Below are positions 1 through 57,684 of a stretch of 57,684 nucleotides of DNA, piece after piece. The position numbers were made by a program, and so were the translations under genes. The stretch is taken from positions 1-57,684 of the forward strand of contig CANHMG010000005.1 of assembly GCA_947461795.1 (NCBI GenBank). Direction: 5' to 3'. Numbering within the stretch: the first letter of the stretch is position 1; every line of letters starts with the position of its first letter. The notes under the pieces were generated by a model, which was given only the letters and a program-made list of their open reading frames with translations, did not search any database and was not told the DNA's origin. The DNA comes from Flavobacteriaceae bacterium. Its GTDB lineage: Bacteria; Bacteroidota; Bacteroidia; Flavobacteriales; Flavobacteriaceae.

Positions 1-1
1 A

Positions 2-199
2 GAAAACGATAAAAAGATATTACTTTTTGTTAGGGAAAAGGCAAACGATGAAAAGGGAAATACAATGGGCTATGTTTTTATTGGTGAAGGAAATTTTAAA
101 GAAAACGAAGGAGAAAAACCGATGAACATTAAATGGGAATTGAGTGAACCAATTCCAAACTATCTTTGGAAGGCATCGGCTAAAATGTCCGTTGGTTAA
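2..199 (+). CDS. 3' end of a DUF3427-domain (helicase-associated) protein, partial
   Basis: Only the last 65 codons are inside the window; the frame is open from base 2 to the TAA at 197-199. The peptide contains ILLFVREK, GYVFIGEGNF, EKPMNIKWEL and EPIPNYLWK, which match the end of the DUF3427 domain. That domain usually closes large DEAD/DEAH helicase proteins that also carry a phospholipase D-like nuclease domain, often in restriction or defence contexts. None of the helicase part is visible, so the enzymatic role is inferred from the family. Base composition is AT-rich, unlike the HD/YitT genes that follow. Confidence 0.75.
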   Translation, partial: ENDKKILLFVREKANDEKGNTMGYVFIGEGNFKENEGEKPMNIKWELSEPIPNYLWKASAKMSVG

Positions 200-211
200 T
201 AACCCCGATGT

Positions 212-256
212 CGCGGATTTACACCCGAGCGCAGCGAACAGACGAAGTAATCCGTG
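212..256. repeat. Imperfect inverted repeat, intergenic
   Basis: The arm CGCGGATTTAC (212-222) and the arm GTAATCCGTG (247-256) are near complements around a GC-rich centre. It sits just after the DUF3427 stop codon and has no T-tract, so it is not a classical intrinsic terminator. It resembles short palindromic intergenic repeats. An 80-codon open frame crossing it (208-450) is not coding-like and I do not call it. The 382-bp gap from 200 to 581 holds this repeat, the ribBA-like fragment and the promoter region of the HD gene. Confidence 0.3.
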
Positions 257-269
257 TCTACAAAAAAAC

Positions 270-515
270 TACATACCCAACTAGTCCGAAGATTTTACTC
301 GCATGCGCGATTGAAACAAAAAAACCGCACTCACAACAAATTAGAAGTTTGCATTTCCTGATTGATAAACAATATAGAGTCCTTACCTCGTCATGGAGTA
401 ACAGGAACATATCATCCCATTTCTTCGGCATTGATAAGGAACATACCTGAAATAGCAGTATTGACTTCATTCAAATTGATTGTCGTGACTATCCTTTCGC
501 AAAATCGCAGCATCC
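270..515 (-). pseudogene. Decayed fragment of a ribBA-like gene (C-terminal, GTP cyclohydrolase II-like part)
   Basis: Read on the minus strand, this stretch aligns base by base with the C-terminal half of the intact ribBA gene at 6880-8025. The strongest block is TTTATCAATCAGGAA-TGCAAAC (about 350-372), identical apart from one base. Flanking blocks also match: ATCAATTT...AATGCCGA...GATATGTT upstream, and GCATGC...TTGGGTATG downstream (about 275-305). The fragment carries at least two small length changes that break the frame. It also lacks roughly 140 bp between the codons for NLL and VS. No intact reading frame survives, so this is a remnant of a duplicated or foreign ribBA-type gene. Its outer limits are approximate. 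Confidence 0.7.
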
Positions 516-581
516 TATAAAATCCAATTTTCCAACAATGCTATTTAAATTTTACTATTTTAGCATCACCAATATCGTGTT

Positions 582-1169
582 ATGCTGCAATTGCCAGAAT
601 CAAAATTGATGTTAGAAAAGCTAAAGAACGATTTAGCACCGGACTTGTTCTACCATTCCCTCGACCATACACTCGATGTCTATGCCGCAGCAAAATCGTT
701 GGCAGCACAGGAGAATCTGTCTGACTCCGAAACAAAACTGCTTCTGGTGGCGGTCATATACCACGATGCGGGCTACCTGCAGCAAAGGGAAAACCACGAG
801 CAGCTATCGTGCGACATCGTACGAAGCACTTTTCCCCGATTCGATTATTCACCCGAAGACATCGAAAAGATATGCAGTATCATCATGGCGACAAAATTGC
901 CACAGCAACCTCGTTCGCTTTCCGAGCAAATTATTTGCGATGCCGACCTCGATTACCTGGGCCGCGATGACTTTTTTGAAACCGGAAACCTCTTGTATCT
1001 CGAACTGCATGCTGCTGGCCGTATGGCCGATACCACAGCATGGAATGTATTACAGATTGATTTTCTGCGACAACACCGTTACTTTACAGCAACAGCCCAA
1101 AGCTTGAGGGAACCTAAGAAACAAGAACATTTAAAACAATTGTTATCCCATAATACCGCACAACAATGA
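582..1169 (+). CDS. HD-domain metal-dependent phosphohydrolase
   Basis: A 195-residue soluble protein. Metal-binding residues of the HD superfamily are visible: H25 and H29 in YHSLDHT, the paired H61-D62 in IYHDAGY, and a later D in CDADLDYLGRDDF. Members of this group hydrolyse phosphate esters or nucleotides, but the substrate cannot be read from sequence. The ATG at 582 is the only good start, and there is no signal peptide or membrane segment. Its stop overlaps the start of the YitT gene (ATGA at 1166), so the two are probably co-transcribed. Codon choice is richer in G and C than in the genes around ribBA. Confidence 0.8.
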   Translation: MLQLPESKLMLEKLKNDLAPDLFYHSLDHTLDVYAAAKSLAAQENLSDSETKLLLVAVIYHDAGYLQQRENHEQLSCDIVRSTFPRFDYSPEDIEKICSIIMATKLPQQPRSLSEQIICDADLDYLGRDDFFETGNLLYLELHAAGRMADTTAWNVLQIDFLRQHRYFTATAQSLREPKKQEHLKQLLSHNTAQQ

Positions 1170-2035
1170 AAAAAATAGTCCACAAAGAATTATTGATCGA
1201 CATCGTTTATGTTACCATTGGTATCCTTTTTTGCGGATTTGCACTCAAAGGATTCCTGATTCCAAATCATTTTTTCGACGGTGGCGTCACGGGAATTTCG
1301 CTACTATTGCATGAGCTCTATGGTTGGAATATCAATTATGTAATCATGCTGGCCAACCTACCACTCGTCATCATGGGGGCTTTTCTCGTCAATAAAACCT
1401 TTGCGATTAAAACATTACTGGGTATTTTGGGTTTGTCCATATGCTTGACACTTATTCCGTATCCACAGATCACTGCCGATAAATTGCTCGTGTCTATTTT
1501 TGGAGGTGCATTTATGGGCATCGGAATCGGTATGGCAATGCGTGGAGGGTTTGCGCTCGATGGCATCGAAGTGCTTGCGTTATACACTGGCAAACGTATT
1601 AGTTTTACAGTCAGTGAGATTATCCTCGGTATCAACATCATTATTTTCCTGATTGCTGCTATTGAGCTTGGGTTGCCAACGGCTTTGTATTCGATACTCA
1701 CTTATTTCAGCGCCTCGCGCGTGATTAACTTTGTAGTGGAAGGAATTGAGGAATTCACAGGCGTAACCATCATCTCGGGCAAAAGCGAACTGGTTAAGGA
1801 AGAGCTCGTCATGCGATTGGGTCGTGGTATCACCGTATATAAAGGCGAGCGTGGTTTTTTGAAAGACAGTTTCAACGTCAGTCAACCTTGTGACATTGTT
1901 TTTACTGTTGTGACACGCCTCGAATTGCTTAAACTCAAGAACATTGTTCACGAACTTGATCCAAAGGCTTTTGTATTCACAAGTGTAATCAAGGAAACTG
2001 CCGGCGGGGTTTTAAGCCGAAAAGCAAGGCATTAA
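1166..2035 (+). CDS. YitT family membrane protein (DUF161/DUF2179)
   Basis: A 289-residue protein with about five or six hydrophobic segments in the first 200 residues, including the conserved GGVTGISLLL and MAMRGGFALDGIEVLALY. A soluble C-terminal DUF2179 domain follows from about residue 215 (RLGRGITVYKGERGF to the end). This domain layout is the YitT family, whose transport or signalling function is unestablished. It overlaps the HD gene by four bases. It ends one base before the convergent cyclase gene, with no terminator between them. Confidence 0.85.
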   Translation: MKKIVHKELLIDIVYVTIGILFCGFALKGFLIPNHFFDGGVTGISLLLHELYGWNINYVIMLANLPLVIMGAFLVNKTFAIKTLLGILGLSICLTLIPYPQITADKLLVSIFGGAFMGIGIGMAMRGGFALDGIEVLALYTGKRISFTVSEIILGINIIIFLIAAIELGLPTALYSILTYFSASRVINFVVEGIEEFTGVTIISGKSELVKEELVMRLGRGITVYKGERGFLKDSFNVSQPCDIVFTVVTRLELLKLKNIVHELDPKAFVFTSVIKETAGGVLSRKARH

Positions 2036-2036
2036 T

Positions 2037-3080
2037 TTATTCCGTCACTTCATAAGTAACAACCGTTTTGGCTTTGTTCTTTAAAGTGAATTCGCCAGCA
2101 GGAATACAGCTGAACGATTCCTTCGCCTTGTGATAGGTTTCTTCGGTAATGAGAATCTGACCCGCTTTGGCGACCGATTGGAGTCTTTGCGCCAAGTTGA
2201 CTGCATCTCCAATAACCGTATAGTCAAGTCTTTTGAGGGATTCTGAACCGATGTTTCCCGAAACCATTTCTCCTGAGTTGATTCCAATGGATATTTGAGG
2301 TTTGAAAGTAACGTCACCGAAAACGAGTTCCTCTGCTTTAGAAAGTTTTTCGCGAATCGCTAAGGCGGCATCAATCGCTCGGTCAAGATGGAAATCACCG
2401 CGGAATACTGCCATCACGGCATCGCCCATAAATTTATCGACGTGCCCGTTTTGATGGATAATTTCGTTAACTATGGTATCGAACAGCGAATTGAGTAAAG
2501 TCACAACGGTATTGGCAGAGATTTTTTCAGTAATCGCTGTAAAGCCGCAAACGTCTAGAAAAATTACGGTCGCATCGAGTATTTCATTCTTTAAAAGGCT
2601 GGTTTCAAATTCTTTGTGCGCCATGAAATTGAGTACATTTTCATCGACATACATTTTCAGGATGTTGTTTTCCTTTATCGCTTGTATCGTCTGTTGGAGC
2701 TGTTGTACATATACAATCGTTTTCTCAATGGTGAGTTCGAGGTCATCAAAATCTACAGGCTTGCACACAAAATCAAACGCGCCTTTGTTCATCGCAGACC
2801 GGATGTTTTGCATGTCGCCGTAAGCCGAAACCACTACAGCCTTCAGTGCTGGGTTGGCTTCTGCAAGGCGTGTGAGTAACGTGAGCCCGTCCATGATTGG
2901 CATATTGATATCGCTGAGAATCAAATCGAGGTCGGGGTGTTCGCTTACCAAAACAAGCGCTTCTTCACCATTCTGCGCAAAAATAAATTCGTAGATATTC
3001 TCCCGTATTTTTCTACGGAATTTTTGTTTCATTAGGATTTCCAAATCCGGTTCGTCATCAACTATCAGTATTTTGGCCAT
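2037..3080 (-). CDS. Response regulator with class III adenylate/guanylate cyclase output
   Basis: A 347-residue cytoplasmic protein. Residues 1-125 form a receiver with acidic pocket D8/D9, phospho-acceptor D57 in LILSDINMP and K107 in CKPVDF. A helical linker (about 115-150) leads to a class III cyclase domain. Its metal aspartates are D176 (FLDVCGF) and D220 (KFMGDAVMAVF). The purine-selecting lysine K216 and the YTVIGDAVNLAQRL motif, with its transition-state Asn and Arg, are also present. The K plus T pattern resembles CyaC-type class IIIb adenylate cyclases, so cAMP is the likely product. The gene follows a lone receiver and a histidine kinase in one run, so phosphorylation probably controls cyclase output. 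Confidence 0.88.
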   Translation of the reverse strand: MAKILIVDDEPDLEILMKQKFRRKIRENIYEFIFAQNGEEALVLVSEHPDLDLILSDINMPIMDGLTLLTRLAEANPALKAVVVSAYGDMQNIRSAMNKGAFDFVCKPVDFDDLELTIEKTIVYVQQLQQTIQAIKENNILKMYVDENVLNFMAHKEFETSLLKNEILDATVIFLDVCGFTAITEKISANTVVTLLNSLFDTIVNEIIHQNGHVDKFMGDAVMAVFRGDFHLDRAIDAALAIREKLSKAEELVFGDVTFKPQISIGINSGEMVSGNIGSESLKRLDYTVIGDAVNLAQRLQSVAKAGQILITEETYHKAKESFSCIPAGEFTLKNKAKTVVTYEVTE

Positions 3081-3082
3081 TA

Positions 3083-3457
3083 CTAGGAAATATTTTTAAG
3101 TTTGTCTTTTAACAATTCGAAATCAAGCGGCTTGGTCAGAAAATCGTTGGCGCCGTTGGCAATTGCTTGTCGGCGGTTTTCTTCGTCGCCATAAGCGGTA
3201 ACCATCATCACCATGGGTGGGGGAGCACTATACGAAGTCCGAATCTTCGATAACAATTCGATACCGCTCATGCCCGGCATATTGATATCCGACAAAATCA
3301 GAATCACTTCCGATCGGTGATCTCCTAAATAAGAAAGCGCCGCTTCTCCGGACAAAGCAAAATCAAATTCGATGTCCCCATTTCTTATTTCTTTGCGGAA
3401 GCGTTGTATAAACAAAGATTCTACGTCTGCTTCGTCGTCTACTACCAATATTTTCAT
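3083..3457 (-). CDS. Single-domain response regulator (REC)
   Basis: A 124-residue stand-alone receiver. It has D7/D8 in VVDDE, acceptor D57 in LILSDINMPG, T87 in MMVTAYGDE and K109 in LTKPLDF. There is no output domain, so it may relay phosphate or compete for it, as CheY/Spo0F-type proteins do. It lies two bases upstream of the receiver-cyclase gene and is closely similar to that protein's receiver, suggesting duplication within the operon. The histidine kinase gene is 53 bp upstream. Confidence 0.88.
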   Translation of the reverse strand: MKILVVDDEADVESLFIQRFRKEIRNGDIEFDFALSGEAALSYLGDHRSEVILILSDINMPGMSGIELLSKIRTSYSAPPPMVMMVTAYGDEENRRQAIANGANDFLTKPLDFELLKDKLKNIS

Positions 3458-3510
3458 CTGTTCTTTGTTGGCTTGTTTGTTTTGCTAAGGTAACTATTTT
3501 TTAAAAATCA

Positions 3511-5082
3511 CTACGTGGTTTCCTTTTCGTAGGGAAGCGTTATGATAAACGTGCTGTATTCGCCTTCCTTGCTGTCAATTTTAATAGTCCCACCATGTTC
3601 CTTGATGATGATATCATAACTTAGGCTCAATCCCAATCCGGTGCCTTCACCAGTAGGTTTGGTCGTAAAGAAAGGCTGCAGGATTTTATCTTTGATCGCA
3701 TCGGGAATACCTGTCCCGTTATCTTTTACAACGATTTCAACGGCATGGTCAATGAGACTCGTGCTGACCGAAATGCAGGGTTTGTAGTCTTTGTCAGCGA
3801 GTTGTTTCTGTCTCGTGGCGTAGAAAGCATTCGTAAACAAGTTGAGCAATACCCGACCAACATCCTGTGGTATTATTGCTACTTTTGGAAGCGCTGCATC
3901 TAAATTGGTCTGCAAGTCTGCATTAAAGTCTTTGTATTTTGCGCGAAGGCCGTGATAGGCAAGACGCAAATATTCATCCGCAAGCGCATTGATATTCGTC
4001 GGTTCTTTGACACCGGTACTGCTGCGCGAATGTTGTAGCATGCCTTTGACAATCGCGTCGGCTCGTTTGCCGTGATGGTTTATTTTTTCGAGGTTGGCTG
4101 TGATATCTCCCAAAAGTTCTTGTTCAAGCGTTTCATCGCGTTCGGAGGCACTTTTTGCTTTTTCCTCTTGAAGTTCCTCGATAAGTTCAATACTGACTTC
4201 AGAAAAATTATTGACAAAATTCAATGGGTTCTGAATTTCATGGGCGATACCTGCTGTAAGCTCACCTAACGACGCCATCTTCTCTGATTGGATTAGTTGT
4301 GCGTGGGTCGTTTTTAATTGAACCAGCGTATCATTGAGTGTACTATTGGTGGCGGACAACACCACGTTTTTTTCGTTGAGTTCATTTCTGGTCTTATCGA
4401 GGTCGTCAATCATATTATTGAATGCCTTCTCAAGCTGACCAATCTCATCGCGGTGGATGCGTTTTATCTTTTGGTTTAGGTCGCCTTCACCTACCTTGCG
4501 CGCCGCATCTCTCAAGGCAAGAACCGGCACGGAAATATTTCTAGCGAGCCAGAAACCAAGCAGAATTCCTAAGAGCAGTACAATGCCACTAACAATTGCT
4601 GACGTACTTTTTATTTTTGCTTTGCTTTCTTCGATGCCTTTGGTATTAAAGCCAAGCATGATGGCACCGGACATCATACCCGTTTTAAAAGGGGCTTTTT
4701 TGACAATCAAAGAATCGTTCGAGGTGATGTCAGGGCTTAGATGTTCCTTTTCAGGAAAAGTCCTGAATACTTTCTGTTTGATTTCGAATGCACTATGCGT
4801 AGCGTTCCATATCGTGTCCGACTGTATCATGCTGATGAACTGCAGGCGAGGGTCGCCTTTTACAAATTCCATTGCGGTTTGGACACCTTCAAAATTCTGC
4901 TCATTGATGGCAATCTTCACCCCTAACGCAACGGTGTTGGCCAAATTCTGTACTTCGTTCTCATAATTGCTGACCAATGATGCACCTTGTTGCTGCGGAA
5001 AATAATACAGCGTAAAAAATGAATACATCATTACAATGAAACAGATGGTAAGCCAAATCTTTGTTTTGAGACTGATGAGCAT
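3511..5082 (-). CDS. Membrane sensor histidine kinase with HAMP domain
   Basis: A 523-residue protein. Transmembrane segments at about 8-30 and 160-182 flank a periplasmic sensor of roughly 130 residues. A HAMP domain (about 180-232) and a coiled coil (232-270) follow. The H-box is GIAHEIQNPLNF with the phospho-accepting histidine at 281. The ATPase domain shows an N-box (NLFTNAFYAT), G1 (VKDNGTGIPD), an F-box (PFFTTKP) and G2 (GEGTGLGLSLSYDI). It is the obvious partner of the two receivers downstream. The binding-protein and porin-like genes just upstream suggest that the input is a periplasmic ligand. Confidence 0.9.
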   Translation of the reverse strand: MLISLKTKIWLTICFIVMMYSFFTLYYFPQQQGASLVSNYENEVQNLANTVALGVKIAINEQNFEGVQTAMEFVKGDPRLQFISMIQSDTIWNATHSAFEIKQKVFRTFPEKEHLSPDITSNDSLIVKKAPFKTGMMSGAIMLGFNTKGIEESKAKIKSTSAIVSGIVLLLGILLGFWLARNISVPVLALRDAARKVGEGDLNQKIKRIHRDEIGQLEKAFNNMIDDLDKTRNELNEKNVVLSATNSTLNDTLVQLKTTHAQLIQSEKMASLGELTAGIAHEIQNPLNFVNNFSEVSIELIEELQEEKAKSASERDETLEQELLGDITANLEKINHHGKRADAIVKGMLQHSRSSTGVKEPTNINALADEYLRLAYHGLRAKYKDFNADLQTNLDAALPKVAIIPQDVGRVLLNLFTNAFYATRQKQLADKDYKPCISVSTSLIDHAVEIVVKDNGTGIPDAIKDKILQPFFTTKPTGEGTGLGLSLSYDIIIKEHGGTIKIDSKEGEYSTFIITLPYEKETT

Positions 5083-5140
5083 CTTAAATTGTTATTATAA
5101 TTGAGGATAATGAAATGAACAGAAACAAACAAAGTTCATT

Positions 5141-5626
5141 TTAAAAGGAAGTTTTTCCATCGATTATGACTGATCTGATTTCTGCATTCGCTATAGGCTT
5201 GTCAATAATTCCAATTGCACCCGGATTTTGTGATACGAAATTTTGAAGATCAGTAACCGAAGTAAAAAAGACAGGCGCCTGTGATTTTCCCTGAAAAACC
5301 AAGGAGAGCCAGTACTTGTTGAGTTCATCACCCGACATATCATATACCTTCGACGAAGTTGTTTTTCCTAGTGGCGTATTGGTTTTCATCAGCGCAATCA
5401 CGACGCGTTTGCCATTTTTCCATCGTTGGGTTTCTCCCATCAACACGGCCTTTAATTCGGATTGTTTCATCTCGGCAGGAACACCTGAAACATTGCCAAT
5501 TGCTGACAATGTAGTTTGCTGTGCTTTCCCGGACATAGTAAAGACCAGACATCCCATCAAAAAGCTGTACTTTAGAAAAGCGCTTGGGCCAGAATATAGC
5601 GATATGAGTTTACTTGTCGTTTTCAT
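5141..5626 (-). CDS. Small PstS-like periplasmic binding protein
   Basis: A 161-residue protein with an N-terminal export signal (hydrophobic stretch ending MSGKAQQ). The mature part has KQSELKAVLMGETQRWKNGK, NKYWLSLVFQGKSQAP and QNPGAIGIIDKP. These are hallmarks of the short PBP-like family related to phosphate-binding PstS, where the last motif closes the ligand pocket. The ATG at 5626 is preferred over a TTG at 5638, because it leaves one base after the porin stop and begins a clean signal peptide. Lying between a porin and a histidine kinase, it more likely senses an anion than feeds an ABC transporter; no ABC genes are present. Confidence 0.7.
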   Translation of the reverse strand: MKTTSKLISLYSGPSAFLKYSFLMGCLVFTMSGKAQQTTLSAIGNVSGVPAEMKQSELKAVLMGETQRWKNGKRVVIALMKTNTPLGKTTSSKVYDMSGDELNKYWLSLVFQGKSQAPVFFTSVTDLQNFVSQNPGAIGIIDKPIANAEIRSVIIDGKTSF

Positions 5627-5627
5627 A

Positions 5628-6629
5628 TTAAAATCCAATAGCGAATTGAGCGGTTACTTTGTTGACAACAGGGCCAATTTCATTTTCAATGTGCTGATAT
5701 TCGAGTTTTATTACAGCGAGGTAATCAATTTCATAACGTAAGCCAGCTACATAAGACTGCATGTTATTCTTTTTATAAAATAATTCCCCATCTTGATACT
5801 GGATATTGTCATAACGTACATAAGGTACATACTTTTCTTTTATTTTGTAGCCTGCATACGCATAGCCTGCCATTGTGTTTTTTGTACCAGTACTGTCAGT
5901 ATGGTTCAACGCCATGGTGGTTTCTGCGAGAATTTCCAGTTTTTTTCCAAACCGAGAGACAGACGCAGAAATTAAATGTTGGTTGACCTGATGGTCCATG
6001 ACCATACCATTATGCAGTTTAGCGCCTTTAGAAATCACATCGTAGTAATACGAAAGTCCAAGCCGTAACCGGTTAACAGGCTTGATGTGAAAGGCGGCAG
6101 TTACTGATTTAGACTTATCATTGTCTTCGACTTCGGAAGAACCCGATCCGTTGCCGACAAAAAGGTTGTACCCAAACTTTGATTTGCCGAGGTCTCTTCC
6201 TTCAAAACCGACACCGGTCGTATGCAATGGAATGATATTTTTGGAAAAAAGTAAAGGTCTGTCGATTGTAGGAAACAATACCCTGCCATGATGGAATGTG
6301 TCATTCCAATAATTCAGCGGTGTATGGACTTTACCCATAACGATATTGTGGTTGCCTATGAGGTTGTATGTAATAATGACCCTTTCGACACTTAACGCAA
6401 AGTCAGAATGCGCGGTCGAATCGAATTTAAAAACCGTTTCCCCAAGGAAAGATATCCTGTCATTGATTGCTGAAGTAATGTATAAGTCCTGTTCGCCAAA
6501 GCCGAAGTTTAACTTATCATTATAGCCCGAAGTAACATCTACAAAGCCACGAATATGTGTAGACTGGCCAAAAGAAATAGCCGCAACAAATAAAGATACA
6601 TAGCAGGTAAAAAATAGTTTTATTTTCAT
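5628..6629 (-). CDS. Outer-membrane beta-barrel, porin-like
   Basis: A 333-residue protein with a signal peptide (cleavage near SFGQ-ST). Its alternating amphipathic strands end in aromatic residues, and the C-terminal strand (VTAQFAIGF) closes in phenylalanine, as barrels do. Repeated phrases such as RLRLGLSYYYD, GYAYAGYKI and GLRYEIDYLAVIKLEYQHI fit a 14-18 strand porin or phosphate-selective-type channel, but I cannot name the substrate. It is the first gene of the minus-strand signalling unit and directly precedes the PstS-like gene. The 250 bp upstream (6630-6879) is AT-rich and should hold the promoter of the unit. Confidence 0.72.
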   Translation of the reverse strand: MKIKLFFTCYVSLFVAAISFGQSTHIRGFVDVTSGYNDKLNFGFGEQDLYITSAINDRISFLGETVFKFDSTAHSDFALSVERVIITYNLIGNHNIVMGKVHTPLNYWNDTFHHGRVLFPTIDRPLLFSKNIIPLHTTGVGFEGRDLGKSKFGYNLFVGNGSGSSEVEDNDKSKSVTAAFHIKPVNRLRLGLSYYYDVISKGAKLHNGMVMDHQVNQHLISASVSRFGKKLEILAETTMALNHTDSTGTKNTMAGYAYAGYKIKEKYVPYVRYDNIQYQDGELFYKKNNMQSYVAGLRYEIDYLAVIKLEYQHIENEIGPVVNKVTAQFAIGF

Positions 6630-6879
6630 TTAATTGCCTTAGTCTGATTTCTGAGGTTGAGTAAAAATATAGATTTTTTTTATCTTCGGAAAGATACTAA
6701 AAAAAAGTTAATGAATTGAAAGCATTCTTTAGTTTCAACGAATTAAATTGAAATCTGTCAAATTAAATTAGCTTCATCGTGTTTGAAATGACAGCTTTAG
6801 GAAAAGCAGGAAGTGATTGAAGTGATGAATCCAATATAGAAAATAAAGAAATTAAAACTAAAAAACGAACTACTGCTTA

Positions 6880-8025
6880 TCAATAATCAACATATTCGGT
6901 AATCTCCAAACCATACCCAATCATCCCAACACGTTTGGCATGCTCGGCATTCGAGACCAAACGAATCTTCGAAATATCGATATCATGCAGAATTTGAGCC
7001 CCAATACCAAAATCCTTAACGTCCATTTTGATTTGTGGGGCTTTAAAAATGCCTTGCGTTTGTAAATTTTTCAATTCAACGATACGATTCAGCAAGTTAG
7101 TGGTTTGCAATTCCTGATTGATAAACAATATGGCGCCTTTTCCTTCATCATTAACAATCTGAAACATATCGTCTAGTTTCTTATCGGCATTGTTAGTTAA
7201 AGTACCCAAGATATCGTTATTCACCAAAGTAGAATTGATACGGGTAAGAATTGAATCTCCGATATTCCAGGTGCCTTTTGTTAAAGCAATATGGATTTGC
7301 TTATTGGTTGTTTGTTGATACGCTCTCAATCGAAATTTTCCAAAGCGGGTTTCTATATCAAAATCCTCTTTCTTGACAATCAAACTATCATGCTGCATGC
7401 GATAGGCTACTAAATCTTCAATGGAAACCAGTTTCAAATCGAACTTCTTCGCCACTTCCACTAATTGCGGTAAACGAGCCATAGTGCCATCTTCATTCAT
7501 GATTTCAACGATAACACCCGCAGATTTAAATCCGGCCAATCGTGCAAAATCAATCGCCGCTTCTGTATGCCCTGTACGTCTCAAAACACCGCCTTGTTTG
7601 GCTATTAATGGAAATATATGACCAGGTCGAGCCAATTCATGAGGTTTCATGTTGGGATCGGTCAATGCTAATACTGTTTTGGCTCTATCTAAAGCAGAAA
7701 TTCCTGTTGTTACGCCATTGCCTCTTAAGTCAACAGAAACGGTAAAAGCGGTTTCCATAGGATCGGTATTGTTGTTGACCATGGCATGCAATCCCAATTC
7801 TTTGCAACGATTTTCTGTCAATGGAACACAAATCAATCCTCTCCCATGCGTAGCCATAAAATTGATCATTTCAGGCGTCACCATTTCTGCTGCAGCCAAA
7901 AAATCGCCTTCATTTTCTCGGTCTTCATCATCCACAACGATGATAACTTTTCCTTGACGGATATCTTCAATGGCTTCTTCTATTGAATTTAGTTTTATGG
8001 TATCCGGTTGCATGAGATTATTCAT
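6880..8025 (-). CDS. ribB: 3,4-dihydroxy-2-butanone-4-phosphate synthase with degenerate GTP cyclohydrolase II domain
   Basis: A 381-residue riboflavin-pathway protein. Residues 1-205 are a complete RibB domain: the acidic metal-binding loop DDEDRENEGD (32-41), THGRGLICVP and HTEAAIDFARLAG. It should make dihydroxybutanone phosphate from ribulose 5-phosphate. The second half has the GTP cyclohydrolase II fold (GKFRLRAYQ, DFGIGAQILHDI, GMIGYGLEI). However, the zinc triad (normally C-x10-C-x-C) is replaced by NSTLVNNDILGTLTNNADK and the GQEGRGIGL loop by INQELQTTNLLN. This domain is therefore predicted to be inactive as a cyclohydrolase, perhaps structural or regulatory. The start overlaps the LptF-like stop by eight bases. 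Confidence 0.9.
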   Translation of the reverse strand: MNNLMQPDTIKLNSIEEAIEDIRQGKVIIVVDDEDRENEGDFLAAAEMVTPEMINFMATHGRGLICVPLTENRCKELGLHAMVNNNTDPMETAFTVSVDLRGNGVTTGISALDRAKTVLALTDPNMKPHELARPGHIFPLIAKQGGVLRRTGHTEAAIDFARLAGFKSAGVIVEIMNEDGTMARLPQLVEVAKKFDLKLVSIEDLVAYRMQHDSLIVKKEDFDIETRFGKFRLRAYQQTTNKQIHIALTKGTWNIGDSILTRINSTLVNNDILGTLTNNADKKLDDMFQIVNDEGKGAILFINQELQTTNLLNRIVELKNLQTQGIFKAPQIKMDVKDFGIGAQILHDIDISKIRLVSNAEHAKRVGMIGYGLEITEYVDY

Positions 8026-9457
8026 TTTGAGTTGGAAGAATTTTTTTGATAAATTTTTGTATTGGAGTAATGATACGATCCATATTAATTAATCCGATGT
8101 CATTGGTAGCACGATAGGTTAATAAGATCGCTAAAGGGAATAATATCATGGTAGCTAGCCAACTCCCTAAAAATGGAGAGATTTCATTTTCTTGTGCTAC
8201 TTTTTTTCCAAATGTATTTACAAAATGGAATATGATAAATATAGTTACCGCAAAAACAATCGGTAATCCCAATCCACCTTTTCGGATAATTGCTCCTAAA
8301 GGTGCTCCAATAAAGAACATTAAAAGACAAGCAAATGCGATTACAAATTTGTCATAAACGGCTATCCAATGTTCATTGATAGTTTCAATTTTATTGTCTA
8401 ATTCTGCTTTGTAACTCTCTATAGAAAAGGTATTGTTGGTGTTATAATTGTTGGCTAGGTTTAATAAATTGGCTTTGTCAGCTAAGGATACATTAGCCAA
8501 TAATTGAGGGGTTAATGTGGAATTAGTATTTACTTTACTTGTATTAAAATTGGAATAGGTATTTCCCATTCTTAAATACATATTATCTGAAATGGAGATA
8601 ACTTCTTTACGATAATTGGCATTCAGTGAATCTAAAGTATATAACAACTCATTCATTGTAAGCATTTTGTCGGTGTCTTTAATTTTAAATTCTTCTTCGG
8701 AAGTAGCGTTTAATTGCGACAAATCAATATTGATGATGTATTTTTTAAAGGAACTTTTTGCAAAGGGAAGTTTCTTTCTGTCTTCATACTTTTTTGGAAC
8801 TATATCTTCGTAATAATAGCCGTCTTTCAAAACTAATTTCAAAATATTCGATTGGTCATTACTAATTAACTCTCCAGTTTTTGCTTTAATAACATTTTTA
8901 CTTCCATCATAAATATTCGTCTTTTTATGAATGGTTACTCCCGTTAGAAAATTTCCATTCTCGCCTGATTTCTTATTCACTTTGATGTTATAACTTCCCA
9001 CTTCACTAAACTGACCTTCTGCAATCGCCATGGCAGGTTTCATTTGTGCGATGTCTTTTCTAAAATTGATGAATTTATATTCCGCGTAGGGAATGACATT
9101 GTTGGCAAAAAAGAATGCAGATCCGCTTAAAAACAGAATAAAAAGGGTTAATACTCTCATGATTCGTTGTAGTGAAATCCCAGCAGATTTCATGGCTGCA
9201 AATTCATAGTTTTCAGCCAAATCACCAAAGGTCATAATGGAAGCTAAAAGGACAGATAAAGGCAAAACTAAAGGAACTAAACTCGGCATTTTGTACAATA
9301 AAAACTTTAGAATTAATATTAAATCTAAGTCTTTACCAGCCAATTCAGCGATAAAAAGCCAAACCGTTTGAAGTATAAATATCAATAAAAGAATTACAAA
9401 TACAGTGGTAAATGTAGTAATGAAGGATTTTAAAATGTATCTATCGAGAATTTTCAC
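8018..9457 (-). CDS. LptF/LptG family (YjgP/YjgQ) lipopolysaccharide export permease
   Basis: A 479-residue inner-membrane protein. Three N-terminal transmembrane segments, including the conserved KMPSLVPLVLPLSVLLASIMTFG-type region, precede a long periplasmic beta-jellyroll (about 140-370) and three C-terminal segments (FVIAFACLLMFFIGAPLGAI onward). The central domain is longer than in E. coli LptF, as is usual in Bacteroidota. It should work with LptB and a partner permease to extract LPS from the inner membrane. No ATG is available: GTG at 9457 (MKILDRYI) fits family N-termini better than TTG at 9463. It follows lolA within a few bases, linking two envelope-export genes. Confidence 0.85.
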   Translation of the reverse strand: MKILDRYILKSFITTFTTVFVILLLIFILQTVWLFIAELAGKDLDLILILKFLLYKMPSLVPLVLPLSVLLASIMTFGDLAENYEFAAMKSAGISLQRIMRVLTLFILFLSGSAFFFANNVIPYAEYKFINFRKDIAQMKPAMAIAEGQFSEVGSYNIKVNKKSGENGNFLTGVTIHKKTNIYDGSKNVIKAKTGELISNDQSNILKLVLKDGYYYEDIVPKKYEDRKKLPFAKSSFKKYIINIDLSQLNATSEEEFKIKDTDKMLTMNELLYTLDSLNANYRKEVISISDNMYLRMGNTYSNFNTSKVNTNSTLTPQLLANVSLADKANLLNLANNYNTNNTFSIESYKAELDNKIETINEHWIAVYDKFVIAFACLLMFFIGAPLGAIIRKGGLGLPIVFAVTIFIIFHFVNTFGKKVAQENEISPFLGSWLATMILFPLAILLTYRATNDIGLINMDRIITPIQKFIKKILPTQNE

Positions 9458-9463
9458 GTACAA

Positions 9464-10105
9464 TTAATCTAACTTATTGATGTAGTATTTTGGATATTTA
9501 CTCGCATCAAAGGTAAATTGATTTTTTGATAATGGTTGGTTGATTTTGAAAGAATTCACCGTCAATGTAGTTTTCGTGCCGTTTTTTCCAATTTCAATCA
9601 AATTGTAAATGTTCTTGGTTTGGATATCAACCCCTAAAAGAATTTCTTTTCGTTGGTCTTTTGTTGTGTTGGGTACTAATTTGATATATTGAATTTGTCT
9701 TCCTTTAATATTCTGACTGATATCCCAAGTATATTTATAACCCGAATTGTAAAAAGTAAGCATTTTGGATGGAGTCACCGCTGAATCATCTTTGTCATTC
9801 AGTTTCGAGATAGAAACTTCTTCATCTTCAGGATTGATGGTGTAGATTTTTTTGCCGTCAAAAATCTTAGTAACGCCCATCAAATTCAATACATACATAT
9901 TGCCTTTCATAGTGACATTTCCTTTGCTTTCTTGATTGATGTTTTCTTTAGAATTGTTTAAAGCATACTTAAAGTCAATAACGATATTGTCATAACTTTT
10001 TACTTTGGCAGTAACTTGATCTAATAAATCTTTGGCTTTTTTGTCTTGTGCGTGTGAACTGAAATTAAAGAAGAGTAGGAGCGTGAGTAGGGCAATCTTT
10101 TTCAT
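9464..10105 (-). CDS. lolA: LolA-like outer-membrane lipoprotein carrier
   Basis: A 213-residue periplasmic protein with a signal peptide ending FSSHAQ. The family pattern is present: KAKDLLDQVTAKVKSYDNI at the mature N-terminus, MKGNMYVLNLMGVTKIFDGK in the middle and KINQPLSKNQFTFDAS near the end. It should ferry lipoproteins across the periplasm. I chose the ATG at 10105, because a start at 10126 would add seven residues in front of the signal peptide and overlap the ftsK stop. With 10105 the gap to ftsK is one base. It is likely cotranscribed with ftsK upstream and the LPS permease and ribB downstream. Confidence 0.83.
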   Translation of the reverse strand: MKKIALLTLLLFFNFSSHAQDKKAKDLLDQVTAKVKSYDNIVIDFKYALNNSKENINQESKGNVTMKGNMYVLNLMGVTKIFDGKKIYTINPEDEEVSISKLNDKDDSAVTPSKMLTFYNSGYKYTWDISQNIKGRQIQYIKLVPNTTKDQRKEILLGVDIQTKNIYNLIEIGKNGTKTTLTVNSFKINQPLSKNQFTFDASKYPKYYINKLD

Positions 10106-10106
10106 G

Positions 10107-12563
10107 CTATAGGTTATTTTGTTCATTGTTGAAAAATTGGTCTAAAGCGCTTAAATCTGTAATCGTAACATTTCTTGCTTTACTTCCTTCAAAAGGCCCA
10201 ACAATTCCAGCAGCTTCTAATTGATCTATTAATCTACCAGCTCTGTTATAACCCAATTTTAATTTTCTTTGAAGTAAAGAAGCAGAACCTTGTTGTGCAG
10301 TTACAATAATTTCAGCGGCTTCTCTGAAGAGTGCATCTCTTTCAGAAATGTCCATATCAAGAGTGGTGCCACTTTCCTCGCCTATAAATTCAGGCAATAA
10401 ATACGCATCTGGATACGCTTTCTGTGAACCAATAAATTCGGTTATTTTTTCAACTTCGGGTGTATCTACAAAAGCACATTGCACACGAACAATGTCATTC
10501 CCATTCGTATACAACATATCTCCACGACCAATCAATTGATCGGCACCTTGGGTGTCTAAAATAGTTCTTGAATCAATTTTAGAAGTTACTCGAAACGCAA
10601 TACGTGCGGGAAAATTGGCTTTGATAATTCCAGTAATTACATTCACCGACGGACGTTGTGTAGCAATAATTAAATGAATACCAATGGCACGAGCCAACTG
10701 CGCTAATCGAGCAATGGGTGTTTCTACTTCTTTACCCGCAGTCATAATCAAATCGGCAAACTCATCCACCACTAAAACGATATACGGTAAAAAGCGATGT
10801 CCATTTTCTGGATTCAATTTTCTGCCTTTAAACTTTTCGTTGTATTCTTTGATATTTCGAACCATCGCGTCCTTCAACAACGAATACCGATTGTCCATCT
10901 CCACACAAAGCGAATTCAAAGTATTGATTACTTTAGTATTGTCGGTGATAATTGCATCGCCAGAATCCGGCAATTTGGCTAAATAATGACGTTCGATTTT
11001 ATTGAACAATGTCAATTCCACTTTCTTTGGATCAACCAAAACAAACTTTACTTCAGCGGGATGTTTTTTATATAAAAGCGAGGTCAAGACCGCGTTCAAA
11101 CCAACGGATTTACCTTGTCCCGTAGCACCCGCCATTAGTAAGTGAGGCATTTTAGCTAAATCGACGACAAAGGTTTCATTCGAAATTGTCTTTCCTAAAG
11201 CAATCGGCAATTCCATTTCGGCTTCTTGAAATTTAGCAGATCCAATTACGCTTTTCATAGAAACCATCGTTGGATTTTTATTTGGAACTTCAATACCAAT
11301 CGTTCCTTTTCCTGGAATAGGAGCAATGATACGAATTCCTAATGCCGAGAGGGATAAAGCAATATCGTCTTCTAAACTTTTGATTTTTGAAATACGAATT
11401 CCGGCTTCAGGTACAATTTCATATAACGTAACCGAAGGTCCAACTGTAGCTTTTATTTGTGCAATTTCTATTTTGTAATTGCGGAGTGTTTCTACAATAT
11501 TGTTTTTATTTTCTTCAAGTTCCGCTTGATTGATGGTAATACCGCCACCAGAATATTCTTTTAATAAATCTAAAGTTGGAAATTTATAGTTTGACAATTC
11601 TAAGGTCGGGTCGAATAAACCAAAGTCAGCCACCAAACGTGACGCTAAATTTTCTTCAATAGTAGCTTCTTCTGGGGCTTTTTCAATGACGAATGAGTTA
11701 TCATTGGTTGTAATGATTTGAGGCTCTGACGTTGGAATAACAGTAAGCGGTGTAGGCTTCGGAGTTGTCTCTAATTTTATTTCCGAAGGATGTTCAATCG
11801 TAGGTTTTAAGGACTCTTTATTGATTTCAAATTGAGAAGGTGTTTTTAGTTCAGGTTCTTCAAGGTCATCCTCTTCTTCCTCTTTCACGGCAAACTCTTC
11901 CAGGTTATAGGAACTGTCAGAAACGGGCATTTTAATAGTAGCAAGGTCCTCTGCCATTTCTTTTTTGTTTCTTTCAAAAAATGCTTTAATCGTATCTGGA
12001 GAAATTTTAATTTTGAAAATAAGATAGATGGTTATGCCTAAAATTAAAACCAATAAGGTTCCTGCTCGACCGATATAGTCTTGTGAAAATAAATTCATTT
12101 CATATCCTATCGTTCCGCCTAATTCTGGAAGTGTATTGGCAAAAAAGCCAAATAAAATAGAGATAAGCACCATGGCAAATAAATCCCAAAACCAAATATT
12201 CTTAAGTTTTTTAAGTGAAATATCTAAAGCAAGAAAAGAACCTGTTAGGAAAAATAATTTTACAAACAAAAAGGAAGCAACTCCCAAACCTTTATAGATA
12301 AAGAAATCGGATACTATAGCCCCGAATTTTCCTAACCAGTTTTTAGATTTTTCTCCTCGTTCCGCTAAAAGATGTAAAGTGCTTTGGTCTTCATGGCCAT
12401 AAATAAAAAAAGAAACGAAAGCCACCAATAAAGCAATAGAAATTAAAACGAACACACTCCCAATAAAGAGTTTGTGTTGTCTTGAAATCCTCCATGATTT
12501 TTTTGCATCGGTAGAGTTTTCTGTATTGGTTTCGGAGGTGTCTTTTTTAATTGATTTTGCCAT
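10107..12563 (-). CDS. ftsK: DNA translocase FtsK/SpoIIIE
   Basis: An 818-residue protein with four or five transmembrane helices in the first 190 residues, a charged and proline-rich linker (about 200-330) and a RecA-like motor. Walker A is GATGQGKSVGLNAVL, Walker B is IVLVVDEFADLIM, and the signature ARAIGIHLIIATQRPSV follows. A winged-helix gamma domain closes the protein (LLQRKLKLGYNRAGRLIDQL), used in related proteins to read KOPS-type sequences. It should pump chromosome ends through the division septum and activate dimer resolution. It is the first long gene of the run that continues into lolA and the LPS permease. Confidence 0.95.
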   Translation of the reverse strand: MAKSIKKDTSETNTENSTDAKKSWRISRQHKLFIGSVFVLISIALLVAFVSFFIYGHEDQSTLHLLAERGEKSKNWLGKFGAIVSDFFIYKGLGVASFLFVKLFFLTGSFLALDISLKKLKNIWFWDLFAMVLISILFGFFANTLPELGGTIGYEMNLFSQDYIGRAGTLLVLILGITIYLIFKIKISPDTIKAFFERNKKEMAEDLATIKMPVSDSSYNLEEFAVKEEEEDDLEEPELKTPSQFEINKESLKPTIEHPSEIKLETTPKPTPLTVIPTSEPQIITTNDNSFVIEKAPEEATIEENLASRLVADFGLFDPTLELSNYKFPTLDLLKEYSGGGITINQAELEENKNNIVETLRNYKIEIAQIKATVGPSVTLYEIVPEAGIRISKIKSLEDDIALSLSALGIRIIAPIPGKGTIGIEVPNKNPTMVSMKSVIGSAKFQEAEMELPIALGKTISNETFVVDLAKMPHLLMAGATGQGKSVGLNAVLTSLLYKKHPAEVKFVLVDPKKVELTLFNKIERHYLAKLPDSGDAIITDNTKVINTLNSLCVEMDNRYSLLKDAMVRNIKEYNEKFKGRKLNPENGHRFLPYIVLVVDEFADLIMTAGKEVETPIARLAQLARAIGIHLIIATQRPSVNVITGIIKANFPARIAFRVTSKIDSRTILDTQGADQLIGRGDMLYTNGNDIVRVQCAFVDTPEVEKITEFIGSQKAYPDAYLLPEFIGEESGTTLDMDISERDALFREAAEIIVTAQQGSASLLQRKLKLGYNRAGRLIDQLEAAGIVGPFEGSKARNVTITDLSALDQFFNNEQNNL

Positions 12564-12590
12564 AGCTATTGAAAATGCTTTCTTTGAAAA

Positions 12591-12965
12591 TTAAAGAAAT
12601 TTTGGAATATAAATAAGTAATATCATTGCTATAGCGGTCATTGCTGCAAAAAATACAGAACCTGCTGCTATATCTTTGATGAAACCAATTTTTTCATGGT
12701 AATTGGGATGAATAAAATCAGCAATTTTTTCAACCGCTGTATTCAAGCCTTCTATACTCAAGACCAATCCCAAAGCTAATATTTGAAACAACCATTCTGT
12801 AGTTGAAATTTCAAAATAGAAACCTGCGATGAAAAGTAATACTCCAACCGAGGATTGCACCATGATGCTATGCTCTGTTGTAACCAATTTATAGGCTCCT
12901 TTCAAAGCAAATCCCATGCTTTTAAATCGTCCCGTAATGAAGGTGTTGTCTTTTTGAAATTCCAT
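12591..12965 (-). CDS. dgkA: Diacylglycerol/undecaprenol kinase family protein
   Basis: A 124-residue integral membrane protein with three hydrophobic segments and the family signature SIEGLNTAVEKIADF, in which the Glu and Asn act at the catalytic site. It resembles the Gram-positive-type DgkA that phosphorylates undecaprenol as well as diacylglycerol; the substrate here is inferred. It sits 27 bp upstream of ftsK and 10 bp downstream of tpx, all on the same strand. Confidence 0.88.
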   Translation of the reverse strand: MEFQKDNTFITGRFKSMGFALKGAYKLVTTEHSIMVQSSVGVLLFIAGFYFEISTTEWLFQILALGLVLSIEGLNTAVEKIADFIHPNYHEKIGFIKDIAAGSVFFAAMTAIAMILLIYIPKFL

Positions 12966-12975
12966 AGTACTTCGA

Positions 12976-13473
12976 TTATAAGCTTGCTAAAGCTTTTTCA
13001 TAATTAGGTTCAGTGGCAATTTCAGGAACTTGTTCTGTATAGGTAATGGTACCCTTTTCATCTAAAATGATGATTACTCTAGAATGCAATCCACTAAAAA
13101 TTCCATTGGTGATTTCTAAACCATAGTTTTTTCCAAAACTACCGTCTTTAAAATCAGATAAATTAATCACATTTTCCAATCCTTCAGAAGCGCAAAATCT
13201 ACTTTGTGCAAACGGCAAGTCTCTTGAGATACACAATACTTTGGTATTTGTTAGGCCACCGGCTATTTGATTGAACTTTCTAACTGCAGCCGAACAAACT
13301 CCTGTTTCGACACTCGGAAAAATGTTCAGCACCAATTTGTTTCCTGCAAAATCTTGCAAAGTACTTTCCGATAGTTTGCTATTAACCAAGTTAAATTCGG
13401 GTGCTTTTGTTCCTACTTTTGGTAATTCACCATTCGTGTTTATGGGGTTTCCGTCTAAGGTTATTGAGGCCAT
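12976..13473 (-). CDS. tpx: Thiol peroxidase (2-Cys peroxiredoxin, Tpx)
   Basis: A 165-residue cytoplasmic peroxiredoxin. The peroxidatic cysteine lies in NIFPSVETGVCSAAVRKF and the resolving cysteine in FAQSRFCASEGL, at the spacing typical of Tpx. It should reduce hydroperoxides with thioredoxin as electron donor. It is divergent from arsR across 130 bp, so the ArsR operator could in principle influence both genes. Length and start (MASITLDG) agree with the family. Confidence 0.93.
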   Translation of the reverse strand: MASITLDGNPINTNGELPKVGTKAPEFNLVNSKLSESTLQDFAGNKLVLNIFPSVETGVCSAAVRKFNQIAGGLTNTKVLCISRDLPFAQSRFCASEGLENVINLSDFKDGSFGKNYGLEITNGIFSGLHSRVIIILDEKGTITYTEQVPEIATEPNYEKALASL

Positions 13474-13568
13474 TTATTTGAGTTTTTTTATGAGCCCAAA
13501 AGTATGAAATTATTTCGAGAATCACTTTTAGATTTTTTAACATCTTTTGTTTGGTCAATAGTATTATT

Positions 13569-13588
13569 ATATCGTAATATTGCAATAT
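13569..13588. promoter_or_regulatory. Probable ArsR operator palindrome
   Basis: The 20-bp sequence ATATCGTAATATTGCAATAT pairs with its own reverse complement at eight of ten positions and contains the perfect 12-bp palindrome ATATTGCAATAT. It lies 15 bp before the arsR ATG. This is the size and position expected for an ArsR/SmtB dimer site giving autorepression. A TTG at 13580 lies inside the palindrome, which argues against translation starting there. Confidence 0.6.
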
Positions 13589-13603
13589 AAAAATATATTA
13601 AGT

Positions 13604-13927
13604 ATGGGCGCTTCTAAATCAGCCTCTTTTTCTGAGAAACACAACGAATTGGCGAGTATATTCAAAGCTTTATCACATCCGGCGAGAATTGCTATCGTGG
13701 AGTATTTGTTGTCTGTTGACACCTGCATTTGCGGTGATATTGTCAACGAATTGCCTTTGGCACAACCCACAATTTCACAACATTTGAAGGAACTCAAAAA
13801 CGCCAATATCATCAAAGGAAGTATCGAAGGAACGGCCATTTGCTATTGCATCAATTCTGAAACTATGGTGAAGATAGAAAGCTATTTCTCGATGATTTCT
13901 AAAACTTTAAAAAGTAAATGTTGTTAA
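13604..13927 (+). CDS. arsR: ArsR/SmtB family metalloregulator
   Basis: A 107-residue winged-helix repressor. It has the family core KALSHPARIAIVEYLL, the metal-sensing CxC in VDTCICGDIVNEL, and the recognition helix LAQPTISQHLKELKNA. A vicinal cysteine pair ends the protein (KSKCC). The CxC helix is the classic As(III)/Sb(III) site. The start is the ATG at 13604; an upstream TTG falls in the operator. The arsenic genes follow on the same strand, but a 122-bp repeat element now separates arsR from them, so they may have acquired their own promoter. Confidence 0.88.
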   Translation: MGASKSASFSEKHNELASIFKALSHPARIAIVEYLLSVDTCICGDIVNELPLAQPTISQHLKELKNANIIKGSIEGTAICYCINSETMVKIESYFSMISKTLKSKCC

Positions 13928-13991
13928 CGAAAGTTGTTACTATTTGCGTAGTTGGGTGCAATTATTAATGTTTAAAAATTTTAAAAAAATT

Positions 13992-14113
13992 ACCACATAG
14001 AAGCGTAGAAAAAAAGACTTGTAGCGACCAATTATTGTTTCACATAGTTATGATTTCTCTGGTAAAGTGAAAAGCCTTCCTAGATTATGATCAAAACTAT
14101 GTTTCTATGTGGT
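13992..14113 (+). repeat. MITE-like element, copy 1 (122 bp, terminal inverted repeats)
   Basis: The element opens with ACCACATAGAAGCGTAG and closes with CTATGTTTCTATGTGGT, 17-bp imperfect inverted ends differing at two positions. Internal blocks AAAAAAAGACTTGTAG, GACCAATTATTG and AAAGTGAAAAGCCTT recur, in reverse complement, in the 122-bp copy at 19497-19618. By eye the two copies agree at about four bases in five and have identical length. It encodes nothing, so it would need a transposase in trans. It lies between arsR and the rest of the ars cluster. Confidence 0.7.
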
Positions 14114-14175
14114 TAAAAAAAAACTACGATTTCCATGGAATAGGCATAACAATTAATAGATTAATTTAAGTAAAA

Positions 14176-14646
14176 ATGAAATTATCTAAATTCAAATCAC
14201 AGCTCGCACAAATAGAAAATCTCGAATTTGTGCTTCAAAACGGAACAAAAGTTCCCACTCACTTTCACATTACCGAAGTAGGTTTGACCACCAAACAATT
14301 TACCGATTGCGGGAATACCTTTAGAATACAAAAAACCGCCACCTTTCAACTTTGGACGTCGGTTGATTTTTACCACCGCTTGGAACCTAAAAAGGTTTTG
14401 AAGATTATTGAATCCACTGAACCTATGTTTGCCGGAGAAGATTTAGACATTGAAATTGAATACCAACAAGAAACTGTCGGGAAATTTGGTTTGGATTTTC
14501 AAAACCATCAATTTGTCTTAACCAACACCCAAACAGATTGCCTGGCAAAAGATAATTGTGGGATTCCAGCGAAAGTGAAAGTTGCTATGAATCAACTTCA
14601 AGAAGCTGCAGCATCTTGCTGCGGTTCAGAGGGTAATTGTTGTTAA
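14176..14646 (+). CDS. DUF6428-like arsenic-cluster protein with Cys-rich tail
   Basis: A 156-residue soluble protein of unknown biochemical function. It has no signal peptide. The body (VPTHFHITEVG, FQLWTSVDFYHRLEPKKVL) matches small proteins that accompany arsR and arsC in Bacteroidota genomes, which I associate with DUF6428. The last residues, ASCCGSEGNCC, hold two vicinal cysteine pairs, a sensible As(III)-binding tail. It is two bases upstream of the methyltransferase start, so both are read from one message. A chaperone or buffer role for arsenite is inference. Confidence 0.65.
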   Translation: MKLSKFKSQLAQIENLEFVLQNGTKVPTHFHITEVGLTTKQFTDCGNTFRIQKTATFQLWTSVDFYHRLEPKKVLKIIESTEPMFAGEDLDIEIEYQQETVGKFGLDFQNHQFVLTNTQTDCLAKDNCGIPAKVKVAMNQLQEAAASCCGSEGNCC

Positions 14647-14648
14647 GG

Positions 14649-15260
14649 ATGAGTCAAAAAGAACATTGGGAAAACGTTTTTGCTAACAAGCAAGAAACGG
14701 AAGTGAGTTGGTATCAAAAATCACCAAAGACTTCTTTGGATTTTATTTCAAAATTGAACCTTACTAAAGATGTCAAGATTATTGACATTGACATTGGCGA
14801 TAGTTATTTGGTGGATGCGCTTTTAGAGCAAGGATTTACGAATATCACTTTGTTGGATATTTCTGCCAAAGCGATTGACCGAATCAAGAATAGGCTAGGA
14901 GACAAGGCACATCAGGTGAAGTTTATCGTTTCTGACATACTCGATTTCAATCCATCGGAAACCTACGATTTTTGGCATGACCGTGCGTCGTTTCATTTTC
15001 AAACAGACAATCACCAGATTGTAAAGTATGCCAACATTGTAGCCAACGCTGTGGCAAAAAATGGGCATATGATTATCGGAACTTTCTCTGAAAATGGTCC
15101 AAAGAAATGCAGTGGTTTAGACATTACGCAGTATAACGAAGCCAAAATGACTACCGTTTTTGAAACCCATTTTGACTTGGTGGATTGTTTTGTTGAAGAC
15201 CATATCACGCCATTTGATACAATTCAGAATTTTATTTTTTGTGATTTTATAAAGCAGTAA
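14649..15260 (+). CDS. Class I SAM-dependent methyltransferase of the ars cluster
   Basis: A 203-residue Rossmann-type methyltransferase. Recognisable parts are HWENVFANKQETEVSWYQ at the N-terminus, LLDISAKAI (motif II), FIVSDILDF (motif III), DFWHDRASFHF and GTFSENGPKKCSGLDI. Motif I is unusual: IIDIDIGDSYLV, where relatives normally have a glycine run such as DIGGGDS. ATG at 14649 is preferred over TTG at 14637, which overlaps the previous gene. It lacks the cysteine set of ArsM, so arsenic methylation cannot be claimed. The substrate is unknown. Confidence 0.78.
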   Translation: MSQKEHWENVFANKQETEVSWYQKSPKTSLDFISKLNLTKDVKIIDIDIGDSYLVDALLEQGFTNITLLDISAKAIDRIKNRLGDKAHQVKFIVSDILDFNPSETYDFWHDRASFHFQTDNHQIVKYANIVANAVAKNGHMIIGTFSENGPKKCSGLDITQYNEAKMTTVFETHFDLVDCFVEDHITPFDTIQNFIFCDFIKQ

Positions 15261-15263
15261 ATT

Positions 15264-15875
15264 ATGTTTTCAAACTTAAAAGCCACGGTCAATTCGATTG
15301 CTAAAAAAGCCGTGTCGCAGGAACGGCAAGCTGTTTTGCAACCGTTAATTGATTATATTCAATTGAAAGTGAACGATGAAGAGCGCATTCGATTGAACTT
15401 TATCTGTACACACAATTCCAGAAGAAGTCATTTGTCGCAAATTTGGGCACAAACGATGGCTTTTCATTTCGGAATTCCTAACGTGTATTGCTACTCGGGC
15501 GGAACGGAAGCTACAGCGCTATTTCCGAAAGTGGCAGAAACGTTGCGAAATCAGGGTTTTAAAATTCAGAAATTGAGCGAAGAAAACAATCCTGCTTACG
15601 CGGTAAAGTTTGCCGACAACGAAGTGGCGCTAATTTGTTTCTCCAAAAAATTTGACGATCCTTTTAATCCAACTTCTGAGTTTGCCGCGATTATGACTTG
15701 TTCGTCGGCAGATGCAGCTTGTCCATTCATCGCAGGTGCAGAACAGCGAATTCCAGTTCGGTATGAGGATCCCAAAGCCTTTGACGGAACGGAATTAATG
15801 AATGCCAAATATGCGGAGCGAAGTCTCGAAATTGCTAGTGAGATGTATTTTGTATTTTCTAAAATAAAAGCATGA
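15264..15875 (+). CDS. arsC: Arsenate reductase, low-molecular-weight phosphatase type
   Basis: A 203-residue protein with the CX5R phosphatase loop FICTHNSRRSHLSQ that binds arsenate. A second cysteine pair in MTCSSADAACPF is spaced seven residues apart, as in thioredoxin-coupled ArsC (the Cys82/Cys89 relay). It should reduce arsenate to arsenite for export. About 45 extra N-terminal residues precede the catalytic loop, normal for the Bacteroidota form often labelled a tyrosine phosphatase. It overlaps acr3 by four bases (ATGA). Confidence 0.87.
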   Translation: MFSNLKATVNSIAKKAVSQERQAVLQPLIDYIQLKVNDEERIRLNFICTHNSRRSHLSQIWAQTMAFHFGIPNVYCYSGGTEATALFPKVAETLRNQGFKIQKLSEENNPAYAVKFADNEVALICFSKKFDDPFNPTSEFAAIMTCSSADAACPFIAGAEQRIPVRYEDPKAFDGTELMNAKYAERSLEIASEMYFVFSKIKA

Positions 15876-16903
15876 AAAAAAGACTGTCGTTCCTTGATCG
15901 CTATTTGACGCTTTGGATATTTTTCGCCATGTTGCTTGGCGTTGGCATTGGCTATTTTATCCCCAGTTCCTCTGGTTTTATCAATTCGTTTTCCTCTGGA
16001 ACAACCAATGTGCCGTTGGCGATTGGTTTGATATTGATGATGTATCCGCCCTTGACGAAAATCGATTTTTCGAAGATTTCCAAAATGTTCGAGCAACCGA
16101 AGTTATTGACTGCGTCTTTTTTGATCACTTGGATTGTTGGTCCATTTTTGATGTTTTTGCTATCGACTTTTTTCTTGAAAGACTATCCAGAATACATGAC
16201 CGGTTTGATTATCATTGGTATTGCGCCTTGCATTGCGATGGTGATTGTTTGGAATGAATTGGCGGAAGGCAATCGCGAATTGACCGCAGGTTTAATTGGA
16301 ATAAACAGCTTGTTGCAAGTCTTTTTCTTTAGTTCTTATGCGTATTTCTATTTGAAAGTGATGTTGCCTTTTTTCGGCATCAAAGGGTTAGTTTTAGATA
16401 TCACGATAGCTGAAATTGCGCAAACTGTTGGCATTTATCTTGGGATTCCTTTTGCCTTAGCGGTTATCAGTCGATTTTTGATTCGGAAATTTATTGGTGA
16501 AAAATGGTTTAATCAAAAATTCATTCCGTTTGTTTCTCCGATTACCTTGATTGCGTTGCTTTTTACGATTGTGGTGATGTTTAGTTTGAAAGGCGCGATG
16601 ATAGTCGATTTGCCTTTAGATGTGATTCGAATTGCGATTCCACTAGTGATCTTTTTTGCGATCATGTTTTTCTTGATGTTTTTTGTGTCGAAGAAAATCG
16701 GAGCGAATTATCGTGATGCTGCAGCACTATCTTTTACTGCTTCGGGGAATAATTTCGAGTTGGCGATTGCGGTATCGATTGGTGTTTTTGGAATCAATAG
16801 TGGGCAAGCCTTTGCGGGTGTTATCGGTCCGTTGGTAGAAGTTCCCGCTTTGATTATACTGGTGAATGTGGCGTTTTGGTTGAAGAAGAAATACTTTATA
16901 TAG
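15872..16903 (+). CDS. acr3: Arsenite efflux permease, ACR3 family
   Basis: A 343-residue membrane protein with ten predicted helices. The ACR3 hallmarks are GIAPCIAMVIVWNELAEG, which carries the essential cysteine of the fourth helix, LMMYPPLTKIDF, and the second-half SFTASGNNFELAIAVSIG. It exports arsenite using the proton gradient. It is translationally coupled to arsC and closes the arsenic operon. The stop is followed by a GC-rich repeat rather than a clear terminator of its own. Confidence 0.93.
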   Translation: MKKRLSFLDRYLTLWIFFAMLLGVGIGYFIPSSSGFINSFSSGTTNVPLAIGLILMMYPPLTKIDFSKISKMFEQPKLLTASFLITWIVGPFLMFLLSTFFLKDYPEYMTGLIIIGIAPCIAMVIVWNELAEGNRELTAGLIGINSLLQVFFFSSYAYFYLKVMLPFFGIKGLVLDITIAEIAQTVGIYLGIPFALAVISRFLIRKFIGEKWFNQKFIPFVSPITLIALLFTIVVMFSLKGAMIVDLPLDVIRIAIPLVIFFAIMFFLMFFVSKKIGANYRDAAALSFTASGNNFELAIAVSIGVFGINSGQAFAGVIGPLVEVPALIILVNVAFWLKKKYFI

Positions 16904-16907
16904 CAGA

Positions 16908-17106
16908 TTTCTCCATTTTGGTCGGGGTTCGCGTGAGGGCGGAGGCGAAAATGACGCAGGTTCTTTTGGTATTTTTTGTAGGCGGAAAAGAGCGACCCAG
17001 AAGCTCCTTTGGCGACTAACAAAAACCATAAGAGCCAAGGAATTGCAGCCGCAGACCGACGGCAATGAAAGGCCGCAGCGAGGAAATGCCGGCACGCCCA
17101 AAATAA
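16908..17106 (-). repeat. GC-rich dispersed intergenic repeat, copy A
   Basis: The stretch between acr3 and katG is much richer in G and C than its flanks. On the minus strand it contains TTTTGGGCGTGCC (17092-17104) followed by phrases such as TCCTCGCTGCGG and GGCTGCAATTCCTTGG. The same 13-base box and similar downstream phrases occur on the plus strand at 44276-44372. Long spurious frames cross it in several directions, but none resembles a protein. It is probably a family of dispersed, structure-forming repeats. Confidence 0.5.
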
Positions 17107-17132
17107 AAAAGGTGGACAATTGACTGTCCACC
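17105..17132 (-). terminator. Intrinsic terminator of katG
   Basis: The perfect 8-bp stem GGTGGACA/TGTCCACC with a six-base loop (17111-17132) is followed, on the minus strand, by TTTTTTATTTT. It lies 24 bp beyond the katG stop codon, in the right orientation for it. Confidence 0.8.
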
Positions 17133-17155
17133 CTTATTTCTAATTATATCTGTTA

Positions 17156-19480
<2,325 letters not shown>

Positions 19481-19496
19481 CTATTTTTATTTTTCA

Positions 19497-19618
19497 ACCA
19501 CATAGAAACATAGTTGATAACAAAATTATTAAGGCTTTTCACTTTAGCATAGTAAATCATAGCTATGTAAACCAATAATTGGTCTCTACAAGTCTTTTTT
19601 TCTATGTTTCTATGTGGT
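19497..19618 (-). repeat. MITE-like element, copy 2 (122 bp, inverted relative to copy 1)
   Basis: It begins ACCACATAGAAACATAG and ends CTATGTTTCTATGTGGT; these 17-bp ends are exact reverse complements of one another. The internal sequence matches copy 1 (13992-14113) read in the opposite orientation. It occupies the middle of the 484-bp gap between the katG start (19369) and the permease start (19854). The rest of that gap is AT-rich promoter DNA. Confidence 0.72.
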
Positions 19619-19808
19619 TTTTTCTATAATTGTGAACTTACGTATAGTTGCCCCCAACTGGTTACTTTACTAATTTTAATTTACGTTTAGCAGAGGCAAA
19701 TTTAAGTGAACCTGATTGTCGATTGAATAGCTTTTGATTATAATTTGCTATTTGTTTATTGTCTAAACTTATATCACGCAAATCTTATCAATATTTCAAT
19801 TCCTTTTA

Positions 19809-19816
19809 TATATTTG
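19809..19816 (+). promoter_or_regulatory. Candidate -7 box for the amino-acid permease
   Basis: TATATTTG matches the Bacteroidota -7 consensus TAnnTTTG and lies 37 bp before the permease ATG. A convincing -33 TTTG box at the usual 17-19 bp spacing is not visible, so the call is weak. Confidence 0.3.
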
Positions 19817-19853
19817 TTTGGCACTTAAGTAAAATCTCATAACAACAATTCCT

Positions 19854-21779
19854 ATGGCGTTCATCGATTTATTCCGAAAAAAAACCGTTCAAGATATATT
19901 AAAGCAAGTTGAAAAAAATGAAGCCGACGGACATAATTCCCTTGGAAAACATTTAACCACTAGAGATTTAACGGCTTTCGGAATCGCTGCCATCGTTGGT
20001 GCAGGAATATTCAGCACCATTGGAAAAGCAAGCGCTGATGGCGGTCCAGCTGTGATTTTTCTATTTTTATTCACGGCTTTAGCTTGCGGTTTTGCGGCTT
20101 TTGCTTACGCTGAATTTGCTTCGATGGTTCCGGTTTCAGGAAGTGCTTACACTTATTCTTACGTCGCTTTTGGAGAAATCATCGCCTGGATTATAGGCTG
20201 GGCTTTGATTATGGAGTACGCCATTGGAAATATTACCGTCGCCATTTCATGGTCAGATTATTTTACGGGATTATTGGGCACGATGAATATCCATTTGCCC
20301 GAATACATTCAGATGGATTACTTATCCGCGTCCAACGGATTTAAAGATGCGACAGCCTTGATGCAAGGCGGAAAATCTTTCGAGAATTTGTCTGCCAGCT
20401 TGCAAAGTGCCTACACCGCTTGGACAACAGCGCCAACGATTGGTGGTTTTCATTTCGTAGCGGATTTGCCTGCTTTGTTTATTATTATTTTGATTACGGC
20501 TTTGGTCTATCGCGGCATGAAAGAGTCCCGAAACGCCAGCAATTTGATGGTCGTCGTTAAATTGTGTATTATTCTTTTGGTGATTGCTGTCGGTGTATTT
20601 TATGTAGATACCGCCAACTGGCATCCATTTGCTCCGAATGGTGTGAGTGGCGTTTTGAAAGGAGTTTCCGCCGTATTCTTTGCGTATATTGGTTTTGATG
20701 CGATATCGACCACTGCGGAAGAATGTAAAAATCCACAGCGGGATTTGCCACGTGGGATGATGTGGGCGATTATTATTTGTACGATTTTATATGTAGTCAT
20801 TGCTTTGGTATTAACCGGAATGGTTAACTATTCTGAATTGAATGTAGGCGATCCGTTGGCTTTTGTTTTTGACAAATTGAACTTGAAATGGATGTCTGGA
20901 ATTATCGCGGTCAGCGCCGTTATTGCGATGGCGAGTGTGCTTTTGGTATTTCAAATGGGGCAACCTCGAATTTGGATGAGTATGAGTCGAGATGGATTGT
21001 TGCCGAAACGTTTTTCTAAAGTTCATCCGAAATTCAAAACGCCTTCTTATGCGACAATCGTTACTGGATTTGTGGTTGCGGTTCCTGCTTTATTTTTGAA
21101 TCTGACGATGGTGACCGACTTGTGTAGCATCGGAACTTTGTTTGCTTTTGTTTTGGTTTGTGCTGGGGTTTTGGTATTGCAAAACCAACCGAATATTCCG
21201 CGTGGGAAATTTAAAACGCCATATATCAATTCAAAATATATTGTTCCTGTATTGTTGTTGGTTGGGATGACTTACGCTTTTAAGTACAACACGCAAGCCA
21301 CCATTGACTTCTTGACGAACGAAAAGCAAGTCAATTCTCCAGAATATATTGTCACTTCGTTAGATCAAGCGCAAACGAAAATTGTGTATGAGTATTTGAT
21401 TTTTAAAAATGAAAACGATGCCGTCAACAGCGACCTAGAAGCATTACTGAGCAAATACAACGAAAACGAAACTACCTATAAAGCTGTTGTCGATTCGTTG
21501 CCTATTGATGAACGTTTGAAATACCAAAGCGGCTTCAATTTGTTTAAGCATAAAATTCCGATGTGGATTTTCTTGATCGTGTTATTGGGATTGACCGTTT
21601 GGGCGTACCGTCAGAATTTGTCTTTGATTCCGTTACTCGGATTAGTTTCTTGCCTCTACATGATGGCGGAATTGAGCGTTTGGAACTGGATTTATTTTAC
21701 GTGTTGGTTGTTGATTGGCTTGGTAATTTACTTTGGATTTAGTAGAAAAAACAGCAAGCTCAATAGGAGTGAAGCCTAA
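19854..21779 (+). CDS. APC-superfamily amino acid permease (cationic amino acid transporter-like)
   Basis: A 641-residue membrane protein with about 14 hydrophobic segments. The APC signature TAFGIAAIVGAGIFSTIGKA is in the first helix, and FFAYIGFDAISTTAEECKNP and RIWMSMSRDGLLPKRFSKVH mark the CAT subgroup. It should import amino acids with a cation. Two hydrophilic insertions are unusual: about 55 residues near 145-205, and about 85 residues near 480-565 before the last helices. It is transcribed alone and ends one base before the convergent HupE-type gene, with no terminator in between. Confidence 0.85.
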   Translation: MAFIDLFRKKTVQDILKQVEKNEADGHNSLGKHLTTRDLTAFGIAAIVGAGIFSTIGKASADGGPAVIFLFLFTALACGFAAFAYAEFASMVPVSGSAYTYSYVAFGEIIAWIIGWALIMEYAIGNITVAISWSDYFTGLLGTMNIHLPEYIQMDYLSASNGFKDATALMQGGKSFENLSASLQSAYTAWTTAPTIGGFHFVADLPALFIIILITALVYRGMKESRNASNLMVVVKLCIILLVIAVGVFYVDTANWHPFAPNGVSGVLKGVSAVFFAYIGFDAISTTAEECKNPQRDLPRGMMWAIIICTILYVVIALVLTGMVNYSELNVGDPLAFVFDKLNLKWMSGIIAVSAVIAMASVLLVFQMGQPRIWMSMSRDGLLPKRFSKVHPKFKTPSYATIVTGFVVAVPALFLNLTMVTDLCSIGTLFAFVLVCAGVLVLQNQPNIPRGKFKTPYINSKYIVPVLLLVGMTYAFKYNTQATIDFLTNEKQVNSPEYIVTSLDQAQTKIVYEYLIFKNENDAVNSDLEALLSKYNENETTYKAVVDSLPIDERLKYQSGFNLFKHKIPMWIFLIVLLGLTVWAYRQNLSLIPLLGLVSCLYMMAELSVWNWIYFTCWLLIGLVIYFGFSRKNSKLNRSEA

Positions 21780-21780
21780 C

Positions 21781-22347
21781 CTAAACCAAAATCCTTTCAA
21801 TAGTCCAGTATAATGCAATGCATGCAATGACGCCAGAAATAGGAAAGACAATTCTCTCTTTGTACCAACTTTTGTTAGCAAACCATTTACTAATGGCGAA
21901 ATAGGCGAGTAGAATGACAGTTATTTGCCCCAATTCGACGCCAAGATTAAAGGAGAGCAATGACGAAATAAACTGCTCTTTTGGAATTCCAATGTCGTGT
22001 AACGCGGTGGCAAAACCCAAACCGTGAATCAATCCAAAAACAAAAATGACGATCATCCGAAATGGATTGACTTGCTCATTCATAATGTTCTCGATGGCTG
22101 TAAATAGAATTGAAAATGCAATCAATGGTTCTATATAGTTCGCATTCGGAATAATCAAGCCAGCAGCTGCCAATCCAAGGGAAATGCTATGGGCAACCGT
22201 AAAAATAGAACATTGAATGATGACCGACTTCATTTTTGAATTGAGAAAAAACAAACTCAAGATAAACAATATATGATCCCAACCTAGCGGGAGCACGTGG
22301 GTAAATCCTAACGAAATATATTGTCCTGCATTTTCAAGAAATGTCAT
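21781..22347 (-). CDS. HupE/UreJ family membrane protein
   Basis: A 188-residue protein with five or six hydrophobic helices. The histidine-rich first motif FTHVLPLGWDHILFILSLF corresponds to the HPLGxDH-type site of HupE/UreJ proteins; FTVAHSISLGLA and GLIHGLGFATAL supply further conserved histidines. HupE and UreJ are associated with nickel uptake, but this shorter relative lies among secreted phosphatases, not hydrogenase or urease genes. The metal and the direction of transport are therefore open. It is the last gene of the seven-gene run, five bases after the DUF1566 gene. Confidence 0.75.
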   Translation of the reverse strand: MTFLENAGQYISLGFTHVLPLGWDHILFILSLFFLNSKMKSVIIQCSIFTVAHSISLGLAAAGLIIPNANYIEPLIAFSILFTAIENIMNEQVNPFRMIVIFVFGLIHGLGFATALHDIGIPKEQFISSLLSFNLGVELGQITVILLAYFAISKWFANKSWYKERIVFPISGVIACIALYWTIERILV

Positions 22348-22352
22348 GAATC

Positions 22353-23525
22353 TTATTCTTTAATCAATTTGATGGTTGCAGTTTGATCATCGTCAATGCG
22401 CAGAAAATATAAGCCCTTGGCAAGATTTGAGAAATTCTGTTTTTCGATATTGTTGCCACTAAATATACAGGCTCCAGCGCTATCAAACAGCGAATAACCT
22501 TGTTGTTTGTTTGTTGTATTTACGTTGATGCAACTCGAAAATGGATTGGGATATACGCGATTTTCTTTTGTTGTTGAAGGAACTTGAACCGCCAATAAGG
22601 ATGGATTTCCTCGAACGCAAATCACATTATTGACATTGGTTTTGAAGTCATAGCTCGTAATGCCAAATTGGGTATTCCAAAACCAGGCTTTGGTCGTTTG
22701 GTTGGGTAAACTTGTCCCACTCCAATAATTATGCACACCAATGGTTGGGAAAAAAGTAGTATTGACCGATGGATTCGAAAGGCTCTCATCGTTGAGTGAT
22801 TGCATTTCTTTGATGTTTGGTAAACGCCAATCTGTCGAACCTGCTAAGGATAAATTTTCGGCATAAGTCAATGCGCTCTCCCATGTTTGCGCCGTTGTAT
22901 TGGGCATTTTTTGCCAAACGAGTTGTGTCAAATTATCGGTAATCGTGCCGTCGCCATTGTCGGTAAAATGGTTGGTAAGGAGATTCGGTGGCGTGGTATC
23001 TCGAACTGCCCGAACGTGGTATTTCTTGGTTCCACCAGCGCTGATGGTTTCTGATTTTGGTTTGTTACCGATGCCACCGCCTGCATTGGTGCACCAAACT
23101 TTGGTCGCATCGCCGACTTGAAAACTGTTGGTCCACCAATATTCTGCATCACTCGCCGTAAAATAGGTCGTGTTCATCGCAGGATTATTATTTTGATGGT
23201 TCAAAATACTAAACGATTCTAATGGTGATGGTAATCGCCAATCGGAGTATCCAGCCAGCGTCAAACTTTCGCAATACAATTGCGCATTTTCAATGGTCAT
23301 TTCGCCGCCATCGACTTGTTGCCACATCAATCCGCTGACGTTGTCGGTGATCGTTCCGTTGTTGTTATTGGTGAAAGAAGGCGTATTTATAGCATAGTCA
23401 TTGTCTTCACCGAAAGTACTGGTATAGCTCCCATTTTGTCCCGTATCGGGAAGTAAATGAATTGTTTTGGTCACGCTTTGTGCCATGGAGATGGTGGATA
23501 CAAACAACAGGAATATTTTTTTCAT
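22353..23525 (-). CDS. Secreted protein with two DUF1566 repeats and a T9SS tail
   Basis: A 390-residue protein with signal peptide MKKIFLLFVSTISMAQS. Two DUF1566 (Lcl-type) domains follow. The first has GTITDNVSGLMWQQVDGG and AGYSDWRLPSPLES; the second has GTITDNLTQLVWQKM and AGSTDWRLPNIKEM, with the closing VICVRG. The C-terminus (VYPNPFSSCINV to TIKLIKE) is a type A T9SS sorting domain. DUF1566 domains occur in surface proteins and are suspected adhesion or ligand-binding modules. One base separates it from the next gene upstream. Confidence 0.8.
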   Translation of the reverse strand: MKKIFLLFVSTISMAQSVTKTIHLLPDTGQNGSYTSTFGEDNDYAINTPSFTNNNNGTITDNVSGLMWQQVDGGEMTIENAQLYCESLTLAGYSDWRLPSPLESFSILNHQNNNPAMNTTYFTASDAEYWWTNSFQVGDATKVWCTNAGGGIGNKPKSETISAGGTKKYHVRAVRDTTPPNLLTNHFTDNGDGTITDNLTQLVWQKMPNTTAQTWESALTYAENLSLAGSTDWRLPNIKEMQSLNDESLSNPSVNTTFFPTIGVHNYWSGTSLPNQTTKAWFWNTQFGITSYDFKTNVNNVICVRGNPSLLAVQVPSTTKENRVYPNPFSSCINVNTTNKQQGYSLFDSAGACIFSGNNIEKQNFSNLAKGLYFLRIDDDQTATIKLIKE

Positions 23526-23526
23526 A

Positions 23527-24750
23527 TTATTCGATCATAATTTTCTTGGAGATTTCAACGTCGGAAGTGCTAACTTTCAATAGGTAAATACCAGAGGAAA
23601 CATTTTCAAGATGAATGGTATCGACGTATTGATTAGTTGCGAATATTTCTTCGCCCAGCAAGTTATAGATGCTTACTTTTTGAATTTGACTTTGAATAGC
23701 AGCATCAGCAGCAATGTGGAAGTCGTTCTTCGATGGATTTGGAAAAACCCTAATTTGGTTTTCTAGTGCCGAATGAGCGTTTACTGATAAGGCTTGCGGA
23801 ACGGTCTTGCGCACGATTACTTCATTGTCTAGGATGACATTCGTGCTCCAAATAAACTGCGCATCATTTGCCGAATCATCAAAAATATTGGTAAAATTGG
23901 TGTATGCGGGTTTGTTATCGACTCCAATCGTGGCATTGGTATACATAGTTGCAGTTGGCCAAGCGCTGTCATCAAACGATGCAGTTTCCCAGCTTAGGGG
24001 TCTATCCCAATGCAATCCGTAATAATTGGTACCTGTAGTACTATCAGCCGAATTGCAGTTGACTGAAAGTCGAAGTGCCCCATTTTCTGACGGGCAAGTC
24101 AAGTCTTTAATCGGTGCAGTATAAAAAGTCTGCGCTTTCCAATCAGTCCCAGTTTTTGCAATAATGTTATTGTTGGCATCTTTGAAAACAGCGACTAGAC
24201 CGCCATCGCCACAATGGTAGTTGAATCCGCCATTGGTTTCGCAACCAACACCCAATCGTTCTTCCCAATCGACCAAAAGCATGGCTATCGTGAATGGACG
24301 ATTTACTTTGAACCGAACAATATTGGAATTGAACTGCGTAAATGGCACATTGTCTTTGCCGACAGGAACACTATTGATGTACATTTCAAAATAATTATCA
24401 GCAAAAATATAGGCAGTGATGATTTCTCCAGCAGGATCAATCGTCACAATGTCAGTTCCATTTAAGGCTGCAAGCGCCGTGGTGGCATTGGCATAGTTAT
24501 GACCATTGCAGGCATTGTTCAAATCGGAGGCAAACGGAAAACTAGTGTTCGTATAATTTGTTACTGCCGGGACCGTCCAAGTTGTTGCGTCTGATGCAGT
24601 TATGGTTCCAACCGCGGCAATTCTTCCTCCCGAACAGTTGTAAAGATTAGCCGTCGTTGTTATTGCCAAACCTTGAGTAACCGATCCGGTACCATTGTAT
24701 TGTGCGTAGCTACTCGCTGAAAATAACAAAATAAGTAGAAATTTTTTCAT
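23527..24750 (-). CDS. Secreted T9SS-sorted protein of unknown function
   Basis: A 407-residue protein with signal peptide (MKKFLLILLFSASSYAQ) and a type A T9SS tail (RVFPNPSKNDFHIAAD to EISKKIMIE). I do not recognise the central 300 residues. They look like one or two beta-sandwich modules, with IFADNYFEMYINSVPVGKD, LLVDWEERLGVGCETNGG and LHWDRPLSWETASFDDSAW suggesting galactose-binding-like folds. Six cysteines lie in the mature part. It abuts the YHYH gene with no gap, so it is probably part of the same exported system. Confidence 0.7.
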   Translation of the reverse strand: MKKFLLILLFSASSYAQYNGTGSVTQGLAITTTANLYNCSGGRIAAVGTITASDATTWTVPAVTNYTNTSFPFASDLNNACNGHNYANATTALAALNGTDIVTIDPAGEIITAYIFADNYFEMYINSVPVGKDNVPFTQFNSNIVRFKVNRPFTIAMLLVDWEERLGVGCETNGGFNYHCGDGGLVAVFKDANNNIIAKTGTDWKAQTFYTAPIKDLTCPSENGALRLSVNCNSADSTTGTNYYGLHWDRPLSWETASFDDSAWPTATMYTNATIGVDNKPAYTNFTNIFDDSANDAQFIWSTNVILDNEVIVRKTVPQALSVNAHSALENQIRVFPNPSKNDFHIAADAAIQSQIQKVSIYNLLGEEIFATNQYVDTIHLENVSSGIYLLKVSTSDVEISKKIMIE

Positions 24751-26358
24751 TTATTTCACCATTAATTTCTTGGTTACCAGCGAATTATTAAATTGGATTT
24801 TCACCAAATAGTTTCCCGCCGCTAAACTTTTAATGTCGATGGTTGGGGAAAATTTCATGGCTTTTAAAGTCAAATTTCCTTTCATATCATAAATCGCAAT
24901 CTGTTGAACCTCATTTTCCAAATTTCGATTGCCAAGATTGATGTTTAAGAAATCTGTCGATGGATTTGGATAGATGGATATGTTCTTTTCGATGGCAATA
25001 AAGTCAGCTGCTGCCAAGTTCGGAACGGTGCATTGTGCAAACCCATTATAGTTGGTAGATGTGATTCCTGTTGGTGTCACATAATTGAAAGTGTAGGTTG
25101 TTCCAGTCCAACTAAAATTGGTGGAATAGCCCGAATTTCCATTAAGCGTATACGACAAATTATAACCGTTGTTCGTACCGTTAACAGCGCAATTCGTAAT
25201 TAAAGCGCCGTTTAAAGGAGTCCAGTTTTCGTTTCGTACCGGATGCGCTGCCGCCTGCGGAATGAGTTGATGCGTTGCGTCTTCCGTCACTTGACCTACA
25301 AAATTGGCAATCATATAAGGTGCCGTTGCCGTTCCGTGATAATGATAAATGCCATCGGAACCTGTATGTCCGTGATTGGCATCGAGTGCGGTCATTGGAC
25401 TTCCGTCGGGCTCTACATTCCCATAAACGGCAAAACCATCAAAGCTGAACGCGCAGGGTAAATTGGTTGTGGTTTGTCCAAACGTATACAAATGCAAAGG
25501 TGCTATGTGGTAGTGGTAATCATCGCCACGCCCGCAATGTCCACCGAAATTGTCTAGTTGTCCATCGACAAATGAATCGACACCCGTATTGGTATGGTAA
25601 TTAAAAATCGGAACGCCATTAGCCGCAATACCAATAGCGCCGCGGGTAAAATGTACATTATCAATTGGGATAGGTGTTGCAGCGAATACGGGATTCAAAG
25701 GAATGCTCCAATGGTTGCTGCCAATATAACATTGTGGAATCGGAACTTGTTGTTGCCAACCGTGATTTGAAATGCCGACCATCATTTCGTGATTGGGAAC
25801 GCCTTTACTTTCCACATAAAAATAGTTGTTATCCCATGACGTAGCGACGTTGGGAATAAATGGAGTAAAGACACTATTTACAAAATTCGGGTCGGTCGTC
25901 GTTAGCATTTTTTTCGAAAAGCTATACAAGGTCAATAGCACGCCAAAGGATAGAATTGGAAGCAAGTAACGACGTTTTTGATGCGCTACTTTTGTAAATA
26001 CATACCCACTGGTTAGCAGTAAAATCAATAAAATTGAACCGAATTTGATTAGCGTTGAAGTGGATGAAGCTGTTGCGACTCTTGCCGTATTAGAATTCAA
26101 GGCGATGATGCTTTTTTCTCTCACCAAGACATATTTTTTATCAGCGGTAGACAAAGAATTAATGGGAATAGCAACGAGACGATTGTTTTGATCTTCTATG
26201 TAAACGTTTCCGTTTTTAAACATCGAAAAGGTGCCATCAACATAACGATTTTCTTGTTGAACAAACCAATGTCGATCTAGTCGTTGGTCGAAATTGATAG
26301 TATGTGCGACGCCTGATAGGCTGAATAAAATCCACGATAGCAGGATGATTTTTTTCAT
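24751..26358 (-). CDS. YHYH-domain protein with SHD1-like N-terminus and T9SS tail
   Basis: A 535-residue protein. After a signal peptide (ending SGVAHT), residues 25-85 resemble an SHD1 module (RHWFVQQENRYVDGTFSMF, VAIPINSLSTADKKYV). Two hydrophobic segments follow (about 103-122 and 131-148). The main domain bears two copies of the name-giving motif, GRGDDYHYHIAPL and DGIYHYHGTATAPY, plus GGHCGRGDD and NHGHTGSD. These are rich in His and Asp and likely bind a metal. The end (SIYPNPSTDFLNIN to VTKKLMVK) is a type A sorting domain. The mix of membrane segments and a T9SS tail is odd. Confidence 0.8.
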   Translation of the reverse strand: MKKIILLSWILFSLSGVAHTINFDQRLDRHWFVQQENRYVDGTFSMFKNGNVYIEDQNNRLVAIPINSLSTADKKYVLVREKSIIALNSNTARVATASSTSTLIKFGSILLILLLTSGYVFTKVAHQKRRYLLPILSFGVLLTLYSFSKKMLTTTDPNFVNSVFTPFIPNVATSWDNNYFYVESKGVPNHEMMVGISNHGWQQQVPIPQCYIGSNHWSIPLNPVFAATPIPIDNVHFTRGAIGIAANGVPIFNYHTNTGVDSFVDGQLDNFGGHCGRGDDYHYHIAPLHLYTFGQTTTNLPCAFSFDGFAVYGNVEPDGSPMTALDANHGHTGSDGIYHYHGTATAPYMIANFVGQVTEDATHQLIPQAAAHPVRNENWTPLNGALITNCAVNGTNNGYNLSYTLNGNSGYSTNFSWTGTTYTFNYVTPTGITSTNYNGFAQCTVPNLAAADFIAIEKNISIYPNPSTDFLNINLGNRNLENEVQQIAIYDMKGNLTLKAMKFSPTIDIKSLAAGNYLVKIQFNNSLVTKKLMVK

Positions 26359-26362
26359 TTTT

Positions 26363-28081
26363 TTATCTTTTTAAAATTAATTTGCCACCTTGTACTTTGC
26401 CGTTGCCTTTTTCGATTTGGTATAAATAGATCCCATCGGCAACATCACCACCAGCATTGTCAGTTCCGTCCCAAATGACTTGAAATCTGCCGTTTGCCAA
26501 ATAGTTTCCGTGGATGAGGTTTTTGACTAATTGTCCGTTTTGATTGTACACTGAAAGTACGATATTTTCTGAATCTTCTACTTCAAATTCGATCTTAGTT
26601 TCTTTCGAAAAGGGATTTGGATATACGATTTCATCCGCATAATCGGCGTTCCAAATCATCGCAGGCGTGCTCGTTCCTAGAGTATAGCAGTTTTCCGTGC
26701 CTATAAAATAGCTGGATGAAACATCTTTATTGTGGCGTGTGGCATTTTCATTCGCAGGTAAATAAGCACGGACATATTCCACCAAAACACCACTTGAACC
26801 CACGGTCACTCTGATGTGTCCTGAGTTGGGCAGAATCTGTCCTTGCAAATAGCCGTAGTCAGTCGGGTAGGTGGATGGGTTAAAATTTGGGTGACTGGGC
26901 TGCGGTGTTTCTTGATAAATCAGACAATCTTTTTCTTGTTTACCAAAGAAATGATCATGACCGTGAAAGAAAATGTTTACTTGATTTTGTGTCAGCAAAT
27001 CTTTGATCGGCATATCCCAACCTGCTCTGTTTGCTGCAAATCCCGGCGTTCCATCTAAGTTGTTACCGCCCCATTCGTAGAAATCTGCAAATTCGATTCC
27101 GCCGCGACCTTCTGGATTACCGCCAACCAATTGATGCGAAAAAACAAACTTGAATCTTGCTGTACTGCTTGCCAAGGTATTTTTTAACCAATTGTATTGT
27201 GCTTGTCCTAGTGTCCATCGCCAACCTGTCGTTGCTGTTGGTTTTGGATTCGTATACCAATAAGGGTCTAATACGATATATAAAGCGTCGCCCCATTGCC
27301 AAGAATAGTAATTTTCTCTTAAGCCAACAAAGTTGTGTATTGTGGTGTCGCCTGTGTAAAAACTGCCGTCTGGTGCGGGATTTAGAAAGTATTTTTTTCT
27401 CTCTTGTGTGTCCCAAACGGCAATGTTGTTGGCGGTTCCGTTTAAGTTCCAACCTGCTTCCCCTTCGTGATTTCCCAAGGCAATGAATAAGGGAACCGAA
27501 TGGCAAATTCGCTCGTAATTAGAACGCAAAAGTTTGCATCTATAAGGAATGGTATCATGCGGAATCGCATTGGTCACTAGATTTTTCAATTTATCCGTCA
27601 TCAAGAAATCGCCCAGATCAATCATAAAGTCGGGATCGTCTTCCAATTGATTTTGCAAGCACAATTGGTAGAGTGGAATATTGCTTTGCTCGTCCATGTG
27701 CGGGTCGGCCTGCACAATAAACTTGTAAGTACTGCCTACTGCTCTTTGCGTTTGAAACGTATGTTCAGGTCGGCTTGTAAAAGCAGTTGTTCCCGTCGAG
27801 CGATAACACAAACTATAAAAGTATTTGGTATTCGGCGACAAATTATTGATGATTACTTCCGCTGGTTCATCGATGATAAAGCTTTGCCATGGCGTTTCGT
27901 TAGTATAAGTACCCGCGGTGGTGCCATAGTGAATGCTCACTTCTACTTCAGCATCAAAGAACGCTTGGATGGTTATGCTGGTGGCAGTTGGCCGTCCGAG
28001 CAATTCGGCTTGCGTTATGTTTTGAGCGTGAAGGCATTGCATTCCAAAAAGTAAAATCGCGAGTGAGCAAATTCTTTTCAT
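26363..28081 (-). CDS. Secreted purple acid phosphatase-like metallophosphoesterase (first of two)
   Basis: A 572-residue protein with signal peptide MKRICSLAILLFGMQCLHAQ, then a fibronectin-like N-terminal domain (about 25-110) as in purple acid phosphatases. The catalytic domain shows the dinuclear-metal motifs in order: QADPHMDE, IDLGDF, ALGNHEGE, FSHQLVGG and FHGHDHFFG. The C-terminal 90 residues (VYPNPFSKETKIEFEVED, NAGGDVADGIYLYQIEKG) form a FlgD-like type A T9SS domain. It should hydrolyse phosphate esters outside the cell. Ten bases separate it from its paralogue upstream. Confidence 0.86.
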   Translation of the reverse strand: MKRICSLAILLFGMQCLHAQNITQAELLGRPTATSITIQAFFDAEVEVSIHYGTTAGTYTNETPWQSFIIDEPAEVIINNLSPNTKYFYSLCYRSTGTTAFTSRPEHTFQTQRAVGSTYKFIVQADPHMDEQSNIPLYQLCLQNQLEDDPDFMIDLGDFLMTDKLKNLVTNAIPHDTIPYRCKLLRSNYERICHSVPLFIALGNHEGEAGWNLNGTANNIAVWDTQERKKYFLNPAPDGSFYTGDTTIHNFVGLRENYYSWQWGDALYIVLDPYWYTNPKPTATTGWRWTLGQAQYNWLKNTLASSTARFKFVFSHQLVGGNPEGRGGIEFADFYEWGGNNLDGTPGFAANRAGWDMPIKDLLTQNQVNIFFHGHDHFFGKQEKDCLIYQETPQPSHPNFNPSTYPTDYGYLQGQILPNSGHIRVTVGSSGVLVEYVRAYLPANENATRHNKDVSSSYFIGTENCYTLGTSTPAMIWNADYADEIVYPNPFSKETKIEFEVEDSENIVLSVYNQNGQLVKNLIHGNYLANGRFQVIWDGTDNAGGDVADGIYLYQIEKGNGKVQGGKLILKR

Positions 28082-28090
28082 AGGTACGTC

Positions 28091-29743
28091 TTAGTGTTTT
28101 ATAATGATTTTTTTTGTTTGGCTAGGATTCCCATCGATTTCCAAAAAGTAGATTCCGTTTGGAATGGCGGTCGTATTCAACGTGTTGGTCGAAAATTCAC
28201 GAACCGTTTGCCCAATGATATTCAACAAAGTATAGTGATGATTGGCAGACATATCCGAAAACTCGATGTTTAACTGATCATCAGCAGGGTTTGGATATAC
28301 AGATATTGCCAAGGCTTTAATCGCGTTGCTTGTAGTATTCAAAGCACAATTTCCTACGGAGTAGGAATAGCCAATTTCCCCATTGTTATGACCAGCGGAA
28401 CCGTCCGTTCCTGGGATGTAAGCTTTTACATAATCTACGGTGACGCAATCTGGAGATACATTTACCCTAATGTGGCCGGTTCCGTCTAAGGTTACATCGG
28501 TGTAGGCCGAAGCATTCGCAGTGTAACCAATTTGATAGGTGATATCGCTCGGCATCGGCACTTCCTGATAAACGACGCCGTTTAATTGTTCTTTGGCAAA
28601 TAGGTGATCATGCCCTTGAAAAAAGATATCCACACCCGTGTCTTCGAAGACTTTTTGAATGGGTTTTCCCCAGCCAGGTCGGTTCGTATCAAACGTATAA
28701 TTATTGCCGACACCTTGATAACCACCCCATTCAAATTGAGTGGCGGTATCGATACCACCGCGTCCTTGTCCACGGGTGTGATGCGCAAATACAAACTTAT
28801 GCGCTGCCGTACTGTTTTCTAATACACTGCGCATCCATAGATATTGGTTGTAGCCTAAAGTCCAGTTCCAATTGGTTGGTTTGTCGTCTAAGGTTGTAAA
28901 ACTTTGATTTCGATACACATCCAAAACCACAAATAAAGCATCACCCCATGTCCAAGCATAATAGTTTTCTGGATTGCCAATGCCAAAAGGTTCCACCGTC
29001 GTATTGCCAGTATAAAAACTATTCGGCGATGGATTTGGATAATAGAATTTTCTCCATTGCGTTCCATAAACACAAATGTTGTTGGGAGGAGTTTGATTGT
29101 AGTAGAAGTCATTCTCCCCTTCATGATTTCCTAGTGCCACATAAAAAGGAACCGAGTGACAAATTTGCCCCAAGTATTGACGATAATCTTTGTGCAACGC
29201 ATCCATATCTGCACTTGTTGTGGTGTCTGGCGTGTGATCGTCGCCGAAAATATCACCTAAGGACAACATAAAATCAGGATGGTCAGCTAACTCGTTGGCT
29301 AGGGTAACTTGGTACATGGTTCTGTCGCCTTTTACATCATAGAGATGCTCATCGGCTTCGACAGTAAAGGTGTAAGATGCTCCTGCTGTGCGTTGGGTGT
29401 GAAAGGAATATTCTGGTGTTGCTGTAAAGTTTGAGGCTGAATTCAATTTGTATTGTAGGCGGTAGTAGTATTTGGTATTGGGAAGTAGGTTGGTCAATTC
29501 AATTTCGTCTGGGATATCAGCCACATTGGTGAAGGTAGATGATGTTAGATTGAATACCCCACTTTCCGTTCCGTATTGGATATAGAATTGCATATTTTGG
29601 TCAAACAAGATACTGGCGGTTATGGCGGAATCGGTTGGTCTTCCCAAAATGATGGATTTCTGCTGTGCAATTATCGACTGTGTTGTAATGAAAATTAATA
29701 AAATAAAGCCAACTTTTGATAGTATTTTAATAGTGTTTCTCAT
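28091..29743 (-). CDS. Secreted purple acid phosphatase-like metallophosphoesterase (second of two)
   Basis: A 550-residue paralogue of the next gene with the same plan: signal peptide, fibronectin-like domain and metallophosphoesterase motifs (VEADEHLYD, SLGDIFGDDHTP, ALGNHEGEND, FAHHTRGQGRGG, FQGHDHLFAK). A type A T9SS domain ends it (VYPNPADDQLNIEF to KKIIIKH). The pair clearly arose by duplication. The active-site surroundings differ: HHTRGQGRGG replaces HQLVGGNPEGRGG. The substrates may therefore differ too. It is the second gene of the operon, 34 bp after the Spy-like gene. Confidence 0.86.
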   Translation of the reverse strand: MRNTIKILSKVGFILLIFITTQSIIAQQKSIILGRPTDSAITASILFDQNMQFYIQYGTESGVFNLTSSTFTNVADIPDEIELTNLLPNTKYYYRLQYKLNSASNFTATPEYSFHTQRTAGASYTFTVEADEHLYDVKGDRTMYQVTLANELADHPDFMLSLGDIFGDDHTPDTTTSADMDALHKDYRQYLGQICHSVPFYVALGNHEGENDFYYNQTPPNNICVYGTQWRKFYYPNPSPNSFYTGNTTVEPFGIGNPENYYAWTWGDALFVVLDVYRNQSFTTLDDKPTNWNWTLGYNQYLWMRSVLENSTAAHKFVFAHHTRGQGRGGIDTATQFEWGGYQGVGNNYTFDTNRPGWGKPIQKVFEDTGVDIFFQGHDHLFAKEQLNGVVYQEVPMPSDITYQIGYTANASAYTDVTLDGTGHIRVNVSPDCVTVDYVKAYIPGTDGSAGHNNGEIGYSYSVGNCALNTTSNAIKALAISVYPNPADDQLNIEFSDMSANHHYTLLNIIGQTVREFSTNTLNTTAIPNGIYFLEIDGNPSQTKKIIIKH

Positions 29744-29777
29744 AAGGGTATGGGTTAAGATTAGATAGTTTATTTAA

Positions 29778-30227
29778 TTATTTAAGAATTTCGATTCCTT
29801 TTTGTGCCATTTTTTTCTGTTGTTCAGCAGTGCATATTTTCTTCAATTTGACCAATTGCCGATATCGAATCCATTGCAAATGAAAATTTTCATCAGCAAT
29901 ATATCTAGTCAAATCAGCTATCGATGATTCATCCGGATGTGACGCAAAGATTGTCTCATTAAGATGCTCCTTATGGGTTTTGATTGTTGCCTCAATATCG
30001 GATGCTGTTTTTAGGAATTCTGATTGTATGGCATCAAACTCTTGTTTTTGAATATCGGTCAATTGTAATTCGTTTTTCAATTCCATAAAAGAATCGTTTT
30101 TGGAGGATATTGTTTGTCTTTCTGAAAGTCTTAATTTCCACAGTAAGAAACCATTGGTTAGGGAACTCAATACCAAAATCATAAGTAATAATTGAAATCG
30201 GTATTTGTTAGAATGGTTGCTGATCAT
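29778..30227 (-). CDS. Spy/CpxP-like periplasmic protein, membrane-anchored
   Basis: A 149-residue protein with one N-terminal transmembrane segment (about 11-30) and an all-helical remainder. The pattern ELQLTDIQKQEFDAIQSEFL, then a charged central helix and VKLKKICTAEQQKKMAQ, is the LTxxQ-type repeat of Spy/CpxP proteins. These serve as periplasmic chaperones or metal-stress sensors. In Bacteroidota such genes usually follow an ECF sigma factor, but none is present here. It is the first gene of the seven-gene run. Confidence 0.68.
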   Translation of the reverse strand: MISNHSNKYRFQLLLMILVLSSLTNGFLLWKLRLSERQTISSKNDSFMELKNELQLTDIQKQEFDAIQSEFLKTASDIEATIKTHKEHLNETIFASHPDESSIADLTRYIADENFHLQWIRYRQLVKLKKICTAEQQKKMAQKGIEILK

Positions 30228-30302
30228 AAACTTTTTAATTGGTTTGGTTGATGCATTAGCGTCATTAATTTGGAAAATTAATTCTTGAATTATTGGTCAA
30301 TA

Positions 30303-30310
30303 CAAAAATA
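30303..30310 (-). promoter_or_regulatory. Candidate -7 box of the phosphatase/YHYH operon
   Basis: On the minus strand TATTTTTG fits TAnnTTTG and lies 75 bp before the Spy-like ATG. The nearest TTG upstream has a 25-bp spacer instead of 17-19 bp, so the -33 element is not supported. Confidence 0.3.
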
Positions 30311-30358
30311 GACAACCTATAGACTGTTTTGATATCAAGAGGTTTAAATCAAAATAAA

Positions 30359-30392
30359 AAAAATCTGCATTATTTTCATTAAACAGATTTTT
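30359..30392 (-). terminator. AT-rich stem-loop terminator after the leucine-rich-repeat gene
   Basis: AAAAATCTG (30359-30367) pairs with CAGATTTTT (30384-30392) around a 16-base loop. On the minus strand the second arm runs into a T-tract. It lies 17 bp past the stop of the gene ending at 30409 and separates it from the phosphatase operon. Confidence 0.5.
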
Positions 30393-30408
30393 AACGATGA
30401 AATTTTAA

Positions 30409-31455
30409 TTATAAGTTCACCAACTTTTTAGTCGTTTTAACATTATTAGAAGAAATTTCCATAAAATACGTTCCTATTTTAAGAGCGGAAACATCAATAG
30501 AAAATGAAGAATTCAATTCATTAGCGGTCATTGTTTTGACCAATTGCCTTAATGGATTGTAGAGGGAAATGGATTCTATTTTTGTAGTGGAATTAGCAAC
30601 AATACTTACAATCGCATTAACGGGATTAGGCGCTAAAATTATAGAAACATTTTCATTTTGATTTTGGATATTTAACGAAGTACAATTTGCATTACAATCC
30701 GTAATCAATAGTGGTTCACTAGGAAAGTAACTTGATTGTTGCACTGCGGCTAATTCTCCTTCGTCATAACAAATTGTAGTCAAAGATGGTAAATTTTCAA
30801 AATAAAGATAGGGTAATGGTGGCGGAAAACTTGAATTGTTAGTTAAACGATTGTTTGGACTGAGAATGTTATTTTTGATAGAAATAAATTGCAAATTCGG
30901 ATTATTCGGACACCATAACCAAGTCACTGCGGTACCACATACATCGATGCTGGTCAGTAGTGTGCTAGAAAAATTTAGCCAACTCAAATTACTCAAATTT
31001 TGCAAATTAACGGTCGTAAATGTATTTTCAATTCCTCCAAATTCTAATCTTGTTAGTGAAGTTAGATTTTCAATAGAAGCTAAAGAAGATAGTGGATTAC
31101 TGTAACAATAAAGATTATATAAATGTGATAAATTTGAAATGGGTAACTCCGTTAAGTTGTTCTGCTGACAACCTAGAACTCGTAAATTAGTAAAAGATTC
31201 AATTCCAGTAAAATCACTGATAGCACTATTACCAACACTCAAAGCAAATACTACAAGCGCTTCGGAAACTTCAATTTCATTGTTATTGTTTATATCAATT
31301 TGAATGTACGTATCATTTATATCTGACGCAATTCCGTTGGAGGGATTGGCTGCAAGAAGTTTCGCTTTAAAATTCGCATCCGGAATGTTCACAATTTGCC
31401 CAAAAGCCACAAAAGAAGAGTAAGTAAACAATAAAGAAATGTAAATTTTTTTCAT
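30409..31455 (-). CDS. Secreted leucine-rich-repeat protein with T9SS tail
   Basis: A 348-residue protein with signal peptide MKKIYISLLFTYSSFVAFGQ. The module IVNIPDANFKAKLLAAN then DINNNNEIEVSEAL is the usual opening of Flavobacterium leucine-rich-repeat surface proteins. About five irregular repeats follow (FTNLRVLGCQQNNLTELP, LSHLYNLYCYSNPLSSL, LTSLTRLEFGG). The C-terminus (IILAPNPVNAIVSI to TTKKLVNL) is a type A sorting domain. It is short for its family, with few repeats. A protein- or glycan-binding role is inferred. Confidence 0.82.
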   Translation of the reverse strand: MKKIYISLLFTYSSFVAFGQIVNIPDANFKAKLLAANPSNGIASDINDTYIQIDINNNNEIEVSEALVVFALSVGNSAISDFTGIESFTNLRVLGCQQNNLTELPISNLSHLYNLYCYSNPLSSLASIENLTSLTRLEFGGIENTFTTVNLQNLSNLSWLNFSSTLLTSIDVCGTAVTWLWCPNNPNLQFISIKNNILSPNNRLTNNSSFPPPLPYLYFENLPSLTTICYDEGELAAVQQSSYFPSEPLLITDCNANCTSLNIQNQNENVSIILAPNPVNAIVSIVANSTTKIESISLYNPLRQLVKTMTANELNSSFSIDVSALKIGTYFMEISSNNVKTTKKLVNL

Positions 31456-31466
31456 TACAAGAAGTT

Positions 31467-31667
31467 TTAACTTCGTAAAGTTACTTTATTAATTGTCAAT
31501 ACACTAACGATTTCAATTTCTTCCAAAGTTAAATAATCAAAAACTGCCAACCGCTTCCCAATTTGAATTCGATGGGTTTCATCGAGAATTCGGAATAAAA
31601 AATCCGCTGAAAATGACTCTTCAACGGACTTTACATAATTTGCGATATTTGACTTACGATATTCGAC
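31467..31667 (-). other. Start-less 66-codon open stretch, possible gene remnant
   Basis: On the minus strand an open frame ends at TAA 31467-31469 and reads without stops back to a TAG at 31668-31670. It has no ATG, GTG or TTG in a sensible place. The peptide (SVEESFSADFLFRILDETHR, RLAVFDYLTLEEIEIV) has a natural amino-acid make-up, hinting at a decayed coding sequence, but I recognise no family. The rest of the roughly 300-bp gap 31456-31754 shows nothing else. Confidence 0.3.
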
Positions 31668-31754
31668 CTAGAACCGACCACCAGCAAGTTTATTAGTAGT
31701 GAAGTGAAAAACACGACGGCTTTTCAACACTAAGTTCGTTGCAATTGAATTGTT

Positions 31755-32215
31755 TTAATGGCCAAATCCGTGAGCGTCTTGATGACTTCTTTTTAAGCTT
31801 AAATGAAAATAAATGAGGTAAAAAATAAAAATTGAAAATAAATTAGTGATCATAATGCCAATAAATCCGCCTCCGTAAATAAATAATATGGAAAATAGAA
31901 TGAAAGCGTATTGGCAATTAACGCTTTTGAAAGTGCTTTTCCTCGCAAAACATTCAGGTGTTCCCTTTCGTTTTTTTCTTTTGAAAATACAATAAGTCCA
32001 AAACCAACCATAATTAGAATTAGGATAATTTCATCAATAATATTTGTTTTTGTAATAACAAAAAATTGGTTTTCTAAGTAAATAGAAGTTACAGCAAATA
32101 CGCGAGTTGTGTAATTGAGATTGAATTTTAGATAGAGTACAGAAAATACAATTCCAACAAGAACTAAGATAATTCCAATAGTTTTAAAATAATAGGGTAA
32201 GAGAAAATTCTTCAT
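31755..32215 (-). pseudogene. Small membrane protein gene broken by a one-base frameshift
   Basis: The frame from the ATG at 32215 runs through IIGII-type hydrophobic helices to LSKALIANTL. It then turns into an implausible tail ending at 31850. In the next frame the sequence continues as LFSILFIYGGGFIGI, MITNLFSIFIFYLIYF and LKRSHQDAHGFGH with a stop at 31755-31757, a convincing last pair of helices and polar end. Adding one T in the run near 31898-31901 rejoins them into a protein of about 152 residues with four helices. It is either a real inactivating mutation or a sequencing error. Family not recognised. Confidence 0.72.
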
Positions 32216-32303
32216 CGCCGTAAAATTAAATTTTAAAAGTCAATTGGGTAGTGTTAAATGCGCACTACCCAATTGAAAAATAGCAAATTAAAGTAGTAGT
32301 CAA

Positions 32304-32960
32304 TTAATTTTGTGCACTTGTGTAGATGGGGTAGGTGGCTTTAGTGCCATCTTCAAAGTCAACTTTTACACCGACCATCCCAAATTTATGGTTTGCGATA
32401 TACGTGATTTTAGTGATACCACTAACCCTGTTAGCATCGTTTACTGTTGTTTCTACTTGAATGGTTTTAATCAAATAAAATCCATAAGGATAATCATCAA
32501 CACCTGTTTTACTCACGACTTTCCTAACTTTACCGGATGTGGCGGTTGCAAAAGTATCTCCTACTGCAGCGTCATATTTGACTAAAACTCCGGCGTACGG
32601 ACCAGTAATACATTTAATTCCATCTGTTGTTTGTTGGATTTGTAAGCCGCTAATGGAAACGGAATCACCGTCAATCACTACGCCAGGGAAATTGGATATC
32701 ATATTTTTGACTAACGGATTGGTCACGGTCGCATGTGCTGTGTAACTTGAAATTCCATTTTCCAGCCTACTAACGACCGCAGAAAAATCACTTACACCAG
32801 CGATTTCCGCAGAACTTGAAGACACAGTTACACCTGCTAAACCCATTGCAGATTGACTCCCTGTTAGATCACTGGGACTATCATTATCGGAGGAATTATT
32901 ACAGGAAATATTTAGGACTCCTAGAGTAAAAAACACGAGCAATTTTAATACATTTTTCAT
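32304..32960 (-). CDS. Lipoprotein of unknown function
   Basis: A 218-residue protein with a type II signal: hydrophobic stretch, lipobox-like LNISC with the cysteine at residue 20, then an acidic/serine linker (NNSSDNDSPSD) that favours surface exposure in Bacteroidota. The remainder is rich in beta strands and small residues and matches no family I know. It stands alone, with 88 bp to the broken membrane-protein gene downstream and 251 bp to a promoter region shared with the divergent lpd upstream. Confidence 0.7.
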   Translation of the reverse strand: MKNVLKLLVFFTLGVLNISCNNSSDNDSPSDLTGSQSAMGLAGVTVSSSSAEIAGVSDFSAVVSRLENGISSYTAHATVTNPLVKNMISNFPGVVIDGDSVSISGLQIQQTTDGIKCITGPYAGVLVKYDAAVGDTFATATSGKVRKVVSKTGVDDYPYGFYLIKTIQVETTVNDANRVSGITKITYIANHKFGMVGVKVDFEDGTKATYPIYTSAQN

Positions 32961-33204
32961 GATATTTATATTTAATGATTACTACTATTAAAAGTACGAA
33001 ATTGCTGAGGTTAAACCTATCAAATGCATCTTTAAATTTGCTTAAAATCAAGTATAATTGAACTCTAAAAAATGCAGCCATTCTTGTCTGATATTGTGGC
33101 GTTCTGAATCTTTTTTTGCAATTCTAAAAAGAGAAATTTTGGGGCTTCAAGTATGAGGTTTTTTTTTAAGTTATTTTTATCGGAGAACAATCAACAAAAT
33201 ACTT

Positions 33205-33212
33205 TAAATTTG
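33205..33212 (+). promoter_or_regulatory. Candidate -7 box of lpd
   Basis: TAAATTTG fits TAnnTTTG and ends 35 bp before the ATG at 33248. Its last base is also the G of an in-frame GTG at 33212, so translation from that GTG is unlikely. This favours the ATG at 33248. No clear -33 box is seen. Confidence 0.4.
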
Positions 33213-33247
33213 TGCATCAATTTAAAAATCACTTCAAAATAGATACT

Positions 33248-34651
33248 ATGAGTTCATTTGACGTAGTCATTATAGGTTCAGGGCCAGGCGGATATGTGTC
33301 TGCCATTCGTTGCGCCCAATTGGGTTTCAAAACCGCTATTATCGAGAAATATGCCACGCTCGGAGGCACTTGCTTAAACGTAGGTTGCATTCCCTCCAAA
33401 GCATTATTAGCTTCTTCGCATCATTACGAAGAATTGCAACATTTTGCCGATCACGGTATCGAAGTTTCTGGCAATGTCAAAATCAATTTAGAGAAAATGA
33501 TTGCGCGCAAACAAGCGGTGGTGGATCAAACTTCAGGAGGTGTTAAATTCTTGATGGATAAAAATAAAATCACCGTTTTTGAAGGACTAGGTTCTTTTGT
33601 AGATGCCACGCATGTTGCCATCGCAAAAACCGACGGAACTTCAGAAACCATCGAAGGCAAAAACATCATTATTGCCACGGGATCTAAACCATCGAACTTG
33701 CCTTTCATCAAATTAGATAAAGAACGCATCATCACTTCTACGGAAGCTTTAAAATTAAAAGAAGTTCCGAAACACCTTGTCATTATTGGTGGCGGCGTTA
33801 TCGGAATCGAATTGGGACAAGTGTACCTACGTTTAGGTGCTCAAGTTTCTGTAGTCGAATTTATGGATCGTATTATTCCAGGTATGGACAGTTCTCTTTC
33901 GAAAGAACTAACGAAAGTCTTGAAAAAACAAGGCATGAAGTTCTATGTTTCACATAAAGTAAAATCAGTAGAACGAAAAGGAAAAGCCATTACAGTGCAA
34001 GCAGAAACGCCAAAAGGAGAAACGATTACACTCGAAGGGGATTATGCTTTAGTTTCTGTGGGTCGTCGTCCCTACACGGATGGATTAAATGCCGACAAAG
34101 CGGGTGTTAAAGTAACGGATCGCGGCATGGTGGAAGTCAACAATCACTTGCAAACTAAGGTTCCGAATATTTATGCTATTGGCGATGTGGTTCGCGGTGC
34201 GATGTTAGCCCACAAGGCTGAAGAAGAAGGTGCGATGGTGGCTGAAATTATCGCGGGTCAAAAACCACATATCGATTATAACTTAATTCCAGGAGTAGTG
34301 TATACTTGGCCTGAAGTGGCTGCAGTTGGTAAAACGGAAGAGCAATTGAAAGAAACTGGAGTTGCCTATAAATCCGGAAGTTTTCCATTTAAAGCTTTAG
34401 GTCGTGCTAGAGCGGGTGGCGATTTGGATGGCTTTGTCAAAATACTAGCCGATGCCAAAACTGATGAGGTTTTGGGTGTACATATGATTGGCGCTCGTTG
34501 TGCCGATTTGATTGCTGAAGCGGTAACCGCCATGGAATTTAGAGCATCTGCGGAAGACATTTCAAGAATGAGTCACGCGCATCCGACTTTTGCTGAAGCG
34601 ATGAAAGAAGCAGCATTAGCAGCAACAGCTAATAGAGCACTGCATGTATAA
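33248..34651 (+). CDS. lpdA: Dihydrolipoyl dehydrogenase (E3)
   Basis: A 467-residue flavoprotein disulfide reductase. The FAD-binding motif is VVIIGSGPGGYVSAIRCAQ, the redox-active disulfide is GGTCLNVGCIPSK, the NAD-binding motif is VIIGGGVIGIELGQVY, and the catalytic His-Glu dyad is in SHAHPTFAEAMKEA. It reoxidises lipoamide in the pyruvate, 2-oxoglutarate or branched-chain dehydrogenase complexes. No E1 or E2 gene is nearby, so it probably serves several complexes. The ATG at 33248 gives the standard N-terminus. Confidence 0.96.
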   Translation: MSSFDVVIIGSGPGGYVSAIRCAQLGFKTAIIEKYATLGGTCLNVGCIPSKALLASSHHYEELQHFADHGIEVSGNVKINLEKMIARKQAVVDQTSGGVKFLMDKNKITVFEGLGSFVDATHVAIAKTDGTSETIEGKNIIIATGSKPSNLPFIKLDKERIITSTEALKLKEVPKHLVIIGGGVIGIELGQVYLRLGAQVSVVEFMDRIIPGMDSSLSKELTKVLKKQGMKFYVSHKVKSVERKGKAITVQAETPKGETITLEGDYALVSVGRRPYTDGLNADKAGVKVTDRGMVEVNNHLQTKVPNIYAIGDVVRGAMLAHKAEEEGAMVAEIIAGQKPHIDYNLIPGVVYTWPEVAAVGKTEEQLKETGVAYKSGSFPFKALGRARAGGDLDGFVKILADAKTDEVLGVHMIGARCADLIAEAVTAMEFRASAEDISRMSHAHPTFAEAMKEAALAATANRALHV

Positions 34652-34673
34652 TTAGATTCCTATAAGTCTCTAT

Positions 34674-34705
34674 AAAAAAAGCCGTTCCATGGGAATGGCT
34701 TTTTT
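34674..34705. terminator. Bidirectional terminator between lpd and the DoxX-like gene
   Basis: AAAAAAGCCGTTCC pairs with GGAATGGCTTTTTT (one G-T pair) around a three- to four-base loop, with a T-tract on both strands. It lies 22 bp after the lpd stop and overlaps the last codon of the convergent gene. Confidence 0.85.
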
Positions 34706-35081
34706 AGTAAGCAGCAAATAAATCCGTATAACTTTCCCAATTTTTATATATAAACAACACATTCCCTAAAAATAAAAGTAAGGCAATGGGTGTTCCTTCT
34801 GGCATCATAAATAGGTTGATCAATAGAATATTGATAGAAATTGGTAGTAACAATAGGTTTGCAATTTTGATAAATTTCCCACTCACATAAGCTAGTCCAA
34901 CAATTAATTCAATCGATTTGACCAAAGGCATTAAATAGCCTGAGGCTTTCATTCCATCATTAAAAAGTTTTAAAGCACCTGTTTGCTTTGGTTCAGGAAT
35001 TAAGTTAAAAAAATAACTAACAGAAGCAAATAAAAGTAAAAGTCCTATCAGTACTCTAAAAATAATGAATGCAATTTTCAT
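34704..35081 (-). CDS. DoxX-like small membrane protein
   Basis: A 125-residue protein with four hydrophobic helices. The layout IIFRVLIGLLLLFASVSYFF, a short polar loop, GYLMPLVKSIELIVGLAYV and ANLLLLPISINILLINLF is that of the DoxX/DoxD-like family. Members are often linked to redox or respiratory stress, but the biochemical role is unsettled. It is divergent from pabB and ends inside the terminator shared with lpd. Confidence 0.65.
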   Translation of the reverse strand: MKIAFIIFRVLIGLLLLFASVSYFFNLIPEPKQTGALKLFNDGMKASGYLMPLVKSIELIVGLAYVSGKFIKIANLLLLPISINILLINLFMMPEGTPIALLLFLGNVLFIYKNWESYTDLFAAY

Positions 35082-35144
35082 AGTTTGAGATTTTATGGAT
35101 TGATACTCATAATTAAAATTTTTTTCTTTACTAAAATCAAATTC

Positions 35145-35174
35145 TTTAGTTCCACCATTTTTGTTGTAATTTTG
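35145..35174 (+). promoter_or_regulatory. Candidate promoter of pabB-tilS-dsbD
   Basis: TTTA (35145-35148), an 18-bp spacer and TAATTTTG (35167-35174) approximate the Bacteroidota TTTG-N17-19-TAnnTTTG promoter. Transcription would start near 35180. That excludes the upstream part of the long open frame and supports the TTG start at 35196. Confidence 0.45.
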
Positions 35175-35195
35175 AACTTCATTAAAATTGCATTT

Positions 35196-36485
35196 TTGAG
35201 AACAGTAACTTCAAAATATATTTCCCATCCACAACAATTCAAACAACAACTATTAACTTGGTCTCAAGAGTTTAGAGAAGTTGTTTATTTAGAGAGTAAC
35301 AATCATCATAATGCTTATTCTCACTATGATTGCGTTTTGGCAGTGGATGCTTTCACCTCTTTGAAAACAGATTATTTTAATGCTTTCGAAGATTTGAAAC
35401 AATACCAACAAACGACTCAAGATTGGCTTTTCGGTTATTTGTCCTATGAATTAAAAAATGATGTGGAAGTTTTGTATTCGGCCAATCACGATGGACTGGA
35501 ATTTCCTGATTTGTATTTTTTTCAGCCTAAAAAGTTATTTTTATTAAAAGGAAATGCATTAGAAATTCGTTACCTCACAATGTGCGATGAGGAAGTGGAA
35601 TCGGACTTCACAGCGATACAACTTTTAAGTTACAACTTAAAACTTACAACCGACAGCCGAATCGATATTCATCAACGTATTTCAAAAGAAAAATATCTTG
35701 AGAAGATAAAAACAATGCTAGAAAATATCCACCTTGGTGCTATCTACGAAGCGAATTTCTGTATGGAATTTTATGCTGAAAATGCTACAATCCATCCATT
35801 AGAAAAGTTTGTAAAACTCAATGAAATATCGGAAGCACCCTTCTCTGTATATTTTAAAAATAATTTGCATTATTTACTTTGCGCTTCTCCAGAGCGGTAT
35901 TTAAAAAAAGTAGGGGAACAAATTATTTCACAACCCATCAAAGGAACTTCTCGCCGATTTGCAAATTTGAAAGCGGATGAGGAGTCTAAAATAAAATTAG
36001 AAACCGACCCAAAAGAGCGTTCAGAAAATATTATGATAACCGATTTAGTGCGTAACGATTTATCTCGAACCGCTCAAAAAGGTTCTGTTCAAGTTACTGA
36101 ATTATGCGGGGTGTATTCTTTTTTGCAAGTGCATCAAATGATTTCTACGATAACTTCTAATTTAGACAATCAACATACTGGCGTAGAGGTATTAAGAACT
36201 ACTTTTCCTATGGGAAGCATGACGGGTGCACCTAAGATTTCAGCCATGAAAATCATCGAAAATTTAGAAGCAACCAAGCGCGGATTGTATAGCGGTGCTG
36301 TGGGTTATTTTACACCAGAAGGTGATTTTGATTTTAATGTAGTCATACGAAGTATTCTTTACAATCAAGAAAAGAAGTACCTTTCTTTCTCTGTTGGAAG
36401 TGCTATTACCTCCTTATCAGAACCGGAAAAAGAATACGAAGAATGTATGTTAAAGGCAAAAGCAATGTTTGAAGTCTTGAGTTAA
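35196..36485 (+). CDS. pabB: Aminodeoxychorismate synthase component I
   Basis: A 429-residue chorismate-binding enzyme of folate synthesis. The motif SQPIKGTSRR carries the lysine nucleophile that separates PabB from anthranilate synthase TrpE (PIAGT). Others are SENIMITDLVRNDLSR, TFPMGSMTGAPKISAMK and GLYSGAVGYFTPEGDFDFN. It should convert chorismate with ammonia to aminodeoxychorismate. TTG at 35196 is taken as start; the open frame extends to 35085, but that part is a hydrophobic, promoter-overlapping stretch. It leads a run with tilS and dsbD. No pabA or pabC is adjacent. Confidence 0.88.
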   Translation: MRTVTSKYISHPQQFKQQLLTWSQEFREVVYLESNNHHNAYSHYDCVLAVDAFTSLKTDYFNAFEDLKQYQQTTQDWLFGYLSYELKNDVEVLYSANHDGLEFPDLYFFQPKKLFLLKGNALEIRYLTMCDEEVESDFTAIQLLSYNLKLTTDSRIDIHQRISKEKYLEKIKTMLENIHLGAIYEANFCMEFYAENATIHPLEKFVKLNEISEAPFSVYFKNNLHYLLCASPERYLKKVGEQIISQPIKGTSRRFANLKADEESKIKLETDPKERSENIMITDLVRNDLSRTAQKGSVQVTELCGVYSFLQVHQMISTITSNLDNQHTGVEVLRTTFPMGSMTGAPKISAMKIIENLEATKRGLYSGAVGYFTPEGDFDFNVVIRSILYNQEKKYLSFSVGSAITSLSEPEKEYEECMLKAKAMFEVLS

Positions 36486-36512
36486 TTTAAATTCAATTCG
36501 TTACTTTTGAAA

Positions 36513-37820
36513 ATGCTAGAAAAATTCCAAATTCATCTGCAAAATAACTTTCCTTTTCTTAAGGGAAAGAAACTGTTACTTGCCACTAGCGGTGGAATCG
36601 ATAGCATGGCAATGGTGCATCTTTTTCAACAAACATCTCATCCAATTGCTATGGCACATTGTAATTTTCAATTGCGTGGGCTTGAAAGTTTTGAAGATCA
36701 AAAATTCATTGAAGACTATGCAGATGCCCATCATATCCCAATTTATTCTACAAAATTTGACACCATTGCTTTTGCAGAAGATTTTCAGTTATCTATTCAA
36801 ATGGCAGCGCGCGAGTTACGATACAATTGGTTTTATGAACTACTAGAAACCGAAAATTATGATTTTATACTCACAGCTCATCATGCCGACGACAATCTAG
36901 AAACTTTTTTAATTAATTTATCTCGTGGTACTGGATTAGAAGGATTATCTGGAATTCCAGTGCAAAACAACAAAATTATTCGGCCTCTTTTGATTTTTAG
37001 CAGACATGAAATTGAAGTTTATGTTGCGGAAAATAACATTGTTTGGCGTGAAGATAGTAGTAATGCCTCCAATAAATATTTGCGTAACAAAATTCGTCAT
37101 GATTTGATTCCGGTTTTAAAAGAATTGAATCCTAACTTTAGTGCTTCTTTTCAAAAAACACAGCACTACTTGCAAGAAGCACAGCAAATGGTTGAAGACG
37201 CCTCAGTGCTCATTTATCAGCAAGTAGCGAAAGAAATCGAAAATGATATTCATTTCGAATTAAAAAAATTAAAACAACTCCCTAATTATCATTCATACCT
37301 ATTTCAGTGGTTAAAAGAATTTGGTTTTTCAGATTGGAATGTAATTAAGGATTTGGTAGAAAGTCAATCAGGAAAGCAAGTGTTTTCAAAGCACTATCGC
37401 TTACTCAAAAACAGAGAGGTATTAATTTTGAGTCCATTAATAGTAATTTCTAACGAAGAATTTTACATAGATAAAAATCAAAATGAAGTTAATATTCCCT
37501 TAAATCTTTCTTTTTGTAAAGTAACGGACATTTCAGCTTCTTCAAATTCAAGTATATTTGTCGATGAAAATAAATTGAAATATCCTCTCCAGATAAGAAA
37601 GTGGAAAAAAGGTGATTTTTTTCAACCTTTTGGAATGAATGGACAAACAAAGAAAGTTAGTAAATTTTTTAAAGACGAAAAATTATCCTTGATAGCAAAG
37701 GAAAAAATTTGGCTTTTATGTTCTGATAATAAAATTGTATGGGTAATTGGAGTTAGAGCTGACGAACGATTTAAAGTAGCAACCACAACAACACAAATAG
37801 TAAATATAACAACACACTAA
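36513..37820 (+). CDS. tilS: tRNA(Ile)-lysidine synthase
   Basis: A 435-residue enzyme that lysinylates C34 of the tRNA reading AUA. The PP-loop is LLLATSGGIDSMAMVHLF; HCNFQLRG, TAHHADDNLETFLINLSRGTG and REDSSNASNKYLRNKIRHDL are further TilS signatures. The C-terminal domain includes WKKGDFFQPFGMNGQTKKVS. The ATG at 36513 is preferred to TTG at 36507. The gene begins 27 bp after pabB and its stop overlaps the dsbD start (TAATG). Confidence 0.94.
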   Translation: MLEKFQIHLQNNFPFLKGKKLLLATSGGIDSMAMVHLFQQTSHPIAMAHCNFQLRGLESFEDQKFIEDYADAHHIPIYSTKFDTIAFAEDFQLSIQMAARELRYNWFYELLETENYDFILTAHHADDNLETFLINLSRGTGLEGLSGIPVQNNKIIRPLLIFSRHEIEVYVAENNIVWREDSSNASNKYLRNKIRHDLIPVLKELNPNFSASFQKTQHYLQEAQQMVEDASVLIYQQVAKEIENDIHFELKKLKQLPNYHSYLFQWLKEFGFSDWNVIKDLVESQSGKQVFSKHYRLLKNREVLILSPLIVISNEEFYIDKNQNEVNIPLNLSFCKVTDISASSNSSIFVDENKLKYPLQIRKWKKGDFFQPFGMNGQTKKVSKFFKDEKLSLIAKEKIWLLCSDNKIVWVIGVRADERFKVATTTTQIVNITTH

Positions 37821-39829
37821 TGAAGCATTTATTCTTGACACTTTTTGCTTTTTTGTTTTTCATTACTGGAAAAGCGCAAATTTTAGAACCCGTAAAATGG
37901 AAGACTTCTATTGAGAAAAAATCAAATACCAATTACTTATTAATTTTTGATGGTGTCATTGAAAAAGAATGGCATATGTATTCTCAATTCACTGCCGATG
38001 GTGGTGCATTGCCATTAGAAGTGCTTTTTAAAAATGAAAAAGCCTTTTATAAGTTGATTGGTAAGACCAAAGAAGGGAAAACCAAAACTGTTTTTAATGA
38101 TGTTTTTGGTGTGAATGAAACTTTTTTTGAAGGAAAAGTGCATCTAGTTCAAGAAGTTGCCTTACTCAATCCCAAACTAAAAATGATAGAGGCATCTTTA
38201 AATTATCAAGTTTGTAAACAGAGTTGTATCAATTCGGAAAAGAGTTTTACTTTTTCAATTCCTGTGGAAACTTCGGCTGAAGTTGCAGCAGTTGTAGATA
38301 CTGTAAAAGTAGATTCAGTTCCAATCGTTTCAGAAGAAAGTAGTCCAACTATTGCACCTAAAGTTTCCAAAGAGGTTATAGATACACCCAAAAAGGATCA
38401 GAAAAAAGGATTATGGACTATTTTCTTTTTAGCCTTTTTGGGTGGTTTTGCGGCTTTGTTAACACCTTGTGTGTTTCCAATGATACCCATGACCGTTAGT
38501 TTTTTTACCAAGCAAAGTAAAACTCCAGCACAAGGAAAAAAGAATGCTTTTATTTATGGAATTTCAATTATTGCGATTTATGTTATTCTAGGACTACTAG
38601 TGACTGGGATTTTTGGTGCTGATGCTTTGAATGCCTTATCAACAAACGTTTGGTTCAATCTAATTTTCTTTCTTTTGTTGATTGTATTTGCGGCTTCCTT
38701 TTTAGGGGCTTTCGAAATCATGTTGCCCAATTCATGGGCCAATAAAGTGGATAGACAAGCGGATCGAGGAGGAATAGTGGGAATTTTATTTATGGCTTTG
38801 GCTTTGGCAATTGTTTCTTTTTCATGTACTGGACCAATTGTAGGAACATTATTAGTTGAATCTGCATCTAAAGGTGGAATTGCTCCGATAGTTGGAATGC
38901 TCGGCTTTTCTTCTGCTTTAGCATTGCCTTTTATGTTGTTTGCGATGTTTCCAGGTTGGTTGCATTCCTTACCAAAATCGGGTGGTTGGCTCAATACAGT
39001 GAAAGTGTTTTTAGGATTCCTTGAATTGGCTTTGGCATTTAAGTTCTTATCCAATGCAGATTTAGTGTTGCAATTACATTTGTTAGAAAGGGAAGTATTT
39101 TTAGCCATTTGGATAGCCATTTTTGGCGCATTGGCATTCTATTTATTTGGAAAGTTAACGATGCCGCATGACAGTCCATTATCGCATATTTCGGTAGGAA
39201 GATTGTTTATGGGATTGACGGTTTTGTCTTTCACCATTTATATGATTCCAGGTCTTTGGGGTGCTCCTTTAAAATTAATCAATGCTTTTCCACCACCAGT
39301 AGAATATAGTGAAAGTCCGAATGGAGTGGGAAGTTCCTTGCCAGGTTCAGTTGCTACAATGTTGCCAGAAGGTGCAAAATCTGGCCCTCATGGTATCACA
39401 GTATTTGACGATTACGATAGAGGATTGGCCTATGCCAAATCAGTAAACAAACCAATTCTATTAGACTTTACTGGATTTGCTTGTGTCAATTGCAGAAAAA
39501 TGGAGAATAATGTTTGGTCTGATGAAAAAATAAAATCGATTTTAAAAAATGAAGTGGTTTTAATTTCTTTGTATGTAGATGACAAACGTGATTTGCCTAA
39601 AAACGAGCAGTTTGTTTCGAAAAGTACAGGTGAATCGATTGAAACAATTGGCGATAAATGGACAGACTTTATGATTTCGAAATACCAAACCAATACGCAA
39701 CCGTTATATGTTTTGACAGATCTGAAAGGCAATTCATTAAATATCGAAACACCAACCACTAGTTATGATCCCGACGTAATGTTGTATCAAAAATGGTTGA
39801 AAACTGGTATTGCGAATTATAAGAATTAA
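37820..39829 (+). CDS. dsbD: Thiol:disulfide interchange protein DsbD-like
   Basis: A 669-residue protein with all three DsbD modules. A signal peptide (ending ITGKAQ) and N-terminal immunoglobulin-like domain carry the pair VCKQSCINSEKSF. Eight membrane helices (about 195-480) carry cysteines in LTPCVFPMIPMTV and SFSCTGPIVGTLL. The C-terminal thioredoxin fold has DFTGFACVNCRKMENNVW. Electrons pass from cytoplasmic thioredoxin to periplasmic partners in disulfide repair or cytochrome c maturation. It is translationally coupled to tilS and ends the operon at a strong terminator. Confidence 0.92.
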   Translation: MKHLFLTLFAFLFFITGKAQILEPVKWKTSIEKKSNTNYLLIFDGVIEKEWHMYSQFTADGGALPLEVLFKNEKAFYKLIGKTKEGKTKTVFNDVFGVNETFFEGKVHLVQEVALLNPKLKMIEASLNYQVCKQSCINSEKSFTFSIPVETSAEVAAVVDTVKVDSVPIVSEESSPTIAPKVSKEVIDTPKKDQKKGLWTIFFLAFLGGFAALLTPCVFPMIPMTVSFFTKQSKTPAQGKKNAFIYGISIIAIYVILGLLVTGIFGADALNALSTNVWFNLIFFLLLIVFAASFLGAFEIMLPNSWANKVDRQADRGGIVGILFMALALAIVSFSCTGPIVGTLLVESASKGGIAPIVGMLGFSSALALPFMLFAMFPGWLHSLPKSGGWLNTVKVFLGFLELALAFKFLSNADLVLQLHLLEREVFLAIWIAIFGALAFYLFGKLTMPHDSPLSHISVGRLFMGLTVLSFTIYMIPGLWGAPLKLINAFPPPVEYSESPNGVGSSLPGSVATMLPEGAKSGPHGITVFDDYDRGLAYAKSVNKPILLDFTGFACVNCRKMENNVWSDEKIKSILKNEVVLISLYVDDKRDLPKNEQFVSKSTGESIETIGDKWTDFMISKYQTNTQPLYVLTDLKGNSLNIETPTTSYDPDVMLYQKWLKTGIANYKN

Positions 39830-39831
39830 AT

Positions 39832-39861
39832 AAAAATCCCAATCGGAAGATTGGGATTTTT
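39832..39861. terminator. Bidirectional terminator after dsbD
   Basis: A perfect 13-bp stem, AAAAATCCCAATC/GATTGGGATTTTT, with loop GGAA. It lies two bases past the dsbD stop and one base before the end of the convergent PH-domain gene, with T-tracts on both strands. Confidence 0.92.
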
Positions 39862-39862
39862 A

Positions 39863-40240
39863 TTACTTCAAAATGTGTTTGCTCAATATCTGATATACTT
39901 CATTGATGTTGTTTCCACCTTTTCCAAACTGTTTTGAAATTGGTGCGGCCTCGTCTTTAATCCAAATTTTTAATTCGGCATCAAGGTCTAATATACCAGC
40001 GCTTTCTTTTGAAAACTTAATCACGTTGGAGTAAGGAATTGACAAATAATCTACTTTCGAACCGACTAATTGTTTCTCCACTAAAATCAATCGTTTGTTG
40101 GTGAAAATAAACATGTCTTTCACCATTTTAAAAGCCTTTTCTATGTTTTCACCGTCAATTAAGATGGGTTCGAATTCCCTGGCAACATTATCTAAATTCA
40201 CTTCTGAAGCATTCCCTAAAATCGCATTAAATAGTCCCAT
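39863..40240 (-). CDS. Bacterial PH-domain protein
   Basis: A 125-residue soluble protein. The core FKMVKDMFIFTNKRLILVEKQ, KVDYLSIPYSNVIKFS and LDLDAELKIWIKDE is the bacterial pleckstrin-homology fold of YvbH-like proteins. These form ring-like oligomers; ligand and role are unknown. It stands alone between the dsbD terminator and the divergent yifB gene. Confidence 0.78.
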   Translation of the reverse strand: MGLFNAILGNASEVNLDNVAREFEPILIDGENIEKAFKMVKDMFIFTNKRLILVEKQLVGSKVDYLSIPYSNVIKFSKESAGILDLDAELKIWIKDEAAPISKQFGKGGNNINEVYQILSKHILK

Positions 40241-40336
40241 TTTATTTTTTGTTTGATTTGAAGTGCCAAAAATAATTCTATTTGGTGATTGAAAACTAAA
40301 TTTTTATTAATTTTAACGTCATATAAAGTATACGCC

Positions 40337-41872
40337 ATGTTAGTTAAAGTATTTGGAAGCGCCGTTTTTGGGGTCGAAGCCACGACCATTACCATCGAAG
40401 TAAATATTGATAAAGGAATCGGGTACCACTTGGTTGGATTGCCTGATAATGCCATCAAAGAAAGCAGTTACCGTATTGCTGCAGCTCTCAAGAATAACGG
40501 ATATTGTCTTCCCGGAAAAAAAATCACGATCAACATGGCGCCAGCCGATTTGCGAAAAGAAGGTTCTGCTTATGATTTGACATTGGCGATTGGAATTCTT
40601 GTGGCTTCAGGTCAAATTCAAGCGGAAGAAAGTGCAAGCTATATTATTATGGGTGAATTATCACTCGATGGAAGTTTGCAACCTATTCGTGGTGCCTTAT
40701 CGATTGCTATCAAAGCGAAAGAGGAAGGGTTTAAGGGGTTTTTCCTTCCCAAGCAAAATGTCAAAGAAGCCGCAATTGTGGAGGGTTTAGACGTTTTTGG
40801 AATTGAAAACTTGCAAGAAGTCATCGATTTTTTTGAAGGAAAAGGAACTCTTGAACCCACTTCGATTGACACTCAAGCCGAGTTTCATAAAACTTTAGAT
40901 TTCCCAGAGCATGATTTTAGCGATGTGAAGGGACAGGAAAGTATCAAACGCTGTATGGAAATTGCCGCAGCGGGAGGTCATAATATAATTTTGATTGGCC
41001 CTCCAGGTTCGGGAAAGACGATGTTAGCCAAACGATTACCGAGTATTTTGCCTCCAATGACGATGCGGGAATCTTTAGAAACTACTAAAATTCATAGTGT
41101 TGCAGGGAAATTAAAAGAAATTGGTTTGATGAATCAACGTCCATTTCGGAGTCCACATCACACGATTTCGAATGTTGCCTTAGTCGGAGGAGGAAGTTAT
41201 CCGCAACCCGGAGAAATATCGATGGCGCATAACGGTGTGTTGTTTTTAGATGAATTACCGGAGTTCAAACGCGAAGTTTTAGAAGTCATGCGACAGCCGT
41301 TGGAAGATCGCGAAGTCACTATTTCACGGGCGAAGTTTACCGTTACTTATCCGTCGTCATTTATGCTCGTGGCGAGTATGAATCCAAGTCCAAGTGGATT
41401 TTTTAACGACCCCAATTCACCATCAACATCTTCACCTCATGAAATGCAACGGTATTTGAGTAAGATTTCGGGTCCTTTGTTAGATAGAATCGATATACAT
41501 ATTGAAGTGACTCCTGTTCCTTTTGAGAAATTATCCGATACCCGAAAATCTGAAAGTAGTGTTGCCATTCGAGAGCGAGTAACGCATGCTAGAAAAATTC
41601 AATCGAGACGATTTGAAGCAATTGAAGCGGTAAACTACAATGCTCAGATGAGTACTAAATTGATTCGAGAGTTTTGTGCTTTAGACGAAGTTTCCTTGCA
41701 ATTATTAAAAACTGCCATGGAGCGATTGAATTTATCGGCCCGAGCTTACGATCGAATATTAAAAGTTGCAAGAACGATTGCAGATTTGGAAAGTTCTGAG
41801 AAAGTTGTATCGAGCCATATCGCGGAGGCTATACAGTATCGAAGTTTGGATAGGGAAGGTTGGTTGGGGTGA
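40337..41872 (+). CDS. YifB/ComM-type Mg chelatase-like AAA+ ATPase
   Basis: A 511-residue protein with an N-terminal Lon-protease-like S5 domain ([37 protein letters not shown]), then an AAA+ domain. Walker A is [15 protein letters not shown] and Walker B is [28 protein letters not shown] and a C-terminal helical domain ([20 protein letters not shown]) complete it. In competent bacteria ComM is a branch-migration helicase needed for natural transformation. The ATG at 40337 fits the family; the TTG at 40289 adds unsupported residues. Confidence 0.92.
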
Positions 41873-41963
41873 ATTTATCTTTGAAAATAATATTTGGAGT
41901 TTTAACTAGTGAAATAGTATATCTCACAAAGACAAATGGGCTTTTAAAAAAACACCTAAAAAA

Positions 41964-44183
41964 TTAGTTTTTATTCACTCGAGTCACTTTATCTACGCCG
42001 TCAATTTTTTTAATGTTCTCAATTAGTTTCTTGAGGATAATGTTGTTCTGCACAATTACTGTTACCTGCCCGTTGAAAATTCCAGCGTCGCCACTCAACG
42101 AAATACTCTGGATATTCACATGCATATTATTCGAAATCACTTTGGTTAATTCGTTCGTTAATCCTAAGGTATCCATACCTGTAATGTTCAAAATGGCTTT
42201 AAATTCTTGTTGTGTCGAGTCGATCCATCGCGCTAAAATGATGCGGTAGGCGTAATTTGATTGCAAACTAATAGCATTGGGACAATCTTTTTTGTGCACC
42301 TTAATTCCTTCATTAATCGTTACAAAACCAAACACTTCATCTCCTGGAATTGGATTGCAACAGGTAGATAATTTATAATCCAAACGATCTTGATCGGCAC
42401 CAAAAACCAACATATCGTAATTGCTACTAATGATAGGTTTGTGAATGTCAGGATCTGCTGTGTTATGGGTTCTTTTAATTTTGTTCTTAAAGAAATTCAT
42501 CAAAGTATTGCTCTTTTGAGCCGCAAAATCTTTGAGTTGTTGATTTTCAATAGAACCGATTCCAATACGGTAAAACAAATCTAAACTGGTTTTCAATTTA
42601 AAATAATTCACCAATTCATTCACCACTTGTTCACTTAAAGTAATCTTCAACTGCTTCAACTTTCGAGTCAATAATTCTTTTCCGTCTTCTGCCATTTTCT
42701 TGGTGTCTTCATTCAACACATTTCGAATTTTGTTTTTGGCTCTTGAAGTCGTAACATAATCCAACCAACTCGAAGTTGGCTTTTGATTTTGAGAAGTAAT
42801 TACTTCTATTTGATCGCCACTTTTCAATTCGGTATTGAGCGGAACCAATCTACCATTCACTCTTGTTCCTCGAGTTCGAATCCCAATTTCCGAGTGAATA
42901 CTAAAAGCAAAATCTAAAGAAGTAGCACCTTTCGGCAATGATTTTATTTCCCCTTTGGGTGTAAATACGAAAATCTCTTTTGCGTATAAATTCATTTTAA
43001 AATCCTCTACAAAATCCACTGCATTGGTTTCCGAATTTTCTAAAGCTTCTTTCAATAAATTCAACCAAACATCCAAGCCACTTTCTTCAGTAGCACCTTG
43101 CTTGTATTTGTAATGTGCCGCATATCCTTTTTCTGCAATCTCATCCATACGCTCACTGCGAACTTGCACTTCAACCCAACGACCTTTGGGTCCCATAACG
43201 GTGATGTGTAAAGCTTCATAACCAGTTGATTTAGGAGATGAAATCCAATCACGCAACCTGCTCGGGCTCGGACGATAATGATCTGTGACTATCGAATAGA
43301 TTTTCCAAGCGATAAATTTTTCGTCGTGTGAGATAGATTTGTATACAATCCGTAAAGCAAATTTATCGTAGACTTCATCAAAGCTTACATTTTGTGCTTT
43401 CATTTTACGGCGAATCGAATAAATCGATTTGGGTCTGCCTTTGATGACATACTCCACATTTTCTTCATCCAAAGATTTTTTCAAAACATCAGAAATCGTT
43501 TTGATATATTCGTCTTGCTCTTCTTTGGTTTCTTTTATTTTACTAACAATGTCGTTGTAGATTTTAGGCTCGGTATATTTCAACCCTAAATCCTCCAATT
43601 TGGTTTTAATATTATACAATCCCAAACGATGGGCGAGTGGGGCATAAATGTATAAAGTTTCGGAGGCAATTTTAATTTGTTTGTGCTCTGGCATGGAATC
43701 CATCGTCTGCATATTGTGCAAACGATCAGCGAGTTTGATGAGAATCACCCGAACATCATCGTTCAAAGTTAAAAGCATTTTACGGAAATTTTCCGCTTGC
43801 ATCGATACATTAAGATCTTTCTGAACCTGTGAAATTTTGGTCAATCCCTCAACCAATTGGGCGACTTTTGGATTGAACATTTTTTCGATATCCGCCACGG
43901 TAATGTCAGTATCTTCCACCACATCATGCATCAACGCAGCAGCAATTCCGGTAGCACCCAAACCAATTTCGGAAGCTACAATTTTGGCTACAGCAATCGG
44001 ATGAAAGATATACGCTTCGCCAGATTTTCGTCGTTGTTCCTGATGTGCATCTACCGCAACATCAAAAGCTTTACGAATGAGTTTTTTATCCTCGGCACTC
44101 AGTGTTTGGTAACTGATGCGAAGTAATTCTTTATATTCTTTTGCAATTGCTTTGTTTTCTTTTTCAATATCAATCTCAACCAT
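41964..44183 (-). CDS. Bifunctional (p)ppGpp synthetase/hydrolase, RelA/SpoT family
   Basis: A 739-residue stringent-response enzyme. The HD hydrolase domain is intact (YIFHPIAVAKIVASE, AALMHDVVEDTDI, LIKLADRLHNMQTM). The synthetase domain has KGRPKSIYSIRRKM, FALRIVYKS and EVQVRSERMDEIAEKGYAAH. TGS (IFVFTPKGEIKSLPKGAT), a CC-containing zinc-finger region (STCCNPIPGDEVFGFVT) and a C-terminal ACT domain follow. With both catalytic halves retained it should set the (p)ppGpp level up and down, as Rel/SpoT enzymes do. Confidence 0.95.
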   Translation of the reverse strand: MVEIDIEKENKAIAKEYKELLRISYQTLSAEDKKLIRKAFDVAVDAHQEQRRKSGEAYIFHPIAVAKIVASEIGLGATGIAAALMHDVVEDTDITVADIEKMFNPKVAQLVEGLTKISQVQKDLNVSMQAENFRKMLLTLNDDVRVILIKLADRLHNMQTMDSMPEHKQIKIASETLYIYAPLAHRLGLYNIKTKLEDLGLKYTEPKIYNDIVSKIKETKEEQDEYIKTISDVLKKSLDEENVEYVIKGRPKSIYSIRRKMKAQNVSFDEVYDKFALRIVYKSISHDEKFIAWKIYSIVTDHYRPSPSRLRDWISSPKSTGYEALHITVMGPKGRWVEVQVRSERMDEIAEKGYAAHYKYKQGATEESGLDVWLNLLKEALENSETNAVDFVEDFKMNLYAKEIFVFTPKGEIKSLPKGATSLDFAFSIHSEIGIRTRGTRVNGRLVPLNTELKSGDQIEVITSQNQKPTSSWLDYVTTSRAKNKIRNVLNEDTKKMAEDGKELLTRKLKQLKITLSEQVVNELVNYFKLKTSLDLFYRIGIGSIENQQLKDFAAQKSNTLMNFFKNKIKRTHNTADPDIHKPIISSNYDMLVFGADQDRLDYKLSTCCNPIPGDEVFGFVTINEGIKVHKKDCPNAISLQSNYAYRIILARWIDSTQQEFKAILNITGMDTLGLTNELTKVISNNMHVNIQSISLSGDAGIFNGQVTVIVQNNIILKKLIENIKKIDGVDKVTRVNKN

Positions 44184-44273
44184 AGCTTTCTTTGTTCAAT
44201 ATCTAAAATTAGAAATAACAATCGAAATGTACAATTTTAATTGATATTTCACAATGGATAATTGATAATGAAG

Positions 44274-44372
44274 TTTTGGGCGTGCCCGACGAAAAGTCGG
44301 TCAGGCTGTTCGTTGCAATTCCTCGCTCGTGCTTCGCTGCGGGATTTCCACTGCCATCCTTCACGCGGCAAA
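44274..44372 (+). repeat. GC-rich dispersed intergenic repeat, copy B
   Basis: It starts with TTTTGGGCGTGCC (44275-44287), followed by a small hairpin CCGAC-gaaaa-GTCGG, then GTTGCAATTCCTCGCTCG, CTTCGCTGCGGGATTTCC and CCTTCACGCGG. The box and several phrases recur inverted at 16908-17106. It lies between relA/spoT and the following methyltransferase; the surrounding DNA is AT-rich. Confidence 0.5.
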
Positions 44373-44471
44373 CACCTTTAGTATAAAACATTTGATTTCT
44401 AAATCAAATATTAATTTTATTAGTATTTTTGGTCGCATTTCAAAAATAAGACCCGCTCAATACTATAATTC

Positions 44472-45320
44472 ATGGATTTAAATAAAAGTAATACTGCAAA
44501 AAATGAGGAATTCTACGATTCGATTTACAATAATGTCGACGTTGATTATATTATTCAGTATTTAAATAATATAGATGTGTTTTTAAGCAATGCCAAACAA
44601 GTTCATACTAGTTGGGTAGGTTTATATCAAAATGATTTCGATAAAACTTTAAAAGGAAAAAAAGTATTAGAACTTGGTTGCGGTGATTGTTTAAATGCAG
44701 CTGTAATGAGCGTTTTAGGGGCTGAAGTTTATGCTAATGACCTATCGCAACATTGCGGTGCTATCATCAATAACCTTAACAAAAAATATGATTTTGAAAC
44801 TCCTATACAATTTGTATATGGTGATTTTTTAGAAGCTGATATTCCTCTTGATTTTTTTGATATTGTGGTTGGAAAATCATTCGTACATCATCTGACGAAC
44901 GAGCAAGAAATTCAATTCACAGAAAAAATTGTTCAAATTCTCAAAAAAGATGGAGTAGTTCGTTACTTTGAGCCAGCTGTAAATAGTGTTTTTCTTGATA
45001 AAATACGATTTTTAATTCCATTGCACGACCGACCTTCCTTACTTCAAAAAGAAAAATTCAAAGTATGGAAAGCATTAGATCCGCACCCAGAAAGAGATAA
45101 TTCATCGAAGAATTACAGGAAAATTGGAAATCAATATTTCAAAACAACCGAAATCTATTGTATCGGGAGCATTGAGAAATTGCAACGTTTGTTTCCATCT
45201 AAAATTAGTAGTAAAGAATTTCGGCGTAGGGCATTTCAAATAGAGCGGTATTTGCCAGCATTTATTCGAAATATTTTCGCGAGATCGCAAATGGTAGAGT
45301 ATAAGTTTCCAAAAAAATAA
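44472..45320 (+). CDS. Class I SAM-dependent methyltransferase
   Basis: A 282-residue cytoplasmic protein with motif I KVLELGCGDCLNAAVMSVLG, acidic motif II VYANDLSQH and motif III/IV FFDIVVGKSFVHHL. The C-terminal 100 residues (EPAVNSVFLDKIRFLIPLHD, YLPAFIRNIFARSQMVEYKF) are not diagnostic of a substrate. It is a single-gene unit. The neighbours do not reveal its pathway; small-molecule or glycan methylation is possible. Confidence 0.75.
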   Translation: MDLNKSNTAKNEEFYDSIYNNVDVDYIIQYLNNIDVFLSNAKQVHTSWVGLYQNDFDKTLKGKKVLELGCGDCLNAAVMSVLGAEVYANDLSQHCGAIINNLNKKYDFETPIQFVYGDFLEADIPLDFFDIVVGKSFVHHLTNEQEIQFTEKIVQILKKDGVVRYFEPAVNSVFLDKIRFLIPLHDRPSLLQKEKFKVWKALDPHPERDNSSKNYRKIGNQYFKTTEIYCIGSIEKLQRLFPSKISSKEFRRRAFQIERYLPAFIRNIFARSQMVEYKFPKK

Positions 45321-45336
45321 CTATAACGAGTTCAAC

Positions 45337-46875
45337 TTATTTTACTCTCTCAAAATCCAAATCTTGAAAATCATAACTAAAGTCTGTTAATGGTGAAATG
45401 GGTTTCATTTTTATATTGATGCCATTTGCTGAAAAAGTCAAAAAAGCATCTGCTAATAAACTCCTATTATTCCATTTTACAGCGAAGGTTTGGTCTTTAT
45501 AGTAAAAAACTTCACCACTTAATTGAGGAGAACGAATCGAGTGGAAGTAGAGTTTCCCTTTTTTCTCTGAAAGTACAATATCACCCAGCCAATTGTCTTT
45601 ATAGGTTCCAGTATATTTTTGTAAATCAATACCAATTTTATCTTTTTTATTCTGATTGACAATTGCCCAAACATCCTCCGAAATTTTATCCGCATTGTCT
45701 TCTTTTTCTTTCCGTTGACTGCTATATAAAGTGACGTAATCTTCGGATTTCAAATTCAAATAACTGTCCTTAATCGTATTGGTTATTGCATTAAAAGCCG
45801 CACCATTTTGTTGATTGGTTAATACGATAATCCCCAAATTGAGTTCGGGTAAAAGTGTAACTTGAGTGACAATTCCGTCTAAACCTCCCGTATGAGAAAC
45901 TTGAAAATTTCCTTTCACTTCAGTAAGTTGCCAACCTAATCCATAACTTTTGTAATGGGAGAAGTAAGGTGCTACAGGTTTGTTGGGTAATATAGTTTGT
46001 GGCGACCACATTTCATTTTGTTGTTTTTCTGAAAAGAGTTGTTTTTGATTTTCGATCCCATATTTTCCTTTTTTCAATTGCATCATAACCCATTTACTCA
46101 AATCATTCACGCTAGAATAAATTCCACCAGCGGGATCTAATATTTGGTTTTTATAACGTGATATAGCTTTCAATTTACCCTCTGTTGGTACGTGTGGCAT
46201 GATAACATTTGTCGTGTCTTTCAATCTCAAAAAGGAAGCGGCACTATGAGTCATTTCTAATGGTTTCATGATGCGTTGTTCGATAAATTCTCCCCATGAA
46301 ATTCCACTAACTTTATGAATTACTTCACCAGCAACAATATAAAGTAAGTTGTCGTAATCGTATTTGGTTCTAAATGCAGAAACTGGTTTTAGATATTGCA
46401 AATTCATAATGATGTCTTGCGTGGTAAAGTTATTTCCATCAGGCCAAATCATCAAATCTCCAGCTCCTAATCCTAATCCACTTCGATGTGTCAACAAATC
46501 ACGAATCGTAAATTCTTGAGTAACATAGTCGTTATACATTTTAAATTCAGGAATGTATTTCACTACTTTATCATCCCAATTGACTTTTCCCTCCTCTACA
46601 AGCATGGCTAAAGCGGCTGTTGTAAAAGCTTTACTATTGGAAGCAATTCCGAACAAAGTGTTTTCATTGACAGTTTCTTTGGATAGAATAGAACGAATTC
46701 CATATCCTTTTGAAAGAATGACTTGACCGTCTTTCACAATAGCGATAGCAATACCTGGAACATCAAATGTTTTTAGTGTTTTGTTTACTAAATCATCAAT
46801 TTGTGGTGTGTTTAATTGTGCAACAGTTACACTACTGAATGCAAGAGTCAGGCTTAGAAATACAATTTTTTTCAT
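45337..46875 (-). CDS. Serine hydrolase of the class C beta-lactamase/esterase family
   Basis: A 512-residue exported protein (signal ending SVTVAQ). The penicillin-binding-fold motifs are FGIASNSKAFTTAAL (SxxK), KYDYDNLLYIVAGE (YxN) and VSHTGGLDGIVTQ (HTG). After the catalytic domain (to about 380) a DUF3471-like beta domain follows (DLQKYTGTYKDNWLGDIVLSE-type). Relatives include esterases and D-amino peptidases as well as beta-lactamases, so resistance should not be assumed. Its start is six bases from the SpoU gene stop. Confidence 0.86.
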   Translation of the reverse strand: MKKIVFLSLTLAFSSVTVAQLNTPQIDDLVNKTLKTFDVPGIAIAIVKDGQVILSKGYGIRSILSKETVNENTLFGIASNSKAFTTAALAMLVEEGKVNWDDKVVKYIPEFKMYNDYVTQEFTIRDLLTHRSGLGLGAGDLMIWPDGNNFTTQDIIMNLQYLKPVSAFRTKYDYDNLLYIVAGEVIHKVSGISWGEFIEQRIMKPLEMTHSAASFLRLKDTTNVIMPHVPTEGKLKAISRYKNQILDPAGGIYSSVNDLSKWVMMQLKKGKYGIENQKQLFSEKQQNEMWSPQTILPNKPVAPYFSHYKSYGLGWQLTEVKGNFQVSHTGGLDGIVTQVTLLPELNLGIIVLTNQQNGAAFNAITNTIKDSYLNLKSEDYVTLYSSQRKEKEDNADKISEDVWAIVNQNKKDKIGIDLQKYTGTYKDNWLGDIVLSEKKGKLYFHSIRSPQLSGEVFYYKDQTFAVKWNNRSLLADAFLTFSANGINIKMKPISPLTDFSYDFQDLDFERVK

Positions 46876-46881
46876 AAGAGA

Positions 46882-47673
46882 TTAATTAAAATTACGTTGT
46901 CTTTTGGCTTCAAAAATAAGAACAGCTGCAGCTACTGAAACATTCATCGAATCGATGGCACCTTGCATCGGAATAATAATGTTTTGTGTAGCTTGATCCC
47001 GCCATTCTTGTGTTAATCCAGTCGCTTCGGTTCCTACGACTAGGGCAGTTGGTTTAGAATAATCTTGCTTATGATAAGGGGTTGCATTTTGTAAAGTGGC
47101 ACAGTAAAAATTGATATTTTTAGCTTTTAAAAAAGCAATTATTTCTGCTGTAGTTCCAGTGGCAATTTGATTGGTGAACAGTCCACCAACACTAGAACGA
47201 ATGATATTTGGGTTGTATAAATCACTTTTTGGATTGGCAATAATAACGGCATCGAGATGTGCAGCATCTGCTGTTCGGAGTAAAGCACCAATATTGCCTG
47301 GTTTTTCTGGAGCTTCTGCAATTAGAAGTAATGGATTTTCAGACAATTTCAAATCAGAGAGCAACATCGATTTGGATTTAGCTACAGCAACAATTCCTTC
47401 AGTAGTATCGCGATAGGCTAATTTCTGATAGACTTCTTTGTTGATTTCTATAAGTGGAATTTGTTGTTTTGTGATTTGATTAACTTGTGCTATCGAAATT
47501 AAATCAGGTAGAAACAGTAACGTTTCTATTTCATAACCCGCTTGAATAGCCAATTCTATTTCACGTTTTCCTTCCATCAAAAATGTTCCACTTTGTTTTC
47601 GTGCTTTTGCTTTTTCTTGCAATAGCACAAATGACTTAACCAATGGGTTTTGTATGGAGGTGATTACTTTCAA
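46882..47673 (-). CDS. SpoU/TrmH family RNA 2'-O-methyltransferase
   Basis: A 263-residue protein. An N-terminal L30e-like substrate-binding domain (KSFVLLQEKAKARKQSG, LMEGKREIELAI) precedes the knotted SpoU domain with APEKPGNIGALLRTADA, LVVGTEATGL and IIPMQGAIDSMNVSVAAAV. It should methylate a ribose in rRNA or tRNA; the target cannot be read. Translation apparently starts at TTG 47673, since the next ATG would remove the conserved N-terminus. It follows the large subtilase gene by 16 bp. Confidence 0.88.
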   Translation of the reverse strand: MKVITSIQNPLVKSFVLLQEKAKARKQSGTFLMEGKREIELAIQAGYEIETLLFLPDLISIAQVNQITKQQIPLIEINKEVYQKLAYRDTTEGIVAVAKSKSMLLSDLKLSENPLLLIAEAPEKPGNIGALLRTADAAHLDAVIIANPKSDLYNPNIIRSSVGGLFTNQIATGTTAEIIAFLKAKNINFYCATLQNATPYHKQDYSKPTALVVGTEATGLTQEWRDQATQNIIIPMQGAIDSMNVSVAAAVLIFEAKRQRNFN

Positions 47674-47689
47674 AAGGTTACTTCAAGGA

Positions 47690-50600
47690 TTAATTCGCTT
47701 TTAAAATTTTTACTGAAGAAAACGAAGTGTCAGTAGCTACTTTAAAAATATAATGTCCGGCACTTAACAATGAAATATCAACTATGGCTTGTTTAGAATC
47801 TGGCGTTTGCTCTTGTATTAATTGTCCAAGTAGATTATAAACTGAAATTGATTTAATGGTTTCTGGACTTGAAAAAGTAACTTTGTCTTTCGTTGGATTA
47901 GGATAATAAATCAATGCGTTTTTACTAAAATTAGTTACTCCTAAAACTGCACAACTTACACTTGCTGTCCAGCCTGGAGCAGTAATTGCCCCATCCGAAT
48001 AGAATGCAAATGTTAAAGTTCCAGTGATATCTGTTGAAGTAACGGTGCCAGGACTATTTGTTCCAGTAAATCCATATTGTTCAACAATATAAGGGTAGGT
48101 AGTATTCGGACCATTATAAATTGTTAATCGGTCAATTTGATCTTCTAAAGAGAAAGAATTGAAAGTAACTGAGGCCTTTTCCCCTGGATTTGTTGGAGTA
48201 ATGGTTGTAGTGTAATATTGTGCATTTGAATAATTGCCATTAGGTCCTCCAGAATCAAAGAAAATTCCATCAACGCAATGATTGATAAGTGTAGAAAATG
48301 AAATAGAACTTAATGCTGAAAATACATTATTACTGCAGCTTGCTCTTACATATAAATCGTAATTACTATAAGAATTTAAATTTGTAAAAGTGAATGTATT
48401 CGTAGTAACAGTTTGAAATACGCCAGTAGGAGACGTGCCTTGAGGAACCAGTAAGATTTCAAAAGAGGTAGAACCATTTGGATTTTCCCATGTAGCTGTT
48501 GCACTATTGATTGTAATAGAAGAAACTGTTATTACATTAGCATTACTGCATTGAGTTGTAAATTTATAGGTTGATGAATATGCGGATGAACCACAAACAT
48601 TATTCGATTTTACTCTCCAATAATAATTACTTCCAAAATCTAAATTAGGGATGTTTATTTGATTTGTATTACTGGAATAAGTTTCTACACTCGTTGTGAA
48701 AAGTTCGTCTTTTGCAATTTCTATGGTATAGCTAGCTACATTTGTTCCAATATTTTCCCAAGTTAAAGTAGGTGAAGTATCTTCCGGATTGGTATTGTTT
48801 GCGGGTAAATTTAATAATGGTCCATTTGCTAAAGTATTTTGAACAACCAAATTCAAGCCAAGTGAAGCATGAAAGGAATCCGAATCTGCTTTCAATGTTA
48901 AAGGATAATTACCAATTGTTGTTGCATTCAAACCAGAAATTGTTACAGAACCATTTCCAGTGGAGGATAAAGTTGTCGGAGTAAAAGTTGCACTAGCGCC
49001 GGCTGGTAACCCAAGAATATCAAAAGTTGTCGTTTCTGAAAATGTTGCTTGAGTTGAAAGCTGATAAGTAAAAGAGGTCTCATTTTCTCCCAAACATATT
49101 CTATTTAATAAGCTACTATTTGAGGTTAATAACATAGGTTTGGCAATAACACCACTAATAATTAAGGAATAATTTTGTAGAGAATTAGTTAAAGTTCCTT
49201 TATGACTTACAGTAACTGTATAGGTTCCAGAAGGATTTTCAATTTCAATTTTTTCTACATTATCAACTTTATTATCTTCTTTAGTAGCTGGTTCATCTAC
49301 TTCGGAAGGGTTTAATTTCCATGGAAAATTAGTTTCATTTCCTTTGGTTATTCTAATATCTAAATCATTCACTAAAGCTGGAGAAAAGAAATCTACAACA
49401 TTATTTTGGTTTACCACACCAGCTGGATCTGTCCAACATATTGTAGCTGTAATGGATTGAGAGGAACTTAAAGGTTCAATTTCAAATGAATATGATTTCC
49501 CTTGTAATAACTGATTTTCTTGAATGTAGTTTTGAGTTCCTTCATTCGTAATTACATTGGCCGCTTTTTCAGCATTTAACAAACCCCAACCAAATCGATA
49601 GTCAGGCCCTGGAGAAGTTCCGGCTTCATCGGCAGTATGTATTGCTAGTCCACGCAAAGTAGCTGCTCTCATAAAACCTCCCTTTACATTTTTATGATGT
49701 TGTTGTAAAAGTAATAAGGTTCCTGCTACATTTGGAGAAGACATAGAAGTCCCACTATAACTACTGTAAGAATTATCGGAGTTAGAAGTAGATGATCTTA
49801 CGTTGACACCTTTTCCGCAAATATCTGGTTTGATGCGACCATCATCTGTTGGTCCCCAACTACTGAAGCCAGACATTACGACACTATTCGGAGAAGTATA
49901 ATTGGTCACTTGATTTACAGCTGCTACAATAATTCCATTTTTAGAATTGCTTTTCCCAGAAAGTAAATCATAGCCTTGTTTTTCATCATTATAACCACCA
50001 TTTCTTGAATTGCCCGCTGAATTTACGAATTGATAATAGGGTGCGTTATACATAATATTATCAAAAACTCGTGCTTCATCATCATAACGTCCCCAGTCTG
50101 GAATAGATACAAATTCAGGACCAGAACCATAGGAATGATTAGAAAGTAACAAACCATTTGCTGCTGCTAAGGTCACTTCATTTACATCGCTATTCCAATC
50201 GTAAGCTCTCAAATTAGCTTGAGATGCCATCCCTTTTGATTGAGGACTTGCCGTTGCATTTCCCATCATAGTTCCGGAAACATGGGTTGCATGTGCGGAT
50301 AATGCTTGAGGATTATCAACTTGTGTTACTCTTCCGGTTAGTAAAGCATGTGTACTGCGTACTTTTCCGCCATCCCAAATCCCGATAGTCATGTTTTGAC
50401 CATCTAGATTTAAACCTAAACTTCCCCCTGCATTCAATCGATTGGCACGAGTTGTAAGGGCAGCGCCTACATTATCTGTGGTATAATAAACAGGATTTCC
50501 TTCTTTATTGATTCGAATTAATTCAGTATTACCACCATTTTTTTTTGTAGTAAAAACTGTTTTCCATCCTTTAATTTTAGCCATTTCCCAGGCAGTTGCT

Positions 50601-50755
50601 TTTTGAGTTTTGAATATGGAATCATAAATTGGTGCTAATCGATTAAGTTCCGTAACGTTCGTAGCAGAAAGAATCTTAATCTTATCTTCTTGAGTTTGAG
50701 AATAGATATTAGAAACAAATAAAGTAAATAGAATTATAGAAAAAAGGGTCTTCAT
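47690..50755 (-). CDS. Large secreted S8 (subtilisin) peptidase with T9SS tail
   Basis: A 1021-residue protein with signal peptide (ending SNIYSQ) and a propeptide. The S8 domain (about 110-405) shows Asp in IGIWDGGKV, His in SAHATHVSGTMMG, the oxyanion Asn in FVNSAGNSRNGG and Ser in YSGTSMSSPNVAG. A P-domain-like beta region (to 540), several immunoglobulin/fibronectin-like modules and a CUB-like segment (DRLTIYNGPNTTYPY) follow. A type A sorting domain ends it (IYYPNPTKDKVTFSS to SSVKILKAN). It should degrade external proteins from the cell surface or medium. Confidence 0.92.
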   Translation of the reverse strand: MKTLFSIILFTLFVSNIYSQTQEDKIKILSATNVTELNRLAPIYDSIFKTQKATAWEMAKIKGWKTVFTTKKNGGNTELIRINKEGNPVYYTTDNVGAALTTRANRLNAGGSLGLNLDGQNMTIGIWDGGKVRSTHALLTGRVTQVDNPQALSAHATHVSGTMMGNATASPQSKGMASQANLRAYDWNSDVNEVTLAAANGLLLSNHSYGSGPEFVSIPDWGRYDDEARVFDNIMYNAPYYQFVNSAGNSRNGGYNDEKQGYDLLSGKSNSKNGIIVAAVNQVTNYTSPNSVVMSGFSSWGPTDDGRIKPDICGKGVNVRSSTSNSDNSYSSYSGTSMSSPNVAGTLLLLQQHHKNVKGGFMRAATLRGLAIHTADEAGTSPGPDYRFGWGLLNAEKAANVITNEGTQNYIQENQLLQGKSYSFEIEPLSSSQSITATICWTDPAGVVNQNNVVDFFSPALVNDLDIRITKGNETNFPWKLNPSEVDEPATKEDNKVDNVEKIEIENPSGTYTVTVSHKGTLTNSLQNYSLIISGVIAKPMLLTSNSSLLNRICLGENETSFTYQLSTQATFSETTTFDILGLPAGASATFTPTTLSSTGNGSVTISGLNATTIGNYPLTLKADSDSFHASLGLNLVVQNTLANGPLLNLPANNTNPEDTSPTLTWENIGTNVASYTIEIAKDELFTTSVETYSSNTNQINIPNLDFGSNYYWRVKSNNVCGSSAYSSTYKFTTQCSNANVITVSSITINSATATWENPNGSTSFEILLVPQGTSPTGVFQTVTTNTFTFTNLNSYSNYDLYVRASCSNNVFSALSSISFSTLINHCVDGIFFDSGGPNGNYSNAQYYTTTITPTNPGEKASVTFNSFSLEDQIDRLTIYNGPNTTYPYIVEQYGFTGTNSPGTVTSTDITGTLTFAFYSDGAITAPGWTASVSCAVLGVTNFSKNALIYYPNPTKDKVTFSSPETIKSISVYNLLGQLIQEQTPDSKQAIVDISLLSAGHYIFKVATDTSFSSVKILKAN

Positions 50756-50884
50756 TTAATCAAAAGTTTAATTTTTGGCTAATTTAATTCAAAAAAGTAT
50801 AGCTTTCTTAGAATTTATATATTTAGATGGGAGAACAATAGTTAAATTTAATACAATATTATTTACTGAAAATAGTAACTAAAA

Positions 50885-52684
50885 TTATTCATTTACAAAT
50901 AGATAACCAAAGAATGGTGTTGGATAATCTGGATCGTTCAGTTCAAGGCTATAGTAATAAGTGCCATTGGTAATCTGAGAATTATTTAAAATATATCCTT
51001 GTGTTGCTATTCCATCCCAATTAGGAGTGTTGTTATTTCCTTTCCAAACTAATTGGCCCCATCGATTGTAGATTTGCAAATCAAATTTCAAAAAAACATC
51101 TCGTATTCCTTTGATATAAAAAGTATCATTGGTACCATCATTATTAGCGGAAACATAATTATAAATTATTGGTTTGCATTTAATTGTTTTGAGTAAAAAG
51201 GAAGCAACTTGATAACAACTTCCGTTGTCAACTTTTACAAATATTGAAATTGGAGTTGTCTGAGTACTATAATTATTGCTATTTGTAATAGGATTTATTC
51301 CGTTTTGCAAGTCATTTAAAGAAGCATAAAAAGTAACAATATCTGTTGGGTTTTGTTTGATGCTATTTTCATAATTAGAAAAATCAAATGTGCCAGAACC
51401 TAATCCTTCATTGCAGGAAGTCACATCATTTATAGGATTTAATTCCACAGCTTGTATCAATGAAACATTTTGAGTAAATGAGTTATTGTCTTCAATTATT
51501 TCGATAACATTTCCTTGCCCATTTCCATTGTCGTCTATGACCAATTGAATGTCAAATGGGCTTGTAATAGAATCTGGAATTTGTAACATAAGGATGCCAC
51601 TTTCAGAAGCTCCAACATTTATTTGGTTTTGAGTTTGAGTAGTTGATAAAAGGGCATTATTAACATAGATAGCGATAGGGACATTGGCTTCAAGTTCTTT
51701 TGTACCTCCGAAATTTGAAGCAGTATAGTGTACAATAATTTCTCTAGAATTGCATTTTATTTCAACATCATCTATGGCAATTTGAGCATCGGGTAATTGC
51801 GAATTTAATTTCGTTACGACAGCATTAATCATAACAAAATCTTGACCGGATGTCAATTGTATTGTTGCGGAAGTATCCCCAACTTGAATGTTGTTCTGAA
51901 TGTCATAAACATCCAAATCCATATTGTATAAATTTTCATCATTGTTGATACTATTGGTTCCATTAAAAGCATTGTTTAGAGGATTTAAAGGAGCGTTTTG
52001 TAATGGATTTCCATTGATTCTTAAGGTTTCATTTACTTGAATATTTTCATCACCTTCCCATGCCAAAAACCCGATTTTAGCATTTTGATTGTCTACAACA
52101 TTTAAGCTATTTAATGTTATTGAAATGGATGTTGGAACTGCTTGAAGCCCATCATATACATTGATTAAATTGAGAGGTAAGGAATTGTTTTTATAAACAA
52201 CAATGATTGCCCAACCTCCAAAATTGGTTCGGTTATTAAAATAAAACGAAATCCAGGAGTTTAAATCGAGGTCACTAAGCGTATAAATACCGTTTCCTGT
52301 CGATTGAATTTGACTAGTAATGTCTGAAAAGGCACTAAAATATTCTAAATCTACTCCGTTAGAATTTCTTTGGTGATTAAAAAGCCTTTGAGGTGTAATT
52401 GCAATATTGTTCAGTTGCACTTCATAATCTCCAGGCCCACAACCAGCCCAATAAAGGTAAGCCTTTTCTACAATGTCATTCGGATTCAAATTTAATGTCG
52501 CTGACGAACTAGTTAAAATTTCTGGAATCGACATATACGAATTCTCATTAGTGTTTAAGGTGTTTCCAATAAAAGTGAAATCGTATCTTCCATTAAATTG
52601 TTGCAATAAAGAAATGTCTTGACCTAATAGAATACTAGGAAACAAGCAGATAATAAATAAACATTTTAGTTGTTTAATACTCAC
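50885..52684 (-). CDS. Secreted T9SS type B (gliding-associated C-terminal domain) protein
   Basis: A 599-residue protein starting at GTG 52684, with a signal peptide (CLFIICLFPSILLGQ). The first 270 residues form a beta-rich domain with KAYLYWAGCGPGDYEVQLNN and NFGGWAIIVVYKNNSLPLNL, seen in other exported Bacteroidota proteins. A CARDB-like segment follows. The last 90 residues (YVSANNDGTNDTFYIKGI, LQIYNRWGQLVWKGN, NGTYYYSLEL) are the CHU_C/type B signal. Type B cargo normally needs a PorP/SprF partner; one is encoded 4 kb to the right. Confidence 0.85.
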   Translation of the reverse strand: MSIKQLKCLFIICLFPSILLGQDISLLQQFNGRYDFTFIGNTLNTNENSYMSIPEILTSSSATLNLNPNDIVEKAYLYWAGCGPGDYEVQLNNIAITPQRLFNHQRNSNGVDLEYFSAFSDITSQIQSTGNGIYTLSDLDLNSWISFYFNNRTNFGGWAIIVVYKNNSLPLNLINVYDGLQAVPTSISITLNSLNVVDNQNAKIGFLAWEGDENIQVNETLRINGNPLQNAPLNPLNNAFNGTNSINNDENLYNMDLDVYDIQNNIQVGDTSATIQLTSGQDFVMINAVVTKLNSQLPDAQIAIDDVEIKCNSREIIVHYTASNFGGTKELEANVPIAIYVNNALLSTTQTQNQINVGASESGILMLQIPDSITSPFDIQLVIDDNGNGQGNVIEIIEDNNSFTQNVSLIQAVELNPINDVTSCNEGLGSGTFDFSNYENSIKQNPTDIVTFYASLNDLQNGINPITNSNNYSTQTTPISIFVKVDNGSCYQVASFLLKTIKCKPIIYNYVSANNDGTNDTFYIKGIRDVFLKFDLQIYNRWGQLVWKGNNNTPNWDGIATQGYILNNSQITNGTYYYSLELNDPDYPTPFFGYLFVNE

Positions 52685-52796
52685 AACACTTTTTTTTAGT
52701 CATTAAATTTAGATAAATTTATTTATAATGATTGAAAAAATCGGAGTTCATTATAATAAGCATCAATTGTATAGCTTTTTCTATGGTATAAAATAG

Positions 52797-52804
52797 TAGT
52801 TTTG
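52797..52804 (+). promoter_or_regulatory. Candidate -7 box of the flippase gene
   Basis: TAGTTTTG fits TAnnTTTG and ends 27 bp before the TTG start of the flippase gene. The upstream T-rich CTTTTT lies at a 16-bp spacer, only a partial -33 match. Confidence 0.35.
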
Positions 52805-52831
52805 TAACTTACTTTTCAAATAGAGTTTTAA

Positions 52832-54109
52832 TTGAAATTTTTAAAAATCATAGCGCGAACACCATTGTTTAAAGTCACTTCTTTGAACAGTATTAGCGTT
52901 ATTTTAAAAATTGGAATAGGCGTAATTACCTCTAAAGTTTTAGCTGTTTTTATAGGACCAAGCGGATTGGCATTAACGGGTAACTTAAAGAATTTTCTAA
53001 CTTCTATAGAAAGTATAGCAACTTTAGGTTTCCAAAATGGAATTCTAAAATATATTGTTGAAGCAAAAAATGATTCGGAGGCACTCAAAAAAATTCTGTC
53101 AACTGTTTTTATCAGCTTACTTGCAGTTTCTTTGATTTTGAGTATTTTTCTGTTTGGATTTTCTTCCTATTTAACTACAATTTTATTTGGAAATGAGTTG
53201 CATTATAGTATTGTTTTTAAGACACTTGCGATTGTTTTACCATGGTATGCTTCTACAATTTTTTTAATAGTAATTTTAAACGGATTAGGTAAGTTTCAAA
53301 AAGTTATCTATGTCAATATTTTCGGAAATGTTTTAGGGTTGCTTTTTACTGTTTTTGCGGTATTAAATTATAAAACTTTAGGGGCTTTACTTTCTATTAT
53401 TATTCCTCCAACCTTATTGTTTTTTGTAGCTTTTTATGCAATTAATAAAGAAATTCGATTCTTTGCTTTGATCTCTAGGCATTCTTTTGATTTTAAAGTT
53501 TTAAAAAATTTATCTTCTTATTCTTTAATGGCATTAGTTTCCTCAGTGTTTGGATCTTTAGTTTTTTTAGCTATTCGAAACAATATTATTGATGTATTAG
53601 GAATAGAAAAAGCTGGGTATTGGGAAGCTATGACTCGAATTTCGAATTATTATCTCTTATTTATTTCTACAATATTGTCTGTATATTTCTTTCCTAAACT
53701 AGCCTTTTCAACTTCTAAAAAAGCGCTTAGAAATGTTATTAAAAGCTATTATATTGGTGTTCTACCTTTATTTGTAATCGGTTTAATCGTATTGTATTTT
53801 TTAAGAGTCTTTTTTATCAAACTATTTTTTACAAAAGAATTTTTACCCGTATCCGATTTGTTTTTTTGGCAACTATTTGGAGATACTTTTAAAGCAGCTT
53901 CTCTCATTTTAGGATATCAATTTTATGCAAAGAAATTGACATTGGCTTTTATTGTAACGGAACTTATTTCGTTACTAATGATGTTCTTATTTTGTCATTT
54001 TTTTATCATTACTTATGGAATTGAAGGAATAGTAATGGCACATTCTTTAACCTATTTTATTTATTTTTTGATCCTACTTTTTTACTTCAGAAAAAATTTA
54101 ACCCAATAA
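52832..54109 (+). CDS. O-antigen/polysaccharide flippase (Wzx-like, MATE superfamily)
   Basis: A 425-residue membrane protein with about 12 helices. The N-terminal LNSISVILKIGIGVITSKVL, GPSGLALTGNLKNFL and GFQNGILKYIVEAKND match the O-antigen translocase branch of Wzx proteins. It should flip lipid-linked glycan units across the inner membrane. It appears to begin at TTG 52832; no ATG exists near this point. No glycosyltransferases are adjacent, so it may be an orphan serving a distant glycan locus. Confidence 0.85.
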   Translation: MKFLKIIARTPLFKVTSLNSISVILKIGIGVITSKVLAVFIGPSGLALTGNLKNFLTSIESIATLGFQNGILKYIVEAKNDSEALKKILSTVFISLLAVSLILSIFLFGFSSYLTTILFGNELHYSIVFKTLAIVLPWYASTIFLIVILNGLGKFQKVIYVNIFGNVLGLLFTVFAVLNYKTLGALLSIIIPPTLLFFVAFYAINKEIRFFALISRHSFDFKVLKNLSSYSLMALVSSVFGSLVFLAIRNNIIDVLGIEKAGYWEAMTRISNYYLLFISTILSVYFFPKLAFSTSKKALRNVIKSYYIGVLPLFVIGLIVLYFLRVFFIKLFFTKEFLPVSDLFFWQLFGDTFKAASLILGYQFYAKKLTLAFIVTELISLLMMFLFCHFFIITYGIEGIVMAHSLTYFIYFLILLFYFRKNLTQ

Positions 54110-54140
54110 AAAAGGATACTAATTAAAGTATCCTTTTTTT
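54108..54140. terminator. Bidirectional terminator between the flippase and porE-like genes
   Basis: AAAAAAGGATACT pairs with AGTATCCTTTTTT around a six-base loop, with T-tracts on both strands. It overlaps the flippase stop codon and lies 19 bp from the end of the convergent gene. Confidence 0.88.
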
Positions 54141-54159
54141 AATAAATGTATGATGCATT

Positions 54160-56100
54160 TTACAATGCCATAATAATAAACTCACTTCTTCTATTAGCTT
54201 GATGTTCTTCTTCAGAACATTTCACACCATCAGCACATTTGTTTACTAGTTGCGTTTCACCATAACCTTTACCTGTCAATCGACTCATTTCTACACCGTT
54301 TTTAGCTAACCATTCCATAGTTGATTTGGCTCTTCTATCAGATAGTTTCTCGTTGTATTTGTGAGTTTGACGGCTATCAGTGTGCGATCTTACGTCGATT
54401 TTCATTGTTGGATATTGTTTCATAACATCCAGAATTTTCTCAAGTTCCAATGCTGCATCTGGACGGATATTCCACTTGTCTAAGTCGAAATAGATAATCT
54501 TGATTCCAAAGGCTTTGGCCAAATCATCACCCACAGTAACAGGTTTCACAGTTTTTTCTAACTGAATAGGAAGGTCTGTTTTACCAGTTGTTTTAGAAAT
54601 AGTGATGCGTTGTTCTTTGGTATCGTATTTTTCTTTTTCCGCTCTTACGTAGTATGCTTTTCCACATTCCACTGATTTAAATTTGTAGAAACCTTTATCA
54701 TCCGAGGTAACTTCTTCAAGTTTGTTGAATTTCTCATCAAACAAAGTAACTTTGGTATTGGGAAGAATTTCGCTTGTTTCTAAATCCGTTACGATTCCAG
54801 ATAATTCTTGCTCACACACGAGTTTTCTAGTTTCTAAGAATTTATAGATATCGTCAAATCCTTTTCCACCGTCACGGTTAGAAGAAAGAAAACCTTTTCT
54901 GGTTTTGGTATCGATGAGATATGCAAAATCATCTTTGGGAGAATTACCAGGCGCTCCAATATTCATAGGATTTTGAAACGATCCATCGGGATTCATTCTA
55001 GCCATGAAGATGTCTAAACCACCTAATCCAGGATGTCCGTCAGTGGCGAAGTACAATTCATTTTCATCCGTTATCAAAGGAAAAGTTTCTCTTCCTTCTG
55101 TGTTTACAGCAGTTCCTAAATTCTCAGGAGTTCCATAGGAACCATCTCCGCTGATGCTCACTTTCCATAAATCAGATTGACCATGAGTTCCTGGCATGTC
55201 CGAGGCGAAGTATAATGTTTTTTCATCTGGACTTAGCATCGGATGCGCTACACTATAACTATCACTATTAAAAGGAAGTTCAGTGGCTTTTTGCCAACGA
55301 TTTTCAATTAAAGTGGCTTTGTATATTTTAAGGAGAGTTATTTTATTAGCATCTTTTCCTTTAGTTCCGTTATTGAAATTGTTTCGAGTGAAATACATGG
55401 TGTTCCCGTCTTTAGTGAACACAGGTGTTGCTTCATGAAATTTAGAATTGACATTTTTGGCAAATTTCTCAGGAGTATCTAAAGCACCTTCTGGAGTTGG
55501 TTCAGAGGAATACATGTTTGTAAAGTACTGATTGGTCCATTTGTGTTTCTTTTGTGAGAAACTACCCGTATCACGAGAAGAGGTAAATACTAATTTAGAA
55601 CCAGAGAAGGCGCTACCATAATCGGAATATTGAGAATTAATACCCGCATCCTCGATGTTGTATCTACCGGAGTTGGCTTTAATTTCATCCATATAATTTT
55701 GCTTGTCTTTGAAAATTTTTCCTCTAAGATCCTCCGAAGCACTTTTGTTGAAAATGGCCATCATCTCATCGGCTTTTTTGTAATCACCCACGGCTTTTAG
55801 ACATTGAGCATATCTGAAGTTGTATTCAGGTTGCAGTTCGGTATTCATAGCAAACAACTCCCCATACCATTTAGCGGCTTTGTCAAGCTCCGCGTTGAAA
55901 TAGTAAGCATTGGCAATTTTTTGAAACATATCGGCCGATTTGTATCCTTTGTTGGCAATACGTTCGTAGGTTTTGGTGGCATCGATATAGGCAAACTTGT
56001 CGTATTGCTTATCGGCTTTTTTCACGTCTCTGTTTTGAGCATAACTATTTAAAGCCAAAACACTCAAAAATGTGATATAAATTATTGCTTTATTTTTCAT
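54160..56100 (-). CDS. PorE-like OmpA-family protein of the T9SS
   Basis: A 646-residue exported protein (signal ending LNSYAQ) with the four PorE modules in order. TPR-like helices (about 25-130: FAYIDATKTYERIANKGY) come first, then a PD40 beta-propeller (about 155-410: LSPDEKTLYFASDMPG, ENELYFATDGHPGLGG). A carboxypeptidase-regulatory-like domain (about 425-505) and an OmpA peptidoglycan-binding domain (about 525-646: DVRSHTDSRQTHKYNEKLSD, RRAKSTMEWL, ANRRSEFII) follow. PorE links the secretion machinery to peptidoglycan. The signal lacks a lipobox, unlike the P. gingivalis protein. It follows the PorP gene by 12 bp. Confidence 0.88.
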   Translation of the reverse strand: MKNKAIIYITFLSVLALNSYAQNRDVKKADKQYDKFAYIDATKTYERIANKGYKSADMFQKIANAYYFNAELDKAAKWYGELFAMNTELQPEYNFRYAQCLKAVGDYKKADEMMAIFNKSASEDLRGKIFKDKQNYMDEIKANSGRYNIEDAGINSQYSDYGSAFSGSKLVFTSSRDTGSFSQKKHKWTNQYFTNMYSSEPTPEGALDTPEKFAKNVNSKFHEATPVFTKDGNTMYFTRNNFNNGTKGKDANKITLLKIYKATLIENRWQKATELPFNSDSYSVAHPMLSPDEKTLYFASDMPGTHGQSDLWKVSISGDGSYGTPENLGTAVNTEGRETFPLITDENELYFATDGHPGLGGLDIFMARMNPDGSFQNPMNIGAPGNSPKDDFAYLIDTKTRKGFLSSNRDGGKGFDDIYKFLETRKLVCEQELSGIVTDLETSEILPNTKVTLFDEKFNKLEEVTSDDKGFYKFKSVECGKAYYVRAEKEKYDTKEQRITISKTTGKTDLPIQLEKTVKPVTVGDDLAKAFGIKIIYFDLDKWNIRPDAALELEKILDVMKQYPTMKIDVRSHTDSRQTHKYNEKLSDRRAKSTMEWLAKNGVEMSRLTGKGYGETQLVNKCADGVKCSEEEHQANRRSEFIIMAL

Positions 56101-56112
56101 GATGTTTTAGAT

Positions 56113-57021
56113 TTAGAAGAATCGAGGAGACACGATTTTGTTATAGTTATTGAATAATTCAAAACGTAAGAATACCTCATGAGATCCAGAGTTGTATTTT
56201 CTAAGTTTAGTAGTTTCCATATCATACCCGTATCCGATATACATTCCGTCGGTGACTTGAAAACCAGCGAGCACACTCACCGCAGCATCCCAACGGTAAG
56301 CCGCACCAATGACGAATTTCTCGAAGAACATGAAGTTGGCAGAAGCATCCACTTGAAGAGGCGATCCTGTCACTAATTTGGTTAACAAGGCAGGCTTGAA
56401 TTTGATATTTGGACTCAAATCAAACACATGGCCGGCAATGAAATAGTAGTTGATTCTTTCTTTAAAGATGGCAACATTATCACTGTCATAACGATTGGTT
56501 TGAATGAAATTAGGTACCGAGACTCCGATGTATGATTTATCCGAATGCCAGTAAATACCAGTTCCAATATTCGGAGAGAATTTATTGTAACTCACCAAAG
56601 ACGGGTCATTGGCTTGATCCGGAGTTAATTCAGCGGAATCTAAGTTAAAGAAGTTCCCAGTTGCTTTCACCCCAAAGGATAGTTTGAAAGTTTCAGAAGT
56701 TTGAATGGTATAAGAAACATCAGCAGAGAGCGTGTTTTCTACCGTTGGTCCGATTCTATCATTGATAGCCGAAAGACCAATTCCAATATTACTATCACCT
56801 ATTGGAGTATTAAGCGATAAGGCATTGGTTACGGGAGCACCATCCAAACCAACCCACTGGGTTCGATGTAGACCAAATATACTCATCACACCTCTCGATC
56901 CTGCATAAGCTGGATTGACATTGATCGTATTGTACATATACTGGGTAAATTGTGCATCTTGTTGTGCAAAACTCGCCGAGGCTGTCAAGATCAAAACGAA
57001 AATTACTATTCTTGTTTTCAT
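56113..57021 (-). CDS. PorP/SprF family T9SS outer-membrane protein
   Basis: A 302-residue beta-barrel with a signal peptide (ending SASFAQ). The family opening QQDAQFTQYMYNTINVNPAY, then AGSRGVMSIFGLHRTQWVGL, GIGLSAINDRIGPT and GYGYDMETTKLRKYNSGSHE are textbook PorP/SprF. SprF-type proteins are needed to export or anchor the type B adhesin next to them, as SprF is for SprB. The adhesin gene ends 60 bp upstream and the PorE-like gene follows 12 bp downstream. Confidence 0.94.
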   Translation of the reverse strand: MKTRIVIFVLILTASASFAQQDAQFTQYMYNTINVNPAYAGSRGVMSIFGLHRTQWVGLDGAPVTNALSLNTPIGDSNIGIGLSAINDRIGPTVENTLSADVSYTIQTSETFKLSFGVKATGNFFNLDSAELTPDQANDPSLVSYNKFSPNIGTGIYWHSDKSYIGVSVPNFIQTNRYDSDNVAIFKERINYYFIAGHVFDLSPNIKFKPALLTKLVTGSPLQVDASANFMFFEKFVIGAAYRWDAAVSVLAGFQVTDGMYIGYGYDMETTKLRKYNSGSHEVFLRFELFNNYNKIVSPRFF

Positions 57022-57039
57022 TAGTTTCTAGTTTTTATA

Positions 57040-57062
57040 CCTGAGGGCTAGCAACCCTCAGG
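57040..57062 (-). promoter_or_regulatory. GC-rich stem-loop between adhesin and porP/sprF genes
   Basis: CCTGAGGG (57040-57047) pairs perfectly with CCCTCAGG (57055-57062) around a seven-base loop. On the minus strand no T-tract follows, so it is unlikely to stop transcription fully. It may be a processing or mRNA-stabilising hairpin that sets different levels of the adhesin and PorP messages. Confidence 0.5.
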
Positions 57063-57081
57063 AGTTAGATTTGAGTTTGGT

Positions 57082-57684
57082 TTATTGTGTTAGGTATAAA
57101 TACCCTTCTTTATGTTTATTTTCACCTGCTTTTGTTGTATAATTTAGAATATAAAAGTACGTTCCAGTAGGTAATTGAGCTGATTTATCAACTGTAACTC
57201 TACCTTCAGAGATACCTTTAAATACTCGAGTTTCATTATCATATTGTTTGGTTTCATACACCAATACACCCCATCTATTGTAGATTTCAACAGTGTTGGT
57301 AGGGAAACAATCCAATTGATCTAATTGATCGATAACGAAAACCGGGTTTTTATCATCTCCATTTGGAGAAAAAGCATTGTGAACAAATGGTTGTGTACAT
57401 TCTGCTCCTACTACACAATCATCATCAACATTTATTTTAACCTCTACAGTTTCACAATTAATAACATATTTAAAGGTGTATGGAATATTATCATCCGTTG
57501 TAATAGGTATTAAATACGGGCTGAATATATTACCGATTAATCCTGGATCAGCTTCAGCATCTTCTGTTGACCATATTCCTCCTGGAGTTGTACCAGCAGG
57601 TAAAAGAGTATCTAAATTAATTTCTCTTATTGGTGAATTATCATTATTACATGGAGCCAAAGTTGGTTGAGCTACTTGCACTAA
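57082..57684 (-). CDS. C-terminal part of a T9SS type B adhesin, partial
   Basis: The frame is open from the right edge of the window to the stop at 57082, so about 200 C-terminal residues of a larger protein are visible; the start is outside. The first half looks like the end of a repeated immunoglobulin-like module ([20 protein letters not shown]). The CHU_C type B sorting domain follows: [36 protein letters not shown] and [20 protein letters not shown]. Being next to porP/sprF, it is probably the dedicated partner adhesin, as in SprB-SprF pairs. Confidence 0.88.

Follow-up and report, generated by a model that had tools for sequence, protein, structure and literature searches.

CnrYXH-type systems consist of an ECF sigma factor, an anti-sigma factor, and a metal sensor. 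The anglerases Ang-1 and Ang-2 are fused to HupE/UreJ-2 domains and bind Cu2+ with Kd values of 74 and 62 nM, and a crystal structure shows Ang-1 binding Cu2+ through His1 (PMC12537917, in part). YHYH of jumbo phages has been predicted to be a zinc-dependent hydrolase (PMC7824862, in part). YHYH proteins are also common in Flavobacteriaceae (125 of 397 genomes), and a literature search, conducted mostly without subscription journals, turned up no study of what they do in bacterial cells. We describe here a conserved cluster containing a YHYH gene. Somewhat short of an even chance, we read it as a cell-envelope module for capturing a trace metal, most probably copper, in which YHYH would bind the metal and HupE receive it; the zinc hydrolase prediction counts against copper. 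The basis of this reading is sequence, namely, seven genes, their conserved order, a promoter-like element, and kinship with sigma/anti-sigma/Spy copper-protein operons.

The cluster lies at 21781 to 30227 on the minus strand of the window (the whole 57,684-nt stretch of DNA that was analyzed) and comprises seven complete ORFs, separated from first gene to last by 34, 9, 4, 0, 1, and 5 bp (Table 1), as an earlier note on this DNA had stated. Protein families were assigned by Pfam matches above the curated cut-offs, and these bear out the note's YHYH, DUF1566, HupE/UreJ, and Spy-like calls. Its count of five T9SS-sorted proteins also holds, with a type A C-terminal sorting domain (PF18962 and TIGR04183, above cut-off) in five of the seven; the N termini of these cargo proteins appear signal-like by eye. 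Scans of the window for tRNAs and Rfam families were empty, and a sigma-70 and terminator scan gave sites no more numerous than in shuffles. The seven genes would form one transcript. We regard the cluster as more than a chance arrangement because relatives keep the gene order and the first gene has a promoter-like element in front of it.

Table 1. Features of the seven-gene cluster, in gene order
Feature	Position	Strand	Evidence
M2 promoter-like element, TTAAACC-N16-GTCTA	30320..30347	-	92 bp before Spy-like start codon
Spy/CnrX-like sensor	29778..30227	-	Metal_resist 31.8 bits (cut-off 29.2), LTXXQ 30.1 bits, above cut-off
MPEa, metallophosphoesterase a	28091..29743	-	Metallophos 33.5 bits, Por_Secre_tail 48.9 bits
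MPEb, metallophosphoesterase b	26363..28081	-	Metallophos 38.7 bits, Por_Secre_tail 30.3 bits
YHYH protein	24751..26358	-	YHYH (PF14240) 46.9 bits (cut-off 25)
G5 protein with T9SS tail	23527..24750	-	Por_Secre_tail, sole profile match
Lcl_C (DUF1566) protein, two stretches	22353..23525	-	Lcl_C 174.3 bits, Por_Secre_tail 43.1 bits
HupE_UreJ_2 membrane protein	21781..22347	-	152.3 bits (cut-off 24.5), residues 10-156 of 188

YHYH genes of the window type are present in 22 of 299 Flavobacterium genomes. The order MPEa-MPEb-YHYH-(G5)-Lcl-(sulfatase)-HupE is unchanged wherever seen, with gaps from MPEa through HupE of at most 72 bp, and Lcl follows YHYH in this fixed order at 20 of 21 testable loci. 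Among 20 testable cassettes, MPEb is present in 15 and absent from 5, a sulfatase-like gene with a CSPTR motif follows Lcl in 9, and HupE is the closing gene in only 14, which counts against the capture reading. The sulfatase of locus L118, the one with profiles checked, has a Pfam Sulfatase match and a T9SS tail. The earlier note would have taken a lack of co-occurrence outside close relatives as refuting its reading. The full set does lack it, since apart from the window genome all seven genes were seen together in G787 alone (G796 has six of the seven on a contig that ends inside MPEa). Parts of the set do not: in other genera YHYH is kept with G5 (homologues 62 to 68% identical), with sulfatase, with Lcl, with PEBP, or with a group of Spy and sigma genes. 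YHYH-HupE linkage as a family-wide rule was rejected, since among the matches listed, compared by eye, only the window pairs both closely.

Identities of YHYH, HupE, Lcl, G5, MPEa, and MPEb track the RelA marker (for MPEa, r = 0.79 over 12 orthologues), which fits long joint inheritance of the cassette and leaves frequent lateral transfer unsupported. Such inheritance, the fixed internal order, the short gaps, and the promoter-like element in common make it highly improbable that these are surface genes gathered loosely, by chance or shared history, without joint function, even though many members are optional and the genes flanking the cassette are highly varied.

Both phosphoesterases contain the Metallophos core (PF00149) above cut-off. 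Their candidate di-metal ligands are invariant: D131/H133, D164, H207, H321, and H378/H380 in 12 MPEa orthologues and D126/H128, D155, H205, H316, and H375/H377 in 14 MPEb orthologues. In purple acid phosphatases the second motif of the set is GDxxY, which bears the tyrosine ligand. At the expected place MPEa reads GDIFG and MPEb reads GDFLM. None of the 12 MPEa orthologues has GDxxY anywhere; 3 of 14 MPEb orthologues contain the string, and in the window's MPEb it is GDALY, out of place after GNHE. Pur_ac_phosph_N (PF16656) scores 25.7 bits in MPEa and 20.2 bits in MPEb against a cut-off of 30. For the two secreted phosphatases that had been proposed, the Metallophos and T9SS assignments stand; the purple acid class does not hold for either. 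The metals usual in metallophosphatases are Mn, Fe, or Zn (PMC12537917, in part) and not Cu, which counts against copper. A sequence search of solved structures found no relative of MPEa outside its T9SS tail and, for G5 outside its tail, only weak matches near E 0.4 that we treat as chance; the AlphaFold (AF2) model of G5 is poor (mean pLDDT, 37.4).

With T9SS tails and conserved candidate ligands on both enzymes, and the sulfatase-like gene in 9 relatives, the cluster could serve to scavenge phosphate, and sulfate as well, from dissolved organic matter, with helper roles for the remaining genes. We consider this unlikely: MPEb is less constant than the YHYH-Lcl pair, Pfam identifies neither a phosphate transporter nor a Pho regulator among the seven proteins, and the regulators are of the metal-sensor type. 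Phosphate scavenging, which the note had put forward as an alternative to metal scavenging, gains no support as the point of the operon, the phosphoesterases being so variable.

HupE (PF13795) is a bare permease domain of 188 aa; its chain has no N-terminal soluble domain with a mature His1. Residues H17, D24, H25, H53, H108, E73, E86, and E138 do not vary across 24 sequences, of which 10 come from other phyla. The motif given earlier as HPLGxDH actually reads HVLPLGWDH. At 33 of 37 loci outside Flavobacterium, a soxB-like gene and a HupE/UreJ-2 gene are within 0.6 to 1.4 kb of each other; the soxB-like product, with the SoxB profile checked for L052, is another metallophosphoesterase-superfamily enzyme. 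An Nramp-like transporter gene (family named by eye) is the convergent neighbor of five cassettes and stands one gene further in a sixth. Metallophosphatases often neighbor Ang-2-HupE in Actinomycetota (PMC12537917, in part). These neighborhoods would suit a permease that handles Mn, Zn, or Fe for MPEa and MPEb, in an operon that makes and metallates extracellular phosphoesterases. That explanation is doubtful, as 3 (L109, L112, and L119) of the 12 cassettes that HupE closes and that have sufficient sequence upstream lack a phosphoesterase, T9SS cargo could acquire metal elsewhere, and the soxB loci, by record titles, come nearly all from one clade (SUP05/Thioglobus and kin).

The YHYH protein consists of a signal peptide ending in SGVA, His19, an SHD1-like domain, two long predicted helices where a hydrophobic segment starts at residue 103, the YHYH domain, and a T9SS tail. 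These features suggest a membrane protein that carries a T9SS tail: the tail agrees with the exported cargo of the earlier note, but the internal hydrophobic segment speaks against plain secretion. This combination of tail and membrane helices is odd and counts against the capture reading. As predicted, the two helices would anchor the protein in the inner membrane and place both its SHD1-like domain and its YHYH domain in the periplasm, and signal peptidase would leave His19 at the N terminus, as in copper-binding anglerase domains. This predicted mature His is invariant in 64 aligned sequences, as are H172, D251, H256, D261, D262, H264, H266, D289, and H323 (mature numbering) of the YHYH domain. 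YHYH proteins of MbnP operons are predicted to begin with Gln instead, so the N-terminal His belongs to a single YHYH subfamily, a point against the capture reading. The YHYH domain had no relative in a sequence search of solved structures. In fold searches with the model, the top match in the PDB was to the SHD1 part, and there was a weak match to phage YHYH; an absent fold match does not indicate a new fold.

Across Flavobacteriaceae, YHYH genes neighbor SCO1, MbnP/MauG, and N-terminal-His proteins. We compared 84 hand-picked YHYH loci of this family with simulated random centers. SCO1 was in the run at 31 loci (random mean, 8.3; maximum, 15), MbnP at 7 (mean, 1.5; maximum, 5), and a DUF6702-like protein at 9 (mean, 1.9; maximum, 5). 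ECF sigma genes showed no enrichment (9 of 84 loci; random mean, 9.1), which counts against the capture reading, and none of ECF sigma, anti-sigma, CotH, LytS, LytT, PEBP, and Lcl exceeded the simulated maximum. Neither MbnP nor MbnH is among the seven cluster genes by Pfam. Among the 16 genomes for which further stretches were analyzed, 9, the window's included, have an operon headed by ECF sigma that encodes MbnP and an MbnH-like enzyme; in six relatives another YHYH gene follows this pair. Such operons, the window genome's included, also hold a multicopper oxidase. In the window genome, the one with these profiles checked, the operon is on contig C86, which ends before any YHYH; its MbnP passes Pfam, and both MbnP and the MbnH-like protein are below the NCBIfam cut-offs.

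Two promoter-like elements accompany these genes. M2 (TTAAACC-N16-GTCTW) precedes the first gene of nine cassettes, the window's included, with exact matches upstream of 9 of 103 cassette genes versus 0 of 210 other genes at the same loci. The window has a single match against 0.03 expected; genome-wide there is no enrichment (51 matches versus 51 in controls). M1 (RCMAGWW-N14-CRTCTAA) precedes the cassette-type sigma and/or anti-sigma gene. It also stands before the YHYH gene of the cassette (8 genomes) and before a gene for multicopper oxidase (G820, G700, G853, G681, and G787), but not before the window's YHYH gene (5 mismatches). ECF sigma, anti-sigma, and Spy-like sensor genes head the cassette in G820, G787, and G908, and the sigma/anti-sigma/Spy order is seen at loci L109, L122, and L296. 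The window has no ECF sigma or anti-sigma gene beside its sensor, an orphan there, and the window genome has no sigma of the cassette type (best match, 37%). This missing sigma, the lack of M2 enrichment genome-wide, and the lack of M1 before the window's YHYH gene count against the capture reading. The Spy-like protein, which has a single hydrophobic segment at its N terminus, from residue 11 on, had no relative in a sequence search of solved structures. It would sense metal and release an ECF sigma factor, in some relatives probably that of the cassette's own pair and in the window genome perhaps that of the C86 operon.

The metal theme of the earlier note is favored by the Spy/Metal_resist sensor, the N-terminal-His YHYH protein, HupE, and copper proteins sharing M1 or the operon type. 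CnrYXH and CueO systems are defenses against excess metal. A comparable envelope stress response, binding and removing excess metal, would account for the sensor and for the ECF sigma and multicopper oxidase of related operons. It seems quite unlikely here: Pfam finds no efflux pump or P-type ATPase among the seven proteins, and PMC12537917 (in part, citing Brito 2010) describes HupE/UreJ-2 domains as nickel permeases. Metal shortage is favored over excess as the signal, given that descriptions of HupE-type proteins make them permeases for uptake.

In the capture reading, the N-terminal-His YHYH protein would bind metal and hand it to the stand-alone HupE/UreJ-2 permease. MPEa, MPEb, Lcl, G5, and, in nine relatives, the sulfatase would act at the surface, where the enzymes possibly remove the phosphate and sulfate groups by which organic matter holds metal. 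Taken jointly, surface mining by phosphatases and sulfatases, YHYH catch, HupE uptake, a two-protein split anglerase, a Spy-gated ECF sigma regulon, and YHYH as a new cellular copper-handling family are rather unlikely all to hold. The ties of YHYH to SCO1, MbnP/MbnH, multicopper oxidase, DUF6702-like proteins, and HupE give it a testable metal-handling role and predict a sigma regulon whose promoters share a defined motif; if true, this role would be one way for such bacteria to win trace metals from organic matter.

Relative to CnrYXH-type systems, the cluster has a Metal_resist/Spy sensor with one N-terminal hydrophobic segment, and sigma and anti-sigma genes adjoin it in some relatives, but not in the window. 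The jumbo-phage YHYH shares the Pfam domain and conserved His and Asp residues, whereas the protein here is cellular, a predicted membrane protein with an SHD1-like domain and not a virion part (PMC7824862, in part). MbnP/MbnH systems (PMC3621798, in part) are echoed by the other-type YHYH gene after MbnP and MbnH-like genes in the six relatives, though the window operon holds neither. With the anglerases (PMC12537917, in part) the cluster shares the Pfam family of its HupE/UreJ-2 permease, a mature N-terminal His predicted for a partner protein from the same cluster, and, as for Ang-2, metallophosphatases nearby. It differs in that the permease is bare and the His belongs to a separate SHD1-YHYH protein rather than the same chain; by this analogy, YHYH and the bare HupE may be a split anglerase.

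The seven minus-strand ORFs that the earlier note had described as one close-set cluster (here, the cassette) are all present and are separated by gaps of 34, 9, 4, 0, 1, and 5 bp. In order of transcription, Pfam identifies a Spy-like protein (Metal_resist, LTXXQ), two calcineurin-like metallophosphoesterases (MPEa and MPEb), a YHYH protein, a protein assigned to no family beyond its T9SS tail (G5), an Lcl_C/DUF1566 protein (Lcl), and a HupE_UreJ_2 permease (HupE). A profile search recovered the five T9SS-tailed proteins that the note had counted among the seven. The name purple acid phosphatase had to be dropped for MPEa and MPEb: in both enzymes GDxxY, the motif of that family, is absent from its expected place and the PAP N-domain scores under the cut-off. 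Just 1 bp from the cluster is an amino acid permease gene in convergent orientation, and upstream, likewise on the minus strand, is an LRR gene whose product has a T9SS tail. The window YHYH protein combines a T9SS tail with predicted inner-membrane helices; among the 120 relatives listed for the 440-residue YHYH type, none shows the T9SS tail domain. Elsewhere in the window are genes that by eye we take to be an arsenic resistance cluster (methyltransferase, arsenate reductase-like, and ACR3-like permease genes), presumably with a catalase-peroxidase-like gene nearby.

Coordinates of the cassette and of related features
Feature	Sequence	Position	Strand
Seven-gene cassette	Window	21781-30227	minus
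YHYH gene	Window	24751-26358	minus
M2 match	Window	30320-30347	minus
LRR gene	Window	30409-31455	minus
Arsenic resistance-like genes (presumed)	Window	14176-16903	
Second HupE/UreJ-2 copy	Window genome (G000), contig C56, locus L127	8821-9426	
Sister operon	Window genome (G000), contig C86, locus L278	3-5001	
M1 and M2 back to back	Genome G708, contig C63	1455-1556	
M1 and M2 back to back	Genome G681, contig C118	7547-7645	

YHYH matches at E <= 1e-10 were found in 36 of 299 genomes of the genus, taken to be Flavobacterium from what close protein relatives are named, and 22 of these, counting the window's, carry the window type (56 to 100% identity); the protein of genome G691 is 41% identical to the window's. 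Gene order was read in loci from the 21 other window-type genomes, and partner counts were limited to loci whose contig is long enough to tell. In 20 of 21 such loci Lcl comes after YHYH, either immediately or with G5 in between; MPEb precedes YHYH in 15 of 20, HupE is last in the set in 14 of 20, and 9 of 21 contain G5. In 9 of 20, Lcl is followed by a sulfatase-like gene with CSPTR, a family name checked by Pfam for locus L118; scavenging of phosphate or sulfate is a rival account of the operon's purpose. The order MPEa-MPEb-YHYH-(G5)-Lcl-(sulfatase)-HupE is constant wherever seen. Only the window and G787 were found to have the full set of seven; in G796 six cassette genes precede the contig end, and G789 has a YHYH gene (locus L124) without other cassette genes. 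The Spy-like gene varies in position, lying upstream in the window and in loci L106, L109, and L122; in L114 and L116 a gene with weak similarity to it is found downstream. The 3′ neighbor belongs to the same permease family as the window's in six loci, and an Nramp-like gene (named by eye) adjoins the cassette in five and is separated from it by a single gene in one more; the 3′ neighbors of the remaining cassettes differ. Pairwise identities correlate with those of the marker RelA at r values of 0.73 (YHYH), 0.69 (HupE), 0.54 (Lcl), 0.92 (G5), 0.79 (MPEa), and 0.63 (MPEb), in keeping with a mainly vertical inheritance of the cassette. LRR-like genes stand immediately upstream of the cassette or its sigma gene in the window, L114, L116 (a row of five frames), and L297.

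In loci L122 (G787) and L296 (G908) the gene order is sigma, anti-sigma, Spy, MPEa, MPEb; in L109 (G820, on the contig that also includes L033) it is multicopper oxidase, redoxin, sigma, anti-sigma, Spy, YHYH, Lcl, HupE. Close relatives of the cassette sigma (63 to 99% identity) occur in 4 of 22 genomes. The fourth is G796, where the gene, at the edge of a contig, immediately follows an LRR gene and the cassette proteins are 91 to 95% identical to the window's. The window has 181 bp between the LRR gene and Spy, in which no sigma or anti-sigma remnant was seen in the three frames read; the best sigma match in its genome, from an assembly about 90% complete, is 37% identical and lies on contig C86. 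We infer that the pair was lost in the window lineage.

Two promoter-like elements of fixed spacing, M1 and M2, were recognized by reading upstream sequences. M2 (TTAAACC-N16-GTCTW) has a single window match (0.03 expected). It is found no more than 200 bp upstream of 9 of the 103 cassette genes, each time Spy or MPEa, and of none of the 210 non-cassette genes in the same loci, which serve as the control since M2 was derived from these same sequences. Across the 22 genomes M2 is not enriched, with 51 matches versus 51 for the reversed pattern. M1 (RCMAGWW-N14-CRTCTAA) lies upstream of sigma, anti-sigma, cassette YHYH (8 exact), and multicopper oxidase genes, preceding 11 of 103 cassette genes versus 1 of 210 others (the L122 anti-sigma gene), and has 40 matches genome-wide versus 19 for the control. 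On contig C86, M1-like sequences precede the anti-sigma (1 mismatch) and multicopper oxidase (2 mismatches) genes; M1 was found before neither the C86 sigma gene nor the window's YHYH gene (5 mismatches each). At two sites, both between small divergent genes without an assigned family, M1 and M2 stand back to back in a stretch of some 100 bp, which may mark one more target of these sigma factors.

Twenty stretches surrounding M1 and sigma sites were fetched, drawn from 16 of the 22 genomes. In nine of the 16 (G000, G700, G708, G853, G798, G694, G726, G767, and G799), an ECF sigma operon, here called the sister operon, encodes MbnP together with an MbnH/MauG-like diheme protein. It includes a Spy-like gene in eight of nine cases and multicopper oxidase and redoxin genes in seven, and it ends in a further YHYH gene in six (G700, G708, G853, G726, G767, and G799). 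The window genome's copy, on C86, reads ECF sigma, anti-sigma, Spy-like, MbnP, MbnH-like, multicopper oxidase, redoxin. Pfam confirmed MbnP, CCP_MauG, the multicopper oxidase (with a T9SS tail), and sigma; Metal_resist falls under the cut-off in the Spy-like protein, as do MbnP and the diheme protein under stricter NCBIfam cut-offs. The assembly holds one YHYH only, and since the contig stops inside the redoxin gene, another may lie beyond its end.

In the family as a whole, 125 of 397 genomes have YHYH. From the listed matches, 84 loci were hand-picked (20 partly for likeness to the window's YHYH, 60 across size classes, and 4 from the genus; some genomes are represented more than once), and all 84 contain YHYH. 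A locus was counted for each partner lying no more than four genes away in the run of same-strand genes, with 1,000 draws of random centers in the same loci as the control.

Partners of YHYH in 84 loci of the family, with random draws
Partner	Loci (of 84)	Random mean	Random max
SCO1	31	8.3	15
MORN lipoprotein	31	8.4	17
Spy	15	6.3	13
EF-hand	14	5.9	12
DUF6702-like protein	9	1.9	5
Second N-terminal-His type	7	1.3	5
YCF48-like	9	1.8	6
Sulfatase	8	1.7	7
MauG	8	1.8	6
MbnP	7	1.5	5
G5	7	2.2	6

SCO1, MbnP, or MauG is present in the run at 37 of the 84 loci. Within the range of the draws were anti-sigma (10 of 84 loci; mean 5.3, max 12), ECF sigma (9; 9.1, 16), CotH (8; 3.1, 8), LytT (7; 2.7, 8), LytS (6; 3.0, 8), PEBP (4; 1.3, 4), and Lcl (2; 0.8, 2). 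For most types, the partner name was checked by Pfam on a single example; the DUF6702 example scored 19.5, below the cut-off of 24, and the example of the second N-terminal-His type had no Pfam match. In L079 to L083, L086, and L087, a G5 homologue (62 to 68% identical) accompanies a YHYH protein that is far less conserved (35 to 37% identity to the window YHYH), and four of these pairs also have a PEBP-like protein; the pairs lie beside MacAB/TolC-like transporter genes and LytS/LytT-like genes (by eye) or ECF sigma.

The window HupE is a bare permease domain, 39 to 47% identical to gammaproteobacterial homologues versus 33% to its own genome's second copy. That copy precedes deaminase-like and protease-like genes (by eye), and L085, from another genus, has a similar neighborhood. 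A HupE/UreJ-2 gene lies 0.6 to 1.4 kb from a soxB-like gene in 33 of 37 non-Flavobacterium loci (profile checked for L052); two of the other four have a contig start too close to tell. Nearly all the soxB-near loci (among L034 to L070) belong to one clade, SUP05/Thioglobus-type bacteria, and in each of the 19 loci examined their HupE/UreJ-2 gene exceeds the window's in length. The nearness to soxB-like genes is a hint that HupE/UreJ-2 in these bacteria serves an enzyme of the metallophosphoesterase superfamily, to which SoxB, MPEa, and MPEb all belong. Metal service to the phosphoesterases is named as a rival reading of the cassette, beside metal defense.

The cassette is most simply read as an envelope metal module, in which YHYH would pass metal to HupE and the phosphoesterases would take part. 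Copper is our best guess for the metal, because the sister operons hold copper-protein families. Among known systems, PMC12537917 describes anglerases, HupE/UreJ-2 proteins with N-terminal-His domains, with Cu2+ Kd values of 74 and 62 nM, frequent metallophosphatases among Ang-2 neighbors, and DUF6702 as a metal sequesterase. YHYH is a predicted zinc-dependent hydrolase in PMC7824862 and is mentioned in passing in PMC11992049 and PMC7029224. MbnP/MbnH lie beside methanobactin operons according to PMC3621798, which calls their relevance there unclear. The cassette, a gene set of which no prior description was found in the literature searched, is built from parts that are individually known.
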